Positions 1 through 53,865 of a stretch of DNA of 53,865 bases are shown piece after piece. Position 1 is the stretch's first letter. Each line of letters opens with the position of its first letter. Location of the stretch: assembly GCA_003161635.1 (NCBI GenBank), contig PMOA01000041.1, positions 18,912 through 72,776 on the forward strand. The letters run 5' to 3'. The translations under genes were made by a program, and so were the position numbers. Source of the DNA: Limisphaerales bacterium. GTDB lineage: Bacteria; Verrucomicrobiota; Verrucomicrobiia; Limisphaerales; UBA11358. Below the pieces are notes generated by a model that worked only from the letters and a program-made list of their open reading frames with translations, was not told the origin of the DNA and did no database searches.

Positions 1-1392
1 TACGGTCTCTACGCGCTGCAACATCGCGGGCAGGAAAGTGCCGGGATCGTCACCTGCCACGAGGGAAAATTTTTCAAGCATCACGGCATGGGGCTCGTGC
101 CGCAGGTTTTCAACCCGAAAATTCTCCATGACCTCGTGGGCAACATGTCCGTCGGCCACACGCGTTATTCGACCACCGGCTCGTCGCACATCCGCAACGC
201 GCAGCCGCTCACGGTGGATTGCATGCGCGGGCAGATCGCCGTCGCCCACAACGGCAATCTGACCAACGCCGCCCAGCTCCGCGACGACCTCGAAAGTCGC
301 GGGCTGGTTTTTCAAACCACCGTGGACAGCGAAATCATCATCATGATGCTCGCGCAGCCGTCGCTCGGCGGCGTCGAAAACACGCTGGTGCAGACTTTTC
401 GCCGTCTTGAGGGCGCCTACTCGCTCGTCATCATGACCGAGAAGGAATTGATTGGCGTCCGCGACCCGTTCGGTTTTCGCCCGCTTTCCATCGGCCGCCT
501 GAATGGCGCGTATGTGCTGGCCAGCGAATCGGTCGCGTTTGACCAGATTCAGGCCCAGTTCGTCCGTGATGTCGAACCGGGCGAAATCGTTATCATCAAC
601 GAAAAAGGTTTGATCAGCGTTCAGGCGTTTCCCGAACACCAGCGCCGGGCGTTTTGCATTTTTGAATACGTCTATTTCGCGCGGCCGGACAGCGTGATCG
701 GCGGCCGCAGCGTTTATGAAGTTCGCAAGGAAATGGGCCGCCAGCTCGCGCGCGAACATCGCGTGAAGGCGGACCTTGTCATCCCGGTGCCCGACAGCGG
801 CGGCTGTGCGGCGCTGGGCTATTCCGAGGAATCCGGCATTCCATTCGAGATGGCCTTCATCCGCAATCACTACGTCGGGCGCAGCTTTCTGCAGCCGTCG
901 CAATTGATCCGCGACTTCGACGTACGCGTGAAACTGAATCTCATTGCGTCGCTCGTGAAAGACCAGCGCGTCGTCATCGTGGACGATTCCATTGTGCGCG
1001 GCACCACGTGCAAGGCACGCGTCAAAACCCTCAAGGAAGCCGGCGCCCGGGAAGTTCACGTCGCCGTCAGTTGTCCGCCGCACATGAACCCGTGCGTCTA
1101 TGGCATTGATTTTCCCGACCGCAACAAGCTCATGGCGGCGAATCACAGCGTGGACGAAATCCGCCAATACCTGAACGCCGATTCGCTGCACTACCTTTCG
1201 CAGGCAGGCATGGTCAAGGCCACCGGCCGCGCAAAGGAATCATTCTGCATGGCCTGTTACGACGGGAAATATCCCGTGCCCTACGATCCCGTGCTCGACA
1301 AGCACATCATCGAACGCCGGCGCAGCCAGGCGCAAACCCTCGGCGAAGCCGTGGAGAAGGAGAACGAGCAGATTAAATTGTTGCAGGTTTGA
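1..1392 (+). CDS. purF: Amidophosphoribosyltransferase (5' end outside window)
   Basis: Frame 1 is open from base 1 (YGLYALQHRGQESAGIVTCHEGKFFKHHGMG...); PRTase motif VVIVDDSIVRGTTCKARV; C-terminal FCMACYDGKYP. Confidence 0.96.
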   Translation, partial: YGLYALQHRGQESAGIVTCHEGKFFKHHGMGLVPQVFNPKILHDLVGNMSVGHTRYSTTGSSHIRNAQPLTVDCMRGQIAVAHNGNLTNAAQLRDDLESRGLVFQTTVDSEIIIMMLAQPSLGGVENTLVQTFRRLEGAYSLVIMTEKELIGVRDPFGFRPLSIGRLNGAYVLASESVAFDQIQAQFVRDVEPGEIVIINEKGLISVQAFPEHQRRAFCIFEYVYFARPDSVIGGRSVYEVRKEMGRQLAREHRVKADLVIPVPDSGGCAALGYSEESGIPFEMAFIRNHYVGRSFLQPSQLIRDFDVRVKLNLIASLVKDQRVVIVDDSIVRGTTCKARVKTLKEAGAREVHVAVSCPPHMNPCVYGIDFPDRNKLMAANHSVDEIRQYLNADSLHYLSQAGMVKATGRAKESFCMACYDGKYPVPYDPVLDKHIIERRRSQAQTLGEAVEKENEQIKLLQV

Positions 1393-1464
1393 CGAGACAT
1401 GCTGCAAAGTTTGCGGCATATTTACACTGTTAGGCAAAGTTACCCCCGGAAAGTGCGGCCATTC

Positions 1465-1836
1465 ATGATTAATTCAAAAATCATCGGTTTTGTGGCGACG
1501 CGAAATCCTGCGAGTGCCCGGAAGTTTTATGAGGGGACTCTGGGTTTGCCGTTTATCAGCGAGGATCCTTTCGCCGTGGTGTTCGATGCGAATGGCACGA
1601 TGTTGCGCGTGCAGAAAGTTCAGGAACTGCTACCAGCACACCATACGGTTCTTGGCTGGGAGGTGCATGACCTTCGTGCAGAAATTAAGGCGTTGACGAA
1701 AAGAGGGGTTCGATTTGAACGTTTTGACGGTCTTCCCCAAGATGAATTGGGCATCTGGACATCCCCTTCTGGCGCGAAAGTGGCGTGGTTCAAAGACCCG
1801 GACGGGAACATGCTTTCCCTTACGCAATTTCAATGA
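1465..1836 (+). CDS. VOC/glyoxalase family protein
   Basis: MINSKIIGFVATRNPASARKFYEGTLGLPFISED...GAKVAWFKDPDGNMLSLTQF is typical of the VOC fold. Confidence 0.85.
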   Translation: MINSKIIGFVATRNPASARKFYEGTLGLPFISEDPFAVVFDANGTMLRVQKVQELLPAHHTVLGWEVHDLRAEIKALTKRGVRFERFDGLPQDELGIWTSPSGAKVAWFKDPDGNMLSLTQFQ

Positions 1837-1983
1837 TGAACGAACAGGACAAGTTGTGTTTCATTCGGACGTTGCCTAAAGCCGCATCAGAGCAGTTCCC
1901 AGTCAGCCTTTAATTTTTATTCGCCCTGTGCTGCAAAGTGCATTGACGCCGCGCCTTTCCGTCGCCAGAATCTCTGGTAAGTT

Positions 1984-2940
1984 ATGAAAGTGTCCGCGTT
2001 AACAAGGGAGCGGCCAGAGTTTTCAACTCGCCACTCGTTACTTGCCACACGTCACTCAACCGTTCCGACGGTTGACCAAATCATGGCCGAGGAGCGCGCC
2101 GCCGCGTTCACCAAACGCAGCATCAAGACCAGCGCCAAGCTGGCCGGGCTGAAAATGGTCGTGAGCATGATGGATTTGACGACGCTCGAAGGCAAAGACA
2201 CGCCCGGCAAGGTCGCCTATCTCTGCCGCAAGGCGCTCCAGCCCGCCGATCCAAAATACAACGTGCCGACCTGCGCCGCCGTGTGCGTCTATCCGAACAT
2301 GGTGAAATACGCGCGAAAATTTCTCGGTGAAAATTCTCCGGTGCATGTCGCCTCGGTCGCCACCGGTTTTCCCAGCGGACAATTTCCGTTGCCCACAAAA
2401 CTCAATGAAGTCCGCCGCGCCGTAGCCGATGGCGCGGATGAAGTGGACATGGTCATCAACCGTTGCGCGTTTCTCGCCGGCGACCACGCGAAAGTTTTTG
2501 ACGAAATCGCCGCCACCAAGGAAGCCAGCGGCCCGGCGCATTTGAAGGTCATTCTCGAAACCGGCGAACTCGTCACCTACGACAACGTCCGCCTCGCCAG
2601 CGAAATCGCCATGCAAGCGGGCGCGGATTTCATCAAGACCAGCACCGGCAAAGTTTCGCCCGCCGCCACCATGCCCGTCACGCTCGTGATGCTGGAGGCC
2701 ATCCGCGATTATTTTTTCGCCACCGGCGTCCGCATCGGCATGAAACCCGCCGGCGGCATCCGCAACGCCAAGCAGGCGCTTCACTATCTCGTGATGGTCA
2801 AGGAAACCCTCGGCGACGACTGGCTCACACCCGGCCTGTTCCGCTTCGGCGCGAGCACGCTCCTCAACGACGTGCTCATGCAAATCGCCAAAACCGTGGA
2901 CGGTAATTACCAGGGCCCCGATTACTTTTCGTTGCCGTGA
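1984..2940 (+). CDS. deoC: Deoxyribose-phosphate aldolase (true start possibly ATG 2083)
   Basis: DeoC motifs VCVYPNMV, EVDMVINR, FIKTSTGK, KPAGGIRN. The first ~33 aa encode a low-complexity CACTC-rich stretch, so the start may be 2083. Confidence 0.92.
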   Translation: MKVSALTRERPEFSTRHSLLATRHSTVPTVDQIMAEERAAAFTKRSIKTSAKLAGLKMVVSMMDLTTLEGKDTPGKVAYLCRKALQPADPKYNVPTCAAVCVYPNMVKYARKFLGENSPVHVASVATGFPSGQFPLPTKLNEVRRAVADGADEVDMVINRCAFLAGDHAKVFDEIAATKEASGPAHLKVILETGELVTYDNVRLASEIAMQAGADFIKTSTGKVSPAATMPVTLVMLEAIRDYFFATGVRIGMKPAGGIRNAKQALHYLVMVKETLGDDWLTPGLFRFGASTLLNDVLMQIAKTVDGNYQGPDYFSLP

Positions 2941-2958
2941 AATCCAATCAACCATTTC

Positions 2959-3031
2959 GTAGCAGCCGACGTGAGGAGGCTCTAACTTTTTCTCCCGACG
3001 GAGGAATGAGCCTCCTCACGTCGGCTGCTAC
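2959..3031. repeat. Palindromic element, 23 bp perfect inverted repeat
   Basis: gtagcagccgacgtgaggaggct ... agcctcctcacgtcggctgctac. Confidence 0.9.
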
Positions 3032-3037
3032 AGAACT

Positions 3038-4591
3038 TTGAAAATGAAAACAAAACTCAAACCCATTTCCCGTAAGGTTTCCGCCAAGCGCGCCGTCGCC
3101 ACGATCGCGGCGCAGCCAGTCGTGCCGCTCAAGGAACGCCGGCTCACCTTCGGCGGCAAGTGGGATTACGCGCCCGCGCCGGAGGAGTCCAGGAATTACG
3201 TCATCACGCCGCGGCATGAATTGTTCATCAACGGCAAATTCGTCAAACCGCGCTCCGGGAAATATTTCCCCTCCATCAACCCGGCCACGGAAGAAAAGCT
3301 CACGGAAATTGCCGCTGCCGACGAAGCCGACGTTGATAAAGCCGTCAAGGCCGCCCGCCGCGCCTACGAAAAGGTCTGGAGCAAAATGCCGGGCCGCGAA
3401 CGGGGCAAATATCTTTACCGCATCGCGCGCATTATCCAGGAAAAGATGCGGGAACTGGCCGTGCTCGAAAGCATGGATGGCGGCAAACCCATCAAGGAAA
3501 CCCGCGACGTGGATGTGCCGCTCGTGGCCGCGCATTTCTTTTATCACGCCGGCTGGGCCGACAAATTGAAGTATGCCTTTCCCGGACGGACACCGCGGCC
3601 GCTCGGCGTCGCGGGGCAGATCATCCCGTGGAATTTTCCGCTGCTCATGGCTGCATGGAAGATCGCGCCGGCCATCGCCTGCGGCAACACCGTCGTCATC
3701 AAGCCGTCCAAAACCACCAGCATCACGCTGCTGCGTCTGGCGCAGATTTTTCAGGAGGCGGAATTGCCCGAAGGCGTGGTCAACGTCGTCACCGGTTCGA
3801 GCGAAACCGGCACGGCCATGGTGAAGCATCCGGACGTCAACAAGATTGCGTTCACCGGCTCGACCGAGATCGGCAAGCAACTCGCGCAACTTTGCGTCGG
3901 CACGGGCAAAAAGCTCACGCTCGAACTCGGCGGCAAGGCGGCCAACATTGTGTTTGAGGACGCGCCCATTGATCAGGCCATCGAAGGCATCATTGCGGGC
4001 ATCTACTTCAACATGGGCCACGTCTGCTGTGCCGGCTCGCGATTGCTGGTGCAGGAAGGCATTTACCCGAAAGTCGTCCGCAAGTTGCGCGACCGCATCC
4101 AGACCCTGCGCCTCGGCAATCCGCTGGATAAAAACACCGACATCGGCGCGATCAACAACAAACCGCAACTGGAAAAAATCCGCGAGCTGGTGCAATGCGG
4201 CGTGGCGGAAGGCGCGGAACTCGTCCAATCCAGTTGCACACTGCCCGAGCGCGGCTATTGGTATCCGCCGACTTTTCTCACGGGCGTCACCGCGTCTCAT
4301 CGCGTGGCGCAGGAGGAAATTTTCGGACCGGTATTGAGTGTGATGACGTTCCGCACGCCGGAGGAGGGCTTCGAGCGCGCGAACAACACGCCTTACGGAT
4401 TGAGCGCGGGCGTGTGGACGGACAAAGGCAGCAAGATTTTTAAGATCGTCAACCAGCTGCGCGCCGGCGTCGTCTGGGCGAACACCTACAACAAGTTTGA
4501 CCCGACGAGTCCGTTCGGCGGCTACAAGGAAAGCGGCTTCGGGCGCGAAGGCGGATTGCAGGGTCTGGCGGCCTATTGCCGGCTGGATTGA
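3038..4591 (+). CDS. Aldehyde dehydrogenase family protein
   Basis: [30 protein letters not shown] (catalytic Cys region), [28 protein letters not shown]. Confidence 0.95.
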
Positions 4592-4613
4592 AAACATTTT
4601 TACACCTCGAACC

Positions 4614-5486
4614 ATGAGCACACGACTCGACGTCAAAAAAACCTACAAGCTTTTCATCGGCGGAAAATTTCCGCGCAGCGAGAGCGGGCGTTATCTCCCC
4701 GCGAAATCACCGGCCGGCGGGCAGCTGGATAATTTCGCCCACGCCTCCCGCAAGGATTTCCGGGACGCGGTGGTGGCGGCGCGCGCGGCGGTGGACGGCT
4801 GGAGCAAGGCCACCGCCTACAATCGCGGGCAGATTCTTTACCGCGCCGCCGAGATGTTGCAAAACCGCGCGACCGAGCTGGTGAATGAAATTGCGCGCTC
4901 CACCGGCGTCAGCGCAGCGAAGGCAAAACGCGAAGTGACGCTGGCGATTGACCGGCTCGTGCATTTCGCGGGCTGGACGGACAAGTATTCGCAAATTTTC
5001 AGCAGCGTGAATCCCGTCGCCACGTCGCATTTCAACTTTACGACGCCCGAGCCGACCGGCGTGGTCGTGGTCCTCGCGCCGGACGAGCCATCGCTGCTGG
5101 CGCTGGTTTCCCTGACCGCCCCGGTGATTTTAAGCGGCAACGCGGCGATTGTGATTTCCTCGGAAAAATTTCCGCTGCCGGCCGCGACGTTCGCGGAGAT
5201 TCTGGCCACGAGCGATTTGCCCGGCGGCGTGGTGAACATTTTGACCGGCAAACGCGGCGAACTCGTCCCGCACATCGCCGGCCACATGGACGTGAACGCG
5301 ATTGTGGACGGCGCGGGTGTTCCGGACATCAGCGTGAAGTTGCAGGCCGGCACGGCCATCAATCTCAAACGTTACGCGAAACATTCACCCGCGCCCGCCG
5401 ACTGGTTCACCGCAAAAGTTGAAGACCCGTATTGGATACTCGACACGGTCGAATTCAAAACTGCCTGGCATCCCATTGGCGTTTGA
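4614..5486 (+). CDS. Truncated ALDH-like protein lacking the catalytic-Cys half
   Basis: MSTRLDVKKTYKLFIGGKFPRSESGRYLPAKSP...; N-terminal ALDH fold only, about 290 aa, no C-terminal catalytic domain. Confidence 0.85.
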   Translation: MSTRLDVKKTYKLFIGGKFPRSESGRYLPAKSPAGGQLDNFAHASRKDFRDAVVAARAAVDGWSKATAYNRGQILYRAAEMLQNRATELVNEIARSTGVSAAKAKREVTLAIDRLVHFAGWTDKYSQIFSSVNPVATSHFNFTTPEPTGVVVVLAPDEPSLLALVSLTAPVILSGNAAIVISSEKFPLPAATFAEILATSDLPGGVVNILTGKRGELVPHIAGHMDVNAIVDGAGVPDISVKLQAGTAINLKRYAKHSPAPADWFTAKVEDPYWILDTVEFKTAWHPIGV

Positions 5487-5489
5487 CAG

Positions 5490-6194
5490 ATGGCTGACGC
5501 TTCCCCCATATCGTTGCCAACCACTCCCACCGCCCTGGCCCGGTTCATTGACCATACCCTGACCCGGGCGGACGCCACGGTCCAAGGCATCGAAAAACTT
5601 TGTGCCGAGGCGCGCGAATACAAATTTCACAGCGTCAGCGTGAACGGTTCGTGGGTCGTCGCAGCGCGCCATTTTCTGGACGGCAGCGATGTGAAAGTCG
5701 GTTGCGCCGTCAGTTTCCCGCTCGGTGCCATGTCCGGCGACGTGAAGCGTTTTGAAACCGAGGCGGCCATTGACGATGGCGCGCAGGAAATTGATGTCGT
5801 CCTCAACCTCGGACGGCTCAAGGCGGGCGACGACAAATACGTTTTTCGCGAGCTGTGCGACGTGGTGGAGGCAGCGGACGAATGGCCGGTGAAAGTCATT
5901 CTCGAAACCTGCCTGTTGAACGACGAGGAAAAAGTCCGCGCCTGCAAGCTCGTCGTGGAAAGCGGCGCGCATTTTGTGAAAACCTCCACCGGCTTCAGCA
6001 CAAGCGGTGCCACCGTGGAAGATGTAAAGCTGATGCGCGAAACCGTCGGCCCGAAGTTCGGCGTTAAGGCCTCCGGCGGCATTCGCGACACGCAGACCGC
6101 CCTGGCGATGATTGAAGCGGGCGCGACACGCCTCGGCACTTCGGCTGGAGTCGCGATTGTGAAAGGTTTTGCTGAGGTTAAACCCAGCCGTTAA
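5490..6194 (+). CDS. deoC: Deoxyribose-phosphate aldolase (second copy)
   Basis: FIDHTLTRADAT, EIDVVLNLGRLKAGD, FVKTSTGFSTSGAT, VKASGGIRD. Confidence 0.95.
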   Translation: MADASPISLPTTPTALARFIDHTLTRADATVQGIEKLCAEAREYKFHSVSVNGSWVVAARHFLDGSDVKVGCAVSFPLGAMSGDVKRFETEAAIDDGAQEIDVVLNLGRLKAGDDKYVFRELCDVVEAADEWPVKVILETCLLNDEEKVRACKLVVESGAHFVKTSTGFSTSGATVEDVKLMRETVGPKFGVKASGGIRDTQTALAMIEAGATRLGTSAGVAIVKGFAEVKPSR

Positions 6195-6202
6195 AACTCA
6201 TA

Positions 6203-6267
6203 GTAGCCGCGGACGTCAGTCCGCACTGATTTCCCGGATAAATGCGCCGACTGACGTCGGCGGCTAC
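6203..6267. repeat. Palindromic element related to 2959-3031
   Basis: gtagccgcggacgtcagtccgc ... gcgccgactgacgtcggcggctac, imperfect inverted repeat. Confidence 0.85.
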
Positions 6268-6295
6268 GAGGTTCCGAAACGGCTTCCTCATTGAC

Positions 6296-7240
6296 TCAGT
6301 TTCCCGTCAGTTCCTGCGGCCCTTTGCCGCCGTTGACCAAAAATAAAACGGCCATGCGCACGGCGAGGCCGTTGGTCACCTGCTCCAGAATCAACGAACG
6401 GGCGGAGTCGGCAATGTCACTGTCAATTTCCACGCCGCGATTGACCGGGCCGGGATGCATGATGAGCGCGTCAGACTTGGTTTTGGCAAGGCGGGCTTTG
6501 TTGAGTCCGAAAAGCTGCGTGTATTCGTTGATGCTGGGAAACATCGTCTTGCGCTGACGCTCGTGCTGGATGCGGAGCAGGTTGATGATGTCGGCGTCGC
6601 GAATGGCTTCGTCCATGTCGTGGGTCACGCGGCAACCCATTTGTTCAAACGTCCGGGGCACGAGCGTGGATGGCCCGCAAAGCGTGACGCGCGCGCCCAG
6701 TTTCGTCAGCGCCCAAATGTCCGAGCGCGCCACGCGGCTGTAAAGAATGTCGCCCAGAATCGTGACGTTCAGCCCGGCGATCTTCCCCTTGTGCTCGCGA
6801 ATGGTGAAGGCGTCGAGCAATGCCTGGGTGGGATGCTCATGCGCGCCGTCACCGGCATTGACGACACTGGCGTTGAGCACGCGTGACAGAAAATGCGGCG
6901 CGCCCGACGCGCTGTGGCGCATGACGATGAAATCGGCGTTGAGCGCCTCGAGATTGCGCGCGGTGTCCTTGAGCGTCTCGCCCTTTTTTAACGACGAGGC
7001 CTCGGCGGTAAAGTTGATGATGTCCGCCGACAACCGTTGCTCGGCCAGCTCAAAACTGATGCGCGTCCGCGTGGACGGCTCAATAAACAGGTTGACGACG
7101 GTTTTGCCACGCAGCGCCGGAACTTTTTTGATGGCGCGCTCGCCAACCGCCTTGAACGCCCGCGCCGTGTCGAGGACAGTGACAATTTCGTCCGCCGTGA
7201 GCGATTCGATGTCGAGCAGATGTTTGCGGTTCCAGGCCAT
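6296..7240 (-). CDS. pyrB: Aspartate carbamoyltransferase catalytic subunit
   Basis: [57 protein letters not shown]. Confidence 0.97.
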
Positions 7241-7300
7241 GTCAGGAATTTCTCATTTGAGAATTTGGACATTCTTTTGTCATTGGCGCTTCGTTATCAG

Positions 7301-7837
7301 TCATTTTTTCACCAGAACAACTTCGTCCCGTTCCGCTCCGATTTCAGTCAGACACAGGGAAATTTTCTCTTCCCGGGCGGTGGGCGCATTTTTACCGACG
7401 AAATCCGCCTTGATCGGCAATTCGCGATGGCCGCGGTCCACCAGCACGGCCAGTTGAATTTTTCTGGGCCGGCCAAAATCATTCAGCGCGTCCATCGCCG
7501 CGCGCGCCGTGCGGCCGCTGAACAGCACGTCGTCCACGAGCACAACGGTTTTACCGGTGACATCGAAGGGGATGACCGTGGGATAAACCTTGGGTGCGGC
7601 GCGCTGATCGAGATCGTCACGGTGCATCGAAACATCGAGCGTGCCCACGGGCACCGGCTGGTTCCAAATGCCGGCCAGAATCGTGCTGAGCCGCTGCGAG
7701 AGCGGCACCCCGCCTTTGGGAATGCCGATCAGCACGACTTCCGCACCGACTTCGTTGCGCTCGGCGATTTCGTGCGCGATGCGCGTCAGCGCGCGCTGGA
7801 TCGCCATGGCATCGAGGATGACAGTGGATTCAGGCAT
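7301..7837 (-). CDS. pyrR: Bifunctional pyr operon regulator / uracil phosphoribosyltransferase
   Basis: TRIAHEIAERN, IPKGGVPLSQRL, VVLVDDVLFSGRTARAAMDAL, VDRGHRELPIKADFVGKN. Confidence 0.94.
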   Translation of the reverse strand: MPESTVILDAMAIQRALTRIAHEIAERNEVGAEVVLIGIPKGGVPLSQRLSTILAGIWNQPVPVGTLDVSMHRDDLDQRAAPKVYPTVIPFDVTGKTVVLVDDVLFSGRTARAAMDALNDFGRPRKIQLAVLVDRGHRELPIKADFVGKNAPTAREEKISLCLTEIGAERDEVVLVKK

Positions 7838-7965
7838 GGAAGCAGGTTGAGAGTTGAAAGCATCCTCAAAAGGCAAAAAATCGGGAACGATGGTCGGAAA
7901 AAGAAAATCGCGAACCCGCTCCGTTTGTGTACGGAGCCGATTCGCGTTGCGCGTTTGTCGTTCAT
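7786..7965 (-). CDS. Putative 59-aa leader ORF overlapping the pyrR start
   Basis: ATG at 7965 preceded by GAAGGAAA; MNDKRATRIGSVHKRSGFAIFFFRPSFPIF...; runs through the terminator hairpin and ends inside pyrR. Confidence 0.5.
   Translation of the reverse strand: MNDKRATRIGSVHKRSGFAIFFFRPSFPIFCLLRMLSTLNLLPCLNPLSSSMPWRSSAR
7895..7946 (-). terminator. Intrinsic terminator/attenuator in the pyrR leader
   Basis: Minus strand cgcgaatcggctccgt-acacaa-acggagcgggttcgcg followed by attttcttttt. Confidence 0.75.
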
Positions 7966-8017
7966 AGTTTCCTTCGCCGCCTCACCGGGCAGCGTTAAAG
8001 GAACATTTAATTTATTT

Positions 8018-8236
8018 TCAGTGACCGGCGACCTGGCGGGTTTTGCGCCAGCTTGAGCGGTGATTGATGATCCACTCCGTCAGCGCCCGCTCGAAGCCGA
8101 TGTCATGCCCGGCCTTTTCCGACTCAATCCATTTGTGCTTAAGGATTTCCTCACGTTCCGCCTGAAATTCGCGGTAGAGCGAGGAGCTTTTTAGAAAATC
8201 GTTCGCCGACGATGATTCTTTTGCAGCGTTCGACAT
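8018..8236 (-). CDS. Small conserved-looking hypothetical protein (72 aa)
   Basis: MSNAAKESSSANDFLKSSSLYREFQAEREEILKHKWIESEKAGHDIGFERALTEWIINHRSSWRK; family not assigned. Confidence 0.6.
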   Translation of the reverse strand: MSNAAKESSSANDFLKSSSLYREFQAEREEILKHKWIESEKAGHDIGFERALTEWIINHRSSWRKTRQVAGH

Positions 8237-8328
8237 AATTGAAATAATATTGTTACCTTTACGTTAAAACTTTGCCGCCCGGCTTGCAACTGAAATAAAG
8301 CGCTTGAAATAAATAAGTTACGACTTAT

Positions 8329-9369
8329 TCAGGCCAGACTCTTCCGTAACGCTTCGGCAATTTGAATGAACGCCCGCCCCGCCGGTTTTCCCGGCGCGGA
8401 TACCACCACCGGCACGCCGCGGTCGCCGCCTTCGCGGATTTCAGTGAAAATCGGCACTTCGCCAAGGAACGGAATGTCCTGCCGCGCGGCTTCGGCCGGG
8501 CCGCCGCCGTGACCGAAAATTTCCACGCGCTCGCCGTTTGGCGTGGTGAAATAACTCATGTTTTCGACTATGCCGAGCAGCGGCACGTTGACCTTCTTGA
8601 ACATCGCGATGCCTTTGCGCACGACGCCGAGCGACGCTTCCTGCGGCGTGGTCACGATGACGCCACCGTCCAGCGGCACGGCCTGGCACAGCGAGAGTTG
8701 CGCGTCGCCCGTGCCCGGCGGCAGATCCACGAGCAGGAAATCCATCTCGCCCCATTCCACCGCGAACAGGAATTGTTGAATCGTTTTCGAAATCATCGGC
8801 CCGCGCCAGATCACCGGCTGGTCGGCGTCGAGCAACAACCCGATGCTCATCACCTTCACCCCGTGATTGGACGGCGGCACGAGCCGCTCGTCTTCGCTGA
8901 CCGTCGGGCGCTCGTAAACCCCCATCATCAGCGGAATGCTCGGACCGTAAATGTCGCAATCCAGCAGACCGACCCGCGCGCCCAGCTGTTTCAGCGCACA
9001 GGCAAGATTCACCGAGCAGGTGGATTTGCCGACACCACCCTTGCCGCTGGCAACGGCGATGATGCGCTTCACGCCCGGAATACTATTCTTGTTCGCCAAC
9101 GCGCCCGGCGTTGCCGTCTGTCCGGCGGCGGGCTGTTTGACTTCGACGTGGACGAGTTTCACTTCGGGCAGCGCCTTCAAAACCCGCTCGCTGTCTTCCT
9201 TGATCTGGCGCGCGGCTTCGGGATTCGATGTGGTCAATTGCATCACGACGCTGATCCCGCCTTGCGGGACGGAAATTTCCTTGATGAGCCCAAAGGAAAC
9301 GATGTCGCGCGAATAGCCAGGATACTTGACGGCCTTCAGCGCGCTCTTGATGTCATCTTGTGTAAGCAC
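8329..9369 (-). CDS. mrp: Mrp/ApbC family Fe-S carrier P-loop ATPase
   Basis: IIAVASGKGGVGKSTCSVNLACAL, LLDCDIYGPSIPLMMG, LLVDLPPGTGDAQLSL. Confidence 0.96.
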   Translation of the reverse strand: MLTQDDIKSALKAVKYPGYSRDIVSFGLIKEISVPQGGISVVMQLTTSNPEAARQIKEDSERVLKALPEVKLVHVEVKQPAAGQTATPGALANKNSIPGVKRIIAVASGKGGVGKSTCSVNLACALKQLGARVGLLDCDIYGPSIPLMMGVYERPTVSEDERLVPPSNHGVKVMSIGLLLDADQPVIWRGPMISKTIQQFLFAVEWGEMDFLLVDLPPGTGDAQLSLCQAVPLDGGVIVTTPQEASLGVVRKGIAMFKKVNVPLLGIVENMSYFTTPNGERVEIFGHGGGPAEAARQDIPFLGEVPIFTEIREGGDRGVPVVVSAPGKPAGRAFIQIAEALRKSLA

Positions 9370-9438
9370 GACAACAGGTTAGCACACTGATGCTTGTACG
9401 CCAGCGTTTGCAGTTCAGGCTTCAGCCGGTCTTGCCCT

Positions 9439-9478
9439 GGGAGCGCCGGCGAGACGCCGGCAAGACGCCAGCACTCCC
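9439..9478. repeat. Short palindromic element
   Basis: gggagcgccggcgagacgccggcaagacgccagcactccc. Confidence 0.75.
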
Positions 9479-9516
9479 AAGCGCTTCCGCACACTGCCCC
9501 TGAACGCAAGAAGATT

Positions 9517-9644
9517 GGAGCGCGGCTGTGTCACAGACCAGCCGCAGCACATTGAAAAGCTCTGCGGCATCAGGCGTATTCCCGCAGGCTGGTTTTGCGA
9601 AGCTGCTGCGGCTGGTCCCGCTTTGCGGGACACAGCCGCGCTCC
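9517..9644. repeat. MITE-like element with near-perfect terminal inverted repeats
   Basis: ggagcgcggctgtgtc...ggacacagccgcgctcc, plus nested pairs accagccgcagca/tgctgcggctggt. Confidence 0.85.
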
Positions 9645-9733
9645 AGATACAGTGTCAAACTGCACCCAGCGTTCCCGGAACCCGCGCTCCAGACTTGCGC
9701 GGCGGCGTAGGGCATGGGAAATTGGAGGTCTAA

Positions 9734-11101
9734 TTGTTGAAATTGGATAATCAAATCATGACACCAAAGCCGCAAACACCGGACATCGGGTCGTTTCTCG
9801 AAACCTTCAGCCGCTTTGAATCGGCGTTGCAGCCGGCGTGGCTGCTGCCGCTGCGCCGGGCGGGCATCGCGCGCTTTGCCGAACTCGGTTTCCCGACGTT
9901 GCAGGACGAAGACTGGCGTTTCACCAACGTGGCGCCGCTGGCCCGGCTGCCGCTCCAACCCGTCGCTGAACCGGCAAACGATGCCGCCGCCAAAGCCGCC
10001 CTGGGAAAATACATATTCGCCCATCTGCCCGGTGCCCGGCTCGTTTTTGTCAATGGACAGTACTTGATGGCGCTCTCGTCCGTGCGTGGATTGCCCGACG
10101 GGGTGAGGGTGTCGAACCTGGCGGCGGCGCTGGTGGCGGATTCCGAATTCATCAAAAGGCAGTTCAGTCTTCACGCCCTGACGAACGACAATGCCTTTGC
10201 GGCGTTGAACCAGGCGTTCTTCACCGACGGCGGATTCGTTCAAGTGCCCGCCGGAGTTTCGGTCGCCGAACCCATCCAGTTTATTTTCATTTCCACCGCC
10301 AAACACGGCGGCGAAACCATCCAGCCGCGCAACCTGATCGTCGCCGGGGCGGACAGCAAGGCAACGGTCATCGAAAGTTACATTTCGACGGATAATGTGG
10401 CGTACTTCACCAACACCATCACCGAAATCGTCGCCGGTGACAACGCCGCGCTGGAGTATGTGAAATTTCAGGACGAAGCCGACGCCGCGTTTCATCTGGC
10501 GACGATTGCTGCACAACTTGGCCGCGCGAGCAACGTGAGCGTCCATTCCTTTGCGCTCGGCGCGAAGCTCTCGCGCACCAACATCCGCACCAAGCTCGCG
10601 GGCGAAGGGCTGGAATGCATTCTCAACGGCCTTTATCTGACACGCGGCGAGCAACTCGCCGACCATCACATGATTGTCGAGCACGCCCAACCGCATTGCG
10701 CCAGCCACGAATATTTCAACGGCATCCTCGACGACAAATCGAAGGGGGTCTTTCACGGGCGGATTCTGGTCCGGGAAATCGCGCAGAAGACCGACGCCAA
10801 GCAGACGAACAAAAACCTGCTGCTATCCGACGACGCAACGGCGGACACCAAGCCGCAACTGGAGATTTACGCCGACGACGTAAAGTGCACGCACGGCGCG
10901 ACGATCGGGCAGTTGAACGACGAATCCATTTTTTACCTGCGTTCGCGCGGCATCGGCACGGACAATGCACGGCGGATGTTGATCCACGCCTTCGCCGGCG
11001 AAATCATTGCGCGGGTGAAGCACGATTCCGTGCGCGAGAAACTGAACAAGCTGGTGTGGGACCGGCTGGAGGCCAATCACCATCTGGCGCAAAAGAATTG
11101 A
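9734..11101 (+). CDS. sufD: Fe-S cluster assembly protein SufD (TTG start with GGAGG, or ATG 9758)
   Basis: C-terminal SufBD core: VFHGRILVREIAQKTDAKQTNKNLLLSDDATADTKPQLEIYADDVKCTHGATIG. Confidence 0.94.
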   Translation: MLKLDNQIMTPKPQTPDIGSFLETFSRFESALQPAWLLPLRRAGIARFAELGFPTLQDEDWRFTNVAPLARLPLQPVAEPANDAAAKAALGKYIFAHLPGARLVFVNGQYLMALSSVRGLPDGVRVSNLAAALVADSEFIKRQFSLHALTNDNAFAALNQAFFTDGGFVQVPAGVSVAEPIQFIFISTAKHGGETIQPRNLIVAGADSKATVIESYISTDNVAYFTNTITEIVAGDNAALEYVKFQDEADAAFHLATIAAQLGRASNVSVHSFALGAKLSRTNIRTKLAGEGLECILNGLYLTRGEQLADHHMIVEHAQPHCASHEYFNGILDDKSKGVFHGRILVREIAQKTDAKQTNKNLLLSDDATADTKPQLEIYADDVKCTHGATIGQLNDESIFYLRSRGIGTDNARRMLIHAFAGEIIARVKHDSVREKLNKLVWDRLEANHHLAQKN

Positions 11102-11119
11102 TTTGAGGAATCGAAATCC

Positions 11120-11575
11120 ATGTTCGAAGACTTAAATGATCTTTATCAGCAGGTCATTCTTGACCACTGTAAGAAACCGCGAAATTTCCACGAGATGCCG
11201 CAGGCGACCTGCTCGGCGCAGGGACACAACCCGCTCTGCGGCGATCGGTTGCAGCTTTTTCTAGCGCTGGACGGCGACACCATCAAGGACATCAGCTTCG
11301 TCGGCTCCGGCTGCTGTATTTCCAAGGCATCAGCCTCGCTGCTCACGGAATTTGCGAAGGGCAAAACGAAGGCGGACGTGGAAAAAATGTTCGGGCAGGT
11401 CCACGAAATGGTCACCACCGGCAACGTCCAGGGCGACGTCGGCAAGCTGGCGGTGTTCGCCGGCGTTTATAAATTTCCCGCGCGGGTGAAATGTGCGATT
11501 CTGTCCTGGCACGCCGTCATGGCGGCGCTCAAAGGCGACGCCAAACCGGTGAGCACGGAAAACGAACAGACCTGA
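11120..11575 (+). CDS. sufU: SufU-type Fe-S scaffold
   Basis: LYQQVILDHCKKPRNF, NPLCGDRLQLFL, FVGSGCCISKASASLL, RVKCAILSWHAV. Confidence 0.95.
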   Translation: MFEDLNDLYQQVILDHCKKPRNFHEMPQATCSAQGHNPLCGDRLQLFLALDGDTIKDISFVGSGCCISKASASLLTEFAKGKTKADVEKMFGQVHEMVTTGNVQGDVGKLAVFAGVYKFPARVKCAILSWHAVMAALKGDAKPVSTENEQT

Positions 11576-11634
11576 TTGATTTCAGCCGCAATTGCGGCGA
11601 AGATATTTGCAGTGATTGATTTAAGAGGCGTTTT

Positions 11635-12189
11635 ATGAATTCCAATGAAGCAAAAATTTTGACCCGCGACGTGGAAGCCTTCGTGGTGCCCGTCGGGACG
11701 AAGGTTACGCTCAAACAGGGCGAGTCGGCGTATATCACGCAATCGCTCGGCGGCAGCCACACCGTCGTCGTCAACGGCAACATGTTCCGCATTGACGGCA
11801 AGGACGCCGACGCGCTCGGGTTTGCCGCGCCGCCCAAACCGGCGGCCGCCGCCGGCAGCGGACCGGTGACGCAGGACGGACTCGAAAAGCAGGTCTGGGA
11901 AGCGCTCAAGACATGTTACGACCCGGAAATCCCCGTCAACATCGTGGACCTCGGCCTGATTTACGATTGCCATCTCACATCCGTGAGCGAAAACAGTTTC
12001 AAGGCCGACGTGAAAATGACTTTGACCGCGCCCGGTTGCGGCATGGGGCCGGCGCTCGCGCAGGATGTGCAAAACAAGTTGATGAACATGGAGCCGATTG
12101 ACGAGGCGAACGTCGAGCTGGTTTGGGACCCGCCGTGGAACCAGAGCATGATGACCGAGGCGGCCAAGCTGCAGCTCGGATTGATGTAG
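11635..12189 (+). CDS. sufT: SufT / MIP18 (DUF59) family Fe-S assembly factor
   Basis: CYDPEIPVNIVDLGLIYDC, MTLTAPGCGMGPALAQDV, ELVWDPPWNQSMMTEAAKLQLGL. Confidence 0.92.
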   Translation: MNSNEAKILTRDVEAFVVPVGTKVTLKQGESAYITQSLGGSHTVVVNGNMFRIDGKDADALGFAAPPKPAAAAGSGPVTQDGLEKQVWEALKTCYDPEIPVNIVDLGLIYDCHLTSVSENSFKADVKMTLTAPGCGMGPALAQDVQNKLMNMEPIDEANVELVWDPPWNQSMMTEAAKLQLGLM

Positions 12190-12272
12190 CGGCGGTCTGT
12201 GACCGTCGCATAAATTGAAACCACGGATAAACACGGATAAAGAATCCAACATGGCTGACACCGCAACCGCAG

Positions 12273-12371
12273 GTTTTGGACTGCGGCGGGAAGCAAAGCG
12301 CCACGCCGCTTTTGGATGTTGTCGCCGCCCGCAAAGCGGTGTCGCCGCTGCGCTCTGCCACCGCACTCCAA
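12273..12371. repeat. Palindromic element immediately upstream of sufS
   Basis: ttttggactgcggcgggaagc ... gctctgccaccgcactccaaa, imperfect inverted ends. Confidence 0.75.
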
Positions 12372-12378
12372 ATTTTCG

Positions 12379-13617
12379 ATGAAGATGGCAAAGACAATTG
12401 ACTGGCCCTCCTTGCGCGCCGACTTCCCCATCCTCGACCAGCAGGTCCACGGGAAACCGCTGATTTACTTCGACAACGCCGCGACGTCGCAAAAACCGCG
12501 CGCGGTGATTGACGCATTGGTGCATTACTACGAACACGACAACGCCAACGTCCATCGCGGCATCCACGAACTGAGTAATCGCGCCACGGCGGGTTACGAA
12601 GCGGCGCGGACGCGCGCGGCCAGATTCATCAATGCCCGCAACGCCGATGAAATCATTTTTACGCGCGGCACGACCGAGGGCATCAACCTAGTCGCGAGTT
12701 CCTGGGGTGCGAAGAATCTCAAGTCCGGCGACGTGATTTTGCTCACGGAAATGGAGCACCACAGCAATCTTGTGCCGTGGCAATTGCTCGCCCAACGCAC
12801 GGGCGCAAAGCTGGCGTATGTACCCGTCACCGGGGATGAAGGACTGCTCGACTTGAGCAAGCTGGATTCATTGCTGACAAAGCAGGTCAAGCTGTTCGCG
12901 ATGGTCCACATCTCGAACTCGATGGGCACCGTGAATCCGGTCGCCGACCTTTGCGCCCGCGCGCGCAAGCTGGGCATCACGACACTTGTGGACGCCGCGC
13001 AAAGCGCCGGGCATTGTCCCGTGGACGTGCAAGCCATCGGCTGCGATTTCCTCGCGTTCTCGGGCCACAAAATCTGCGGACCGACCGGCATCGGCGTGCT
13101 TTGGGGCCGTCAGGAATTGCTCGACGCCATGCCGCCGTATCAGGGCGGCGGCGAAATGATTTTGTCGGTCGAATATCAAAAGACCGAGTTCAAGAAGGCA
13201 CCGCACCGTTTCGAGGCCGGCACGCCGGACATTTCCGGCCCGATTGGTTTGCATGCGGCAATGGATTACCTCGACGCCATCGGCCGCGAAAACATCTGGA
13301 AGCACGACCAGGAACTGGCGACCTACGCTTACGAAAAACTGGCCGCGCTGAAAAACATCCGTCTGTTCGGCCCGAAAACCGGCCGTGCCGGGCTGGTGAG
13401 TTTCCTGATCAAGGACGTTCATGCGCACGACGTGGTGACGCTGGCGGACCAGGCGGGCGTGGCGTTGCGTGGCGGGCACCATTGCACCCAGCCGCTCATG
13501 CACAAGCTCGGCGTGGAATCCACCGCCCGCGCCAGCTTCTATTTCTACAACACCAAAGCCGAGGTGGACCGATTTGTGGAAGTAGTGAAGGAAATCCAGA
13601 AATTTTTTGGCCAATGA
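12379..13617 (+). CDS. sufS: Cysteine desulfurase SufS
   Basis: YFDNAATSQKPRAVIDAL, TRGTTEGINLVASSWG, EMEHHSNLVPWQLL, LAFSGHKICGPTGIGVLWG, RGGHHCTQPLM. Confidence 0.97.
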   Translation: MKMAKTIDWPSLRADFPILDQQVHGKPLIYFDNAATSQKPRAVIDALVHYYEHDNANVHRGIHELSNRATAGYEAARTRAARFINARNADEIIFTRGTTEGINLVASSWGAKNLKSGDVILLTEMEHHSNLVPWQLLAQRTGAKLAYVPVTGDEGLLDLSKLDSLLTKQVKLFAMVHISNSMGTVNPVADLCARARKLGITTLVDAAQSAGHCPVDVQAIGCDFLAFSGHKICGPTGIGVLWGRQELLDAMPPYQGGGEMILSVEYQKTEFKKAPHRFEAGTPDISGPIGLHAAMDYLDAIGRENIWKHDQELATYAYEKLAALKNIRLFGPKTGRAGLVSFLIKDVHAHDVVTLADQAGVALRGGHHCTQPLMHKLGVESTARASFYFYNTKAEVDRFVEVVKEIQKFFGQ

Positions 13618-14267
13618 ATGCTCGATACCAAGAATGGTTGAAGCATGTCTTTGATCATGAGGTCAAAGATCCGCAATGGTATTTTGATGCTGACGCGTCT
13701 GAATTTGAAGCTTCGCCAATCGAAATAACTGAATTGATTGGTCAAACATTTCTTCGAGCTGGCAAAGATTTGACAGAATACACGGACGCAAAAGTTGACC
13801 AAGGAATCTGGTATTTCGTCAGTTCATCATCAGGGGCGGATTTCATGTTTGCGCTTAAATCTTCAGAAGTCACTTTGACGAAACGCTTGGAAACAATTGG
13901 AAACATTTTCTATTTGTATTCGGACTGCTTCGCTAAACGTTGTGCCGAATCTCTCGGACATTTATCCGAAGAAGGTTTAGCTCTTAATTCAAGTTGTTAT
14001 ATGTTTTGGGATATTTGCCCAATCACCTACTTAAAGGACGCGCCAGATAGTAAAGAAATGCAGGATGCAGTTTTGAATGTTCTTGAGAAAACCCTGACGA
14101 TTGAGCACAGAGCTTGTCGTGAAGGCGCGTTTCACGGTTTAGGCGAAATGGCTTACACTTGCCCTGAACGAGTGCGTGAGATTATTGATGGATTCTTGAG
14201 CAAAGCGAAATTGGACGAGAAACTCTTGGCTTATGCGCTCAAGGCGCGAGAAGGAAATGTTCTTTAG
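13614..14267 (+). CDS. Hypothetical protein (217 aa), ATGA-overlapping sufS
   Basis: Continuous ORF starting inside the sufS stop (ATGA). Confidence 0.65.
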   Translation: MNARYQEWLKHVFDHEVKDPQWYFDADASEFEASPIEITELIGQTFLRAGKDLTEYTDAKVDQGIWYFVSSSSGADFMFALKSSEVTLTKRLETIGNIFYLYSDCFAKRCAESLGHLSEEGLALNSSCYMFWDICPITYLKDAPDSKEMQDAVLNVLEKTLTIEHRACREGAFHGLGEMAYTCPERVREIIDGFLSKAKLDEKLLAYALKAREGNVL

Positions 14268-14270
14268 TTT

Positions 14271-14588
14271 TCAGGAAATTTCCAGCCAAACTTTGATTGC
14301 CTGAAGTATTGTTTCCATCTGCGATTGATTCAGTGTGCCGAGCCGTCGCACCAGCACTGAACCGGGAATGTGACGCAATCCTTGCGCGTCGAACGCGCCG
14401 CTTTCCAGCCACAGAACATTTACCGTCACTTCAAATCTTCCGCCGCGCAAGGCCGTCGTGTGCGGCACGATGGCAAAAAGCGCGCGTTCGTCGTCGCGAA
14501 AGGGTGTGTTGAAGATGACGGCCGGACGCACTTTGGCGATCATGCCCAAGTCCACAAGCCAGACTTCACCGCGCCGGGCGTTTGGCAT
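14271..14588 (-). CDS. MazF/PemK-like toxin
   Basis: RRGEVWLVDLGMIAKVRPAVIFNT...FAIVPHTTALRGGRFEV...RHIPGSVLVRRLGTL. Confidence 0.88.
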   Translation of the reverse strand: MPNARRGEVWLVDLGMIAKVRPAVIFNTPFRDDERALFAIVPHTTALRGGRFEVTVNVLWLESGAFDAQGLRHIPGSVLVRRLGTLNQSQMETILQAIKVWLEIS

Positions 14589-14793
14589 GTTTGGCCTCAG
14601 CTTTGTCGTAGGCTTGGAAGGCTTCGTCGGCGGAAGCAATCAGATCCGCTTCCGTCTCGACGCCGCAAGTGTCGTCGTAAATAATCCCACTGCCGCGCTG
14701 GCGGAACTGATTGTGAACGGCCCGTTCGACCCGCCCGAGTTCCTCGGCGGTTAATTTCGGCAACACGGCCTCAATTTCAGCAATCGTGCTCAC
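14566..14793 (-). CDS. Cognate antitoxin-like protein
   Basis: Small ORF overlapping the upstream end of the MazF-like gene; MSTIAEIEAVLPKLTAEELGRVERAVH. Confidence 0.75.
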   Translation of the reverse strand: MSTIAEIEAVLPKLTAEELGRVERAVHNQFRQRGSGIIYDDTCGVETEADLIASADEAFQAYDKAEAKHAKRPAR

Positions 14794-14910
14794 GCCGACA
14801 AGATAATCGCGAACGAATCAGGCGTCAACGGCGGTCGTTTGACTTTTTCGCAAAGTTTGGGTCTCGTGGAGCTCGATCCTCCGACAGATTTGGGCGTCAC
14901 GGCGGACGGT

Positions 14911-15930
14911 TTATTCGCGTCCCGCCGCGGTGATGAACGGCTTCAATTCCTTCATCAGCTTGGCGAACATGTCGAACGACATCTGTTGCGCGCCGTCGCT
15001 CCAGGCTTCCGCCGGGTTGGGATGCACTTCAATCAACAACGCGTCCGCGCCCATGGCCACCGCGCCTTTGCACATCGCCGCCACCAGGTCCGCGCGCCCG
15101 GCGCCCTGGCTCGGGTCAATCACGATCGGGCAGTGCGATTCGCGCTTGATGATGGGAATGGTCGAGAGGTCCAGCGTGTTGCGCGTGTAGGTCTCGAACG
15201 TGCGGATGCCGCGTTCGCAGAACAGGAGATTCGGATTTTCGTTGGCGAGAACGTATTCGCCCGCGAGCAGCCACTCCTCGATTTTCATCGAAAGGCCGCG
15301 CTTGAGCAGGACGGGTTTGCCGGTCTTTGCGGCAGCAATCAGAAGTTGGAAGTTCTGCGAATTGCGCGCGCCGATCTGGATGATGTCCGTGTATTCGGCC
15401 ACCATTTCGGCGTGGTTTTCGGAGAGCAGTTCGGTGATGACGGCCAGCCCGGTGACGCGTCGCGCCTTGTCGAGCAGCTTCAAGCCCTTCTCGCCCAGTC
15501 CCTGGAATTCGTAGGGTGACGTGCGCGGCTTGAACGCCCCACCGCGCAGGAAGGTCGCGCCGGCGGCCTTCACCGCCTCGGCGGTCTGGAGCAGTTGTTT
15601 CTCGCTTTCGACCGAGCACGGCCCGGCCATGACGTGGAATTGTTTGCCGCCGATGACGTGTTCGCGGACGCGGATGGTGGAGTTGGCCGGATGCGCCTCG
15701 CGGCTGATGAGCTTGTAGCGCTTCTGGATGGGCGTGACGCTTTCGACCGCGCGCGGGAATTGTGTGACCAGCGTTTCGAGGTTGGCGTGGGTGAGTTCGT
15801 CGCCGATGGCGCCGATGACGGTGCGCGCCACGCCGCGCATGACGTGGGGGATGTAGCCGAGTTTGCGGATTTCCTTGAGGACGGCCTGCTCCTCCTTCCT
15901 CGAAATCCGGGGTTTAAGCACGATGATCAT
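14911..15930 (-). CDS. aroF: 3-deoxy-7-phosphoheptulonate (DAHP) synthase
   Basis: N-terminal ferredoxin-like domain; FHVMAGPCSVESEKQLLQTAEAVK, LRGGAFKPRTSPYEFQGLGEKGL, VIDPSQGAGRADLV. Confidence 0.96.
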   Translation of the reverse strand: MIIVLKPRISRKEEQAVLKEIRKLGYIPHVMRGVARTVIGAIGDELTHANLETLVTQFPRAVESVTPIQKRYKLISREAHPANSTIRVREHVIGGKQFHVMAGPCSVESEKQLLQTAEAVKAAGATFLRGGAFKPRTSPYEFQGLGEKGLKLLDKARRVTGLAVITELLSENHAEMVAEYTDIIQIGARNSQNFQLLIAAAKTGKPVLLKRGLSMKIEEWLLAGEYVLANENPNLLFCERGIRTFETYTRNTLDLSTIPIIKRESHCPIVIDPSQGAGRADLVAAMCKGAVAMGADALLIEVHPNPAEAWSDGAQQMSFDMFAKLMKELKPFITAAGRE

Positions 15931-15960
15931 GGGTTGTTTACGGGTTGGCCGAAGGTTGCC

Positions 15961-15999
15961 AAAACAAAAACGCCGCAGGCGTCCTGGCGACCTGCGGCG
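15961..15999 (-). terminator. Intrinsic terminator (attenuator) between leader peptide and aroF
   Basis: Minus strand cgccgcagg-tcgccaggacg-cctgcggcg followed by tttttgtttt. Confidence 0.85.
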
Positions 16000-16017
16000 A
16001 TTGGTTTGGTTAAAGTT

Positions 16018-16092
16018 CTATCGCAGCCGCAAGTGCGCGCCTACCGGCCAAAACCAATAAAAGAAATACTGGCTGCTGGCTGCGTTGTTCAC
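16018..16092 (-). CDS. aroF leader peptide (24 aa from GTG; in-frame GTG also at 16107)
   Basis: GTG AAC AAC GCA GCC AGC AGC CAG TAT TTC TTT TAT TGG TTT TGG CCG GTA GGC GCG CAC TTG CGG CTG CGA TAG = MNNAASSQYFFYWFWPVGAHLRLR*; seven consecutive aromatic codons. Confidence 0.85.
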   Translation of the reverse strand: MNNAASSQYFFYWFWPVGAHLRLR

Positions 16093-16181
16093 TTGTGTAC
16101 TATTCACGAGGCAAAGGTAGCAGAACCGTACCCGCCGTCAAGCTTGGCGGCGGCGCCTGCGGGCGGGGGATGGTTTACCTT

Positions 16182-16251
16182 CGGAGGGCGGAGTGCCACG
16201 ACGCCCCAATCACCCTTCCAAATTCAGGGGCTCGCAGAGCTCGCCCCTCCG
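16182..16251. repeat. Palindromic element (cggaggggcgag family)
   Basis: cggagggcggagtgccacgacgcccca ... ggggctcgcagagctcgcccctccg. Confidence 0.75.
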
Positions 16252-16258
16252 AACAAAA

Positions 16259-17368
16259 TCAGACGTTGAATTTGAATAGTAATACGTCGCCGTCCTTGAC
16301 GACGTAATCGCGGCCTTCGATGCGATAGTGGCCGGTTTCACGGGCGTGGCCAACCGAGCCGCACTTCACCAGATCATCCCAGTTCACCGTCTCCGCCTTG
16401 ATGAACCCGCGTTCGAAGTCGGTGTGAATGGTGCCGGCGGCCTTCACGGCCGTGTCCCCGGCGTGAATCGTCCACGCGCGGACCTCCTTTTCGTTGAAGG
16501 TGAAAAACGTCCGCAAGCCGAGCACGTGATACGCAGCCCGAATGAGCTGGCCGGCGCCGGATTCGGCAACGCCGAGTTCCTTCAAAAATTCCTTCGCTTC
16601 GTCCGGCGACAAATCAACGAGGTCGCTTTCAATCTGCGCGCTGACGACGACGGCTTCGCACGCGAGATGTGTCTTCACGTAGTCGCGCACTTTTTGGACG
16701 AATGGATTGTCGTCCGCGGTGGCGAGGTCGGATTCCTTGACGTTGCAGACGAAGACGGTTGGTTTGTCGGTCAGGAGGAAGAAAGTCCGCACGATTGACT
16801 TTTCCTCCGGCGCCAGCGGGAGCGCGAGCATGTTGGCCGGTTTGCCCGTGTCCAGATGGGCGCCAATCTTTTCCAGCAGGTGCTCCTCCAGCTGCGCGTG
16901 TTTGTCCCCGCGTTTCACGTCCTTGGCAATTTTTTCCCGCCGCTTTTTGACCGCCTCGATGTCGGCCAGCACCAGTTCGGTGGTGACGATTTCGATGTCG
17001 CGCACGGGATCCACACTGCCCGTGACGTGGACGATGTCGGGATCCTCGAAGCAGCGGACGACATGCAGGATGGCGTCCACCTCGCGGATGTGGCTCAAAA
17101 ATTTGTTGCCCAGGCCTTCGCCGTGCGATGAGCCTTTCACCAAGCCGGCGATGTCCACGAATTCAATCGTCGTGGGGATGAGGGTCTGCGTTTTCGCGAT
17201 TTTGGCAAGCGGTTCGAGCCTCGGTTCCGGCACGGTGACCACGCCGAGGTTCGGTTCGATGGTGCAGAAGGGATAATTCTCCGCCGGCGCCTTGTGCGAA
17301 CGGGTGACGGCGTTGAAAAACGTGGATTTCCCGACGTTGGGCAGACCGACGATTCCAGCTTTTAACAT
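16259..17368 (-). CDS. ychF: YchF/Obg-like GTPase/ATPase
   Basis: MLKAGIVGLPNVGKSTFFNAVTRS, FVDIAGLVKGSSHGEGLGNKFLSHIREVDAILHVVRCF; TGS domain at C-terminus. Confidence 0.97.
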   Translation of the reverse strand: MLKAGIVGLPNVGKSTFFNAVTRSHKAPAENYPFCTIEPNLGVVTVPEPRLEPLAKIAKTQTLIPTTIEFVDIAGLVKGSSHGEGLGNKFLSHIREVDAILHVVRCFEDPDIVHVTGSVDPVRDIEIVTTELVLADIEAVKKRREKIAKDVKRGDKHAQLEEHLLEKIGAHLDTGKPANMLALPLAPEEKSIVRTFFLLTDKPTVFVCNVKESDLATADDNPFVQKVRDYVKTHLACEAVVVSAQIESDLVDLSPDEAKEFLKELGVAESGAGQLIRAAYHVLGLRTFFTFNEKEVRAWTIHAGDTAVKAAGTIHTDFERGFIKAETVNWDDLVKCGSVGHARETGHYRIEGRDYVVKDGDVLLFKFNV

Positions 17369-17403
17369 GGTTTGATTATGGAAAAATTTTCGCGCGCCGG
17401 CGT

Positions 17404-18120
17404 TCAAATTCCATGTCTATGCCGCGCCAACTGCAACGCGAGGAGCACACCGTTAATCAATCCCAGTACAATCAGGCAAACACCGGAAAAATGTTCCATG
17501 CGCAGGAGCGTCCGCTCGCTCAACCGCCCCTGGCCGCGCGACGACAGCCAGCTCAACGCAAAAAACCACAGGTTCGCGCCCAGCGCGACGCCGGTAATGA
17601 ACGTCGCTTTGGCGGCGATGGTGTCCTCCACCCACTCGTAGGAGGTGAAATAGGGTTCGTGCGACATGAAGTAGGCGGCCGCCACGATCCAGAACAGGAG
17701 CACGCCGAGGTTGCCCAGCACGCGCACGAAGCCCGTCATGAACGCCGAGTGCGGATGCAGTTTTTCACCGATGCGTTGTTCAATCCGGCTGGCTGCCGCG
17801 CCGAGTTCCGTGGGCGCGGTCACCGTTTTCGCCAAAAGAAATTTTGCGCCGAGAAACAGCATGAAGACGAAGGTGAACACCTCCATCAAGGTTTTGATGA
17901 TGCGGATCTTAAAGAACGACGAAAATCCGGTGAAGGCAATCGTGCAGTAAATCACATCCATCGTTGCCGCGCCGAGCCCGACCAGCACGGCCCGCAGGAA
18001 ACCACGCCGCGTGCCTTCGTTGATGATGGTGAGATTCACGGGACCAACGGGTATCGAGAGCAGCATTCCGCTGAGGAAGCCCGTCAGGGCAGAAAGTAAA
18101 ATGGGCGGCAGTTCCGGCAT
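17404..18120 (-). CDS. LysE family translocator
   Basis: FLSGMLLSIPVGPVNLTIINEGTRRGFLRAVLVGLGAATMDVIY; multi-TM. Confidence 0.85.
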   Translation of the reverse strand: MPELPPILLSALTGFLSGMLLSIPVGPVNLTIINEGTRRGFLRAVLVGLGAATMDVIYCTIAFTGFSSFFKIRIIKTLMEVFTFVFMLFLGAKFLLAKTVTAPTELGAAASRIEQRIGEKLHPHSAFMTGFVRVLGNLGVLLFWIVAAAYFMSHEPYFTSYEWVEDTIAAKATFITGVALGANLWFFALSWLSSRGQGRLSERTLLRMEHFSGVCLIVLGLINGVLLALQLARHRHGI

Positions 18121-18123
18121 GGC

Positions 18124-18981
18124 TTATTGCCCCACTTCCGGTTCGTCCTCGTCTTCCTCTTCAATTTCCCGGCGCCAGGCGCGCGAGATGCGCGGCCGTA
18201 CAAAGCCGTAAATCAAATACGCCGTGAAAAACAGCGGCAGAATGAACACCAGGATTTTTTCCCGCAAAATGACTACACAGCCGACAAACAAAATCGCCAC
18301 CAGCGTCTTGGTGAATGTCCGCGTCGCGCGCAAATTAAGTGATTTGAAACTCGGATACCGCACCTGGCTGACCATCATCCACGATAAAAACAGCAGCAGC
18401 ACCGGCAGCAGAAACCGCCATTTGCCTTTGGGGAAATCCTTTTCCTCCACCCACATGATGAAGAGCGTCAGCGACGCCACCAAGGCCGCCGCCGAGGGAA
18501 TGGGAAAGCCGACAAATTCCCGACCGCTGCCACCCGGGTGCGTGGACAGCACATTGAACCGCGCCAGGCGAAAGGCGCCGCAGATCAGGTAAATGGAGGC
18601 GATGAACCAGCCGAGTTCCGGATGTTCGGGAAACACATCGCGCAGCACGATCCGGTGCACCAGAAACGCCGGTGCGACGCCGAACGAAATCAAATCCGCC
18701 AGCGAATCGAATTCGCGCCCGAACGGACTTTCCGCGCCACCCCAACGCGCCACGCGCCCGTCGAACAAATCGCAAACACACGCGAACAAAATGAATATGA
18801 GGGCAAGGTAAATCTGGCTGACATAATTATCGCCCAGCGGGTCGGCCTCGACGATTTTGGTCAGCGCCACAAAGCCGCAGAACAGATTGCCCGCCGTCAG
18901 CAGGTTCGGCAGAAAATAAATTTTCAACCGGCTTTCGTCCGAATCGTCGGGTAGTGGTGGTTGGATAACAGGCGCAGTCAT
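18124..18981 (-). CDS. pssA: CDP-diacylglycerol--serine O-phosphatidyltransferase
   Basis: CDP-alcohol phosphatidyltransferase motif: CDLFDGRVARWGGAESPFGREFDSLADLISFGVAPA. Confidence 0.95.
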   Translation of the reverse strand: MTAPVIQPPLPDDSDESRLKIYFLPNLLTAGNLFCGFVALTKIVEADPLGDNYVSQIYLALIFILFACVCDLFDGRVARWGGAESPFGREFDSLADLISFGVAPAFLVHRIVLRDVFPEHPELGWFIASIYLICGAFRLARFNVLSTHPGGSGREFVGFPIPSAAALVASLTLFIMWVEEKDFPKGKWRFLLPVLLLFLSWMMVSQVRYPSFKSLNLRATRTFTKTLVAILFVGCVVILREKILVFILPLFFTAYLIYGFVRPRISRAWRREIEEEDEDEPEVGQ

Positions 18982-18984
18982 AAA

Positions 18985-19674
18985 TCAATCAAACGAAGCA
19001 ATCACGGTTTCGCCGCCGATCGCCTTGTCGCCGAGATTCACCTTGATTTTGGCGCGGCGTGGCAGATAAACCTCCACGCGCGACCCGAATTGAATCAGGC
19101 TGATGCGTTCGCCGCGCTGGACGATGTCGTTTTGATTGATCCACGGCACGATGCGGCGCGCAATGAGGCCGGCGATGAGGCGCACCCCGATTTTTTCGCC
19201 CGGCGGCTCCGTGGTGTCGAGGCCGATGAGCACGTTTTCATTGAACTGCGCGGAATCGGTCTTCATCGCGCTGAGATATTGGCCGGGCGTGTGCTTGAAA
19301 AGGGCGACGCGGCCCGTCACCGGCGCGCATTGCACATGAATGTCAATCACCGAGAGAAAAATCGAGACGCGCTGGCATTCACCGCCCATGAATTCCGCCT
19401 CGGTCGTGGTGTCAATCACATCCACCTTGCCGTGACCGGGCGCAATGATGAGGTTGGGGCCGGTGGGCACCATCGGGTCGGGATCGCGGAAGAAATAAAA
19501 GGTGAAGACGGTGAACAACACCCAAAGTCCGACGAGCGTCCAGGTCAAATATTCCAGCACAAACGTCCCGATGTACTTGGCCAGCAAGGCACCCGCCAGC
19601 AGCGCGACCACCCCTGCACCGGCGAAACTGATGAGGCGTAACGCGGCGAGGGCGGCTTTTCCCGAGTGTTTCAC
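18985..19674 (-). CDS. psd: Phosphatidylserine decarboxylase (start uncertain, GTG 19674)
   Basis: FYFFRDPDPMVPTGPNLIIAPGHGKVDVI, VSIFLSVIDIHVQCAPVTG, LIQFGSRVEVYLPR. Confidence 0.93.
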   Translation of the reverse strand: MKHSGKAALAALRLISFAGAGVVALLAGALLAKYIGTFVLEYLTWTLVGLWVLFTVFTFYFFRDPDPMVPTGPNLIIAPGHGKVDVIDTTTEAEFMGGECQRVSIFLSVIDIHVQCAPVTGRVALFKHTPGQYLSAMKTDSAQFNENVLIGLDTTEPPGEKIGVRLIAGLIARRIVPWINQNDIVQRGERISLIQFGSRVEVYLPRRAKIKVNLGDKAIGGETVIASFD

Positions 19675-19796
19675 GCGACCATGATAAAAATTTCGCGCGC
19701 CACTTGCAATTCGGCATTTTCGGGGCAATTTAAGCAAGTCGTCTCATCCGGCGCATGCCGGCAACGCGACGAAACAAAAACCAAATTAAAACGATT

Positions 19797-20240
19797 ATGT
19801 CATTGCACACTCCTGATTTGACGAAGCAACCGCCGCGCAGCCCGCGCGTGCGGCTGGGTGGTTACGTGATTCTGCCGCGCTGCCTCGACAAGGGCCGCGC
19901 GGCCATCGCCGGCAAAAACGGCGAATATCATTACGCCTGTCCCCTCGACAAGCAATTCCTCGAATTTGCCGGCGTTGACCCCGAGGCGTTAAAAAAGCAA
20001 CTGAACAAAAGTGACACCGAAGTTCTCGAATGGATCAACGCCAACACAAAACCCAAGCGCACTGCGCCCGAAATCGTCGCGTGGTCGGCCTGGCAGGAGC
20101 AACGTGCGCCGGACAATCCGGATTCGCGCGAGTATTTCAACGGACTGCACAAGAACGGCGCGCCCAAGCGCACGGACATCGTGACGTGGTTTGACGTGCT
20201 GGATATGGACGATTACGTGAGTTTCGGCGGCAAGGGCTGA
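19797..20240 (+). CDS. DUF5069-like protein
   Basis: PRSPRVRLGGYVILPRCLDKGRA...YHYACPLDKQFLEFAGVD. Confidence 0.75.
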   Translation: MSLHTPDLTKQPPRSPRVRLGGYVILPRCLDKGRAAIAGKNGEYHYACPLDKQFLEFAGVDPEALKKQLNKSDTEVLEWINANTKPKRTAPEIVAWSAWQEQRAPDNPDSREYFNGLHKNGAPKRTDIVTWFDVLDMDDYVSFGGKG

Positions 20241-20254
20241 AAAGATTCAACCCC

Positions 20255-20305
20255 AAAAACACAAAGGCGCAAAGTGGTACAATACTTTGCGCCGGTTGTG
20301 TTTTT
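20255..20305. terminator. Bidirectional intrinsic terminator between convergent genes
   Basis: aaaaacacaaaggcgcaaagt-ggtacaat-actttgcgccggttgtgttttt. Confidence 0.8.
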
Positions 20306-20312
20306 AAGGAGC

Positions 20313-22163
20313 TTAAACTGTTGCCACCGTTCCATTCGGCGCAGTGGCTGCAGCCCGGAAAGCCTCGATGTGTTCGATGCGATGCCGGCGTTTCGCACCG
20401 TGCAGCTCAAATTCCACTTCGTCGCCGACTTTGTTGTTGAGCAATGACTGCGCGACGGGCGTGAGATAGCTGATGACGCCCTTGTCCGGGTCGGAGTCCC
20501 AGGCCCCGAGAATGGTAAATGTTTCCGGCTGGTTCGCGCCCAGATCCATGGCCCGCACAATCGTGCCGATGCTGACAACGTCGGTGCGCGCGTTGGAAAA
20601 ATCCGTGCCGCGGGCGCGGGTGAGCTGCGTTTCGAGTTCGTCCTTGCGGCGCATGAGCATTTTCTGCATTTCCTTGGCGGCCTTGAATTCGTGATTTTCG
20701 CTGAGGTCGCCGTAACTGCGGGCGGTGGCGATTTCCTTGGAGTTGGCCGGAATTTTCTTCTGCACCAATTCCTGATACTCGGCCTTGCGGCGTTCGAGAC
20801 TTTCCCACGAAACCAGCATCGTGCTGTCCTGTTTGGACTGTTCGCCGCTGATGAGCGATTGGACGGCGGGATGACTTTTGACGAGCCGCGCAAGGAGCGA
20901 GCGTTTGTCCATGTCATCGAACACCGGGGACAGTTGCAATGCGCGGGTGAGGTCTTTGACGACCTCGATGTCGGCGGACGCGGTCAACTCGGCGATCAAT
21001 TCATGATCGTCCAAAATGAATTCCCGCAAACGGTTTGAGCGCTTTTCGTTGAATTGATCCCGCTCCATCCCGGTGAGCATCGCGCGAAAAACTTCCGGAC
21101 CGAGAATGTCGGCGAAGGCGTCGCTGCGTTCGCGCCCGAGCCAGAGCAACAGTTCGGTGCTCGCCGTATGCTGATTGACCAGCCGCGCGAGCGTTTCCTT
21201 GAGCAAATCCATTTTGCCTTCCTGGATCAGCAAATTGGCAAACTCGCGGCACAATTTCGCGGAAACGAAATTCAACGAATAACGCAGCACTTCATGCCAG
21301 CGCTCGGGATTCGCCGCCTTGAACGACGCCAGCGCATAGTGGTGCTTCGCGGCGGGAATTTGTTCCAGCACCGGACCGAATTTAATGTCCTGCGCCCAGA
21401 GTTGCGCGGCGGTGATTTCGTCGGGCGCCGGCGGCAATCCGGCGATTTCGCGCAATTCGTCGCGCGCAAAAACGGCTTCCAGCGCGACCGACGGCTGCGT
21501 GCGTTGATACGACGCAATGTCCGTGTTCAGCCCGGCGATGATTTCACCGGCGGCGGCCTGCTTGTCGGCCAGGTCCGGCGCGCTTTTAGATAATTCGCCG
21601 ACGACCGCCACGCGCGCCTTCAAACCCTTCGCCGCGCGAAAATTCGTCATTAACCGGTCCTGCAACGAAATTTCTTTGGCTTGATAGACGACCGGCTCGG
21701 TTTTTTTCAGCGGCACGATGAAGTGTCCGTCCTTTTTCATTTCGCGCCGCGCGGTTTCCCACCATTTCTTCCAATCGTCGCGAATGACATCCGGCACGAG
21801 CGCCTGCTGAATCTGGTCCGCCGTCGCCTTGCCGCCGTAGCTGTTCAGCACGAGCTTGATCAAATCGAGATGGTGCGCGGCCATCTGGCGCACGCTATCC
21901 AGATCGTTGGCCTTGCGCGCGAGAATGTGATCCTTGGGAATCGGTTTGAGGCTTTCGACGGCGAAGCCCAAATCCATCGTGTGTCCCGGCTTGCCGGCAA
22001 AATCAATCGTGAACCGCGCAAAAACCGTGTCCACCGTTTTGATGCGCCCGAAGCCCCAACTGCGATGCGTGCAGCAGCCGCTTTCCGCCAGCAACGTCAG
22101 CGGCTCCACATGCCGCCCTTCGATTTTTCCCGCCGCCGCCAATTTCTCGAATTCTTCTCTCAT
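20313..22163 (-). CDS. greA: GreA/GreB-family elongation factor with long (~450 aa) N-terminal extension
   Basis: C-terminal GreA-like coiled coil and FKBP-like domain: IPANSKEIATARSYGDLSENHEFKAAKEMQKMLMRRKDELETQL...VSIGTIV...ISYLTPVAQSLLNNKVGDEVEF. Confidence 0.88.
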   Translation of the reverse strand: MREEFEKLAAAGKIEGRHVEPLTLLAESGCCTHRSWGFGRIKTVDTVFARFTIDFAGKPGHTMDLGFAVESLKPIPKDHILARKANDLDSVRQMAAHHLDLIKLVLNSYGGKATADQIQQALVPDVIRDDWKKWWETARREMKKDGHFIVPLKKTEPVVYQAKEISLQDRLMTNFRAAKGLKARVAVVGELSKSAPDLADKQAAAGEIIAGLNTDIASYQRTQPSVALEAVFARDELREIAGLPPAPDEITAAQLWAQDIKFGPVLEQIPAAKHHYALASFKAANPERWHEVLRYSLNFVSAKLCREFANLLIQEGKMDLLKETLARLVNQHTASTELLLWLGRERSDAFADILGPEVFRAMLTGMERDQFNEKRSNRLREFILDDHELIAELTASADIEVVKDLTRALQLSPVFDDMDKRSLLARLVKSHPAVQSLISGEQSKQDSTMLVSWESLERRKAEYQELVQKKIPANSKEIATARSYGDLSENHEFKAAKEMQKMLMRRKDELETQLTRARGTDFSNARTDVVSIGTIVRAMDLGANQPETFTILGAWDSDPDKGVISYLTPVAQSLLNNKVGDEVEFELHGAKRRHRIEHIEAFRAAATAPNGTVATV

Positions 22164-22197
22164 AAAAAAATCGTATTCCTCTCGTCACGGATTCACA

Positions 22198-23544
22198 ATG
22201 GCTCCATTAAACGTGGTGAACGAACAAAAACCAAGAGAAATCGCGGTGCGCGTTTTGCAACAACGACGCGCCGGGGGCAAATTCATTGAAGATTTGCTCG
22301 AAACCGCGCTGCATGGCGCGCAACTTTCGTCCGCCGACCGCGCGCTTTGCCAGGAAATCGTGTACGGCATCGTGCGCTGGCAGGCGACACTCGACTGGCT
22401 CATCGCTCGAAAAACAGATGGGCGCGAACAAAAACCCGGCTTGCAAAACTTGTTGCGGCTCGGCCTCTACCAAATTTTCCGGCTCGACCGGATTCCCGAC
22501 CACGCTGCCGTCAACGAAACCGTCGAACTCGCCAAACAAAACGGTTTCGGCGCGCAGGCCGGTTTTGTGAACGCCGTTCTGCGCGGCTACCTGCGCGAGC
22601 ATGACGAAACCAAAAAACTTCTGGCCGGATTAAAAATTTCGCAGCCCGCACTGGGCTGGTCGCATCCCGAATGGCTGGTTGCCCGCTGGCAAAAGCGCTG
22701 GGGCATCGAAAAAACCGCGTCGCTTTTGGAATGGAACAACACGCCGCCGAAAACATTCGCGCGTGTCAACACCTTGAAAACCGACGCGGGCAACCTGCTC
22801 GAAAAATGGCGCGACGAAAATGTGGAATACGATTTCGTCCGGCGCGAGCAACTCGGGGAAAACCTGGTCTTTGAATTGAAGTCGCATCCGCCACTATCGT
22901 CGCTGGCGAGTTTTCGCGACGGCTGGTTTTACATTCAAGACCCCGGCACGCTGCTCGCCGCGTGCAAACTCGGACCGCAGCCCGGCGAAACGATTTTGGA
23001 TTTCTGCGCCGCGCCCGGTGGCAAAACGACGTTCATCGCGCAGTTGATGAACAACCAGGGCCGCATTGTCGCGCAGGATGTTTCGGATGAACGACTGAAA
23101 TGGATTCAAGAAAACTGCCAACGGCTGGGGGTGACTTGTGTGGAGCTGCAACGTGCTGCCGGCATCTTGTCGGCAGAACAAACTAAAGATGGAACTGCCA
23201 GCGGGACGCTGGCAGCACGTTTCGACCGTATCCTGGTGGACGCTCCGTGCTCGAACACCGGCGTGATGCGCCGCCGCGTGGATTTGCGCTGGCGGATCCA
23301 GCCGGCGGAAATCGAATGCCTCCGCACCGCACAACTGGATTTGCTCCAACAAGCCGCGACACAGGTGAAGCCCGGCGGGGTTTTGGTTTACAGCACGTGC
23401 AGCCTTGAGCCGGAAGAAAATGGTGAAGTCGTGAAACATTTTTTGAACGAACACGCCGATTTCAAATTGGAAAGCGAACACGAATTGCTGCCGTTTGTGG
23501 ATAACGTGGACGGGGCGTATGTGGCAAAACTGATTCGCGCTTAA
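22198..23544 (+). CDS. rsmB: 16S rRNA m5C967 methyltransferase
   Basis: NusB-like N-terminus; LDFCAAPGGKTTFIAQLM, RFDRILVDAPCSNTGVMRRR, VLVYSTCSLEPEENGEVV. Confidence 0.95.
   Translation: MAPLNVVNEQKPREIAVRVLQQRRAGGKFIEDLLETALHGAQLSSADRALCQEIVYGIVRWQATLDWLIARKTDGREQKPGLQNLLRLGLYQIFRLDRIPDHAAVNETVELAKQNGFGAQAGFVNAVLRGYLREHDETKKLLAGLKISQPALGWSHPEWLVARWQKRWGIEKTASLLEWNNTPPKTFARVNTLKTDAGNLLEKWRDENVEYDFVRREQLGENLVFELKSHPPLSSLASFRDGWFYIQDPGTLLAACKLGPQPGETILDFCAAPGGKTTFIAQLMNNQGRIVAQDVSDERLKWIQENCQRLGVTCVELQRAAGILSAEQTKDGTASGTLAARFDRILVDAPCSNTGVMRRRVDLRWRIQPAEIECLRTAQLDLLQQAATQVKPGGVLVYSTCSLEPEENGEVVKHFLNEHADFKLESEHELLPFVDNVDGAYVAKLIRA
23151..23220. repeat. Palindromic element inside rsmB CDS
   Basis: acgtgctgccggcatcttgtcggcag ... 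ctgccagcgggacgctggcagcacgt; encodes RAAGILSAEQTKDGTASGTLAA. Confidence 0.85.
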
Positions 23545-23545
23545 C

Positions 23546-24316
23546 TCACATCCCCATGATCTGGTAGCCGCAATCCACATAAATCACCTGTCCGGTGATG
23601 GCCGCGGCGCCGTCGCTGGCGAGGAACACTCCGGTCGCGCCGAGTTCGTCGGGCAGCACATTGCGCTTGAGCGGCGCGTGGACTTCGTAATGTTTGATCA
23701 TTTCATTGAAACCGCTTATGCCGCGCGCAGCCAGCGTGTTGACCGGGCCGGCGCTGATGCAATTCACACGGATTTTTTTCGGGCCGAGATCGTAGGCGAG
23801 ATAGCGTGTGCTGGCTTCGAGCGCGGCCTTGGCCACGCCCATGACGTTGTAATGAGGCACGACTTTTTCCGCGCCGTAATAACTCATGCCAATGATGCTG
23901 CCACCATCAGGCATGAGCGGCGCGGCGGCGCGCGACAGCGCGACGAGTGAATAGGCGCTCACGTCGTGGGCGATGCGGAACGCCTCGCGGCTGGTATTCA
24001 CGAATTCGCCTTCGAGCGCGGCCTTCGGCGCGAACGCCACCGAGTGCAGGAGCAAATGCAGCTTGCCGAATTTTTCGCCGACAGTTTTGAAGACGCTGGC
24101 GATTTCGTCGTCTTTCGTCACATCGCACGGCAGGATGAGCGTGTCGGCACCAAACGCGCCGGCGAGTTCCGCGACGCTTTCCTTGACGCGATCGCCCTGA
24201 TACGTGAACACGAGTTTCGCGCCTTCGCGCGCCCACGCCTGCGCAATGGCCCAGGCAATGGAGCGTTGGTTGGCGACACCGAAGACGATTCCGAGTTTTC
24301 CGTCGAGTAATGGCAT
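23546..24316 (-). CDS. fabI: Enoyl-ACP reductase (NADH), FabI type
   Basis: GIVFGVANQRSIAWAIAQAWAREGA, SYYGAEKVVPHYNVMGVAKAALEASTRYLA, IRVNCISAGPVNTLAARGI. Confidence 0.97.
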   Translation of the reverse strand: MPLLDGKLGIVFGVANQRSIAWAIAQAWAREGAKLVFTYQGDRVKESVAELAGAFGADTLILPCDVTKDDEIASVFKTVGEKFGKLHLLLHSVAFAPKAALEGEFVNTSREAFRIAHDVSAYSLVALSRAAAPLMPDGGSIIGMSYYGAEKVVPHYNVMGVAKAALEASTRYLAYDLGPKKIRVNCISAGPVNTLAARGISGFNEMIKHYEVHAPLKRNVLPDELGATGVFLASDGAAAITGQVIYVDCGYQIMGM

Positions 24317-24431
24317 AAATTAACCGTTAAAATGTTAAATTGGAAAAATCCGCGTTAACAAAGGAATAAGGTAAATTGACCAGCGCGTCCAGCCTCGACT
24401 CATATTAGCGCGGTGGTTAAGTTGAACGCAC

Positions 24432-25082
24432 ATGGATGCAAATTGGATTATTGAGGGCTTGATCAGTTACCTGGGACTGATCGTGCTGCTGACGTTTCAC
24501 GAGTTCGGCCACGCGTGGACGGCGGAAAAATGCGGGGATGACACGGCGCGATTACAAGGTCGCTGCTCGCTCAATCCCATTGTCCACATTGACCCGATTG
24601 GCACAGTCCTGTTGCCGTTGATGATGATTTTTCTCCCGTTCGGCGTCAGCCGGTTCATGATTGGCTGGGCGAAACCGGTGCCGGTGAATCCTTACAACCT
24701 GCGCAATCCCCGCGTTGATGACATTTTGGTTTCCATGGCCGGTCCGGCGATGAATTTGTTGCTGGCCGTCGGGCTGGTGGCCCTGGCACGTGCCGGATTG
24801 TTGTTCCATCTGGGAGGTGTTGCGGAGTTATTCCTGCAAATGGCTGCACTCAGCCTGCTGCTGTGCTTTTTCAATTTGATTCCGATTCCGCCACTGGACG
24901 GCTCACACGTGCTGCGGAATTTGACCGGCATGAGCTACGAAACCTATTACCAGTTCGCGCGGTTCGGGTTCATCGCCGTGATTCTCGTGCTGCAAGTTCC
25001 CCAGGTGCGCGACACGTTGAACACCGTCACCTTCGGCACTTTGACCGGCCTGGCTTTCTGTTTTGGCTTCCCGATGCGATGA
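24432..25082 (+). CDS. Site-2 protease (M50) family membrane metalloprotease
   Basis: LTFHEFGHAWTAEKCGDDTARLQGR (HExxH) and LIPIPPLDGSHVL. Confidence 0.93.
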   Translation: MDANWIIEGLISYLGLIVLLTFHEFGHAWTAEKCGDDTARLQGRCSLNPIVHIDPIGTVLLPLMMIFLPFGVSRFMIGWAKPVPVNPYNLRNPRVDDILVSMAGPAMNLLLAVGLVALARAGLLFHLGGVAELFLQMAALSLLLCFFNLIPIPPLDGSHVLRNLTGMSYETYYQFARFGFIAVILVLQVPQVRDTLNTVTFGTLTGLAFCFGFPMR

Positions 25083-25100
25083 CCCGCAAAAAATTTCCGC

Positions 25101-27023
25101 ATGAAATTCGATTCAGCCAAGGAGACGGAAACGCCGGAAAAACCAGCCGTTGAATTTAAATTGCCCGTCGAGGGTTTCACCGGCACGCCGGAAGAAATCG
25201 AACGCCAGTGGTTCGAGAAAGTTTACAAAGGTCGCGGCGATTCCATGCGGCAACTGACCTGGCGCGCGGTGCTCATGGGTTCGGTCCTTGGCGCTGTCCT
25301 TTCGCTCACCAATCTTTACATCGGGCTGAAATCCGGCTGGGGCATGGGCGTGGCCATCACCGCGTGCATCCTGTCCTACGCCATTTGGACAACCTTCGTC
25401 AAAATCGGCCTGGCCAAAACGCCGATGACCATCCTCGAAAACAACTGCATGCAATCCACCGCCAGTTCGGCGGGCTACTCAACCGGGGGCACGCTCATCT
25501 CCGCCTTTGCCGCGTTCATCATGTTGAACGGCCATGCGCTCCCGCTTCCGCTCACCTTCGCCTGGGTTTTCTTCCTCGCGATTCTCGGCGTGACCATGGC
25601 CGTGCCGATGAAAAAACAGATGATCAACATCGAGCAACTGCGTTTCCCCAGCGGCGTGGCGGCGGCGGAAACCTTGCGCGCCCTCCACTCGCACGGCGCG
25701 AAAGGCATGCGCGCGGCCAAGGCGCTCGGCATCGCCGGAATCCTCGCGGCCATTGACAATTTCTGGCATGACGGCTTCGCCCTCATCGCGCGGCTCGCGC
25801 CGTTTTCCAGCGATACCCTGGTCACCAAATTCAATGCCGTCGTCTTCGGACCGGCCTGGGTTGGCCGGACCGTGATGTTCAGTTGGGAACCGATTTTCAT
25901 CGCTTCCGGGGCGATCATGGGGATGCGCGTTTGTGTCAGCATCCTCATCGGCAGCGTCGTGTGCTGGATGGGTTTTGTTCCGGCTCTGCAACACGCCGGC
26001 CTCATCACCGGGTCCGGTTTCCGCGACTGTGTGCAATGGGCGCTCTGGCCGGGCGTCTCGTGCATGGTGGCCGCCAGCCTGCTGAATTTGATCCTGCAAT
26101 GGCGGATTTCGCTCCGGGCCTTTGTTGATCTCGCCAAAATGTTTTCGCGAAAATCAAAATTGCCCGGTGAAATGGAATCCATCGAAACGCCGATGTCCTG
26201 GTTCGCCGCCGGACAATTCGTTTCGCTCGTCGCGCTCGCCCTGCTGGCGCACGCCTCATTCGGAATGCCGTACTGGCAAAGCGTCGTCGCCGTCGTGTTG
26301 TCCTTTGCCCTCGCCCTCGTGGCCTGCCGCGTCACCGGCGAAACCGACACCACGCCCATCGGGCCGATGGGCAAGGTGACGCAGTTGGCCTTCGGCGCGC
26401 TCAACCCCGGCAACATGAACGTTAACCTGATGAGCGCGAACATCACCGCCGGCGCGGCGGGTTCCGCCGCCGATTTGCTGACCGATTTGAAAAGCGGCTA
26501 CCTGCTCGGCGCGCATCCGCGCAAACAATTCATTGCGCAGTTCGCCGGAATTTTCATCGGCACCGTTGTCAGCGTCCTCGCGTTTACGCTCATCGTTGAC
26601 AAACCGGAAGTCATCGGCTCGGATCAATTCCCCGCGCCCGCAGCGCAAACCTGGGCCGCCGTCGCCCAGGCCTTGAGCAAGGGTTTCGAAGCGCTCGCCC
26701 CGGTGAAAATCTGGAGCATCGTCATTGGCGGCGCGGCGGGAATCATGTTCGCCGTCCTGCCGGTGATTTTTCCCCGACAGGAAAAATATCTGCCGTCCGC
26801 GTCCGGTTTTGGTCTCGCGTGGATATTTCAATGGTATTACGGCGTGCTGTTTTTCATGGGCGCGCTCATCGCCTATGGGTTCCAGAAAAAATCGCCGGCC
26901 CAGGCGGAGGAATTCACGTTTCCCGTCGCGTCCGGCGTGATGGCCGGCGGCGCGTTGATGGGCGTGGCGATCATTTTCTGGCAGAACGGCGGCGAGATGT
27001 TCCACAGGTTTTTCAGCCACTGA
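25101..27023 (+). CDS. OPT family oligopeptide transporter
   Basis: TWRAVLMGSVLGAVLSLTNLYIGLKSGWGMG, ENNCMQSTASSAGYSTGG; many TM segments. Confidence 0.92.
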   Translation: MKFDSAKETETPEKPAVEFKLPVEGFTGTPEEIERQWFEKVYKGRGDSMRQLTWRAVLMGSVLGAVLSLTNLYIGLKSGWGMGVAITACILSYAIWTTFVKIGLAKTPMTILENNCMQSTASSAGYSTGGTLISAFAAFIMLNGHALPLPLTFAWVFFLAILGVTMAVPMKKQMINIEQLRFPSGVAAAETLRALHSHGAKGMRAAKALGIAGILAAIDNFWHDGFALIARLAPFSSDTLVTKFNAVVFGPAWVGRTVMFSWEPIFIASGAIMGMRVCVSILIGSVVCWMGFVPALQHAGLITGSGFRDCVQWALWPGVSCMVAASLLNLILQWRISLRAFVDLAKMFSRKSKLPGEMESIETPMSWFAAGQFVSLVALALLAHASFGMPYWQSVVAVVLSFALALVACRVTGETDTTPIGPMGKVTQLAFGALNPGNMNVNLMSANITAGAAGSAADLLTDLKSGYLLGAHPRKQFIAQFAGIFIGTVVSVLAFTLIVDKPEVIGSDQFPAPAAQTWAAVAQALSKGFEALAPVKIWSIVIGGAAGIMFAVLPVIFPRQEKYLPSASGFGLAWIFQWYYGVLFFMGALIAYGFQKKSPAQAEEFTFPVASGVMAGGALMGVAIIFWQNGGEMFHRFFSH

Positions 27024-27024
27024 A

Positions 27025-28449
27025 TCATTTTCCCTGCGCCGCCGCCGGGTCGCGGTATCTGTAAAACGCCGCGACGACACTGAACAAAATCGCCACCACA
27101 AACGTCATGCCCGCGTAAAGCAGAAAGCGGTTCGTGCTGACCGACGCGGCGGGGTCGCCGGCATTGGAAAACAGTTTGGTCACCGCCACGACGAGCAGGT
27201 CGCCAAAGGCGATGGTCAGCAGCCAGAAACTCATGACGATGCTCTTCATTTCTGGCGCGGCTTCGCGGAAGGCGAATTCCAGACCGGTCGTCGAAACCAA
27301 AACCTCGGCGGCGGTCAAAATGACATACGGCACGGTCTGCCACAGCACGCTCAATTGCGCGCCGGCTTCGATCTGCCTTTGCAGCGCGGCCACGACGAGA
27401 TACGAAGCCGCCGCCAGAAACATCCCGTAGGACATCCGCCGCAGCGGCGACGCGAACCGGCCGATGCGCGGATAAATCCCCAGCGTGAACAGCGGCACGA
27501 GCACCATCACGATCAGCGGATTCATGGATTGCATCTGCTCCGCGCCGATGTCCAGACCGAGGATTTTTGTCGGAACCATTTTCCCGCCCTGCAACACCCA
27601 CGTCGAATTCGTCTGGTCGAACAGCGAGAAGAAAATCGGGATCAACGCGAAGACAAACAGGATCGGCAGGACGGATTTCGCCGCGTCAATTTCCTTTTCG
27701 CTGAACCGGCCGCGCGCGGCGTCCCAGAAATCCTGTCCCGGAGCGCGCGGGCCGGACAGCGCGGCGAAAAGCACCTTGAAAAATCCGGCGCTTTTCGTTT
27801 CGCGGCTCGGCGGCACATGGACGTAATGTTTCGTTCCCAGCCAGAAAATGAACGTCGCGATGGCCATGAAAATTCCCGGCACACCGAACGCGAGGCTGTA
27901 GCCATGCCGGTCCTTGATCCACGGGATGGCGAGAAACGAAAAAAACGAGCCGAGGTTGATCGCCCAATAAAACGCGCCGTAGGCCTTTTGGAGCAGATGC
28001 GACTGTTCCGGCTTGAACTGGTCGCCCATGAACGCCGAGACGCACGGCTTGATGCCGCCGGAGCCGAAGGCGATGAGCGCCATGCCGGTGTAAAGCAGCA
28101 GCAGTTTGCCGTGGACAGTGCCGGCCAGGTCGCTGCACGCCAGCACGCCGTGACCCGCGCAGTAGAACAGCGACACCCAGAGAATCGTGTGGTAGCGGCC
28201 GATGATTTTGTCCGACAGCCATGCGCCAAACAGCGGCATGAAATAATTGGCAAAGACAAACGTGTGGATGATTTCCGTGGATGCGTCCGCGTCCTGGCCG
28301 AGTCCACCTTTCAACACCGCGCCAGTGATGTAACCGGCGAGGATGCTCCTCATGCCGTAATAGCTGAACCGCTCGCAGGCTTCGTTGCCGACGATGTATT
28401 TGATCTGACGCGGCCAGCGGACGATGGCAGGCTTCGGCTCGGCGCTCAT
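27025..28449 (-). CDS. POT/PTR2 family peptide MFS transporter
   Basis: FSYYGMRSILAGYI, GGIKPCVSAFMGDQF, FYWAINLGSFFSFLAIPWI. Confidence 0.94.
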   Translation of the reverse strand: MSAEPKPAIVRWPRQIKYIVGNEACERFSYYGMRSILAGYITGAVLKGGLGQDADASTEIIHTFVFANYFMPLFGAWLSDKIIGRYHTILWVSLFYCAGHGVLACSDLAGTVHGKLLLLYTGMALIAFGSGGIKPCVSAFMGDQFKPEQSHLLQKAYGAFYWAINLGSFFSFLAIPWIKDRHGYSLAFGVPGIFMAIATFIFWLGTKHYVHVPPSRETKSAGFFKVLFAALSGPRAPGQDFWDAARGRFSEKEIDAAKSVLPILFVFALIPIFFSLFDQTNSTWVLQGGKMVPTKILGLDIGAEQMQSMNPLIVMVLVPLFTLGIYPRIGRFASPLRRMSYGMFLAAASYLVVAALQRQIEAGAQLSVLWQTVPYVILTAAEVLVSTTGLEFAFREAAPEMKSIVMSFWLLTIAFGDLLVVAVTKLFSNAGDPAASVSTNRFLLYAGMTFVVAILFSVVAAFYRYRDPAAAQGK

Positions 28450-28453
28450 GCGG

Positions 28454-30562
28454 TTATTTATCAATCCCGATTTTTTTCAGGAACGGATCAAGTGAGCGCG
28501 GACGGCCCAGGAATTTTTCTATCGAGACGTTGATGTCGCGCGAGTCGCCAACCTGATAAATCTCGCGGCGCATCCGCATCCCCGTGGTCTTGTCGAAGAA
28601 ACCGTCCGGCGATTTTTCAAACACCGTCGCCATGTCCGCCGCGATGGCGTCCGCCCACGCGTAGCCGTAATAGCCCGCGCCGTAGCCGATGATGTGGCCG
28701 AAGTAAGCCACGAACGCCGTGTCCGGCGGGACAGGCAAGGATACCTCGCTAAGAATTTTATTCGAGAGCGGCAAAACCTCGTCCGCATTCGTCGCGTGAA
28801 TTTGCGTGTGCAGCGTCAAATCCATCAGGCCGAACGAAAGCTGCCGGCGATAAAATGTTCCTTCCGTTGCGAGCCGCGACGCCTTGAGCTGGCTCAAAAT
28901 TTCCTGCGGAATTTTTTTGCTCGGGTCGCGGTAGTCCGCCGCAAAGCTGTCCAAAACCTTCTTGTCCCACGGCCAGTTCTCCAGCATCTGCGACGGCGCT
29001 TCGACAAAATCCTGCGGGACGCTCGTGCCGGAGAAGCGCGAATATTTCGCCCGCGTCAAAATCGTGTGCATCGCGTGGCCGAACTCGTGAAAGATCGTCT
29101 CCACTTCGTCGTGCGACATGAGCGACGGCTTGTCGGGCTGCGGCGGCGGAAAGTTGCAGATGAGCGCGCAGATGGGGCGCTGATATTTCCCGTCGGGCAG
29201 GAGCTTGCCCTCGATGATGCCGAACTGCGCGAAGTGGTGGTATTTGCCTTCGCGCGGAAACATGTCGAGGTAGAACAGGCCGAGCGGCTCGCCGGTTTTG
29301 GCATCGGACACGGTATAAAGCTGCAAATCGCCGATCCACTTGTACGGCGGCTCAACCCGCTCGAATTTCAAACCGAAAATGCGTTGATAAATCGCAAACA
29401 TCCCGTCGAGCACATGTTGATACGGGAAATAAACGCGCAACTGCTCGGCGTCCACATTGTACTTCGTCTTCTTCAATCCGTTGGCGAAATAGCGCCAGTC
29501 CCAGACGTAAATGTGCGCGTTCGTGTCGCCCGTTTCCTTGATTTTCAACTGGCGGAACTCCTCCAGTTCCGTGTCAAATTTTGGCTGCAGCCCCTTTTCG
29601 AGATTCTGCAGAAAATCAATCGCCGTCGCGGCGTTTTTCACCATGCGCGTTTCCGTCGCATAATCCGCATAGCTCGCGTAGCCGAGTTGGTGGGCAATCT
29701 CGTCGCGCAGAACCAGGATCTTTTGCAGCAGCGGAATATTTTCTTCGCGCGCCAGATTGCACTGCGCGATCATCATGCGCTTGCGCGTGTCCTCGCGTTT
29801 CGCATTGTCCTCGACCATCAGGTAGTGAAACGTGATGTTCGCCTTCAACGTGTATTCGTCCGGGCCGGTCTTGATGCCTTCCTGCGCAAGAAAAGCCTCC
29901 GGCACGCCGTCGAGTTCGGCCTTCGTGAATTTCAGCGACTGCTGCGCCTTGGTGACGTTGTTTTCATAATCCGTCTCCAACGCGGTCAGCTGCTTGCGCA
30001 ACTTTTCAACCTCGTCGCGTTCGGCCTTTGGCAATTCCAAGCCGGCGCGGCGATAATCGCGCAATGTCTCGTCGAAAAGTTTTTTGTCCTCGCCGTTCAA
30101 CTGCGGCTGGGTGTCCGCGAAAGCCTTCACCGCCGCGTAAACATCCTCGCGGTAATCCAGTCCGACCGACCACTCGTCGAGCTTTTTGATTCCATCTGTC
30201 GCCGCGTCACGCACGGCGGCATTCGTGCTGGTCTGCTGGATCAGACCCAGCCGGTTCGCCGCCGACTGAATGGTGTAACCAACGTCGTCCAGCGCGTGAA
30301 TCGTGTTGGGAAAATTCACTTCCCCCGGGCCCAATTTGCCGATGCGATCCAGCCCGGTGTTTCCGCCGGCGATTGTTTTCTCAACGGTCGCCAGGATCGC
30401 CTCCGGCGTCGTTTCAAACGTCGGCACGGTGACAACTTCGTTGAACTTTTCCGCTTTTTTCTGAAACTCGGGCAACGAACCAACCGGCTTCGGCTTCGGA
30501 ACGCCCGCGCAACCGGCGACCGCCAAAACCAGGATGAAAATCCAGCAGAATTTCAAATGCAT
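28454..30562 (-). CDS. M3 family oligopeptidase, predicted lipoprotein
   Basis: HDEVETIFHEFGHAMHTIL (HExxH); lipobox LAVAGC at N-terminus. Confidence 0.95.
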   Translation of the reverse strand: MHLKFCWIFILVLAVAGCAGVPKPKPVGSLPEFQKKAEKFNEVVTVPTFETTPEAILATVEKTIAGGNTGLDRIGKLGPGEVNFPNTIHALDDVGYTIQSAANRLGLIQQTSTNAAVRDAATDGIKKLDEWSVGLDYREDVYAAVKAFADTQPQLNGEDKKLFDETLRDYRRAGLELPKAERDEVEKLRKQLTALETDYENNVTKAQQSLKFTKAELDGVPEAFLAQEGIKTGPDEYTLKANITFHYLMVEDNAKREDTRKRMMIAQCNLAREENIPLLQKILVLRDEIAHQLGYASYADYATETRMVKNAATAIDFLQNLEKGLQPKFDTELEEFRQLKIKETGDTNAHIYVWDWRYFANGLKKTKYNVDAEQLRVYFPYQHVLDGMFAIYQRIFGLKFERVEPPYKWIGDLQLYTVSDAKTGEPLGLFYLDMFPREGKYHHFAQFGIIEGKLLPDGKYQRPICALICNFPPPQPDKPSLMSHDEVETIFHEFGHAMHTILTRAKYSRFSGTSVPQDFVEAPSQMLENWPWDKKVLDSFAADYRDPSKKIPQEILSQLKASRLATEGTFYRRQLSFGLMDLTLHTQIHATNADEVLPLSNKILSEVSLPVPPDTAFVAYFGHIIGYGAGYYGYAWADAIAADMATVFEKSPDGFFDKTTGMRMRREIYQVGDSRDINVSIEKFLGRPRSLDPFLKKIGIDK

Positions 30563-30676
30563 ATGCAGGAACGTATCGGCTCCGATGACCGGCAATCAAG
30601 AGGATTTGCCGCTTCCGGCTTTTCTTGTGCCCGGCCATAAGCTAATGATTCACAATTCGTAAATCGAAATTCACCG

Positions 30677-31645
<969 letters not shown>

Positions 31646-31653
31646 AAATCCAA

Positions 31654-32073
31654 ATGCGAACTTACACTTCTATCGAAACCGAATTTCTTCAAGCCTTCGG
31701 AAAATCTAGTAGTTTTTCATGGTGTGATTTTCGTCCAAGTTCTAATGGCAATCTCATCAATGCATCGCTGGCAATTTTGCCATTAGCCTCCGCTGAAGAG
31801 ACTCGCGATAAAGCGTGGAACGAATTTCGTCGGATTTGGTTGTGGTTGCAAAATTGGGCGAATCATATCGATGAAGGTGATGTGATTCAGGTTGTTGTTG
31901 GCTTTTCAAGAGAAGGTAAACCTTCCGGTCAAATTTTCAAAGGCCAGCTCAAAGTTATAGATTTCTCAAAGTTGCCACAAAATTTTACCATGCAATTTTT
32001 CACTAAATGTGGTGATTCTTTCCAAGAACTATTCAACTGGAGCACTTATGCCAAAACGCTCAATCCAATTTGA
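31654..32073 (+). CDS. Hypothetical protein (139 aa)
   Basis: MRTYTSIETEFLQAFGKSSSFSWCDFRPSSNG...; lower GC than neighbours. Confidence 0.6.
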   Translation: MRTYTSIETEFLQAFGKSSSFSWCDFRPSSNGNLINASLAILPLASAEETRDKAWNEFRRIWLWLQNWANHIDEGDVIQVVVGFSREGKPSGQIFKGQLKVIDFSKLPQNFTMQFFTKCGDSFQELFNWSTYAKTLNPI

Positions 32074-32130
32074 AACGCAAATCAATTTTGCCCCATTGAC
32101 GCCCTTCCGCATTGCGCTTAATTTTCCAGC

Positions 32131-32334
32131 ATGAGCACGGTTGCCGAAATCAAGGCTGCGATTGACCAGCTCTCGCCGCAGGAGCGTTGCGAGTTGGAAG
32201 CGCTTTTGCATCCGTGAGCGGACGATGATTGGGATCGGCAAATGAAACGTGATGCCGCCGCTGGCAAGTTCGACAAGCTCGTGGCTCAAGTGGACGACGA
32301 CATCGCCAAAGGAAAACTTCGGGACTTTCCGTGA
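32131..32334 (+). pseudogene. Antitoxin-like gene with in-frame TGA at 32215
   Basis: MSTVAEIKAAIDQLSPQERCELEALLHP*ADDDWDRQMKRDAAAGKFDKLVAQVDDDIAKGKLRDFP*. Confidence 0.7.
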
Positions 32335-32350
32335 ATTCTCCGCTTGTTCC

Positions 32351-32503
32351 AGCTCCGCTCGGAGCGACATCTTTGTAGAAAATTTTCCGAATCACAAAAA
32401 GCTCCGTAGGAGCGGCATATCAAAATTGTCGGAATATGTCGCTCCTACGGAGATTTGTCATTTTTGCGGTTTGCGGCTATAAAGATTGCGCTCCTACGGA
32501 GCT
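32351..32503. repeat. Cluster of gctccgtaggagcg-type palindromic motifs
   Basis: Motif agctccgtaggagcgrcat at about 32351, 32400, 32437 (inverted) and 32489 (inverted). Confidence 0.8.
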
Positions 32504-32528
32504 TCATTTTGAATCTTTCGACATTGGA

Positions 32529-33515
32529 ATGAGCCTGCTCGAAGTCAAAGACCTGAAGGTGCATTTCCCGGTGAAGCACGGGATGTTCAGCCGCGTCCGC
32601 GAATTCGTGAAGGCGGTGGACGACGTAAGCTTTGCCATCGAGCCGGGTGAAACGCTCGGCTTGGTCGGCGAAAGCGGCTGCGGCAAGACGACGCTCGGTC
32701 GCGCCATCGTGCGCCTCGTTGAGCCGACGGCCGGCAGCGTTTTGCTCAGTGGCGAGGACATCACGCAGATGAACGGCTCGGAATTGCGCGCGCGGCGGCG
32801 GAAGTTCCAGATGATTTTCCAGGACCCCTACGGCTCGCTCAATCCGCGCATGACGGTCGAGCAAATCGTCGGCGAGGCGCTTGACATCCACCAATTGACC
32901 GACAGCAAATCCGCGCGGCAAAAGCGCATCCTTGAGCTGCTCCAGGACGTGGGGCTCGACCCGGTTTACGCGCAGCGTTATCCACACGAATTCAGCGGCG
33001 GCCAGCGACAGCGCATCGGCATCGCCCGGACGCTGGCGGTTGAGCCGGAACTGATTATTTGCGACGAACCGGTGAGCGCGCTGGACGTTTCCGTGCAGGC
33101 GCAGATCATCAATTTACTTCAGGATTTACAACAGCAGCGCGGCATCGCGTATCTCTTTATCGCGCACGACCTCGCGGTGATCGAACACATCAGCCGTCGG
33201 GTGATGGTGATGTACCTCGGCAAGATTGTGGAAACGGCGGACGCCAAAACCATCATCCGCGAGCCGCAGCATCCCTACACCCAGGCGCTGATTTCCGCCG
33301 TGCCGGAGGTTGATCCCGAAACGAAGCGGCAGCGGATTATTTTGCCGGGTGACGTGCCGTCGCCGATTCATCCGCCGCCAGGTTGTCCGTTTCACCCGCG
33401 CTGTCCAATTGCCGAAGCGCGTTGCCAGACGGAAGTCCCAGCGCTTCGAGAAGTCAAAAAAGACCATTTTGCCGCCTGTCATCTGGCCGGAACGAAGATT
33501 GAGCCAAAGCGGTGA
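32529..33515 (+). CDS. oppF: Oligopeptide ABC transporter ATPase (OppF-like)
   Basis: [84 protein letters not shown]. Confidence 0.96.
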
Positions 33516-33519
33516 ACAG

Positions 33520-33573
33520 TTGGAGTTCAAGCTTCAGCTTGCATTCCGTGACCAGCTAAAGCCTGAACTCCAA
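33520..33573. repeat. Palindromic element
   Basis: ttggagttcaagcttcagcttg ... cagctaaagcctgaactccaa. Confidence 0.75.
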
Positions 33574-33639
33574 CGCTCAGAGCCACGCCACACGCTCCCA
33601 TTTGGCACCAGCGGCATGTGTCCATCCAAACGGTGAAGA

Positions 33640-34101
33640 TTACTTCGTCTCGGGCAGACTGCCGCCAATTTCAAAATCGTGCTGGCCCCGGGCTTTTCCG
33701 GCGGTGATGAACAGGCGGTAGGCAACGTTCGGCTGGAACGGTTGCGGTTGCGCGCCAGACACGGCGGGTTTCATGCCGCGGATGCGCTGACCATAAACAA
33801 AAAATTTCACCGGCACGGAATTGGAGTCCGAGACCAGATGCCAGATGGGCAGGGCGTGTTGGTTGGTCTGCCATTCGGCGAGCGGGACGACCTTGATTTC
33901 GGTCAGTTTATAGCTGCTTTCCAGGCCAAATGTGATGGGAGGAGCAGGGGCATCACGGCGCGTCCGCATGGCGAACCCGATGGGACGGGTCAGATGGTAA
34001 ATTTTGATGGTCCCGGGTTTGAACCAGTTCGTGAAAAAAACCGCGTAAGCGATTGCCAACGCGAGCGCAAACCCAATGAGTATCCAGCTTTTCCTGGTCA
34101 T
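33640..34101 (-). CDS. Hypothetical single-TM protein
   Basis: MTRKSWILIGFALALAIAYAVFFTNWFKPG then soluble domain. Confidence 0.65.
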   Translation of the reverse strand: MTRKSWILIGFALALAIAYAVFFTNWFKPGTIKIYHLTRPIGFAMRTRRDAPAPPITFGLESSYKLTEIKVVPLAEWQTNQHALPIWHLVSDSNSVPVKFFVYGQRIRGMKPAVSGAQPQPFQPNVAYRLFITAGKARGQHDFEIGGSLPETK

Positions 34102-34165
34102 AAAGTTGTAACGGGACAGTCATGCCGTCCGTCAAATCATATGTTCAGACGCGATAAAGGATCGA

Positions 34166-34942
34166 ATGGTTATGAAAATAAAAAACCGACGGCGGGCCGC
34201 CAGACGTGAAAATCATTTTTGCGCGCCTTCGGCCTTCACGTTGATTGAACTGCTGGTCGTCATCGCCATCATCGCGATTCTGGCGGCAATGCTCCTGCCG
34301 GCATTGAGTCGCGCCAAGGAATCCGGCAAACGCATCGCCTGCATCAACAATCTCCACCAGTTGAACCTCGCCCTGCAAATGTACAAGGATGACAACCAGG
34401 GCCTTTTTCCGCCGCGTTCGGAAGGCAGCCGCTGGCCGGATCGCCTCTATGAAAATTACGGCCGGAACGTAAACGTCCTGTTGTGCCCCCGCGATGGGGA
34501 AAACGGAAAAACTCCCCAGACCGGCACCGACACCAACAATCCTGCCGACGGCGCGCCGCGCAGCTACCTCATCAACGCCTTCAACGATTATTTTCAATCC
34601 ATGTTGAACGCAACGGATTGGACGGCTTACACCGCCGGCACCTATTCCTCTGGCATGAAGGAAACCCTCGTCAAATATCCTTCCGAGACCATTGTGTTTG
34701 GTGAAAAAAAGACGGACGCAATGGATTATTACATGGATTTCTACGAAGGCAACGGCAACGACGTGGACCGTGTCGAGCAAAGCCGCCATGGTGGCGCGGG
34801 TCCGGGCAGTTCCAGTGGCGGGTCGGACTACGCTTTTGCGGACGGCAGCGCGTCGTTCATCAAATTTCCAGGTTCGCTCTCGCCGGTCAATCTCTGGGCG
34901 GTCACCGATGCCGCGCGTACGAATTACGCGGTGACTTATTGA
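34166..34942 (+). CDS. Type II secretion-like pseudopilin/prepilin
   Basis: [31 protein letters not shown]-methylation motif; [17 protein letters not shown] near C-terminus. Confidence 0.92.
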
Positions 34943-34987
34943 ATCCGTGTAGATTGTCCGATAAGTTGTCCCACTTTTCCATGTCCA

Positions 34988-35323
34988 ATGTCCGATTCCG
35001 ACCCTCGCCTCCAATCAAAACCCTTTATTTATAGGGGTTTTATTGGGGTTGGGAGTCAGAGTTACACCGGAATCTTCACCTGTTTGGCTGCCCGTTCAGA
35101 AAACTGTCACTGCTCGGCTATAGCCCGCCCACTGCTCGCTTATGCGACGGATCCCGACCCTGACACACTCATACTTCAGCAACTCTTCCGCGATCTGCAC
35201 GGCGTTGAGCGCTGCGCTGTGAGGCAGATTTTGAAAATCATGGACGCAGCCAAGGCTACAACGGTCAAATCCGTCGGCGTTTTCACCAAGGAAACGGCGC
35301 GCCGTATGCTGAAACTGATTTGA
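34988..35323 (+). CDS. Uncharacterised ORF, possibly a remnant
   Basis: 111 aa ORF, no recognised motif, lower GC patch. Confidence 0.3.
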   Translation: MSDSDPRLQSKPFIYRGFIGVGSQSYTGIFTCLAARSENCHCSAIARPLLAYATDPDPDTLILQQLFRDLHGVERCAVRQILKIMDAAKATTVKSVGVFTKETARRMLKLI

Positions 35324-35362
35324 AAAAGCTTTGTTCAGTGGTTAGGTGACTCACGAGCATCC

Positions 35363-36607
35363 ATGAAAATCATCAAATACATGCTGCTGACTGTGGCTAC
35401 TTGGGGTGGATTGTTCACTATGGCTGACCCCGCGTTCGCCCAAACCTGGACACAGACCAGTGCGCCAAGCGAATCTTGGAAAGCCGTCGCCTCATCGTCG
35501 GATGGAAGCAAATTGATCGCTGGAGGTTTTGGTTTGATTTACGGCATTTCGACCAATTCGGGAAGCACTTGGATTACAAACACCCAGCCTCAAATGGGCT
35601 CTACGTATTATGGCAGTTGGTCTTCCGTCGCCATATCCGCAGATGGAACTACATATGTGGGCACAATAGGCAATGTAATCTGGGTTTCAACTAATTCAGG
35701 CATTGCTTGGTTGTCGAACAATGTGCCAAGCGCGTCTTTCTTCGTATCTGTTGTGGCCTTATCGGCGGATGGAAGCAAAATGGTGGCAGGGGCAGGGGCA
35801 TATGGTGGTTCTCCGTCCGGGATTTATATCTCGACGAATTCGGGCGTAACTTGGGCGCAAACCACAGCCCCCACCAACAATTGGACATCCGTCGCTTCAT
35901 CGGCGGATGGAACCAAGTTGGTTGCTGCAGCAATGAACTCTGAAGGTGGATTTATTTATGCCTCAATGGATTCGGGTCTTACTTGGACGCTGACTGGCGC
36001 GCCTACCAATAACAGTTGGGCAACGGTTGCTTCATCGGCAGATGGAAGCAAATTAGTGGCGGCAAGTTGGTATGCAATCGTTCCGGACGACATTTATGGG
36101 TGCGTTTACACTTCGACAAATTTTGGAATGTCCTGGACATCGAACAACGTGCCAGACGCGCAATGGCAGAGTGTGGCTGCTTCAGCCGACGGAACTAAAT
36201 TGGTTGCAGTCGCCTTAGAACCTTTCGGCTTGATTTGCAGTTCAACAAATTCAGGTGCGAGTTGGGTATCAAATAGTGCGCCAAATGAATCCTGGTATTC
36301 CGTCGCTTCATCAGCAGATGGTAACAAACTGATGGCGGCGGCTTTGGGAGATCAATCATTTAATCCCGTTCCCATTTACACCTTGCAAACTACGCCGTCA
36401 CCGCAAATGAACATCACGCCGACAAACGGCAACCTCACGCTTTCATGGATTGTGCCTTCGACGGATTTCGTGATGCAGCAAAGTTCGGATTTGGGCAGTT
36501 GGATGGACATGACCAACAAGCCCGTGCTGAACCTCACCAATTTGCAGAACGAAGTGATTCTATCGCCAACCGGCAGCAACGTTTTCTACCGGCTCAAAAC
36601 GCCGTGA
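35363..36607 (+). CDS. Secreted repeat (BNR/beta-propeller-like) protein
   Basis: Signal peptide; ~7 repeats of the type W..VASSADGtKLvAa....IY.STNSG.tW; C-terminal LTLSWIVPSTDFVMQQSSDLGSWMDMTN...VFYRLKTP. Confidence 0.8.
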   Translation: MKIIKYMLLTVATWGGLFTMADPAFAQTWTQTSAPSESWKAVASSSDGSKLIAGGFGLIYGISTNSGSTWITNTQPQMGSTYYGSWSSVAISADGTTYVGTIGNVIWVSTNSGIAWLSNNVPSASFFVSVVALSADGSKMVAGAGAYGGSPSGIYISTNSGVTWAQTTAPTNNWTSVASSADGTKLVAAAMNSEGGFIYASMDSGLTWTLTGAPTNNSWATVASSADGSKLVAASWYAIVPDDIYGCVYTSTNFGMSWTSNNVPDAQWQSVAASADGTKLVAVALEPFGLICSSTNSGASWVSNSAPNESWYSVASSADGNKLMAAALGDQSFNPVPIYTLQTTPSPQMNITPTNGNLTLSWIVPSTDFVMQQSSDLGSWMDMTNKPVLNLTNLQNEVILSPTGSNVFYRLKTP

Positions 36608-36810
36608 AGAGGTAGGGGCCGTCCAAAGCACCTACAATGTCGTTAAGACGCCTGTCACCGTCTCGAACCGATTCGACTTTTCCCATTCTGACAACCGCCA
36701 AAGGACAGTTGCTGGCCAACCGTATTTAATATCCTACAATGTTTGAAGAACAGGATTCGGTGAATTTACTGCACTTTTACTGCACTCTTTCGTAAGTCGT
36801 TGATTATAAA

Positions 36811-36884
36811 TGGAGCGGGCGAAGGGAATCGAACCCTCGTGTGAAGCTTGGAAGGCTTCCGTTCTACCACTGAACTACGCCCGC
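36811..36884 (-). tRNA. tRNA-Gly(TCC), CCA encoded
   Basis: GCGGGCGTAGTTCAGTGGTAGAACGGAAGCCTTCCAAGCTTCACACGAGGGTTCGATTCCCTTCGCCCGCTCCA; anticodon loop CTTCCAA. Confidence 0.95.
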
Positions 36885-37000
36885 CTTCCCCCGACATCCG
36901 ATGTCAGGGTTCGGCGCGGCAAGCCCGCGAGACTTGCAGCGCTGCAAATCATATCGCCGGCGCTTGCCTTGTCAACCTGCCGCGTGTATGCTCGCCGCGC

Positions 37001-38383
37001 ATGAACTCGCTGCTTTTGACCGGCGGGCGAGTCATAGACCCCGCCAACCACCTCGACGCCGTTGTTGATTTGCTCATCCTCAACGGAAAAATCGCCGCCG
37101 TCGGCAAAGACGCCGCCACCAAAGCGCCCGGAGAAATCGAACGATTTGATGCGAAAGGAAAAATTGTTTGTCCCGGCTTGATTGACCTGCACGTGCATTT
37201 GCGCGAGCCCGGCCAGACGGCAAAAGAAAATATTGCCACCGGCACTGCCGCCGCCGCGCGTGGCGGCTTCACCTCGGTCGTCTGCATGCCGAACACGTCG
37301 CCCGCGATTGATAACGCCGGAACCGTCGCGCTCATCCACGAACGCGCCGCCCAACATGGCGTCGTGAACGTCTTCGTCACCGGCGCCATCACGAAAAACA
37401 TCGCGGGCGAGGAACTCGCGTCCATCGGTTCGCTCAAACGCGCCGGCGTCGTCGCCATCACCGACGATGGGCATTGCGTGCAGAACAACGAACTGATGCG
37501 CCGCGCGCTTGAATACGCGAAAATGTTTGACCTGCCGGTGATGGATCATTGCCAGGATTATTCGCTCGTGACCGATGGCGTGATGCACGAAGGATATTGG
37601 AGCACCGTGCTTGGCTTGCGCGGCTGGCCGTCGGCGGGCGAGGAAATGATTGTCGCGCGCAACATCCTGCTCGCCGAACTCACCGGTGCGCGCGTCCATT
37701 GTCAGCACCTTAGCGCGGCGGGCAGCGTCGCCTTGCTGCGCGAGGCGAAGAAACGCGGCGTGCCGATTTCCGGCGAGGCATGTCCGCACCATTTTACGCT
37801 GACTGACGCCGCCGTTTCCGGAAGTGAAAAATTCTGGGGCAACGACGGAAAAATTCTGGCGAAATTCCAAAATGGCGAAATTCCCGAATGGCCGGCTTAC
37901 GACACGAATTTCAAAATGAATCCGCCGTTGCGCTCCGCGCGCGACCGCGAGGCGATTTTAGAAGGGCTGGCCGACGGCACGATTGAAATTTTGTGCAGCG
38001 ACCACGCACCGCACTGTGATTACGAGAAGGAAGTCGAGTTCGATTATGCGCCGTTCGGCATCACCGGCCTGGAAACCGAGCTGGCGCTGTCGCTCATGCA
38101 ACTGGTCCATGCCAAACGCATTTCAGTCCCCGATTTGATTGCGAAATACACGGTCAACCCGGCACGGCTGTTGAATTTGCAAAAAGGCACGCTCGGGGTT
38201 GGCGCGGATGCGGACGTGACTGTCTTTGATCCGGATCGGGAATGGATTTTCGAGCGCGACGAAACCGCGAGCAAATCGTCGAACAGCCCGTTTTTCGGCT
38301 GGAAACTCAAGGGCCGGACGGTGGCGACCATCGTGAACGGAAAGAAACTCTGGATTGAACAAGCCGAACTGGCACCGGTCTAA
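37001..38383 (+). CDS. pyrC: Dihydroorotase
   Basis: GLIDLHVHLREPGQTAKENIATGTAAAARGGFTSVVCMPNTSPAIDN, EILCSDHAPH. Confidence 0.96.
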   Translation: MNSLLLTGGRVIDPANHLDAVVDLLILNGKIAAVGKDAATKAPGEIERFDAKGKIVCPGLIDLHVHLREPGQTAKENIATGTAAAARGGFTSVVCMPNTSPAIDNAGTVALIHERAAQHGVVNVFVTGAITKNIAGEELASIGSLKRAGVVAITDDGHCVQNNELMRRALEYAKMFDLPVMDHCQDYSLVTDGVMHEGYWSTVLGLRGWPSAGEEMIVARNILLAELTGARVHCQHLSAAGSVALLREAKKRGVPISGEACPHHFTLTDAAVSGSEKFWGNDGKILAKFQNGEIPEWPAYDTNFKMNPPLRSARDREAILEGLADGTIEILCSDHAPHCDYEKEVEFDYAPFGITGLETELALSLMQLVHAKRISVPDLIAKYTVNPARLLNLQKGTLGVGADADVTVFDPDREWIFERDETASKSSNSPFFGWKLKGRTVATIVNGKKLWIEQAELAPV

Positions 38384-38408
38384 TTTTGAACAAAACCAAC
38401 CAAAAAAA

Positions 38409-38849
38409 ATGAAAAAAATCCTGATCGGATTGCTGGCGTGGTGCTTTCTACTGCAAGCTGGCGCGGCGGAACTCAACTGGCTGACCGACCTGCCCAAGGC
38501 GCAAGCCCAGGCCAAAACCGAAAATAAACTGGTCCTGATCGATTTTACCGGATCAGACTGGTGCGGCTGGTGCATCAAGCTGGACAACGACACGTTTTCA
38601 AAGCCGGAATTTGCCGATTACGCGAAGAAAAACCTGGTGCTCGTCCAACTGGATTTTCCGAACAAGAAACCGCAGTCCGACGAATTGAAGAAAGCCAATG
38701 CCGCGCTCCAAAAGAAATATGACATCAAGGGTTTTCCAACCCTGATCGCGATGACTCCGGATGGCACGGTGGTGTGGAAACAGGTTGGTTATCTCAAAGG
38801 CGGACCACCGGCGTTGATTGCCGGATTGGATGACGCAAAGAAAAAATAA
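38409..38849 (+). CDS. Thioredoxin family protein (periplasmic)
   Basis: Signal peptide; FTGSDWCGWCIKLDNDTF; YDIKGFPTLIAMTPDG. Confidence 0.92.
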   Translation: MKKILIGLLAWCFLLQAGAAELNWLTDLPKAQAQAKTENKLVLIDFTGSDWCGWCIKLDNDTFSKPEFADYAKKNLVLVQLDFPNKKPQSDELKKANAALQKKYDIKGFPTLIAMTPDGTVVWKQVGYLKGGPPALIAGLDDAKKK

Positions 38850-38876
38850 CTTCGCCAAAACCTTTTCGTTACGTCC

Positions 38877-38908
38877 AAGCGTGGCAGGACTTGCCACGCT
38901 TTCTTGTT
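38877..38908 (+). terminator. Intrinsic terminator
   Basis: aagcgtggca-ggac-ttgccacgctttcttgtt. Confidence 0.75.
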
Positions 38909-38914
38909 AAAAAC

Positions 38915-38942
38915 TTGACCCGCAGCGTCGCTCGCCTAGCAT
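38915..38942 (+). promoter_or_regulatory. Possible sigma70-type promoter for carA
   Basis: TTGACC - 16 nt - TAGCAT, 22 nt before ATG 38965. Confidence 0.4.
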
Positions 38943-38964
38943 CGCGTGCGGTCGTTCATCGGCA

Positions 38965-40125
38965 ATGAAAGCAATTCTGGCATTGGAAGACGGCTCCGTG
39001 TTTCTCGGACAGGGCTTTGGCGCGCGCGCGTCCGCCTGCGGCGAAGTCTGCTTCAACACTTCGATGACCGGCTACCAGGAAATCCTCACCGACCCGTCCT
39101 ACAAAGGCCAGATCGTCACCATGACGTATCCGCTCATCGGCAATTACGGCGTCAACGAGGTGGACGTGGAGTCGTGGCGGCCGCACGTGGCCGGCTTTGT
39201 CATCCGCGAACTCTCGCCCGTCGTCAGCAACTGGCGCGCGGATTTTTCGCTCGCGGAATACCTCAAAAAAAACGGGGTTCCGGGAATTCAGGGAATTGAC
39301 ACCCGCGCACTGACCAAAAAACTTCGCGTGCGCGGTGCGCTGAATGGATTTATTTCGACCGAAGGTTTGAGCGAGGCGGAAGCCGTCAAACGCGCGAAGG
39401 AATGGCCGGGGCTGGTCGGCGTGGACTACGTCAAGGAAGTCACGCACAAGGCCGCGTTTCGCTGGGACGAAAAGGACGAGCAGAGCGCGAACTTCAAACT
39501 GGCCATCGGCAACGAACCGGCCAACGCACGCCAATTGCGCGAGCCGCTGCCGCCGGCTGACATTCCCATCGTCGCCTTCGATTACGGAATGAAATACAAC
39601 ATTCTGCGCCGGCTTCGGCAGCATGGTTTCAGTGTTCAGGTTTTACCGGCCATGGCAACCGCCGACGACGCGCTTAAACACAAGCCGGCGGGCATTTTCC
39701 TGTCCAACGGCCCCGGCGACCCGGCGGCGCTCAACTACATTGTGCGCGAAGTGAAAACGCTCATGGACAGCGGCGTGCCGGTTTTCGGGATTTGTCTCGG
39801 CCACCAGATTTTGGGCCAAGCGTTCGGCGGCAAAACGTTCAAACTCAAATTCGGCCATCGTGGTGCGAACCAGCCGGTGAAGGACCTGGAATCCGGCAGG
39901 GTCGAAATCACGTCGCAAAACCACGGTTTTGCCGTGGACGCGAAATCGCTGGCCTCCGACGTCGTGGTGAACCGCATCAATTTGAACGATCAAACCGTCG
40001 AGGGCATGCGCCACAAGACCAAGCCGGTTTTTTGCGTGCAATATCATCCCGAAGCGTCGCCCGGACCGCACGATTCGACGCCGTTGTTCGCCAAATTCCG
40101 CGCGATGATTGAGCGGCGGGGTTAA
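38965..40125 (+). CDS. carA: Carbamoyl-phosphate synthase small subunit
   Basis: GEVCFNTSMTGYQEILTDPSYKGQIV, GVPVFGICLGHQILGQAFGGKTFKLKFGHRGANQPV, CVQYHPEASPGPHD. Confidence 0.97.
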   Translation: MKAILALEDGSVFLGQGFGARASACGEVCFNTSMTGYQEILTDPSYKGQIVTMTYPLIGNYGVNEVDVESWRPHVAGFVIRELSPVVSNWRADFSLAEYLKKNGVPGIQGIDTRALTKKLRVRGALNGFISTEGLSEAEAVKRAKEWPGLVGVDYVKEVTHKAAFRWDEKDEQSANFKLAIGNEPANARQLREPLPPADIPIVAFDYGMKYNILRRLRQHGFSVQVLPAMATADDALKHKPAGIFLSNGPGDPAALNYIVREVKTLMDSGVPVFGICLGHQILGQAFGGKTFKLKFGHRGANQPVKDLESGRVEITSQNHGFAVDAKSLASDVVVNRINLNDQTVEGMRHKTKPVFCVQYHPEASPGPHDSTPLFAKFRAMIERRG

Positions 40126-40195
40126 AAAAAACATATTTCCAGATTTCAGTTTGACTTGAAACGCGCCGTGACCATAATCGGCTTATCGTAAGTCC

Positions 40196-40753
40196 ATGGC
40201 CAAACTTGTTATTCTGACTCAAGGCCTGACCGGCCGCGCACACGAGCTGAACGTGGATCGCACCACGATTGGCCGCGTTGAGGATAACCTGTTTCAAATC
40301 GCCGAGTCGTCCGTCTCCAGCCATCATTGCGAAGTGCTGTTGCGCGGCAGTGATGTCGTCATCAAAGACCTCAATTCGACAAACGGCACGTTCATCAACG
40401 GCGAACAAATCACCGAACGCGTTTTGAAGCCCGGCCAGACGCTGCGGCTCGGCCAGGTTGAATTGAAACTGGAAACCGAAAAGGCTGCTTCCGCGCCGGC
40501 CTCCGCGCCAGCCACGGCCCCCGCTCCCGGCCCGGCCAAAAAGCAGGGGGAAGCCACCATGGTCGTACCGCGCGGCGTCAGCTTGAGCGAACTGGAAGGC
40601 GGCGGACGCCCGCCGGGTTTCGACACCAGCAAGGAATTTTCCAAAAAGCGCAACCGGAGTGGCATCTATTTCTGGATTGGTGTCGGCATTGTGGGGGTTA
40701 TAATTGTGGTTCTGCTGCTCATGGCGCTGTCGCTGGTCAAGACCGGCAAATAA
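40196..40753 (+). CDS. FHA domain protein with C-terminal TM helix
   Basis: TTIGRVEDNLFQIAESSVSSHHCEVLLRGSDVVIKDLNSTNGTFING. Confidence 0.92.
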   Translation: MAKLVILTQGLTGRAHELNVDRTTIGRVEDNLFQIAESSVSSHHCEVLLRGSDVVIKDLNSTNGTFINGEQITERVLKPGQTLRLGQVELKLETEKAASAPASAPATAPAPGPAKKQGEATMVVPRGVSLSELEGGGRPPGFDTSKEFSKKRNRSGIYFWIGVGIVGVIIVVLLLMALSLVKTGK

Positions 40754-40767
40754 AGCCGCTCGCGGCC

Positions 40768-41442
40768 ATGAAACCGCGCCTCTCAAATCAACGAAACCGG
40801 GCGCTGACACTGACGGAAGTTCTCGTTGTTATAGCTGTGGTGGTTTTTCTTGTCGGATTCCTCTTCCCGGCGTTAAAGGCAGCCAAGCAGAATGCTCTAA
40901 GGATCAACTGCTTGAGCCAATTAAAAGCTGGCGGGTGCGCTTTCAGGCTTTGGACCGGTGACAATAACAATCAATACCCGATGGAACTATCCACCAACCG
41001 TGGCGGAGCCAGGGAATGGCTTCTGGAGGGGAAGGTCTTTGAAGTCTTTCGGGTGATGTCCAATGAATTATCCACGCCGAAAATTTTGTGGTGTCCGGCA
41101 GATGCCGACCACATCGCCGCAACCAATTTCTCAATCGGCTTCAGCGATGCCAACATCAGCTATTTCGTCAGTCTGGACGCTGCCGAAGCTTATCCGCAAA
41201 TGATCATGGTCGGTGACGACAACCTACAGGTGAATGGCAAACCCGTTCAGCCTGGCATTTTGGATTTTCGAACCGTTACCAACATCGCCTGGACCAAAGA
41301 CCGACACAACCGCGTAGGCAACATTGGCATGGCCGACGGCTCGGTTCAGCAAACCACCAGCGGAAGTTTAAATTCCGCCATTGGTTCATGCACCAACGGC
41401 GTCCCCACGAACAATGCCGCGATCCGGTGGTTGATTCCGTGA
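40768..41442 (+). CDS. Pseudopilin/prepilin-like protein
   Basis: RALTLTEVLVVIAVVVFLVGFLFPALKAAKQNA; HNRVGNIGMADGSVQQT near C-terminus. Confidence 0.85.
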   Translation: MKPRLSNQRNRALTLTEVLVVIAVVVFLVGFLFPALKAAKQNALRINCLSQLKAGGCAFRLWTGDNNNQYPMELSTNRGGAREWLLEGKVFEVFRVMSNELSTPKILWCPADADHIAATNFSIGFSDANISYFVSLDAAEAYPQMIMVGDDNLQVNGKPVQPGILDFRTVTNIAWTKDRHNRVGNIGMADGSVQQTTSGSLNSAIGSCTNGVPTNNAAIRWLIP

Positions 41443-41447
41443 TCGGC

Positions 41448-41503
41448 GGTAGGGCTGCGCTACCGCGCAGCCTCAATTGGCGGTGCAGCAGCACCGCCCT
41501 GCC
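41448..41503. repeat. Double palindromic element
   Basis: ggtagggctgcgctaccgcgcagcc and ggcggtgcagcagcaccgccctgcc. Confidence 0.8.
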
Positions 41504-41551
41504 AATTTCCCTTCTGGATTCTGAATTCTGAATTCTCTATTCTGTCGCATC

Positions 41552-42698
41552 ATGTTTGAAACGGTTAAAACAGAAATTGCCACTGCCGCCGGGAAACTCA
41601 CGCACCTGCGGAGGTTTCTTTGACGTTCCCGCCACGCAAAAACGCCTGGGCGAACTCAATTCGCTCATGGCCGCCGACAATTTCTGGAACAACCGCGAAA
41701 AGGCGCAGACGCTGATTGACGAGGCCAACTCCCTCCGCAACAAAATCGAGCCGCTGCTCCAAGCGGAAAAACAGCTGGAGGATTTCTGCGTGATGCTCGA
41801 ACTGGGCGAGGCCGAACCGCCCGCAGCCCAGGCGCAGGTGGAAAAGGAACTCACCCGCGACCTGGTAAAATTTTTCAAGGAACTCGACGCGCTGGAGTTG
41901 AAGGTTTTCCTGAGCGGCCCGCACGACCGGAAGAATTGCATTCTCAGCATCAACGCCGGCGCCGGCGGCACCGAGGCGCAGGATTGGGCGGAAATGCTGT
42001 CACGCATGTATCAACGCTGGGCCGAATCGCGCGGCTGGGAGGTCGAGGTTACCGACGCGCTGCCCGGCGAAGGCGCGGGCCTCAAGAGCATCACCATGCT
42101 GCTTCAGGGCGAAAATGCCTACGGCTTTGCCAAGGCCGAACGCGGCGTGCACCGGCTCGTGCGCATCTCGCCGTTCGATTCCAACAAACGCCGTCACACG
42201 AGTTTCGCCAGCGTGGACACGATTGCGGAAATTGAAGAAAGCGATCCCGACATCGTCATCCCGCCAACTGAATTCCAGGTGGACACGTTCCGTTCCGGTG
42301 GCAAGGGCGGCCAGAACGTGAACAAAGTCGAAACCGCCGTGCGCATCACGCACATACCGACCGGTCTCGTCGTCGCATCGCAAACCCAGCGTTCGCAGCA
42401 TCAAAACCGCGCTACGGCGATGCGGCTTTTGCTGTCGCGGATCTTCGCGCAACGGCAGGACGCGCAGAAGGCCGATATGGAACGGTTTTACGGTGAGAAG
42501 GGCAGCATCTCGTGGGGCAACCAGATTCGCAGCTACGTCTTTCAGCCATACCGCATGGTGAAGGATTTGCGCACCGGCGTGGAAACGAGCAATGTGCAGG
42601 CGGTAATGGACGGCGATTTGGATGCGTTCGTGAATGGCTGGTTGCGCGCCGGTTGCCCTTTGAAACGGATGCAAGGGGTGAAGGACGAGGAAGAGTGA
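41552..42698 (+). CDS. prfB: Peptide chain release factor 2 with +1 programmed frameshift (41552..41620 joined to 41622..42698)
   Basis: Zero frame MFETVKTEIATAAGKLTHLRRFL*; slip site cggAGGTTTCTTTGAC; after +1 shift DVPATQKRLGELN...; GGKGGQNVNKVETAVRITHIPTGLVV. Confidence 0.96.
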
Positions 42699-42711
42699 GA
42701 ATGAAGAAAAC

Positions 42712-42818
42712 ATTCAACAACCAACATCCAACTCTGAACATCGAACCAGGGCTCGCGCGGACGAATGGAAACATTTCGATGTTGGAAGTTCGATGTTCGA
42801 TGTTCGATGTTACCCACT
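42712..42818. repeat. aacatcgaa/ttcgatgtt repeat element upstream of trpC
   Basis: caacatccaactctgaacatcgaacc ... ttcgatgttggaagttcgatgttcgatgttcgatgtt. Confidence 0.75.
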
Positions 42819-43652
42819 AAAATTGTGAACATCCTCGACACCATCGTTGAAGAAAAGAAACGCGAAGTCGCGAAGTTGCCACCGCGACTCATCGCCGCCG
42901 GTGATCTGCGCGATGCGTTGCTCGAACGCGGCGAACAGCGTGACTTTCTCGCGGCGTTGCAGCACCCGCGACAAGGCCACATCGCGTTGATTGCCGAGGT
43001 CAAAAAAGCGTCGCCGTCGGCAGGGGTGATTTGCCCGGACTTCGACCCCGTTCGCATCGCAAAAGAATACGAGGCGGGTGGCGCAAGTTGTTTGTCGGTC
43101 CTGACCGACGAGAAGTTTTTCCAAGGGGCGCTCGATCATCTCCGGCAAATCCGCGCCGCCGTGAAGCTGCCGCTGCTGCGCAAGGATTTCATCATTGATG
43201 AGCGGCAAATCCTTGAAACCATCGAGTGGGGCGCGGACGCCATTCTGCTCATCGTCGCGATTCTTGACGACGCGCAGCTTGAACGGTTTCACGCGTTCGC
43301 GGCGGAAGCGGGCCTGGCCGCGCTGGTTGAAGTGCATGATGAGACGGAATTGGCCCGGGCGATGAAAATTGGCGCCAGCCTCATCGGTGTAAACAACCGC
43401 AATTTGAAAAATTTCAAGGTGGACCTGGCCACGACCGAGCGGCTGGCGGCGAAACTAAATAGTAGCGCAGGCGTCCCGCCTGGACCGAACAGGCGGGACG
43501 CCTGTGCTACTTTGCTCGTCGCCGAAAGCGGCATTCATACTCGCGCGGATGTGGAACGATTGAAGCGGTGCGGCGCAGACGCGATTTTAGTGGGCGAATC
43601 GTTGATGCGTGGCGGCGATATTCAATCCAAGGTTCGTGAGTTGATTGGCTGA
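42807..43652 (+). CDS. trpC: Indole-3-glycerol phosphate synthase (start inside the repeat, uncertain)
   Basis: ALIAEVKKASPSAGVICPDFDPVRIAKEYEAGGASCLSVLTDEKFFQG, LLRKDFIIDERQI, LIGVNNRNLKNFKVDL. Confidence 0.96.
   Translation: MLPTKIVNILDTIVEEKKREVAKLPPRLIAAGDLRDALLERGEQRDFLAALQHPRQGHIALIAEVKKASPSAGVICPDFDPVRIAKEYEAGGASCLSVLTDEKFFQGALDHLRQIRAAVKLPLLRKDFIIDERQILETIEWGADAILLIVAILDDAQLERFHAFAAEAGLAALVEVHDETELARAMKIGASLIGVNNRNLKNFKVDLATTERLAAKLNSSAGVPPGPNRRDACATLLVAESGIHTRADVERLKRCGADAILVGESLMRGGDIQSKVRELIG
43461..43511. repeat. Palindromic element inside trpC CDS
   Basis: agtagcgcaggcgtcccgcctg-gaccgaa-caggcgggacgcctgtgctact, 22 bp arms with one mismatch; encodes SSAGVPPGPNRRDACATL. Confidence 0.92.
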
Positions 43653-43656
43653 ATTT

Positions 43657-43708
43657 GGTAGGGCCGCGCTGCCGCGCGGCCTCGGACGACCAGCAGGTCG
43701 TCCCTACC
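43657..43708. repeat. Double palindromic element, overlapping the 3' end of pdxA
   Basis: ggtagggccgcgctgccgcgcggcc and gacgaccagcaggtcgtccctacc. Confidence 0.8.
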
Positions 43709-44693
43709 TTGAACGTGCCAACTGCTTCGCCAGTCGAATGGCGGCAATCATGCTCGATGGATTGGCGATTCCTTTTCCCGCGATGTCGTAAGCCGTGCCG
43801 TGGTCGGGTGACGTGCGGATGAATGGCAGGCCCAGCGTCCAGTTCACACCGGTGTCAAACGCGACGGCTTTCAGCGGCGCGAGCCCCTGGTCGTGATACA
43901 TCGCGACCACCACATCAAAATCCCCCTGCAGGGCATAATGAAAAACCGTGTCACCACTCAACGGGCCAATAACGTCGAGTCCGCGTTTTTGCGCGGCGAG
44001 AACCGTCGGCGTGATGATTTTTATTTCTTCATCGCCAAATTGCCCGCCTTCGCCCGCGTGCGGATTCAGGCCGCAAACGGCCACACGCGCACGCGGCAAT
44101 TGCAAATCACAGCACGCTTGCGCGGCCAGCTCGATGGCGAGTTCAACTTTCGCAGGTGTGAGTTTTTCCGCGACGGTTTTGAGCGGAATGTGAACTGTGG
44201 CCAGCGCGACGCGCAACCAGCGTCCGCGCTCGTCGTGGCCGAGCAGCATCATCGCGGTGCGTTTGGCGCTGGCGAGTTCGGAGAGAAATTCAGTCTGGCC
44301 GGTGAATTTGTGTCCGGCACGGATGATGGATTCCTTGTTGACCGGCGCGGTGACGAGCGCGTCCAGTTCGTGGCGGAGGCAGCGTTCGGCGCCATCACGC
44401 AGTGACGCAACGGCAGCGTGCGCAGCAACGGGTGAACCGGCGGCCAAATTTTCCGGCAGTGGTTCGGCCAATGGATTCGTGACGAAGAACCAGCCGGAGT
44501 CGCCGTAATTGGAAAAATTTTTCAGCGGCAGATTGAGTCCGGGCTTTTGGTTGAGGCGAAGCAAGCAATCCCTGTCGCCAATCAGCAGGTAGCGCGTTTG
44601 ATCGCCGGCGGTTTCGGCGGCGATGGCTTTGAGCGCGACTTCGGGGCCGATGCCCGTGACATCGCCAAGCGTAATGCCAATCCAGCCAGTCAT
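43704..44693 (-). CDS. pdxA: 4-hydroxythreonine-4-phosphate dehydrogenase
   Basis: GITLGDVTGIGPEVALKAI, LNPHAGEGGQFGDEEIKIITP, AMYHDQGLAPLKAVAFDTGVNWTLGLPFIRTSPDHGTAYDIAGKG. Confidence 0.97.
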   Translation of the reverse strand: MTGWIGITLGDVTGIGPEVALKAIAAETAGDQTRYLLIGDRDCLLRLNQKPGLNLPLKNFSNYGDSGWFFVTNPLAEPLPENLAAGSPVAAHAAVASLRDGAERCLRHELDALVTAPVNKESIIRAGHKFTGQTEFLSELASAKRTAMMLLGHDERGRWLRVALATVHIPLKTVAEKLTPAKVELAIELAAQACCDLQLPRARVAVCGLNPHAGEGGQFGDEEIKIITPTVLAAQKRGLDVIGPLSGDTVFHYALQGDFDVVVAMYHDQGLAPLKAVAFDTGVNWTLGLPFIRTSPDHGTAYDIAGKGIANPSSMIAAIRLAKQLARSR

Positions 44694-44754
44694 TAAAGTT
44701 GAGAGTCGTTGGTTGAGGGTCGGGAGAAAAAATGCTCCCGACTCACAGCGGAAT

Positions 44755-45714
44755 TTAGAACAAGCGGATGAACGTTTTCTTTTTCAACTGCTCAATCCAC
44801 TGTTGTTCGAGTTGTTTTTGCGCCTGTGTGCGGAGGGTCAACTCCACGTCATCACGCACTTCGTTGAGCGGTTTGACGTGCGTGGGACGCGCCTGCTCGA
44901 CCAGCATGATGTAGCAGGCTTCGGGCATTTCAATCACATCGCTGACCTGGCCGGGTTTGAGCGCGAAGGCGATGTCGGCGAGTTCCTTGCGCAAAAATGA
45001 GCGCTCGACCCAGCCCCGATCGCCGCCCTGGCTGCGCTGCGAATCTTGCGAATAAACGGAGGCCATTTCCTGAAACGTCGCGCCTTCCTTGATTTGGGCA
45101 AGAATTTCACCGGCCAGGCGCACCGTGTTGGTGTCTTCGCCGGAAGTTTTGTTGAGCACGATCATGCGCAATTTGACTTCGTCCTCAACTTTGAAATCGT
45201 CCTGGTGGACGAGATAGTAAGTTTCAACCTTGTAGGGCGAGATGATGATTTTTTCCGGCGAAATGCTTTTGGCGCGCAACGCGGAAACGATGTATTGATC
45301 GCGCACCTCCCGGCGGAATTTTTCGTATGTCTGGCCCTGCGCCTGAAGTGTCTTCATCAGCGTGATACGGTCGCCGAACCGTTCGCGGATGCGTTCCTGG
45401 ACCAGTTCGTCCACCACGGGGTCCGGCAGCTTGTAGCCTTCAACGTCAAAGTCATGCAGAATCAACTGCCGCTCGACCAATTGCTCCTGACCGTCGTTGA
45501 GCGCGTCGCCAAGTTTTTGCCGGAACATGTCCGGCTGGCCGGCATATTCCCGCCGCAACGCCTGGGCCGCCGGCGCGGCGAATTCTTCGACTTCCGCATA
45601 CGTGACAACCCCGTTATTCACCACGGCCTTGATGGCATCGACCAATTCCGCGGGCAACGGCAAGTTGAAACAAAAAGCCGCCGACAGAACTGTAATGAAA
45701 CGGAAAAACTTCAT
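44755..45714 (-). CDS. SurA-like parvulin peptidyl-prolyl isomerase
   Basis: Signal peptide, parvulin domain FQEMASVYSQDSQRSQGGDRGWVERSFLRKELADIAFALKPGQVSDVIE; next to pdxA as in surA-pdxA synteny. Confidence 0.9.
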   Translation of the reverse strand: MKFFRFITVLSAAFCFNLPLPAELVDAIKAVVNNGVVTYAEVEEFAAPAAQALRREYAGQPDMFRQKLGDALNDGQEQLVERQLILHDFDVEGYKLPDPVVDELVQERIRERFGDRITLMKTLQAQGQTYEKFRREVRDQYIVSALRAKSISPEKIIISPYKVETYYLVHQDDFKVEDEVKLRMIVLNKTSGEDTNTVRLAGEILAQIKEGATFQEMASVYSQDSQRSQGGDRGWVERSFLRKELADIAFALKPGQVSDVIEMPEACYIMLVEQARPTHVKPLNEVRDDVELTLRTQAQKQLEQQWIEQLKKKTFIRLF

Positions 45715-45765
45715 CAAAATCCGCGCGCATGCTAACAACAAACCCCGGCGGGTCAAGCGCGCCGC

Positions 45766-45942
45766 TCAAAAGCCAAAACGATTCAATAAATACATCAACG
45801 CCGCCAAAATCACCGATATCCCCAACCCGGCGATGATGGACCATTTCAGGAAATAAAGGTGCTTGCGACGGGCTGCCCGCCCGCCCATGCCCGGCAGCAG
45901 ATAATAACGTTCGGGCTCTTTATCGGCCTTTGAAGGAAACAT
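45766..45942 (-). CDS. Small single-TM hypothetical protein
   Basis: MFPSKADKEPERYYLLPGMGGRAARRKHLYFLKWSIIAGLGISVILAALMYLLNRFGF. Confidence 0.6.
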   Translation of the reverse strand: MFPSKADKEPERYYLLPGMGGRAARRKHLYFLKWSIIAGLGISVILAALMYLLNRFGF

Positions 45943-45995
45943 ACGATTCGATTTCTGCCAAACCTGTAGCATACCATCCGCCGGCGTCAAGTCGC

Positions 45996-46856
45996 ATGCT
46001 TGCGGTCATTGGCACTGACCGCTACCGTTTCCGTGTGAATCTTGAAGATCATCTGGGTGACATTATTCGCAAGGCACGGGCGATGAGCGGCGTTTCAGCC
46101 GCAACTGCGGCAACCGCGGCGGGAATTTCCGAAACTGAACTGTCCGCGCTTGAAGAAACCGGACAACCCGGCAAGCGACCGGATTTCACGGCGCTGGCGA
46201 ATCTCATCGGGCTGAATCCAGCCAGGCTCGAAGGCATTGCCAACGGCTGGCATCCGGGCGAAAAGGATTTGAGCCTCTGGCGCGAGCTGCGGCAAATCAG
46301 CACGACCGAAGGCGGCAACACGGTGCATTGTTATTTGATTTGGGATGAAGTCACGCGCGATGCCGCGTTGTTCGACACCGGCTGGGATGCCGCGCCCGTT
46401 TTCAAGCTGATTGAGGAAAATCAGCTTCAACTCAAACACCTGTTCATCACGCACACGCACGAGGACCACGTGGCGGGACTGCAGCCGATTCGCGAACGCT
46501 TCCCAAAAATTCATTTGCACACGGATGCCAGGGGCACCCCGCCGCAACACCGCAACCGGCGCAACGATTTCATCATGCTCGGCAGCCTGCGCATCACGAA
46601 CCGCGAAACACCCGGCCACGCGGAGGATGGCGTGACCTATATCATCGGCACATGGCCGGACGACGCGCCGCACGTGGCGATTGTGGGTGACGCGATTTTC
46701 GCCGGCTCAATCGGGCGCGGAAACCAGTCGTGGGATTTGGCGAGGCAAAAGGTGCGCGAACAAATTTTCACACTGCCGGCGGAGACGTTGATTTGCCCCG
46801 GCCACGGCCCGCTGACGACGGTGGCGGAGGAAAAGGCGCACAACCCGTTCTTTTGA
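45996..46856 (+). CDS. XRE-like HTH + metallo-beta-lactamase-fold hydrolase fusion
   Basis: HTH-like DIIRKARAMSGVSAATAATAAGISETELSALEETG; MBL motif THTHEDHVAG, GDAIFAGSIGR, CPGHGPLTTV. Confidence 0.88.
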   Translation: MLAVIGTDRYRFRVNLEDHLGDIIRKARAMSGVSAATAATAAGISETELSALEETGQPGKRPDFTALANLIGLNPARLEGIANGWHPGEKDLSLWRELRQISTTEGGNTVHCYLIWDEVTRDAALFDTGWDAAPVFKLIEENQLQLKHLFITHTHEDHVAGLQPIRERFPKIHLHTDARGTPPQHRNRRNDFIMLGSLRITNRETPGHAEDGVTYIIGTWPDDAPHVAIVGDAIFAGSIGRGNQSWDLARQKVREQIFTLPAETLICPGHGPLTTVAEEKAHNPFF

Positions 46857-46858
46857 TT
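46704..46858 (+). repeat. MBL gene 3'-end sequence, copy 1 (in the intact gene)
   Basis: ...GNQSWDLARQKVREQIFTLPAETLICPGHGPLTTVAEEKAHNPFF*. Confidence 0.92.
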
Positions 46859-46966
46859 TTTAGGCAATTGAAAGAATTCAGTTAAATGAATAGGATTTCG
46901 CCATGCCCGAATTGAGCCGGTTTTTCGGAATTATCGTTCGCATGTATTTAGCGTGAGAATAGAAGC

Positions 46967-47263
46967 ATGAACCATCCGATTTACAGAGTTCGCTCCGTGA
47001 AAATCGTCGCGCCTTACACGTTGCGGGTGGGGTTTGACGACGGCACGGAGCAGACGATTGATTTTCGTCCGGTGCTGGCGGGCGAACTTTACGGCCCGCT
47101 GCGTGCATTAGCCGTATTCGATGCGGTAAAAATTGATCCCGAAGTCCACACGTTGGTTTGGCCGAACGGCGCGGACTTTGATCCAGCCACGCTTCACGAC
47201 TGGCCGCAATATGCGGAAGCTTTGCTCGCCCGCGCGCGGGAATGGGAAGCGCAACCGGCTTAA
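46967..47263 (+). CDS. DUF2442 domain protein
   Basis: VRSVKIVAPYTLRVGFDDGTEQTIDFRPVLAGELYGPLRALAVFDAVKIDPEVHTLVWPNGADFDPATLHDW. Confidence 0.88.
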   Translation: MNHPIYRVRSVKIVAPYTLRVGFDDGTEQTIDFRPVLAGELYGPLRALAVFDAVKIDPEVHTLVWPNGADFDPATLHDWPQYAEALLARAREWEAQPA

Positions 47264-47417
47264 TCCAATCAGACGCGGAAACCGGTTGTGGGATTTGGCG
47301 AAGCAAAAGGTGCGCGAACAAATTTTCACCCTGCCAGCGGAAACCTTGATTTGCCCCAGCCACGGCCCGCTGACGACGGTGGCGGAAGAAAAAGCAAATA
47401 ATCCATTTTTCTGATTT
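47257..47417 (+). repeat. MBL gene 3'-end sequence, copy 2 (headless)
   Basis: ...GNRLWDLAKQKVREQIFTLPAETLICPSHGPLTTVAEEKANNPFF*, same frame, no start or upstream domain. Confidence 0.92.
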
Positions 47418-47466
47418 GCGATTTTCCATCTGTTGACATTCGTAAGGCCAAGATTACACTTTGTGT

Positions 47467-47721
47467 ATGACAATGCTTTTGCAAACCAGGGTGAAGCCGA
47501 AAGTGGCGGCCAGATTCCAGAAGGCGGCGCGGCGGCGCGGCCTTTCGCCTTACGCCTTCCTGCAACAAATTGTGGCGGACGCCGCTTCATTGGCAGACCC
47601 CAACTCGTCCCCCGCCAGCCTTGAATTGAGCCGCGAAGGATTTACTGTGCCGGAATTGCCCGGCAAAACCGAGCGCGAGAAAATCCGCGCCGCCATCGCC
47701 CGCCGTCATGTTCCTCGCTGA
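47467..47721 (+). CDS. RHH-type antitoxin-like protein
   Basis: MLLQTRVKPKVAARFQKAARRRGLSPYAFLQQIVADAA; overlaps the PIN gene start. Confidence 0.8.
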   Translation: MTMLLQTRVKPKVAARFQKAARRRGLSPYAFLQQIVADAASLADPNSSPASLELSREGFTVPELPGKTEREKIRAAIARRHVPR

Positions 47722-48097
47722 CACCAGCTTTATCGTCAGTCCGTTCGCCAAAACGCCCAAACGCCGCACGTGGGCGCAGAATTTCTTCAAGCAACACCAT
47801 GAACGTTTGTGGACAACGGCGGCGGCGTTCACCGAGGTCAGCCATTTGATCGGGGACTGCAAAATCGTCGCCAAAATCATTGGCGACTACCGTTTTGCGC
47901 TGGACGTGGAGGAGGAAAAATCCGCGCTGGCCGCGCTGCTGGAAAAATACGCGCCGGAAATGGACTTTGCGGACGCGACCCTCGTGCGCGCCAGCGAACT
48001 TTTTCCATCGTTCAAAATCATCACCGACGACAGCCATTTCAACTGGTATCGCCGCAACCGCGATGAGAAACTGCCCGTCATCTGGATTCCTGAATGA
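47708..48097 (+). CDS. PIN-domain (VapC-like) toxin
   Basis: MFLADTSFIVSPFAKTPKRRTWAQNFF...WTTAAAFTEVSHLI...MDFADATLVRASELF...IITDDSHF. Confidence 0.88.
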   Translation: MFLADTSFIVSPFAKTPKRRTWAQNFFKQHHERLWTTAAAFTEVSHLIGDCKIVAKIIGDYRFALDVEEEKSALAALLEKYAPEMDFADATLVRASELFPSFKIITDDSHFNWYRRNRDEKLPVIWIPE

Positions 48098-48103
48098 ACG
48101 TCA

Positions 48104-48195
48104 ATGCACTGCCATCGGAAACCCTGATTTGTCCCGGCCACGGCCCGCTGACGACGGTGGCGGAGGAAAAGGAACACAATCCGTTCTTTCGATTT
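48104..48195 (+). repeat. MBL gene 3'-end sequence, copy 3 (shortest, stop altered)
   Basis: ctgccatcggaaaccctgatttgtcccggccacggcccgctgacgacggtggcggaggaaaaggaacacaatccgttctttcga = LPSETLICPGHGPLTTVAEEKEHNPFFR. Confidence 0.92.
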
Positions 48196-48224
48196 AGATT
48201 GTGGTCAATTAAGGTAAATAAAAT

Positions 48225-48650
48225 ATGGCGCGCATGAAACCACAGCAGATGAGGCGCAAGTCTGACATAAGAAAAGCGATATTGTTTTGGGCTACGGTTG
48301 GGATTGTCGTTAGTGGTTTATTTCCACCGTGGCTTTATACCTTCAACAGGTCAGCCGCCGGTGATGATTTCGGCTGGCATTCCGAACGAAGCGCAGGTTA
48401 TGCGTTTATTTTCAAACCTCCTGAACCACATTTAGGTGCCGACGCTTCTGGTCAAATTATGTCGCTACCACCCGACCCCAAACTTGGTGAATATTTGTTT
48501 GCCTATTGCGGCATAAAGCTCGATCTGGTGAGACTTTTGGTGGAATGGGTCTGCATCTTGGCAGTTTGTGGAGCAATTTGGCTCCGGGAAAGCTTGAGCG
48601 ACGAGAAGATCCAGAGAACGGAAGACAGCAGTGTGCCGCTGAGTGGTTAA
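48225..48650 (+). CDS. Hypothetical membrane protein (141 aa)
   Basis: TM segments AILFWATVGIVVSGLFPPWLY and LVEWVCILAVCGAIWL. Confidence 0.6.
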   Translation: MARMKPQQMRRKSDIRKAILFWATVGIVVSGLFPPWLYTFNRSAAGDDFGWHSERSAGYAFIFKPPEPHLGADASGQIMSLPPDPKLGEYLFAYCGIKLDLVRLLVEWVCILAVCGAIWLRESLSDEKIQRTEDSSVPLSG

Positions 48651-48670
48651 GGAACCGATTTCAGAAGCAG

Positions 48671-49093
48671 TTAAAACTCAAAAAGCGAAAAGTCGAATTG
48701 GGAACCGGGGGCTTGTCTTTTAATGAAATTCGCACTGGGTTGAGGACAATAAAAAATCTCATCCTCGCTCCCGAAAGGCGTTGTTTGAGTAAAGATAATC
48801 TCAATCCTAATTAGGTCGTTTGGACAGTCAATCGCGCGAAAAATGCCATTCCCTCGAATCGGAATTAATTGGCCATCTTCACTTTTTTCCCAAATTTGGA
48901 ATTCTACCGTTTTGCCATCGAGGTCTTTAGCAGTCCATTTTGATTTTATTAGAATCGGCTCATTTAGCATATCCAAAGATTGTTCGCTTGTGGAATTTGT
49001 CAACTTGTGTTGGTTTGAAATTGCAAATTGACCCCATTCGTTTGGGTTGTTAGCCTTTCCTTCCGTTCCAACGGGATTTATGCGACATACCAT
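48671..49093 (-). CDS. Hypothetical protein, 5' end uncertain (may be truncated)
   Basis: ...EPILIKSKWTAKDLDGKTVEFQIWEKSEDGQLIPIRGNGIFRAIDCPNDLIRIEIIFTQTTPFGSEDEIFYCPQP; 5' end runs into ilvN. Confidence 0.5.
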   Translation of the reverse strand: MVCRINPVGTEGKANNPNEWGQFAISNQHKLTNSTSEQSLDMLNEPILIKSKWTAKDLDGKTVEFQIWEKSEDGQLIPIRGNGIFRAIDCPNDLIRIEIIFTQTTPFGSEDEIFYCPQPSANFIKRQAPGSQFDFSLFEF

Positions 49094-49553
49094 TTCAGTG
49101 CTCGTGGAAAACAAGTTCGGCGTGCTCACGCGCGTGGCGGGCTTGTTCAGCGGCCGCGGCTACAACATTGACACCCTCAACGTCGGCCCGACCCAGGACC
49201 CCAAGACGTCCCGCATGACCATCGTCACCCACGGCGACGAGGCCACACTGGAACAAATCGTCAAGCAGCTCAACAAGCTGCCGGACGTCATCAAGGTGCA
49301 GGATTTCCGCGAGGGCGAATACGTGGACCGCGAACTGGTGCTCGTGAAGGTGGCGGTGGACTCGAAGTCGCGCGCCGAGGTGATGCAGATCACAGACATT
49401 TTCCGCGCCAAAATCGTGGATGTGCAGCCCAAGAGCCTCGCCATCGAAATCACCGGCGCCGAAAGCAAGGTGGAGAAATTTGTCGGCCTGATGGATTCGT
49501 TCGGCGTGCAGGAAATCACGCGCACCGGCAAGGTCGCGTTGCCCCGCAAGTGA
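49080..49553 (+). CDS. ilvN: Acetolactate synthase small subunit
   Basis: MRHTISVLVENKFGVLTRVAGLFSGRGYNIDTLNVGPTQDPKTSRMTIVT. Confidence 0.96.
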   Translation: MRHTISVLVENKFGVLTRVAGLFSGRGYNIDTLNVGPTQDPKTSRMTIVTHGDEATLEQIVKQLNKLPDVIKVQDFREGEYVDRELVLVKVAVDSKSRAEVMQITDIFRAKIVDVQPKSLAIEITGAESKVEKFVGLMDSFGVQEITRTGKVALPRK

Positions 49554-49710
49554 CCGGCGCCCGGAAGCCGGTTTCCCGACTTCAACCGCCCCGGCAATCC
49601 GGTTTTGACTGCGTTTGCATTTGACTGATGAGCACTGATGTTTAAGATTAAAAGTTCATTTGAATGAATTGAAGACATTGAACCAACACCTGGAGAAGAA
49701 AGATTGATTT

Positions 49711-50811
49711 ATGGCAATTATTGATTTCGGCGGAACAAAGGAAAAAGTTATTACGCGCAAGGAATTCCCGATGGCCCGGGCGCGCAAGGTGCTCAAGAAC
49801 GAAACCATCGCCATCATCGGTTACGGCGTGCAAGGCCCGGCGCAGGGACTGAACCTGCGCGACAACGGCTTCAACGTTATCGTCGGCCAGGCCAGGTCGT
49901 TCAAGCGCGACTGGGACCGCGCGGTGAAGGACGGCTGGAAGCCCGGCAAGACCTTGTTCGACATCGAGGAAGCGGTGCAGAAGGGCACCATCATCCAGAT
50001 GCTCGTTTCGGACGCCGCCCAGCGCACCATCTGGCCGATCGTGAAGAAGAACCTCAAACCCGGCGACGCGCTCTATTTCTCGCACGGCTTCTCCATTACC
50101 TACAAAAAGCAAACCGGCGTTGTCCCGCCGAAGAACGTGGATGTGATCATGGTGGCGCCGAAGGGTTCCGGCCTGAACGTGCGCCGCAATTTTCTCACGG
50201 GCGCGGGCATCAACTCCAGTTTCGCCGTCGAGCAGGACGCCACGGGCCACGCCGAGGAACGCTGCCTCGCCGTCGGCCTCGGCATTGGCTCCGGCTATCT
50301 GTTCCCGACCACGTTCCAGCATGAAGTGTTCAGCGACCTCACGGGCGAACGCGGCGTGTTGATGGGCGCGCTGGCCGGCATCATGGAGGCGCAATACGAC
50401 GTGCTCCGCTCCCATGGCCACAGCCCGAGCGAAGCATTCAACGAAACCGTTGAGGAACTCACGCAAAGTCTCATCCGGCTTGTGGATGAGAACGGCATGG
50501 ACTGGATGTATTCCAATTGCTCCGCCACCGCGCAGCGCGGCGCGCTGGACTGGAAACCACGCTTCAAGAAGGCCGTGTTGCCGGTGTTCAAGGAATTGTA
50601 TCAGCGCGTCAAGACCGGCAAGGAATGCGCCCGCGTGCTCTCCGCCTGCGGCGCACCCAATTACCAGGCGCAGTTGCAGAAGGAACTGGGCGAAATCCAC
50701 AATTCCGAAATGTGGCGCGCCGGTGCAGCTTCTCGCGAGTTGCGTCCAAAGCAATCTGCCAAGGCCATCGCCAAAGGCACCAAGGGTGTCTCAGGACGCA
50801 CGTCAAACTAA
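49711..50811 (+). CDS. ilvC: Ketol-acid reductoisomerase
   Basis: IAIIGYGVQGPAQGLNLRDNGFNVIVG, LYFSHGFSITY, LMGALAGIMEAQYDVL, MDWMYSNCSATAQRGALDW. Confidence 0.96.
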   Translation: MAIIDFGGTKEKVITRKEFPMARARKVLKNETIAIIGYGVQGPAQGLNLRDNGFNVIVGQARSFKRDWDRAVKDGWKPGKTLFDIEEAVQKGTIIQMLVSDAAQRTIWPIVKKNLKPGDALYFSHGFSITYKKQTGVVPPKNVDVIMVAPKGSGLNVRRNFLTGAGINSSFAVEQDATGHAEERCLAVGLGIGSGYLFPTTFQHEVFSDLTGERGVLMGALAGIMEAQYDVLRSHGHSPSEAFNETVEELTQSLIRLVDENGMDWMYSNCSATAQRGALDWKPRFKKAVLPVFKELYQRVKTGKECARVLSACGAPNYQAQLQKELGEIHNSEMWRAGAASRELRPKQSAKAIAKGTKGVSGRTSN

Positions 50812-50834
50812 AGTCGGCGCAAAGAATTAAAAGG

Positions 50835-50865
50835 CCGCTGGAGAAATCCAGCGGTTTTTTTGTTT
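50835..50865 (+). terminator. Intrinsic terminator after ilvC
   Basis: ccgctgga-gaaa-tccagcggtttttttgttt. Confidence 0.88.
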
Positions 50866-50871
50866 CAATAT

Positions 50872-50940
50872 CGGAGGGGCGAGTTCCACGAGCCCCAAAT
50901 TTCTCGGGCATTTCAGTCAGGGACTCGCGGAGCTTCCTCC
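50872..50940. repeat. Palindromic element, same family as 16182-16251
   Basis: cggaggggcgagttccacgagcccc ... gggactcgcggagcttcctcc. Confidence 0.75.
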
Positions 50941-50948
50941 AAAATGAT

Positions 50949-52418
50949 TCAACCGCCGAGCGAACCCGGATCGCCCACGTCGCCCTTGTTGAAATCCACG
51001 TAAGCTTCCGTCAAATCGGCGGCGTAAATCACCGCGCTGGCCGCGCCGAGATTCAAATGGATGTGCAGATCAAACTCCTTCGGCGCGACGGCGGCACAAA
51101 GTTGTCTGAACGTCGCGCTCGTCGGCTGGCCGTGTTTTAAACTCCAGAGAATTTTTCTGCGGCCGCCTCGTCGCGCCGAAGCGTCAGACGCGAAGGCGGA
51201 GCTGTAACCGATGTCCACCTTTTCCTCGACGATTTTCGCCGGCGAATAACCGAGCGCGGCAATGATGCGGCCCCAGTTCGGGTCGCCGCCATGCCAGCTG
51301 GTTTTGACCAGCGGACTGTTGGCGACCGCGCGCGCCGCGGCATCGGCGTCGGCAATCGTCTTCGCGCCATTCACGCGCACCGTTACGACGCGATGAACGC
51401 CTTCGCCATCCCGAACGATCATCCTGGCCAATTCAAGGCAGACGTGATTCAAAGCGGCTTGGAACGTGATCAAATCGCGGTGGGGCGAGGCTACTGACGA
51501 GCCGGCTCGCGAGGACGCTCGCCCCACCAAACGCCGGTTTCCCGCCAGCCCATTCGCCAGCACGAGCACCGTGTCGTTCGTACTCATATCGCCGTCCACG
51601 GTGATGCGATTAAAGCTTTGCGCGACAGCTTTTTGCAATGCGGCTTGAAGCACTCTGGCTTCAACCGCCACGTCCGTTGTGATGAAACAAAGCATCGTCG
51701 CGTGAAGTCCGCCTTGGGACAGCGCCGCCGGCCGCTGGCCGTTTGCGCTCATCCCGGGCTGAATCATGCCCGCACCCTTGCAGATACCGCCGATGCGGAC
51801 GGTCCTGCCGCCAAGCTTGAATTCAACCGCGATTTGCTTGGGCCGCGTGTCGCTGGTCATGATGGCTTCGACGGCGTGGGCCGCGTGATTCGATGAATTC
51901 CCAAGAAGTTTTGCAACTGCCAGAATTCCGCGCTTCACATTCGCCATCGGCATCGTGACACCGATGCGGCCGGTGGAAGCAACCAAGACGCGTTCGGCGG
52001 GCAACCCGTAGCTGCGTTCGTCAGAACGCGGCCGATATTTTCGCGAAGAAGATGGCCGCGAACTCATGTTCGCAGCTACGGCAAAGGCAGCGATACGCGT
52101 CATTTCGCGCGCGTCCTTCAAGCCTTGTTTGCCGGTACAGGCGTTGGCGTTGCCGGAATTCACGACGATGGCCTGGGCGGTTCCTTTCTTGACGCGCTCA
52201 ACACAAACCTTCACTGGCGCGGCACAAACCTGGTTGGTCGTGAACATGCCGGCAACCGTCGCCGGCACCTCGGACACAATCAGCGCGAGATCGCGTTTTT
52301 GCTCCTTGTTTGAGCCTTTGCCGGTGCCGAGGCGTTTGATGTCGCAAAACACGCCGCCGGCCAGAAAACCTTGCGGCGCGATGACTGAGCCCGAAATTGT
52401 TTTGAATAAATTTTTCAT
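50949..52418 (-). CDS. argJ: Glutamate N-acetyltransferase / amino-acid N-acetyltransferase
   Basis: VVNSGNANACTGKQGLKDAREM, GAGMIQPGM, HATMLCFITTD, SFNRITVDGDMSTNDTVLVLANG, GGDPNWGRIIAALGYS. Confidence 0.96.
   Translation of the reverse strand: MKNLFKTISGSVIAPQGFLAGGVFCDIKRLGTGKGSNKEQKRDLALIVSEVPATVAGMFTTNQVCAAPVKVCVERVKKGTAQAIVVNSGNANACTGKQGLKDAREMTRIAAFAVAANMSSRPSSSRKYRPRSDERSYGLPAERVLVASTGRIGVTMPMANVKRGILAVAKLLGNSSNHAAHAVEAIMTSDTRPKQIAVEFKLGGRTVRIGGICKGAGMIQPGMSANGQRPAALSQGGLHATMLCFITTDVAVEARVLQAALQKAVAQSFNRITVDGDMSTNDTVLVLANGLAGNRRLVGRASSRAGSSVASPHRDLITFQAALNHVCLELARMIVRDGEGVHRVVTVRVNGAKTIADADAAARAVANSPLVKTSWHGGDPNWGRIIAALGYSPAKIVEEKVDIGYSSAFASDASARRGGRRKILWSLKHGQPTSATFRQLCAAVAPKEFDLHIHLNLGAASAVIYAADLTEAYVDFNKGDVGDPGSLGG
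51479..51528. repeat. Palindromic element inside argJ CDS (B)
   Basis: ggtggggcgag...ctcgccccacc; encodes VGRASSRAGSSVASPH on the minus strand. Confidence 0.85.
52007..52081. repeat. Palindromic element inside argJ CDS (A)
   Basis: ccgtagctgcgttcgtcagaacgcggcc ... ggccgcgaactcatgttcgcagctacgg; encodes MSSRPSSSRKYRPRSDERSYGL. Confidence 0.88.
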
Positions 52419-52490
52419 TGTGCGGAGTAAATCTGCCAACTTTGTCCCACAACGGGAATGAATTTTCTTTGTGCGATGTCAGGAAAAACA

Positions 52491-52548
52491 GGGCGGTGCA
52501 GCAGCACCGCCCTACCAACCACGGGTAGGGCTGCGCTGCCGCGCAGCC
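52491..52548. repeat. Double palindromic element
   Basis: gggcggtgcagcagcaccgccc and ggtagggctgcgctgccgcgcagcc; same units as 41448-41503 in reversed order. Confidence 0.8.
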
Positions 52549-52553
52549 AGATC

Positions 52554-53423
52554 TCATTTTTTTACCGCGTCAATTTCCAGCCGCATCATGCGGACGTGAA
52601 CGCGTCCGTCCGCATCCGGCGGATGTTTGGCCACGTAACGATCCGTGACGGCGGCGATGAATTCCTCGCGCAAATCCTCCGGCACGCGCTGCGTGTAGGG
52701 CAGCCAGGTCGTGCGCAGCCACGCGGCAAAACCATCGCGCCCGTCGTAAACCGCGTCTTTGGACGACAGCCTGACGCCGCGCGATTTGAAGCCAAATCGC
52801 GGCAGCCATTTTTCATAACTGTCCGGGTTGTGAAAGAAATACGGCTTTCCCAGCTTTCGGAAAAATTCGCGCCAGCGTTTGAGCCGCATTTCGGGGCGCA
52901 ACGCAACAAACACGTCGTGCGCATTGCCTTTGCCGCCGCAGGAAACGACGAGATGCCCGCCCGGACGCAAAACCGAGGCTGCGCCCCGCAAAAATGCCCG
53001 ATGATCGTCCACCCAATGCAACGCCGCGTTGGAAAAAACGATGTCGAACAATCGCGTGGCGGCGACGCCCCCGTCGCCGGCTTTCAAGCGGCCGGAAGAC
53101 TGCGACGGGGCGTCGCAACCACCAATTTCCCGCGCGTCCATAACGTGAAATTCCAGATTGGGAATCTTATTTCGCAGAAAGGTCTTTCGCGCGAACTCAA
53201 TCATTTGCGGCGAAGCATCAACGCCAACGACGGAGCCGCGCGGCGCGGCCTGGGCAATTTCAGCACTGACCTTGCCGTCGCCGCAGCCGACATCGAGAAC
53301 GTGCTCGTCCCCGCGCAGCTGGAGTTGCGCGATGAGTTCGCGCGCCCAGGTTTGTTGCACGGCGGAATTCGCGGCGTAATCAGCCGCGTTCCACTCGGCG
53401 GTTGGCGAAACAGGTTTGGACAT
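52554..53423 (-). CDS. SAM-dependent class I methyltransferase
   Basis: LDVGCGDGKVSAEIAQAAPRGSVVGVDASPQMIEFA, FDIVFSNAALHWVDDHRAFLRGAASVLRPGGHLVV. Confidence 0.93.
   Translation of the reverse strand: MSKPVSPTAEWNAADYAANSAVQQTWARELIAQLQLRGDEHVLDVGCGDGKVSAEIAQAAPRGSVVGVDASPQMIEFARKTFLRNKIPNLEFHVMDAREIGGCDAPSQSSGRLKAGDGGVAATRLFDIVFSNAALHWVDDHRAFLRGAASVLRPGGHLVVSCGGKGNAHDVFVALRPEMRLKRWREFFRKLGKPYFFHNPDSYEKWLPRFGFKSRGVRLSSKDAVYDGRDGFAAWLRTTWLPYTQRVPEDLREEFIAAVTDRYVAKHPPDADGRVHVRMMRLEIDAVKK
53056..53122. repeat. Palindromic element inside methyltransferase CDS
   Basis: gtggcggcgacgcccccgtcgc ... gcgacggggcgtcgcaaccac; encodes about GGCDAPSQSSGRLKAGDGGVAAT. Confidence 0.88.
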
Positions 53424-53441
53424 TGGTAATCTTTATCTAAA

Positions 53442-53498
53442 GTAGGGACGAGCTGCTGCTCGTCCCAAATTGGGGGCCGCGCAGCAACGCGGCCCTAC
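53442..53498. repeat. Double palindromic element
   Basis: gggacgagctgctgctcgtccc and ggccgcgcagcaacgcggcc. Confidence 0.8.
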
Positions 53499-53503
53499 CA
53501 GAT

Positions 53504-53865
53504 TCAAACCAATCCCGCCGTTTCCGGAAAACCGCAGACCAGATTCATGCTCTGGATGGCCTGGCCGCTCGCGCCCTTGATCAGATTGTCCTCGGCGCTC
53601 ATCACGATGAGCCGGCCCGTGCGCGGGTCGAGCCGCCACGCGATTTCGATGACGTTGGTGCCGGCGACATTTTTGGTGTCGGGCAGCGCCTTGCCTTCAA
53701 GCAAATGTACGAACGGTTCGTCGCCGTAAGCCTCCGTATAACACGCCGAAATATCTTCGTTCAGCGCACTCATTTCCGCCGCGGTGGAAAAGGGCTTTTC
53801 CGGCGTGAGATAGAGCGTCGTCAAAATGCCCCGGTTTACCGGAATCAAATGCGGCGTGAACTGGA
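53504..53865 (-). CDS. argC: N-acetyl-gamma-glutamyl-phosphate reductase (5' end outside window)
   Basis: Frame open to the window edge: QFTPHLIPVNRGILTTLYLTPEKP...KGASGQAIQSMNLVCGFPETAGL. Confidence 0.93.
   Translation of the reverse strand, partial: QFTPHLIPVNRGILTTLYLTPEKPFSTAAEMSALNEDISACYTEAYGDEPFVHLLEGKALPDTKNVAGTNVIEIAWRLDPRTGRLIVMSAEDNLIKGASGQAIQSMNLVCGFPETAGLV

Follow-up and report, generated by a model that had tools for sequence, protein, structure and literature searches.

The interval between ychF and aroF in the window, by which we mean the whole 53,865-nucleotide stretch of Limisphaerales DNA analysed here, raises the question of whether entry into the aromatic pathway is switched by a short upstream ORF, and by which amino acids. 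The aroF gene (14911..15930, minus strand, as are all features of the locus described below) has an ATG start and encodes a 339-residue type I-beta DAHP synthase (3-deoxy-7-phosphoheptulonate synthase). Its product scores above the cut-off of NCBIfam PRK08673/TIGR01361 and matches Pfam DAHP_synth_1 and DAHP_snth_FXD, the ferredoxin-like regulatory domain being present. Upstream, ychF lies on the same strand and ends at 16259, and the putative regulator lies between that point and the aroF start at 15930. We are highly confident that aroF is under the control of a classical ribosome-mediated transcription attenuator, which very probably raises the aromatic pathway when any of Phe, Tyr and Trp runs short. 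We regard it as a well-supported member of the leader-peptide attenuators, with the sensing of three aromatic amino acids as its most notable trait.

The promoter consists of a -35 hexamer TTGACG (16136..16141) and, after a 16-nt spacer, a -10 hexamer TACCTT (16114..16119). This pair, noticed in the first-pass annotation, is present and kept among homologues: TTGAC recurs at the same spacing in nearly all homologous leaders, and the -10 position reads TAnnnT in most of them. A strict sigma-70 consensus scan did not flag the promoter, TACCTT being weak by consensus; the promoter is recognised because it is conserved, not by its consensus score. The leader ORF, VNSTQVNNAASSQYFFYWFWPVGAHLRLR (16018..16107), comprises 29 codons from a GTG start plus a TAG stop and is conserved across the order. 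It carries in frame the claimed run of sensor codons TAT TTC TTT TAT TGG TTT TGG (Y F F Y W F W; 16048..16068). The ORF had been annotated earlier as a 24-residue version from the second GTG at 16092; the ORF itself holds, while its start is probably the earlier in-frame GTG at 16107, 6 nt past the -10 hexamer, giving 29 aa. In 81 of 96 homologous leaders the distance from the -10 hexamer to the start codon is 6-9 nt, a promoter spacing that predicts a leaderless or almost leaderless transcript; the start is GTG in 54 leaders and ATG in 40. The leader stop ends at 16018, and the aroF ATG follows 87 nt further downstream. In dinucleotide shuffles of the region, a short ORF on the same strand reached the aromatic score of the window (7 of 12 codons) once in 2000, and the leader RNA folds 3.7 sd below shuffles. 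GCAGC near the start of the leader and GGCTGCG at its end (within 16018-16107) have counterparts, GCAGC and GGCTGC, near the ends of many leaders; the pair could form an outer protector helix of the 1:2 type, and in the window a helix CGCAGCC/GGCUGCG is able to form.

Downstream of the ORF, the GC hairpin CGCCGCAGG...CCTGCGGCG followed by TTTTTGTTTT is found before aroF as described in the first-pass annotation. Its 5' arm is segment 3 (CGCCGCAGGT, 15990..15999), its 3' arm is segment 4 (GCCTGCGGCG, 15971..15980), and the T run TTTTTGTTTT occupies 15961..15970. Segment 3 is common to the terminator and to an antiterminator, whose 5' arm, segment 2 (ACTTGCGGC, 16026..16034), encodes H-L-R-L within the leader, and which was assessed by an own-versus-foreign test. 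In the window the duplex of segments 2 and 3 measures 9 bp and -16.6 kcal/mol. The locus accordingly offers a predicted aromatic-rich leader ORF, an intrinsic terminator and a mutually exclusive antiterminator that appears to be placed for stall-dependent release.

Of 293 genomes sampled within the order (Pedosphaerales-like Verrucomicrobiota), an AroF protein search found an orthologue in 153, and orthologues also occur in named relatives such as Pedosphaera sp., which the NCBI taxonomy places in Verrucomicrobiota, Pedosphaerales. We read 143 distinct aroF upstream regions, of which 141 were usable for the count of aromatic scores. A short ORF with a score of at least 5 of 12 codons is found in 69% of these 141 regions, against 3.7% of dinucleotide shuffles and 2.8% of antisense sequences. 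So that the choice of leaders did not depend on aromatic content, a second set was delimited solely by the position of the promoter, which yielded 100 leaders from the 143 regions. These have a median of 28 codons, 98 of them measuring 15-40 aa, and a quarter of their residues (25%) are aromatic (F 13.6%, Y 6.5%, W 4.9%). The proposal that a single leader senses all three amino acids has its counterpart across the order, where codons for Phe, Tyr and Trp in one leader are the rule: all three are present in 83 of the 100 promoter-defined leaders and in 93 of 97 picked by aromatic score. Aromatic codons peak 10-16 codons before the stop. A further, upstream peak is seen 20-22 codons before the stop, often as S-F-R-F or Y-F in a AGCAGCTTTCGATTT-like context. 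Within the leader frame, substitutions show a modest bias, with a pN/pS of 0.59 compared with 1.14 and 0.71 for the two alternative frames (the pairs are not independent of one another); a modest bias would be expected where the codons are under the additional constraint of RNA pairing. In about one third of the aroF upstream regions no strict leader is seen, and in a few its loss is clear. Among the latter, L015 and L038 lack the leader, and L015 carries its promoter (TTGACGG..GTTAGC) directly before aroF; the leader is likewise lost in L165, L035 and L160, with promoter and hairpin kept in L165 and L160 and no leader ORF.

An intrinsic terminator, with a strong GC stem and a T run, follows the ORF in 112 of the 143 genomes' regions under a strict filter, and its arms vary with compensation among homologues. 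To evaluate the antiterminator, each leader end was matched in turn with all terminator arms, and 2000 permutations were run. Duplexes of segment 2 with its own segment 3 average -17.7 kcal/mol, against -15.6 kcal/mol with foreign segments 3, and none of the 2000 permutations reaches the mean of the native pairs. In one family (f7) the terminator core alternates between CCGCAGG/CCTGCGG and CCGCCGG/CCGGCGG, and segment 2 follows, reading CCTGC or CCGGC. The f7 genomes with a CCGCCGG segment 3 form their own duplex at -19 to -28 kcal/mol, against -13 to -15 kcal/mol with the consensus segment 3. In an alignment of 11 sequences, narrower than the MAFFT alignment of 57 leaders, compensated pairs were counted as GC:7/UA:4 at one antiterminator pair and CG:7/AU:4 at the corresponding terminator pair, a swap compensated across all three strands that represents one or a few events, because the changed sequences all come from family f7. 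Within the same 11-sequence alignment 96.4% of cells are paired in both helices, with slid controls at 23-65%. The competing pairing between TGCGGC at the end of the leader ORF and GCCGCA in the terminator 5' arm, proposed for the window alone, is conserved and covarying. A second proposed pairing, ATTGGTTTTGG with ACCAAACCAAT, fared differently: it exists in the window and is not conserved, the own partners (-8.69 kcal/mol) doing no better than foreign ones (-8.75 kcal/mol), with 1198 of 2000 permutations as good. In L004/L031 a different terminator hairpin (GCCCCGAA/TTCGGGGC) is present, and the old CCGCAGG arm persists upstream of the new one.

The aromatic codons themselves lie in a hairpin, P1 (AGCCAGTA tttcttt TATTGGTT; approximately 16048..16074), which holds them in its loop and arms. 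Examples from other leaders are AGCGGU-UACUUU-ACCGCU, CGAAC-UUUUAUUU-GUUCG and GCUGGUA-UUGGUU-UACCAGC. In a plain MAFFT alignment of 57 leaders P1 is poorly registered because leader lengths vary, and a synonymous-codon null was therefore used, in which the same peptides were kept and synonymous codons were shuffled in 200 codings. Over 97 leaders the P1 part has a summed MFE of -1581 kcal/mol; the recodings give -1256 +/- 34 kcal/mol, and the lowest of the 200 reaches -1359. The inner stem shows all six pair types at every position, although these stems were pre-chosen for pairing and the synonymous-codon null is the actual test. The median gap between the end of P1 and segment 2 is 4 nt, and the two overlap in only 14 of 74 leaders. 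Comparison of sequences across the order establishes the conserved ORF, its codon bias, the terminator, the competing antiterminator and P1 as features of the family. The orthologue comparison called for in the first-pass annotation finds the aromatic ORF, the terminator and the antiterminator of the TGCGGC:GCCGCA type kept and covarying, and this order-wide conservation and covariation supports its core reading of a ribosome-stalling attenuator before aroF.

The response of the switch to translation was simulated by masking a ribosome footprint codon by codon and folding the RNA up to segment 3. The mean simulated probability that segment 3 is captured is 0.74 with the ribosome on aromatic codons, against 0.42 with the ribosome at the stop codon; the expected shift exceeds 0.3 in 44 of 89 simulated leaders, and the reverse shift does so in one. 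The peak of aromatic codons 10-16 codons before the stop coincides with the place where segment 3 capture rises. In the simulated window, a stall on several of the Tyr, Phe and Trp codons gives the 9-bp antiterminator ACUUGCGGC:GCCGCAGGU, and a ribosome at the stop codon gives none; the last two aromatic codons, F19 and W20, lie near the switch point, and there another fold wins. Folded without a ribosome, the RNA favours the antiterminator (mean 0.57, window 0.94), and the termination of untranslated RNA known from E. coli trp would therefore probably not occur here, unless segment 2 is sequestered by some other element.

From these features we infer the course of events: where transcription starts, how the ribosome stalls, how termination proceeds in vivo, which amino acids elicit a response and what P1 does. 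Transcription would begin on the leader GTG or no more than a few bases from it, and the peptide would be translated from the 5' end of the RNA. With Phe-, Tyr- and Trp-tRNA all charged, the ribosome would reach the stop codon and mask segment 2, leaving segments 3 and 4 to form the terminator and keeping aroF off. A shortage of any one of the three would stall the ribosome within the aromatic run, 10-16 codons short of the stop codon, so that segment 2 stays free to pair with segment 3 and aroF is transcribed. P1 would fold ahead of the arriving ribosome and is probably a hairpin at which RNA polymerase pauses.

Several other readings of the locus can be weighed against this one. A less ambitious reading, which we consider possible though clearly the weaker, is that the attenuator is real and senses only one or two aromatics, for example Phe or only the residue whose codon lies closest to the switch point, and that the remaining aromatic codons are simply tolerated beside it. 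The AroR leader of Corynebacterium glutamicum, as described in PMC11802643, holds Phe-Tyr-Phe and yet responds to limitation of Phe and not of Tyr, and Phe is also the commonest residue of the sensor window in the present family (24%, against 13% for Tyr and 10.5% for Trp). Against a narrower specificity, Tyr and Trp are independently enriched, the three residues occur together in 83 of 100 leaders chosen without the aromatic criterion, and 74 of 97 leaders place all three within a 10-codon sensor window.

Leader ORFs upstream of genes can act in several ways, and the short ORF might work through translational coupling, mRNA stability or Rho access instead of an intrinsic terminator switch; the retention of the ORF beside an altered hairpin in a few genomes (L004/L031) would fit such a role. 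We nevertheless find this very improbable, as a strong GC stem and T run follow the ORF in most genomes (the 112 of 143 that pass the strict filter), there is specific complementarity between the terminator 5' arm and the end of the leader ORF, and the leader, 87 nt away, does not overlap the start of aroF. With ychF upstream on the same strand and ending at 16259, the hairpin might also be an ordinary ychF terminator preceded by an aromatic ORF that arose by chance. The 1-in-2000 frequency of such an aromatic score in shuffles speaks against it, and so does the fact that the whole set of promoter, aromatic ORF, antiterminator and terminator is retained ahead of aroF while the upstream DNA differs between genomes; this conservation rules the chance arrangement out for practical purposes. 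The ribosome-mediated attenuator that would respond to all three aromatics is retained as the preferred reading.

Leader peptides rich in the amino acid they regulate are classically represented by trpL and pheL of E. coli, where antiterminator and terminator are mutually exclusive and share segment 3; ilvL of the E. coli ilvGMEDA operon is a multivalent branched-chain leader. The window is like ilvL in using one leader for several amino acids of one pathway, branched-chain in ilvL and aromatic here. With trpL and pheL it has in common the amino-acid-rich leader and the shared segment 3 (also PMC11802643), whereas those two serve one amino acid each and have a Shine-Dalgarno site and a 1:2 protector, and the window has a predicted leaderless start, with P1 in its family usually stopping a few nt short of segment 2. 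In rnTrpL/peTrpL of Sinorhizobium meliloti the attenuator RNA has the start codon of the leader peptide at its very 5' end (PMC7298713); that system is alphaproteobacterial, responds to Trp only, starts with ATG and has a known 5' end, whereas leaderlessness in the window is deduced from promoter spacing. The closest described counterpart by target gene is the aroR leader of aroF in C. glutamicum, with Phe-Tyr-Phe and a reported response to Phe and not Tyr (Neshat et al. 2014, as described in PMC11802643; also PMC4046766). According to these descriptions, a DAHP synthase gene is there likewise preceded by an aromatic leader peptide that acts in ribosome-mediated attenuation; compared by description, the actinobacterial leader contains Phe-Tyr-Phe only, while the present family combines Phe, Tyr and Trp codons in one leader with an aromatic-loop P1. 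The uORFC-13-1 motif before aroF in Acholeplasma, a prediction with 24 representatives and a proposed Phe sensor, also combines an upstream ORF with an intrinsic terminator (PMC8632094). It is confined to Acholeplasma and environmental DNA, whereas the window has no match to any Rfam leader family: at gathering and relaxed thresholds (E up to 5), the sole Rfam hits were a tRNA at another place in the window and, on the opposite strand, an asX2 match due to chance. In the open literature we found no attenuation described for Verrucomicrobia and no aromatic leaders described in Geobacter; no earlier description of a DAHP synthase attenuator was found for Verrucomicrobiota, the mechanism class itself being classical.

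Type I-alpha DAHP synthase genes of the same genus, taken as a negative control, have no such leader in nearly all of 30 loci; two of the 30 upstream regions contain a short ORF with an aromatic score of 5-6. No similar leaders were seen in the trpE and pheA upstream regions of the same genome, and type II DAHP synthase is absent in the genus. The more distant verrucomicrobial loci that we read (L047, L048, L050, L051, L054-L056, L058, L059) contain no aromatic leaders. Aromatic leaders with P1-like hairpins do precede type I-beta aroF in Geobacterales/Desulfuromonadales, in Bryobacteraceae and other Acidobacteria, and in Rokubacteria, two examples being MNSNRFYVAFSFYFWFGFYFRPSARVEV and MIRWFGFGYFYFAEVRPPALT. 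An aromatic short ORF followed by a hairpin stands before aroF at Geobacterales-like loci L061-L068, L074, L094, L097 and L109, at acidobacterial loci L070, L073, L083, L089, L100 and L103, and at rokubacterial loci L081 and L106. We took forward 25 leaders from about 50 non-verrucomicrobial loci; all three aromatics are present in 20 of these 25, and the P1 test is weaker in them (summed MFE -246, against -206 +/- 11).

These occurrences raise the question of shared origin or repeated invention. Tentatively, they might belong to a distinct and old type of DAHP synthase attenuator, in which a leaderless Phe/Tyr/Trp sensor peptide and a sensor-loop hairpin have stayed linked to type I-beta aroF in Verrucomicrobiota (Pedosphaerales), Desulfuromonadales/Geobacterales, Acidobacteriota and Rokubacteria, acting as an OR gate on three aromatic tRNAs with antitermination as the default if the leader is untranslated; we hold this broader proposal to be doubtful. 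For a phylum dominated by uncultured bacteria, the locus adds a well-defined RNA regulator of entry into the shikimate pathway, built on a small gene that ordinary annotation overlooks. The roughly 100 natural leader variants with covarying switch strands offer a natural test case for three-amino-acid attenuation and for leader translation without a Shine-Dalgarno site.

The distribution of aroF within the genus (g1) is itself uneven. Most congeners have no type I-beta AroF and carry a type I-alpha DAHP synthase (TIGR00034) and a DHQ synthase, and both DAHP synthases, type I-alpha and type I-beta, are present in G000, G023 and G032. The genome of the window contains a further ORF of 433 aa (L111:1153-2454, minus strand; G000:C112), in which the C-terminal 135 residues of AroF are fused in frame to another N-terminal part. 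The AroF portion is 87% identical to the AroF of the window, and the N-terminal part has no Pfam match and resembles a tyrosine recombinase by eye. In another congener (G031:C107:2365-4436) aroF lies in several separate pieces of 94-96% identity, one of them repeated, which may reflect gene decay, insertion or an assembly fault.

Follow-up and report, generated by a model that had tools for sequence, protein, structure and literature searches.

Foreign modules of small size, for the most part toxin-antitoxin pairs, are found in an uncultured Limisphaerales bacterium and its two close relatives between a gene of the host and a partial copy of its end that was left behind. This arrangement suggests an integrase-free mode of entry into chromosomes through sequence similarity at gene ends. 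Foreign DNA with its own version of the gene end probably came in through a homologous crossover on one side and an illegitimate joint on the other, in the manner of homology-facilitated illegitimate recombination (HFIR).

The window, the whole stretch of 53,865 nucleotides analysed here, contains an intact gene for an XRE protein with a metallo-beta-lactamase-type hydrolase domain (XRE-MBL), the 3' end of which recurs twice downstream (Table 1). The gene end and the two headless copies were found within about 10 nt of the positions given in the original prediction, and the genes that it had named between and after the copies, a DUF2442 gene, an RHH/PIN pair and two ORFans, were all recovered together with a DUF4160 remnant. 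The recurrent sequence is a coding gene end: the repeated block matches copy 2 with 19/152 mismatches (E 4e-48), its last 89 nt (46771-46859) match copy 3 with 10/89 mismatches (E 2e-26), and copies 2 and 3 are 85% identical. These measured mismatches are slightly more numerous than those counted earlier by eye. All three copies end on the right at the stop codon plus 3-4 nt. The left ends of copies 2 and 3 differ, as had been noted, being 149 nt and 86 nt upstream of the stop codon, and they fall 2-9 nt past the stop codons of the DUF2442 and PIN genes, respectively. A search of the whole genome with the core returned these three copies only, and no integrase was found among the ORFs between copies in the window or in either relative (G031 and G032), as expected from the first inspection. 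The RHH/PIN gene order fits a type II toxin-antitoxin module, which is given as putative in view of a PIN match below the cut-off and an antitoxin of no assigned family; a relative of the pair, with 75% DNA identity, is present in G001:C25.

Table 1. Features of the XRE-MBL locus, with positions in the window
Feature	Position	Strand	Basis
Intact host gene: XRE (HTH_31) + metallo-beta-lactamase-fold hydrolase (Lactamase_B), 286 aa	45996..46856	+	ORF; Pfam; orthologues in 55/59 related genomes
Copy 1, repeated 3' end of the intact XRE-MBL gene	46708..46859	+	Repeat search; self-BLAST
DUF4160 gene remnant, ~215-bp internal deletion vs G031	46903..46956	+	Alignment with L035; DUF4160 name assigned by eye
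DUF2442 gene, partner of DUF4160 (one insert)	46967..47263	+	Pfam PF10387, E 1.5e-12; 98% identity to G031 over 238 bp
Copy 2, headless XRE-MBL 3' end	47266..47417	+	87.5% identity over 152 nt
Putative antitoxin, small, RHH-like DNA-binding type	47461..47721	+	ORF; no significant Pfam match; overlaps PIN gene
Putative toxin, PIN-domain, VapC-like (other insert)	47708..48097	+	Pfam PIN E 0.0044, below cut-off; acidic PIN residues visible
Copy 3, headless XRE-MBL 3' end	48107..48195	+	88.8% identity over 89 nt
ORFan, putative membrane protein	48225..48650	+	ORF; no confident family; not at the same place in G031/G032
ORFan overlapping ilvN start	48671..49129	-	ORF; no Pfam family
ilvN, acetolactate synthase small subunit, conserved right flank	49074..49553	+	Pfam ALS_ss_C/ACT

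The two close relatives are G032 (Limisphaerales bacterium bog_1418; MBL protein identity 94%) and G031 (Verrucomicrobia subdivision 3 UBA7542; 93%), which together with the window genome (G000) form a trio of MAGs, that of G031 being 69% complete. Comparison of the locus across the trio revealed the variation in inserts that had been anticipated. G032 represents the empty state, with no repeat and with downstream genes of its own, then ilvN, immediately after the MBL gene; one insert is present in G031, the MBL gene there being followed by DUF4160-DUF2442, one headless copy and then downstream genes of the G032 type; and the window has two, the DUF2442 insert and the RHH/PIN insert. Homology of the window to G031 and G032 restarts at 49021, near ilvN, and the segment 48196-49020 stands in for two small genes that lie between the MBL end and ilvN in these relatives. 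The G031 locus spans two contigs that seemingly abut inside DUF2442, with an overlap of about 23 bp. The same joint between DUF2442 and the partial copy occurs in the window genome and G031, and an assembly artefact is unlikely because this joint was found in two separate MAGs; the DUF2442 segment has higher identity than the DNA nearby (98% versus about 91-92%). DUF4160 is broken in both genomes, by the deletion in the window and by an apparent frameshift, judged by eye, in the longer G031 gene (L035 2582-2860), and DUF2442 is intact. A further candidate, in G067, was rejected as a contig overlap of 141 bp with 100% identity.

The sequence of the gene end itself bears on how the inserts arrived. 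The last 25 nt or so of the intact MBL gene read GCGCACAACCCG in the window and in G031, and differ in G032, with GAACACAATCCG; the displaced ends, namely copy 3 and the headless copy of G031, which continues into downstream genes common to G032, carry the G032 form. Mismatches between the G031 and G032 genes number 8 in the last 60 nt versus 34 in the preceding 801. This sharing and clustering indicate that the present MBL gene end most likely arrived with the adjoining insert and that the old one was pushed away, in line with the proposal that each incoming cassette had carried its own version of the gene end. The mosaic at the gene end in G031 and the window, which was tested for a homologous joint, is short, and no donor was found for it. 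Two orders of arrival in the window would fit these alignments: the DUF insert first, with RHH/PIN entering second, inside the headless copy; or RHH/PIN first, with its loss in G031 through recombination between copies 2 and 3. The headless copy of G031 resembles copy 2 on its left and copy 3 on its right, with an internal deletion of about 40-50 bp.

Differences among the three copies are mostly synonymous, as had been seen by eye (synonymous/nonsynonymous 13/7 for copies 1-2, 7/3 for copies 1-3 and 9/5 for copies 2-3). Pooling 15 pairs of copies gave 88.5 synonymous and 40.5 nonsynonymous changes among 129 differences, or 69% synonymous versus the 29.5% expected (P = 1.4e-19), a value that is indicative because the pairs are not all fully independent, two each coming from the MBL stack, mnmE and fumB. 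The expectation for local duplication followed by drift, about 30% synonymous, was calculated with a transition bias of 4. The residue was changed in 32 of the 448 pooled codons, leaving it the same in 93%; the pair at L227 (start MFELLKTDAHTKARLGRL), of which one copy alone was located by exact match, added nothing to this test. The synonymous excess therefore implies that the two copies of a pair were functional gene ends in separate genomes when they diverged. It also rejects a recent slip duplication, against which the original prediction had argued on the same grounds.

The anatomy is not peculiar to the MBL gene. It was absent from about 50 orthologous MBL loci (genus and order) and from 75 in GTDB genomes, with one 23-bp chance match; none of these orthologues outside the trio has such a repeat, and the locus is therefore no general hotspot. 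The same anatomy recurs at numerous other genes that are unrelated to one another, involves 5' and 3' ends alike and has no common core. The predicted cassette-accumulating locus, dedicated to this gene or to 3' ends in the manner of tRNA-targeting islands, is not supported. The 3'-end targets comprise argJ, mnmE, glyA, pheS, carB and a dinG-like helicase, and the 5'-end targets dnaE, hisC, moeB, lysR and fumB, with names taken from characteristic sequence and a family search for argJ only. Cargo at the bracketed loci includes PIN, ParE, MazF and DUF2442.

Several of these loci are informative. In G031 a PIN toxin and its Phd-like antitoxin lie between copies of the argJ 3' end (138 nt, 88%), and the window genome and G032 have empty sites, with no copy of the argJ end. 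The mnmE 3' end is one target with quite different inserts in two species: a 2.8-kb block of lipid-type genes, by appearance, in G031 (L210, G031:C12, 1543-4510) and a PIN module in G032 (L241, G032:C188, 1141-1977), the former showing that non-toxin DNA can enter too. In the window genome a second copy of the fumB 5' end precedes an insert, and this tailless copy differs from the intact gene by 11 nt and 0 residues; over 89 nt it is 96.6% identical to the intact gene of G032 and 89% identical to the fumB of its own genome. Between fumA and fumB, G032 has two fumB pieces, one a tailless copy and the other an internal fragment, along with a MazF toxin adjoining intact fumB. This interval is a second stack (L197, G032:C8, 6600-8400; L118, G000:C2, 3295-5672), in which small modules, including MazF and a PIN-like gene, differ among the three genomes and are accompanied by tailless and internal fumB fragments. 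At L257 (G000:C110, 1408-2951), three successive 3' ends of a gene ending ...IVPEYKQVVEI have an insert and a ParDE pair between them; copies 2 and 3 match exactly over a stretch of 47 nt, the extra insert adjoins the intact gene, and the G032 orthologue (L262) has the ParDE insert and one partial copy only. A second, weaker downstream copy was also found at glyA in G031. Matching stops at the stop codon in the aligned 3' cases (MBL, argJ and mnmE) and begins near the start codon at fumB, which is what alleles of different species would show. Orthologues from the other two genomes were compared for MBL, argJ, fumB and mnmE, and from these alignments the native and incoming copies appear best resolved at MBL, are suggested at fumB and mnmE, and are ambiguous at argJ; most other targets had no orthologue to compare, and their native copy is left unassigned.

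Toxin loci are enriched in this anatomy. Bracketing, defined as flanking within 900 bp by a direct repeat that is low in copy number and 35 nt or longer, was found at 16 of the 49 PIN and ParE loci of the trio (retrieved matches to PF01850 and PF05016), at least two of which (L255 and L260) look non-coding or low-complexity, versus 26 of 1500 random positions drawn from sampled parts of the same genomes (Fisher 7e-15). The repeats were imperfect, and their copy number was computed on each genome's sampled part only. The contrast is conservative because some of the random matches are these same insertions. Near-identical repeats would be under-assembled in MAGs, which biases the set toward diverged pairs. 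A REP-like intergenic family, GTAGCGCAGACATTCCTGTCTGCGGGTTC, is common in the window genome (L118 14590-14640, L122 2394-2456, L133 2051-2153) and gives many false repeat pairs, which were filtered by copy number. L117 (XRE), L176 (glgP/pfkA-like) and L120 were excluded as belonging to multi-copy families or to remnants of IS elements. Among 30 PIN loci from ten further species of the genus, 6 were bracketed, and in about three of these the repeat was a gene end (e.g., the lysR 5' end); in other families the count was 1 of 30, not gene-like, and neither of the two loci of an E. coli control (yafQ and yafO) was bracketed.

We propose that donor DNA from a related genome would carry its own version of the end of a neighbouring core gene along with a small module, usually a toxin-antitoxin pair. 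One joint would form by homologous recombination inside the host gene, leaving it whole but with the donor end, and the second would be illegitimate, at a chance position in the same gene end, so that the native end would be left beyond the insert; repeated events would stack modules and partial copies. The left limits of the partial copies vary (149, 86, 138 and 67 nt, among others) without shared sequence, which fits an illegitimate joint. A search of the trio, of which G031 is 69% complete, found no Ku gene; classical NHEJ is therefore neither needed nor likely, and the illegitimate joint would probably be microhomology- or replication-based. The motif CCGGCT is common to the native gene and the insert near the copy 2 joint. 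Joints within a few nucleotides of a module stop codon speak against this account, being more regular than random end joining predicts, and we found no donor genome with the same adjacency of gene and module. Repeats so close together should loop out, and addiction may contribute to retention: looping-out would remove both the toxin and the antitoxin gene and thereby penalise the cell, so that addiction modules may be over-represented.

HFIR has been established experimentally (E. coli conjugation, PMC3240628; references in PMC2884548). It is also known from Acinetobacter, Pseudomonas stutzeri and pneumococcus. There, as in the entry proposed here, one homologous and one illegitimate joint add non-homologous DNA beside a conserved anchor; HFIR is known mainly from laboratory selections, whereas in the trio the signature is natural and recurs across the genome, and the end of the anchor is duplicated. 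HFIR has also been proposed for the T6SS immunity-gene arrays of Vibrio cholerae, in which old 3' ends are displaced downstream (PMC5361080). Those arrays and orphan Rhs 3' regions resemble our loci in gaining a new 3' end with a new module, in displacing the old end downstream and in stacking, but their cargo is the gene's own variable toxin end. In the trio the hosts are conserved metabolic genes (MBL, argJ, fumB and mnmE, among others) and the cargo is unrelated to them, with PIN, ParE, MazF and DUF2442 in place of an effector end and immunity gene.

Campbell-type mobility is the main alternative and in our judgement an unlikely one, although several observations suit it. The module and one gene-end copy would loop out by RecA between the repeats, and the circle would insert again in another genome, through one crossover at the corresponding gene end, the joint between module and partial copy thus belonging to the element. 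The direct repeats and the lack of an integrase are compatible with such a cycle, as is the DUF2442/partial-copy joint common to the window genome and G031 within more conserved DNA, and the abutment of module stop codons on the partial copy at MBL and argJ slightly favours it. However, no circle or vehicle was seen: viral contigs gave one weak 45-residue match and nothing relevant, and there was no plasmid match to the window PIN. Inheritance, or ordinary exchange of the entire locus, would explain the shared joint equally well.

Local long target duplication, in which the insertion itself would duplicate 50-150 bp of target and the copies would then decay, is already strongly disfavoured, and we give it a low probability. 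Repeats of such lengths are reported around addiction modules of restriction-modification systems (PMC3874152, PMC1643837), whose 'insertion with long target duplication' (Nobusato et al. 2000), as far as these two papers describe it, is the closest precedent. Both situations involve an addiction module without transposase and variable direct repeats of about 100 bp that are polymorphic between relatives, and the gross anatomy is common to them, with nearly a third of the toxin loci bracketed and the MBL and argJ sites empty in relatives. The origin of the copies differs. In the trio, the cargo is mostly toxin-antitoxin, the repeats are gene ends, the copies diverged as orthologues beforehand and the inserts stack. 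Derivation of both copies from the target by duplication conflicts with the excess of synonymous differences, with copies that end at start or stop codons, and with partial copies that may match the gene of another species better than the one in their own genome, as at fumB.

An old local duplication, after which ordinary allelic recombination replaced the end of the intact gene, would also yield synonymous divergence between the copies. This seems quite improbable, as two events per locus would be needed and the partial copies should decay neutrally, yet residues are kept in 93% of codons. Integrative elements and CIMEs regenerate the 3' end of their host gene and accrete in tandem. A trans-acting integrase that inserts DNA site-specifically at gene ends, leaving CIME-like remnants, would account for the whole host gene, the displaced old end and the tandem accretion, but this reading is largely refuted here and scarcely credible because the targets are many and unrelated and 5' ends are used too. 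Nor do the loci share a core, keep the crossover at a set distance or have an integrase between copies, and each has a different gene end, length and left limit in place of a fixed att core for one recombinase.

Returning to entry by one homologous and one illegitimate joint, the integration mechanism of toxin-antitoxin modules has been stated to be unknown (PMC7167474), and in our searches of the literature outside subscription papers we found no report of such modules systematically bracketed by core-gene ends. About a third of the PIN/ParE loci in the three genomes carry an apparent, readable scar of entry, consisting of an incoming and a displaced gene end, so that entry mode, arrival order and module loss become testable by sequence alone. 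These loci suggest that conserved gene ends can serve as addresses for foreign DNA without a recombinase of its own. A further-reaching and rather doubtful extension is that a toxin-antitoxin pair with a partial core-gene end would constitute a minimal integrase-free mobile unit: any core-gene end could serve as address, host RecA would integrate the unit, the host gene would always be repaired, addiction would prevent loss, and units would pass from one related species to another and accumulate at gene ends. Elsewhere in the window, additional diverged direct repeats (68-87%) occur at 30771-33174 and 35822-36064.
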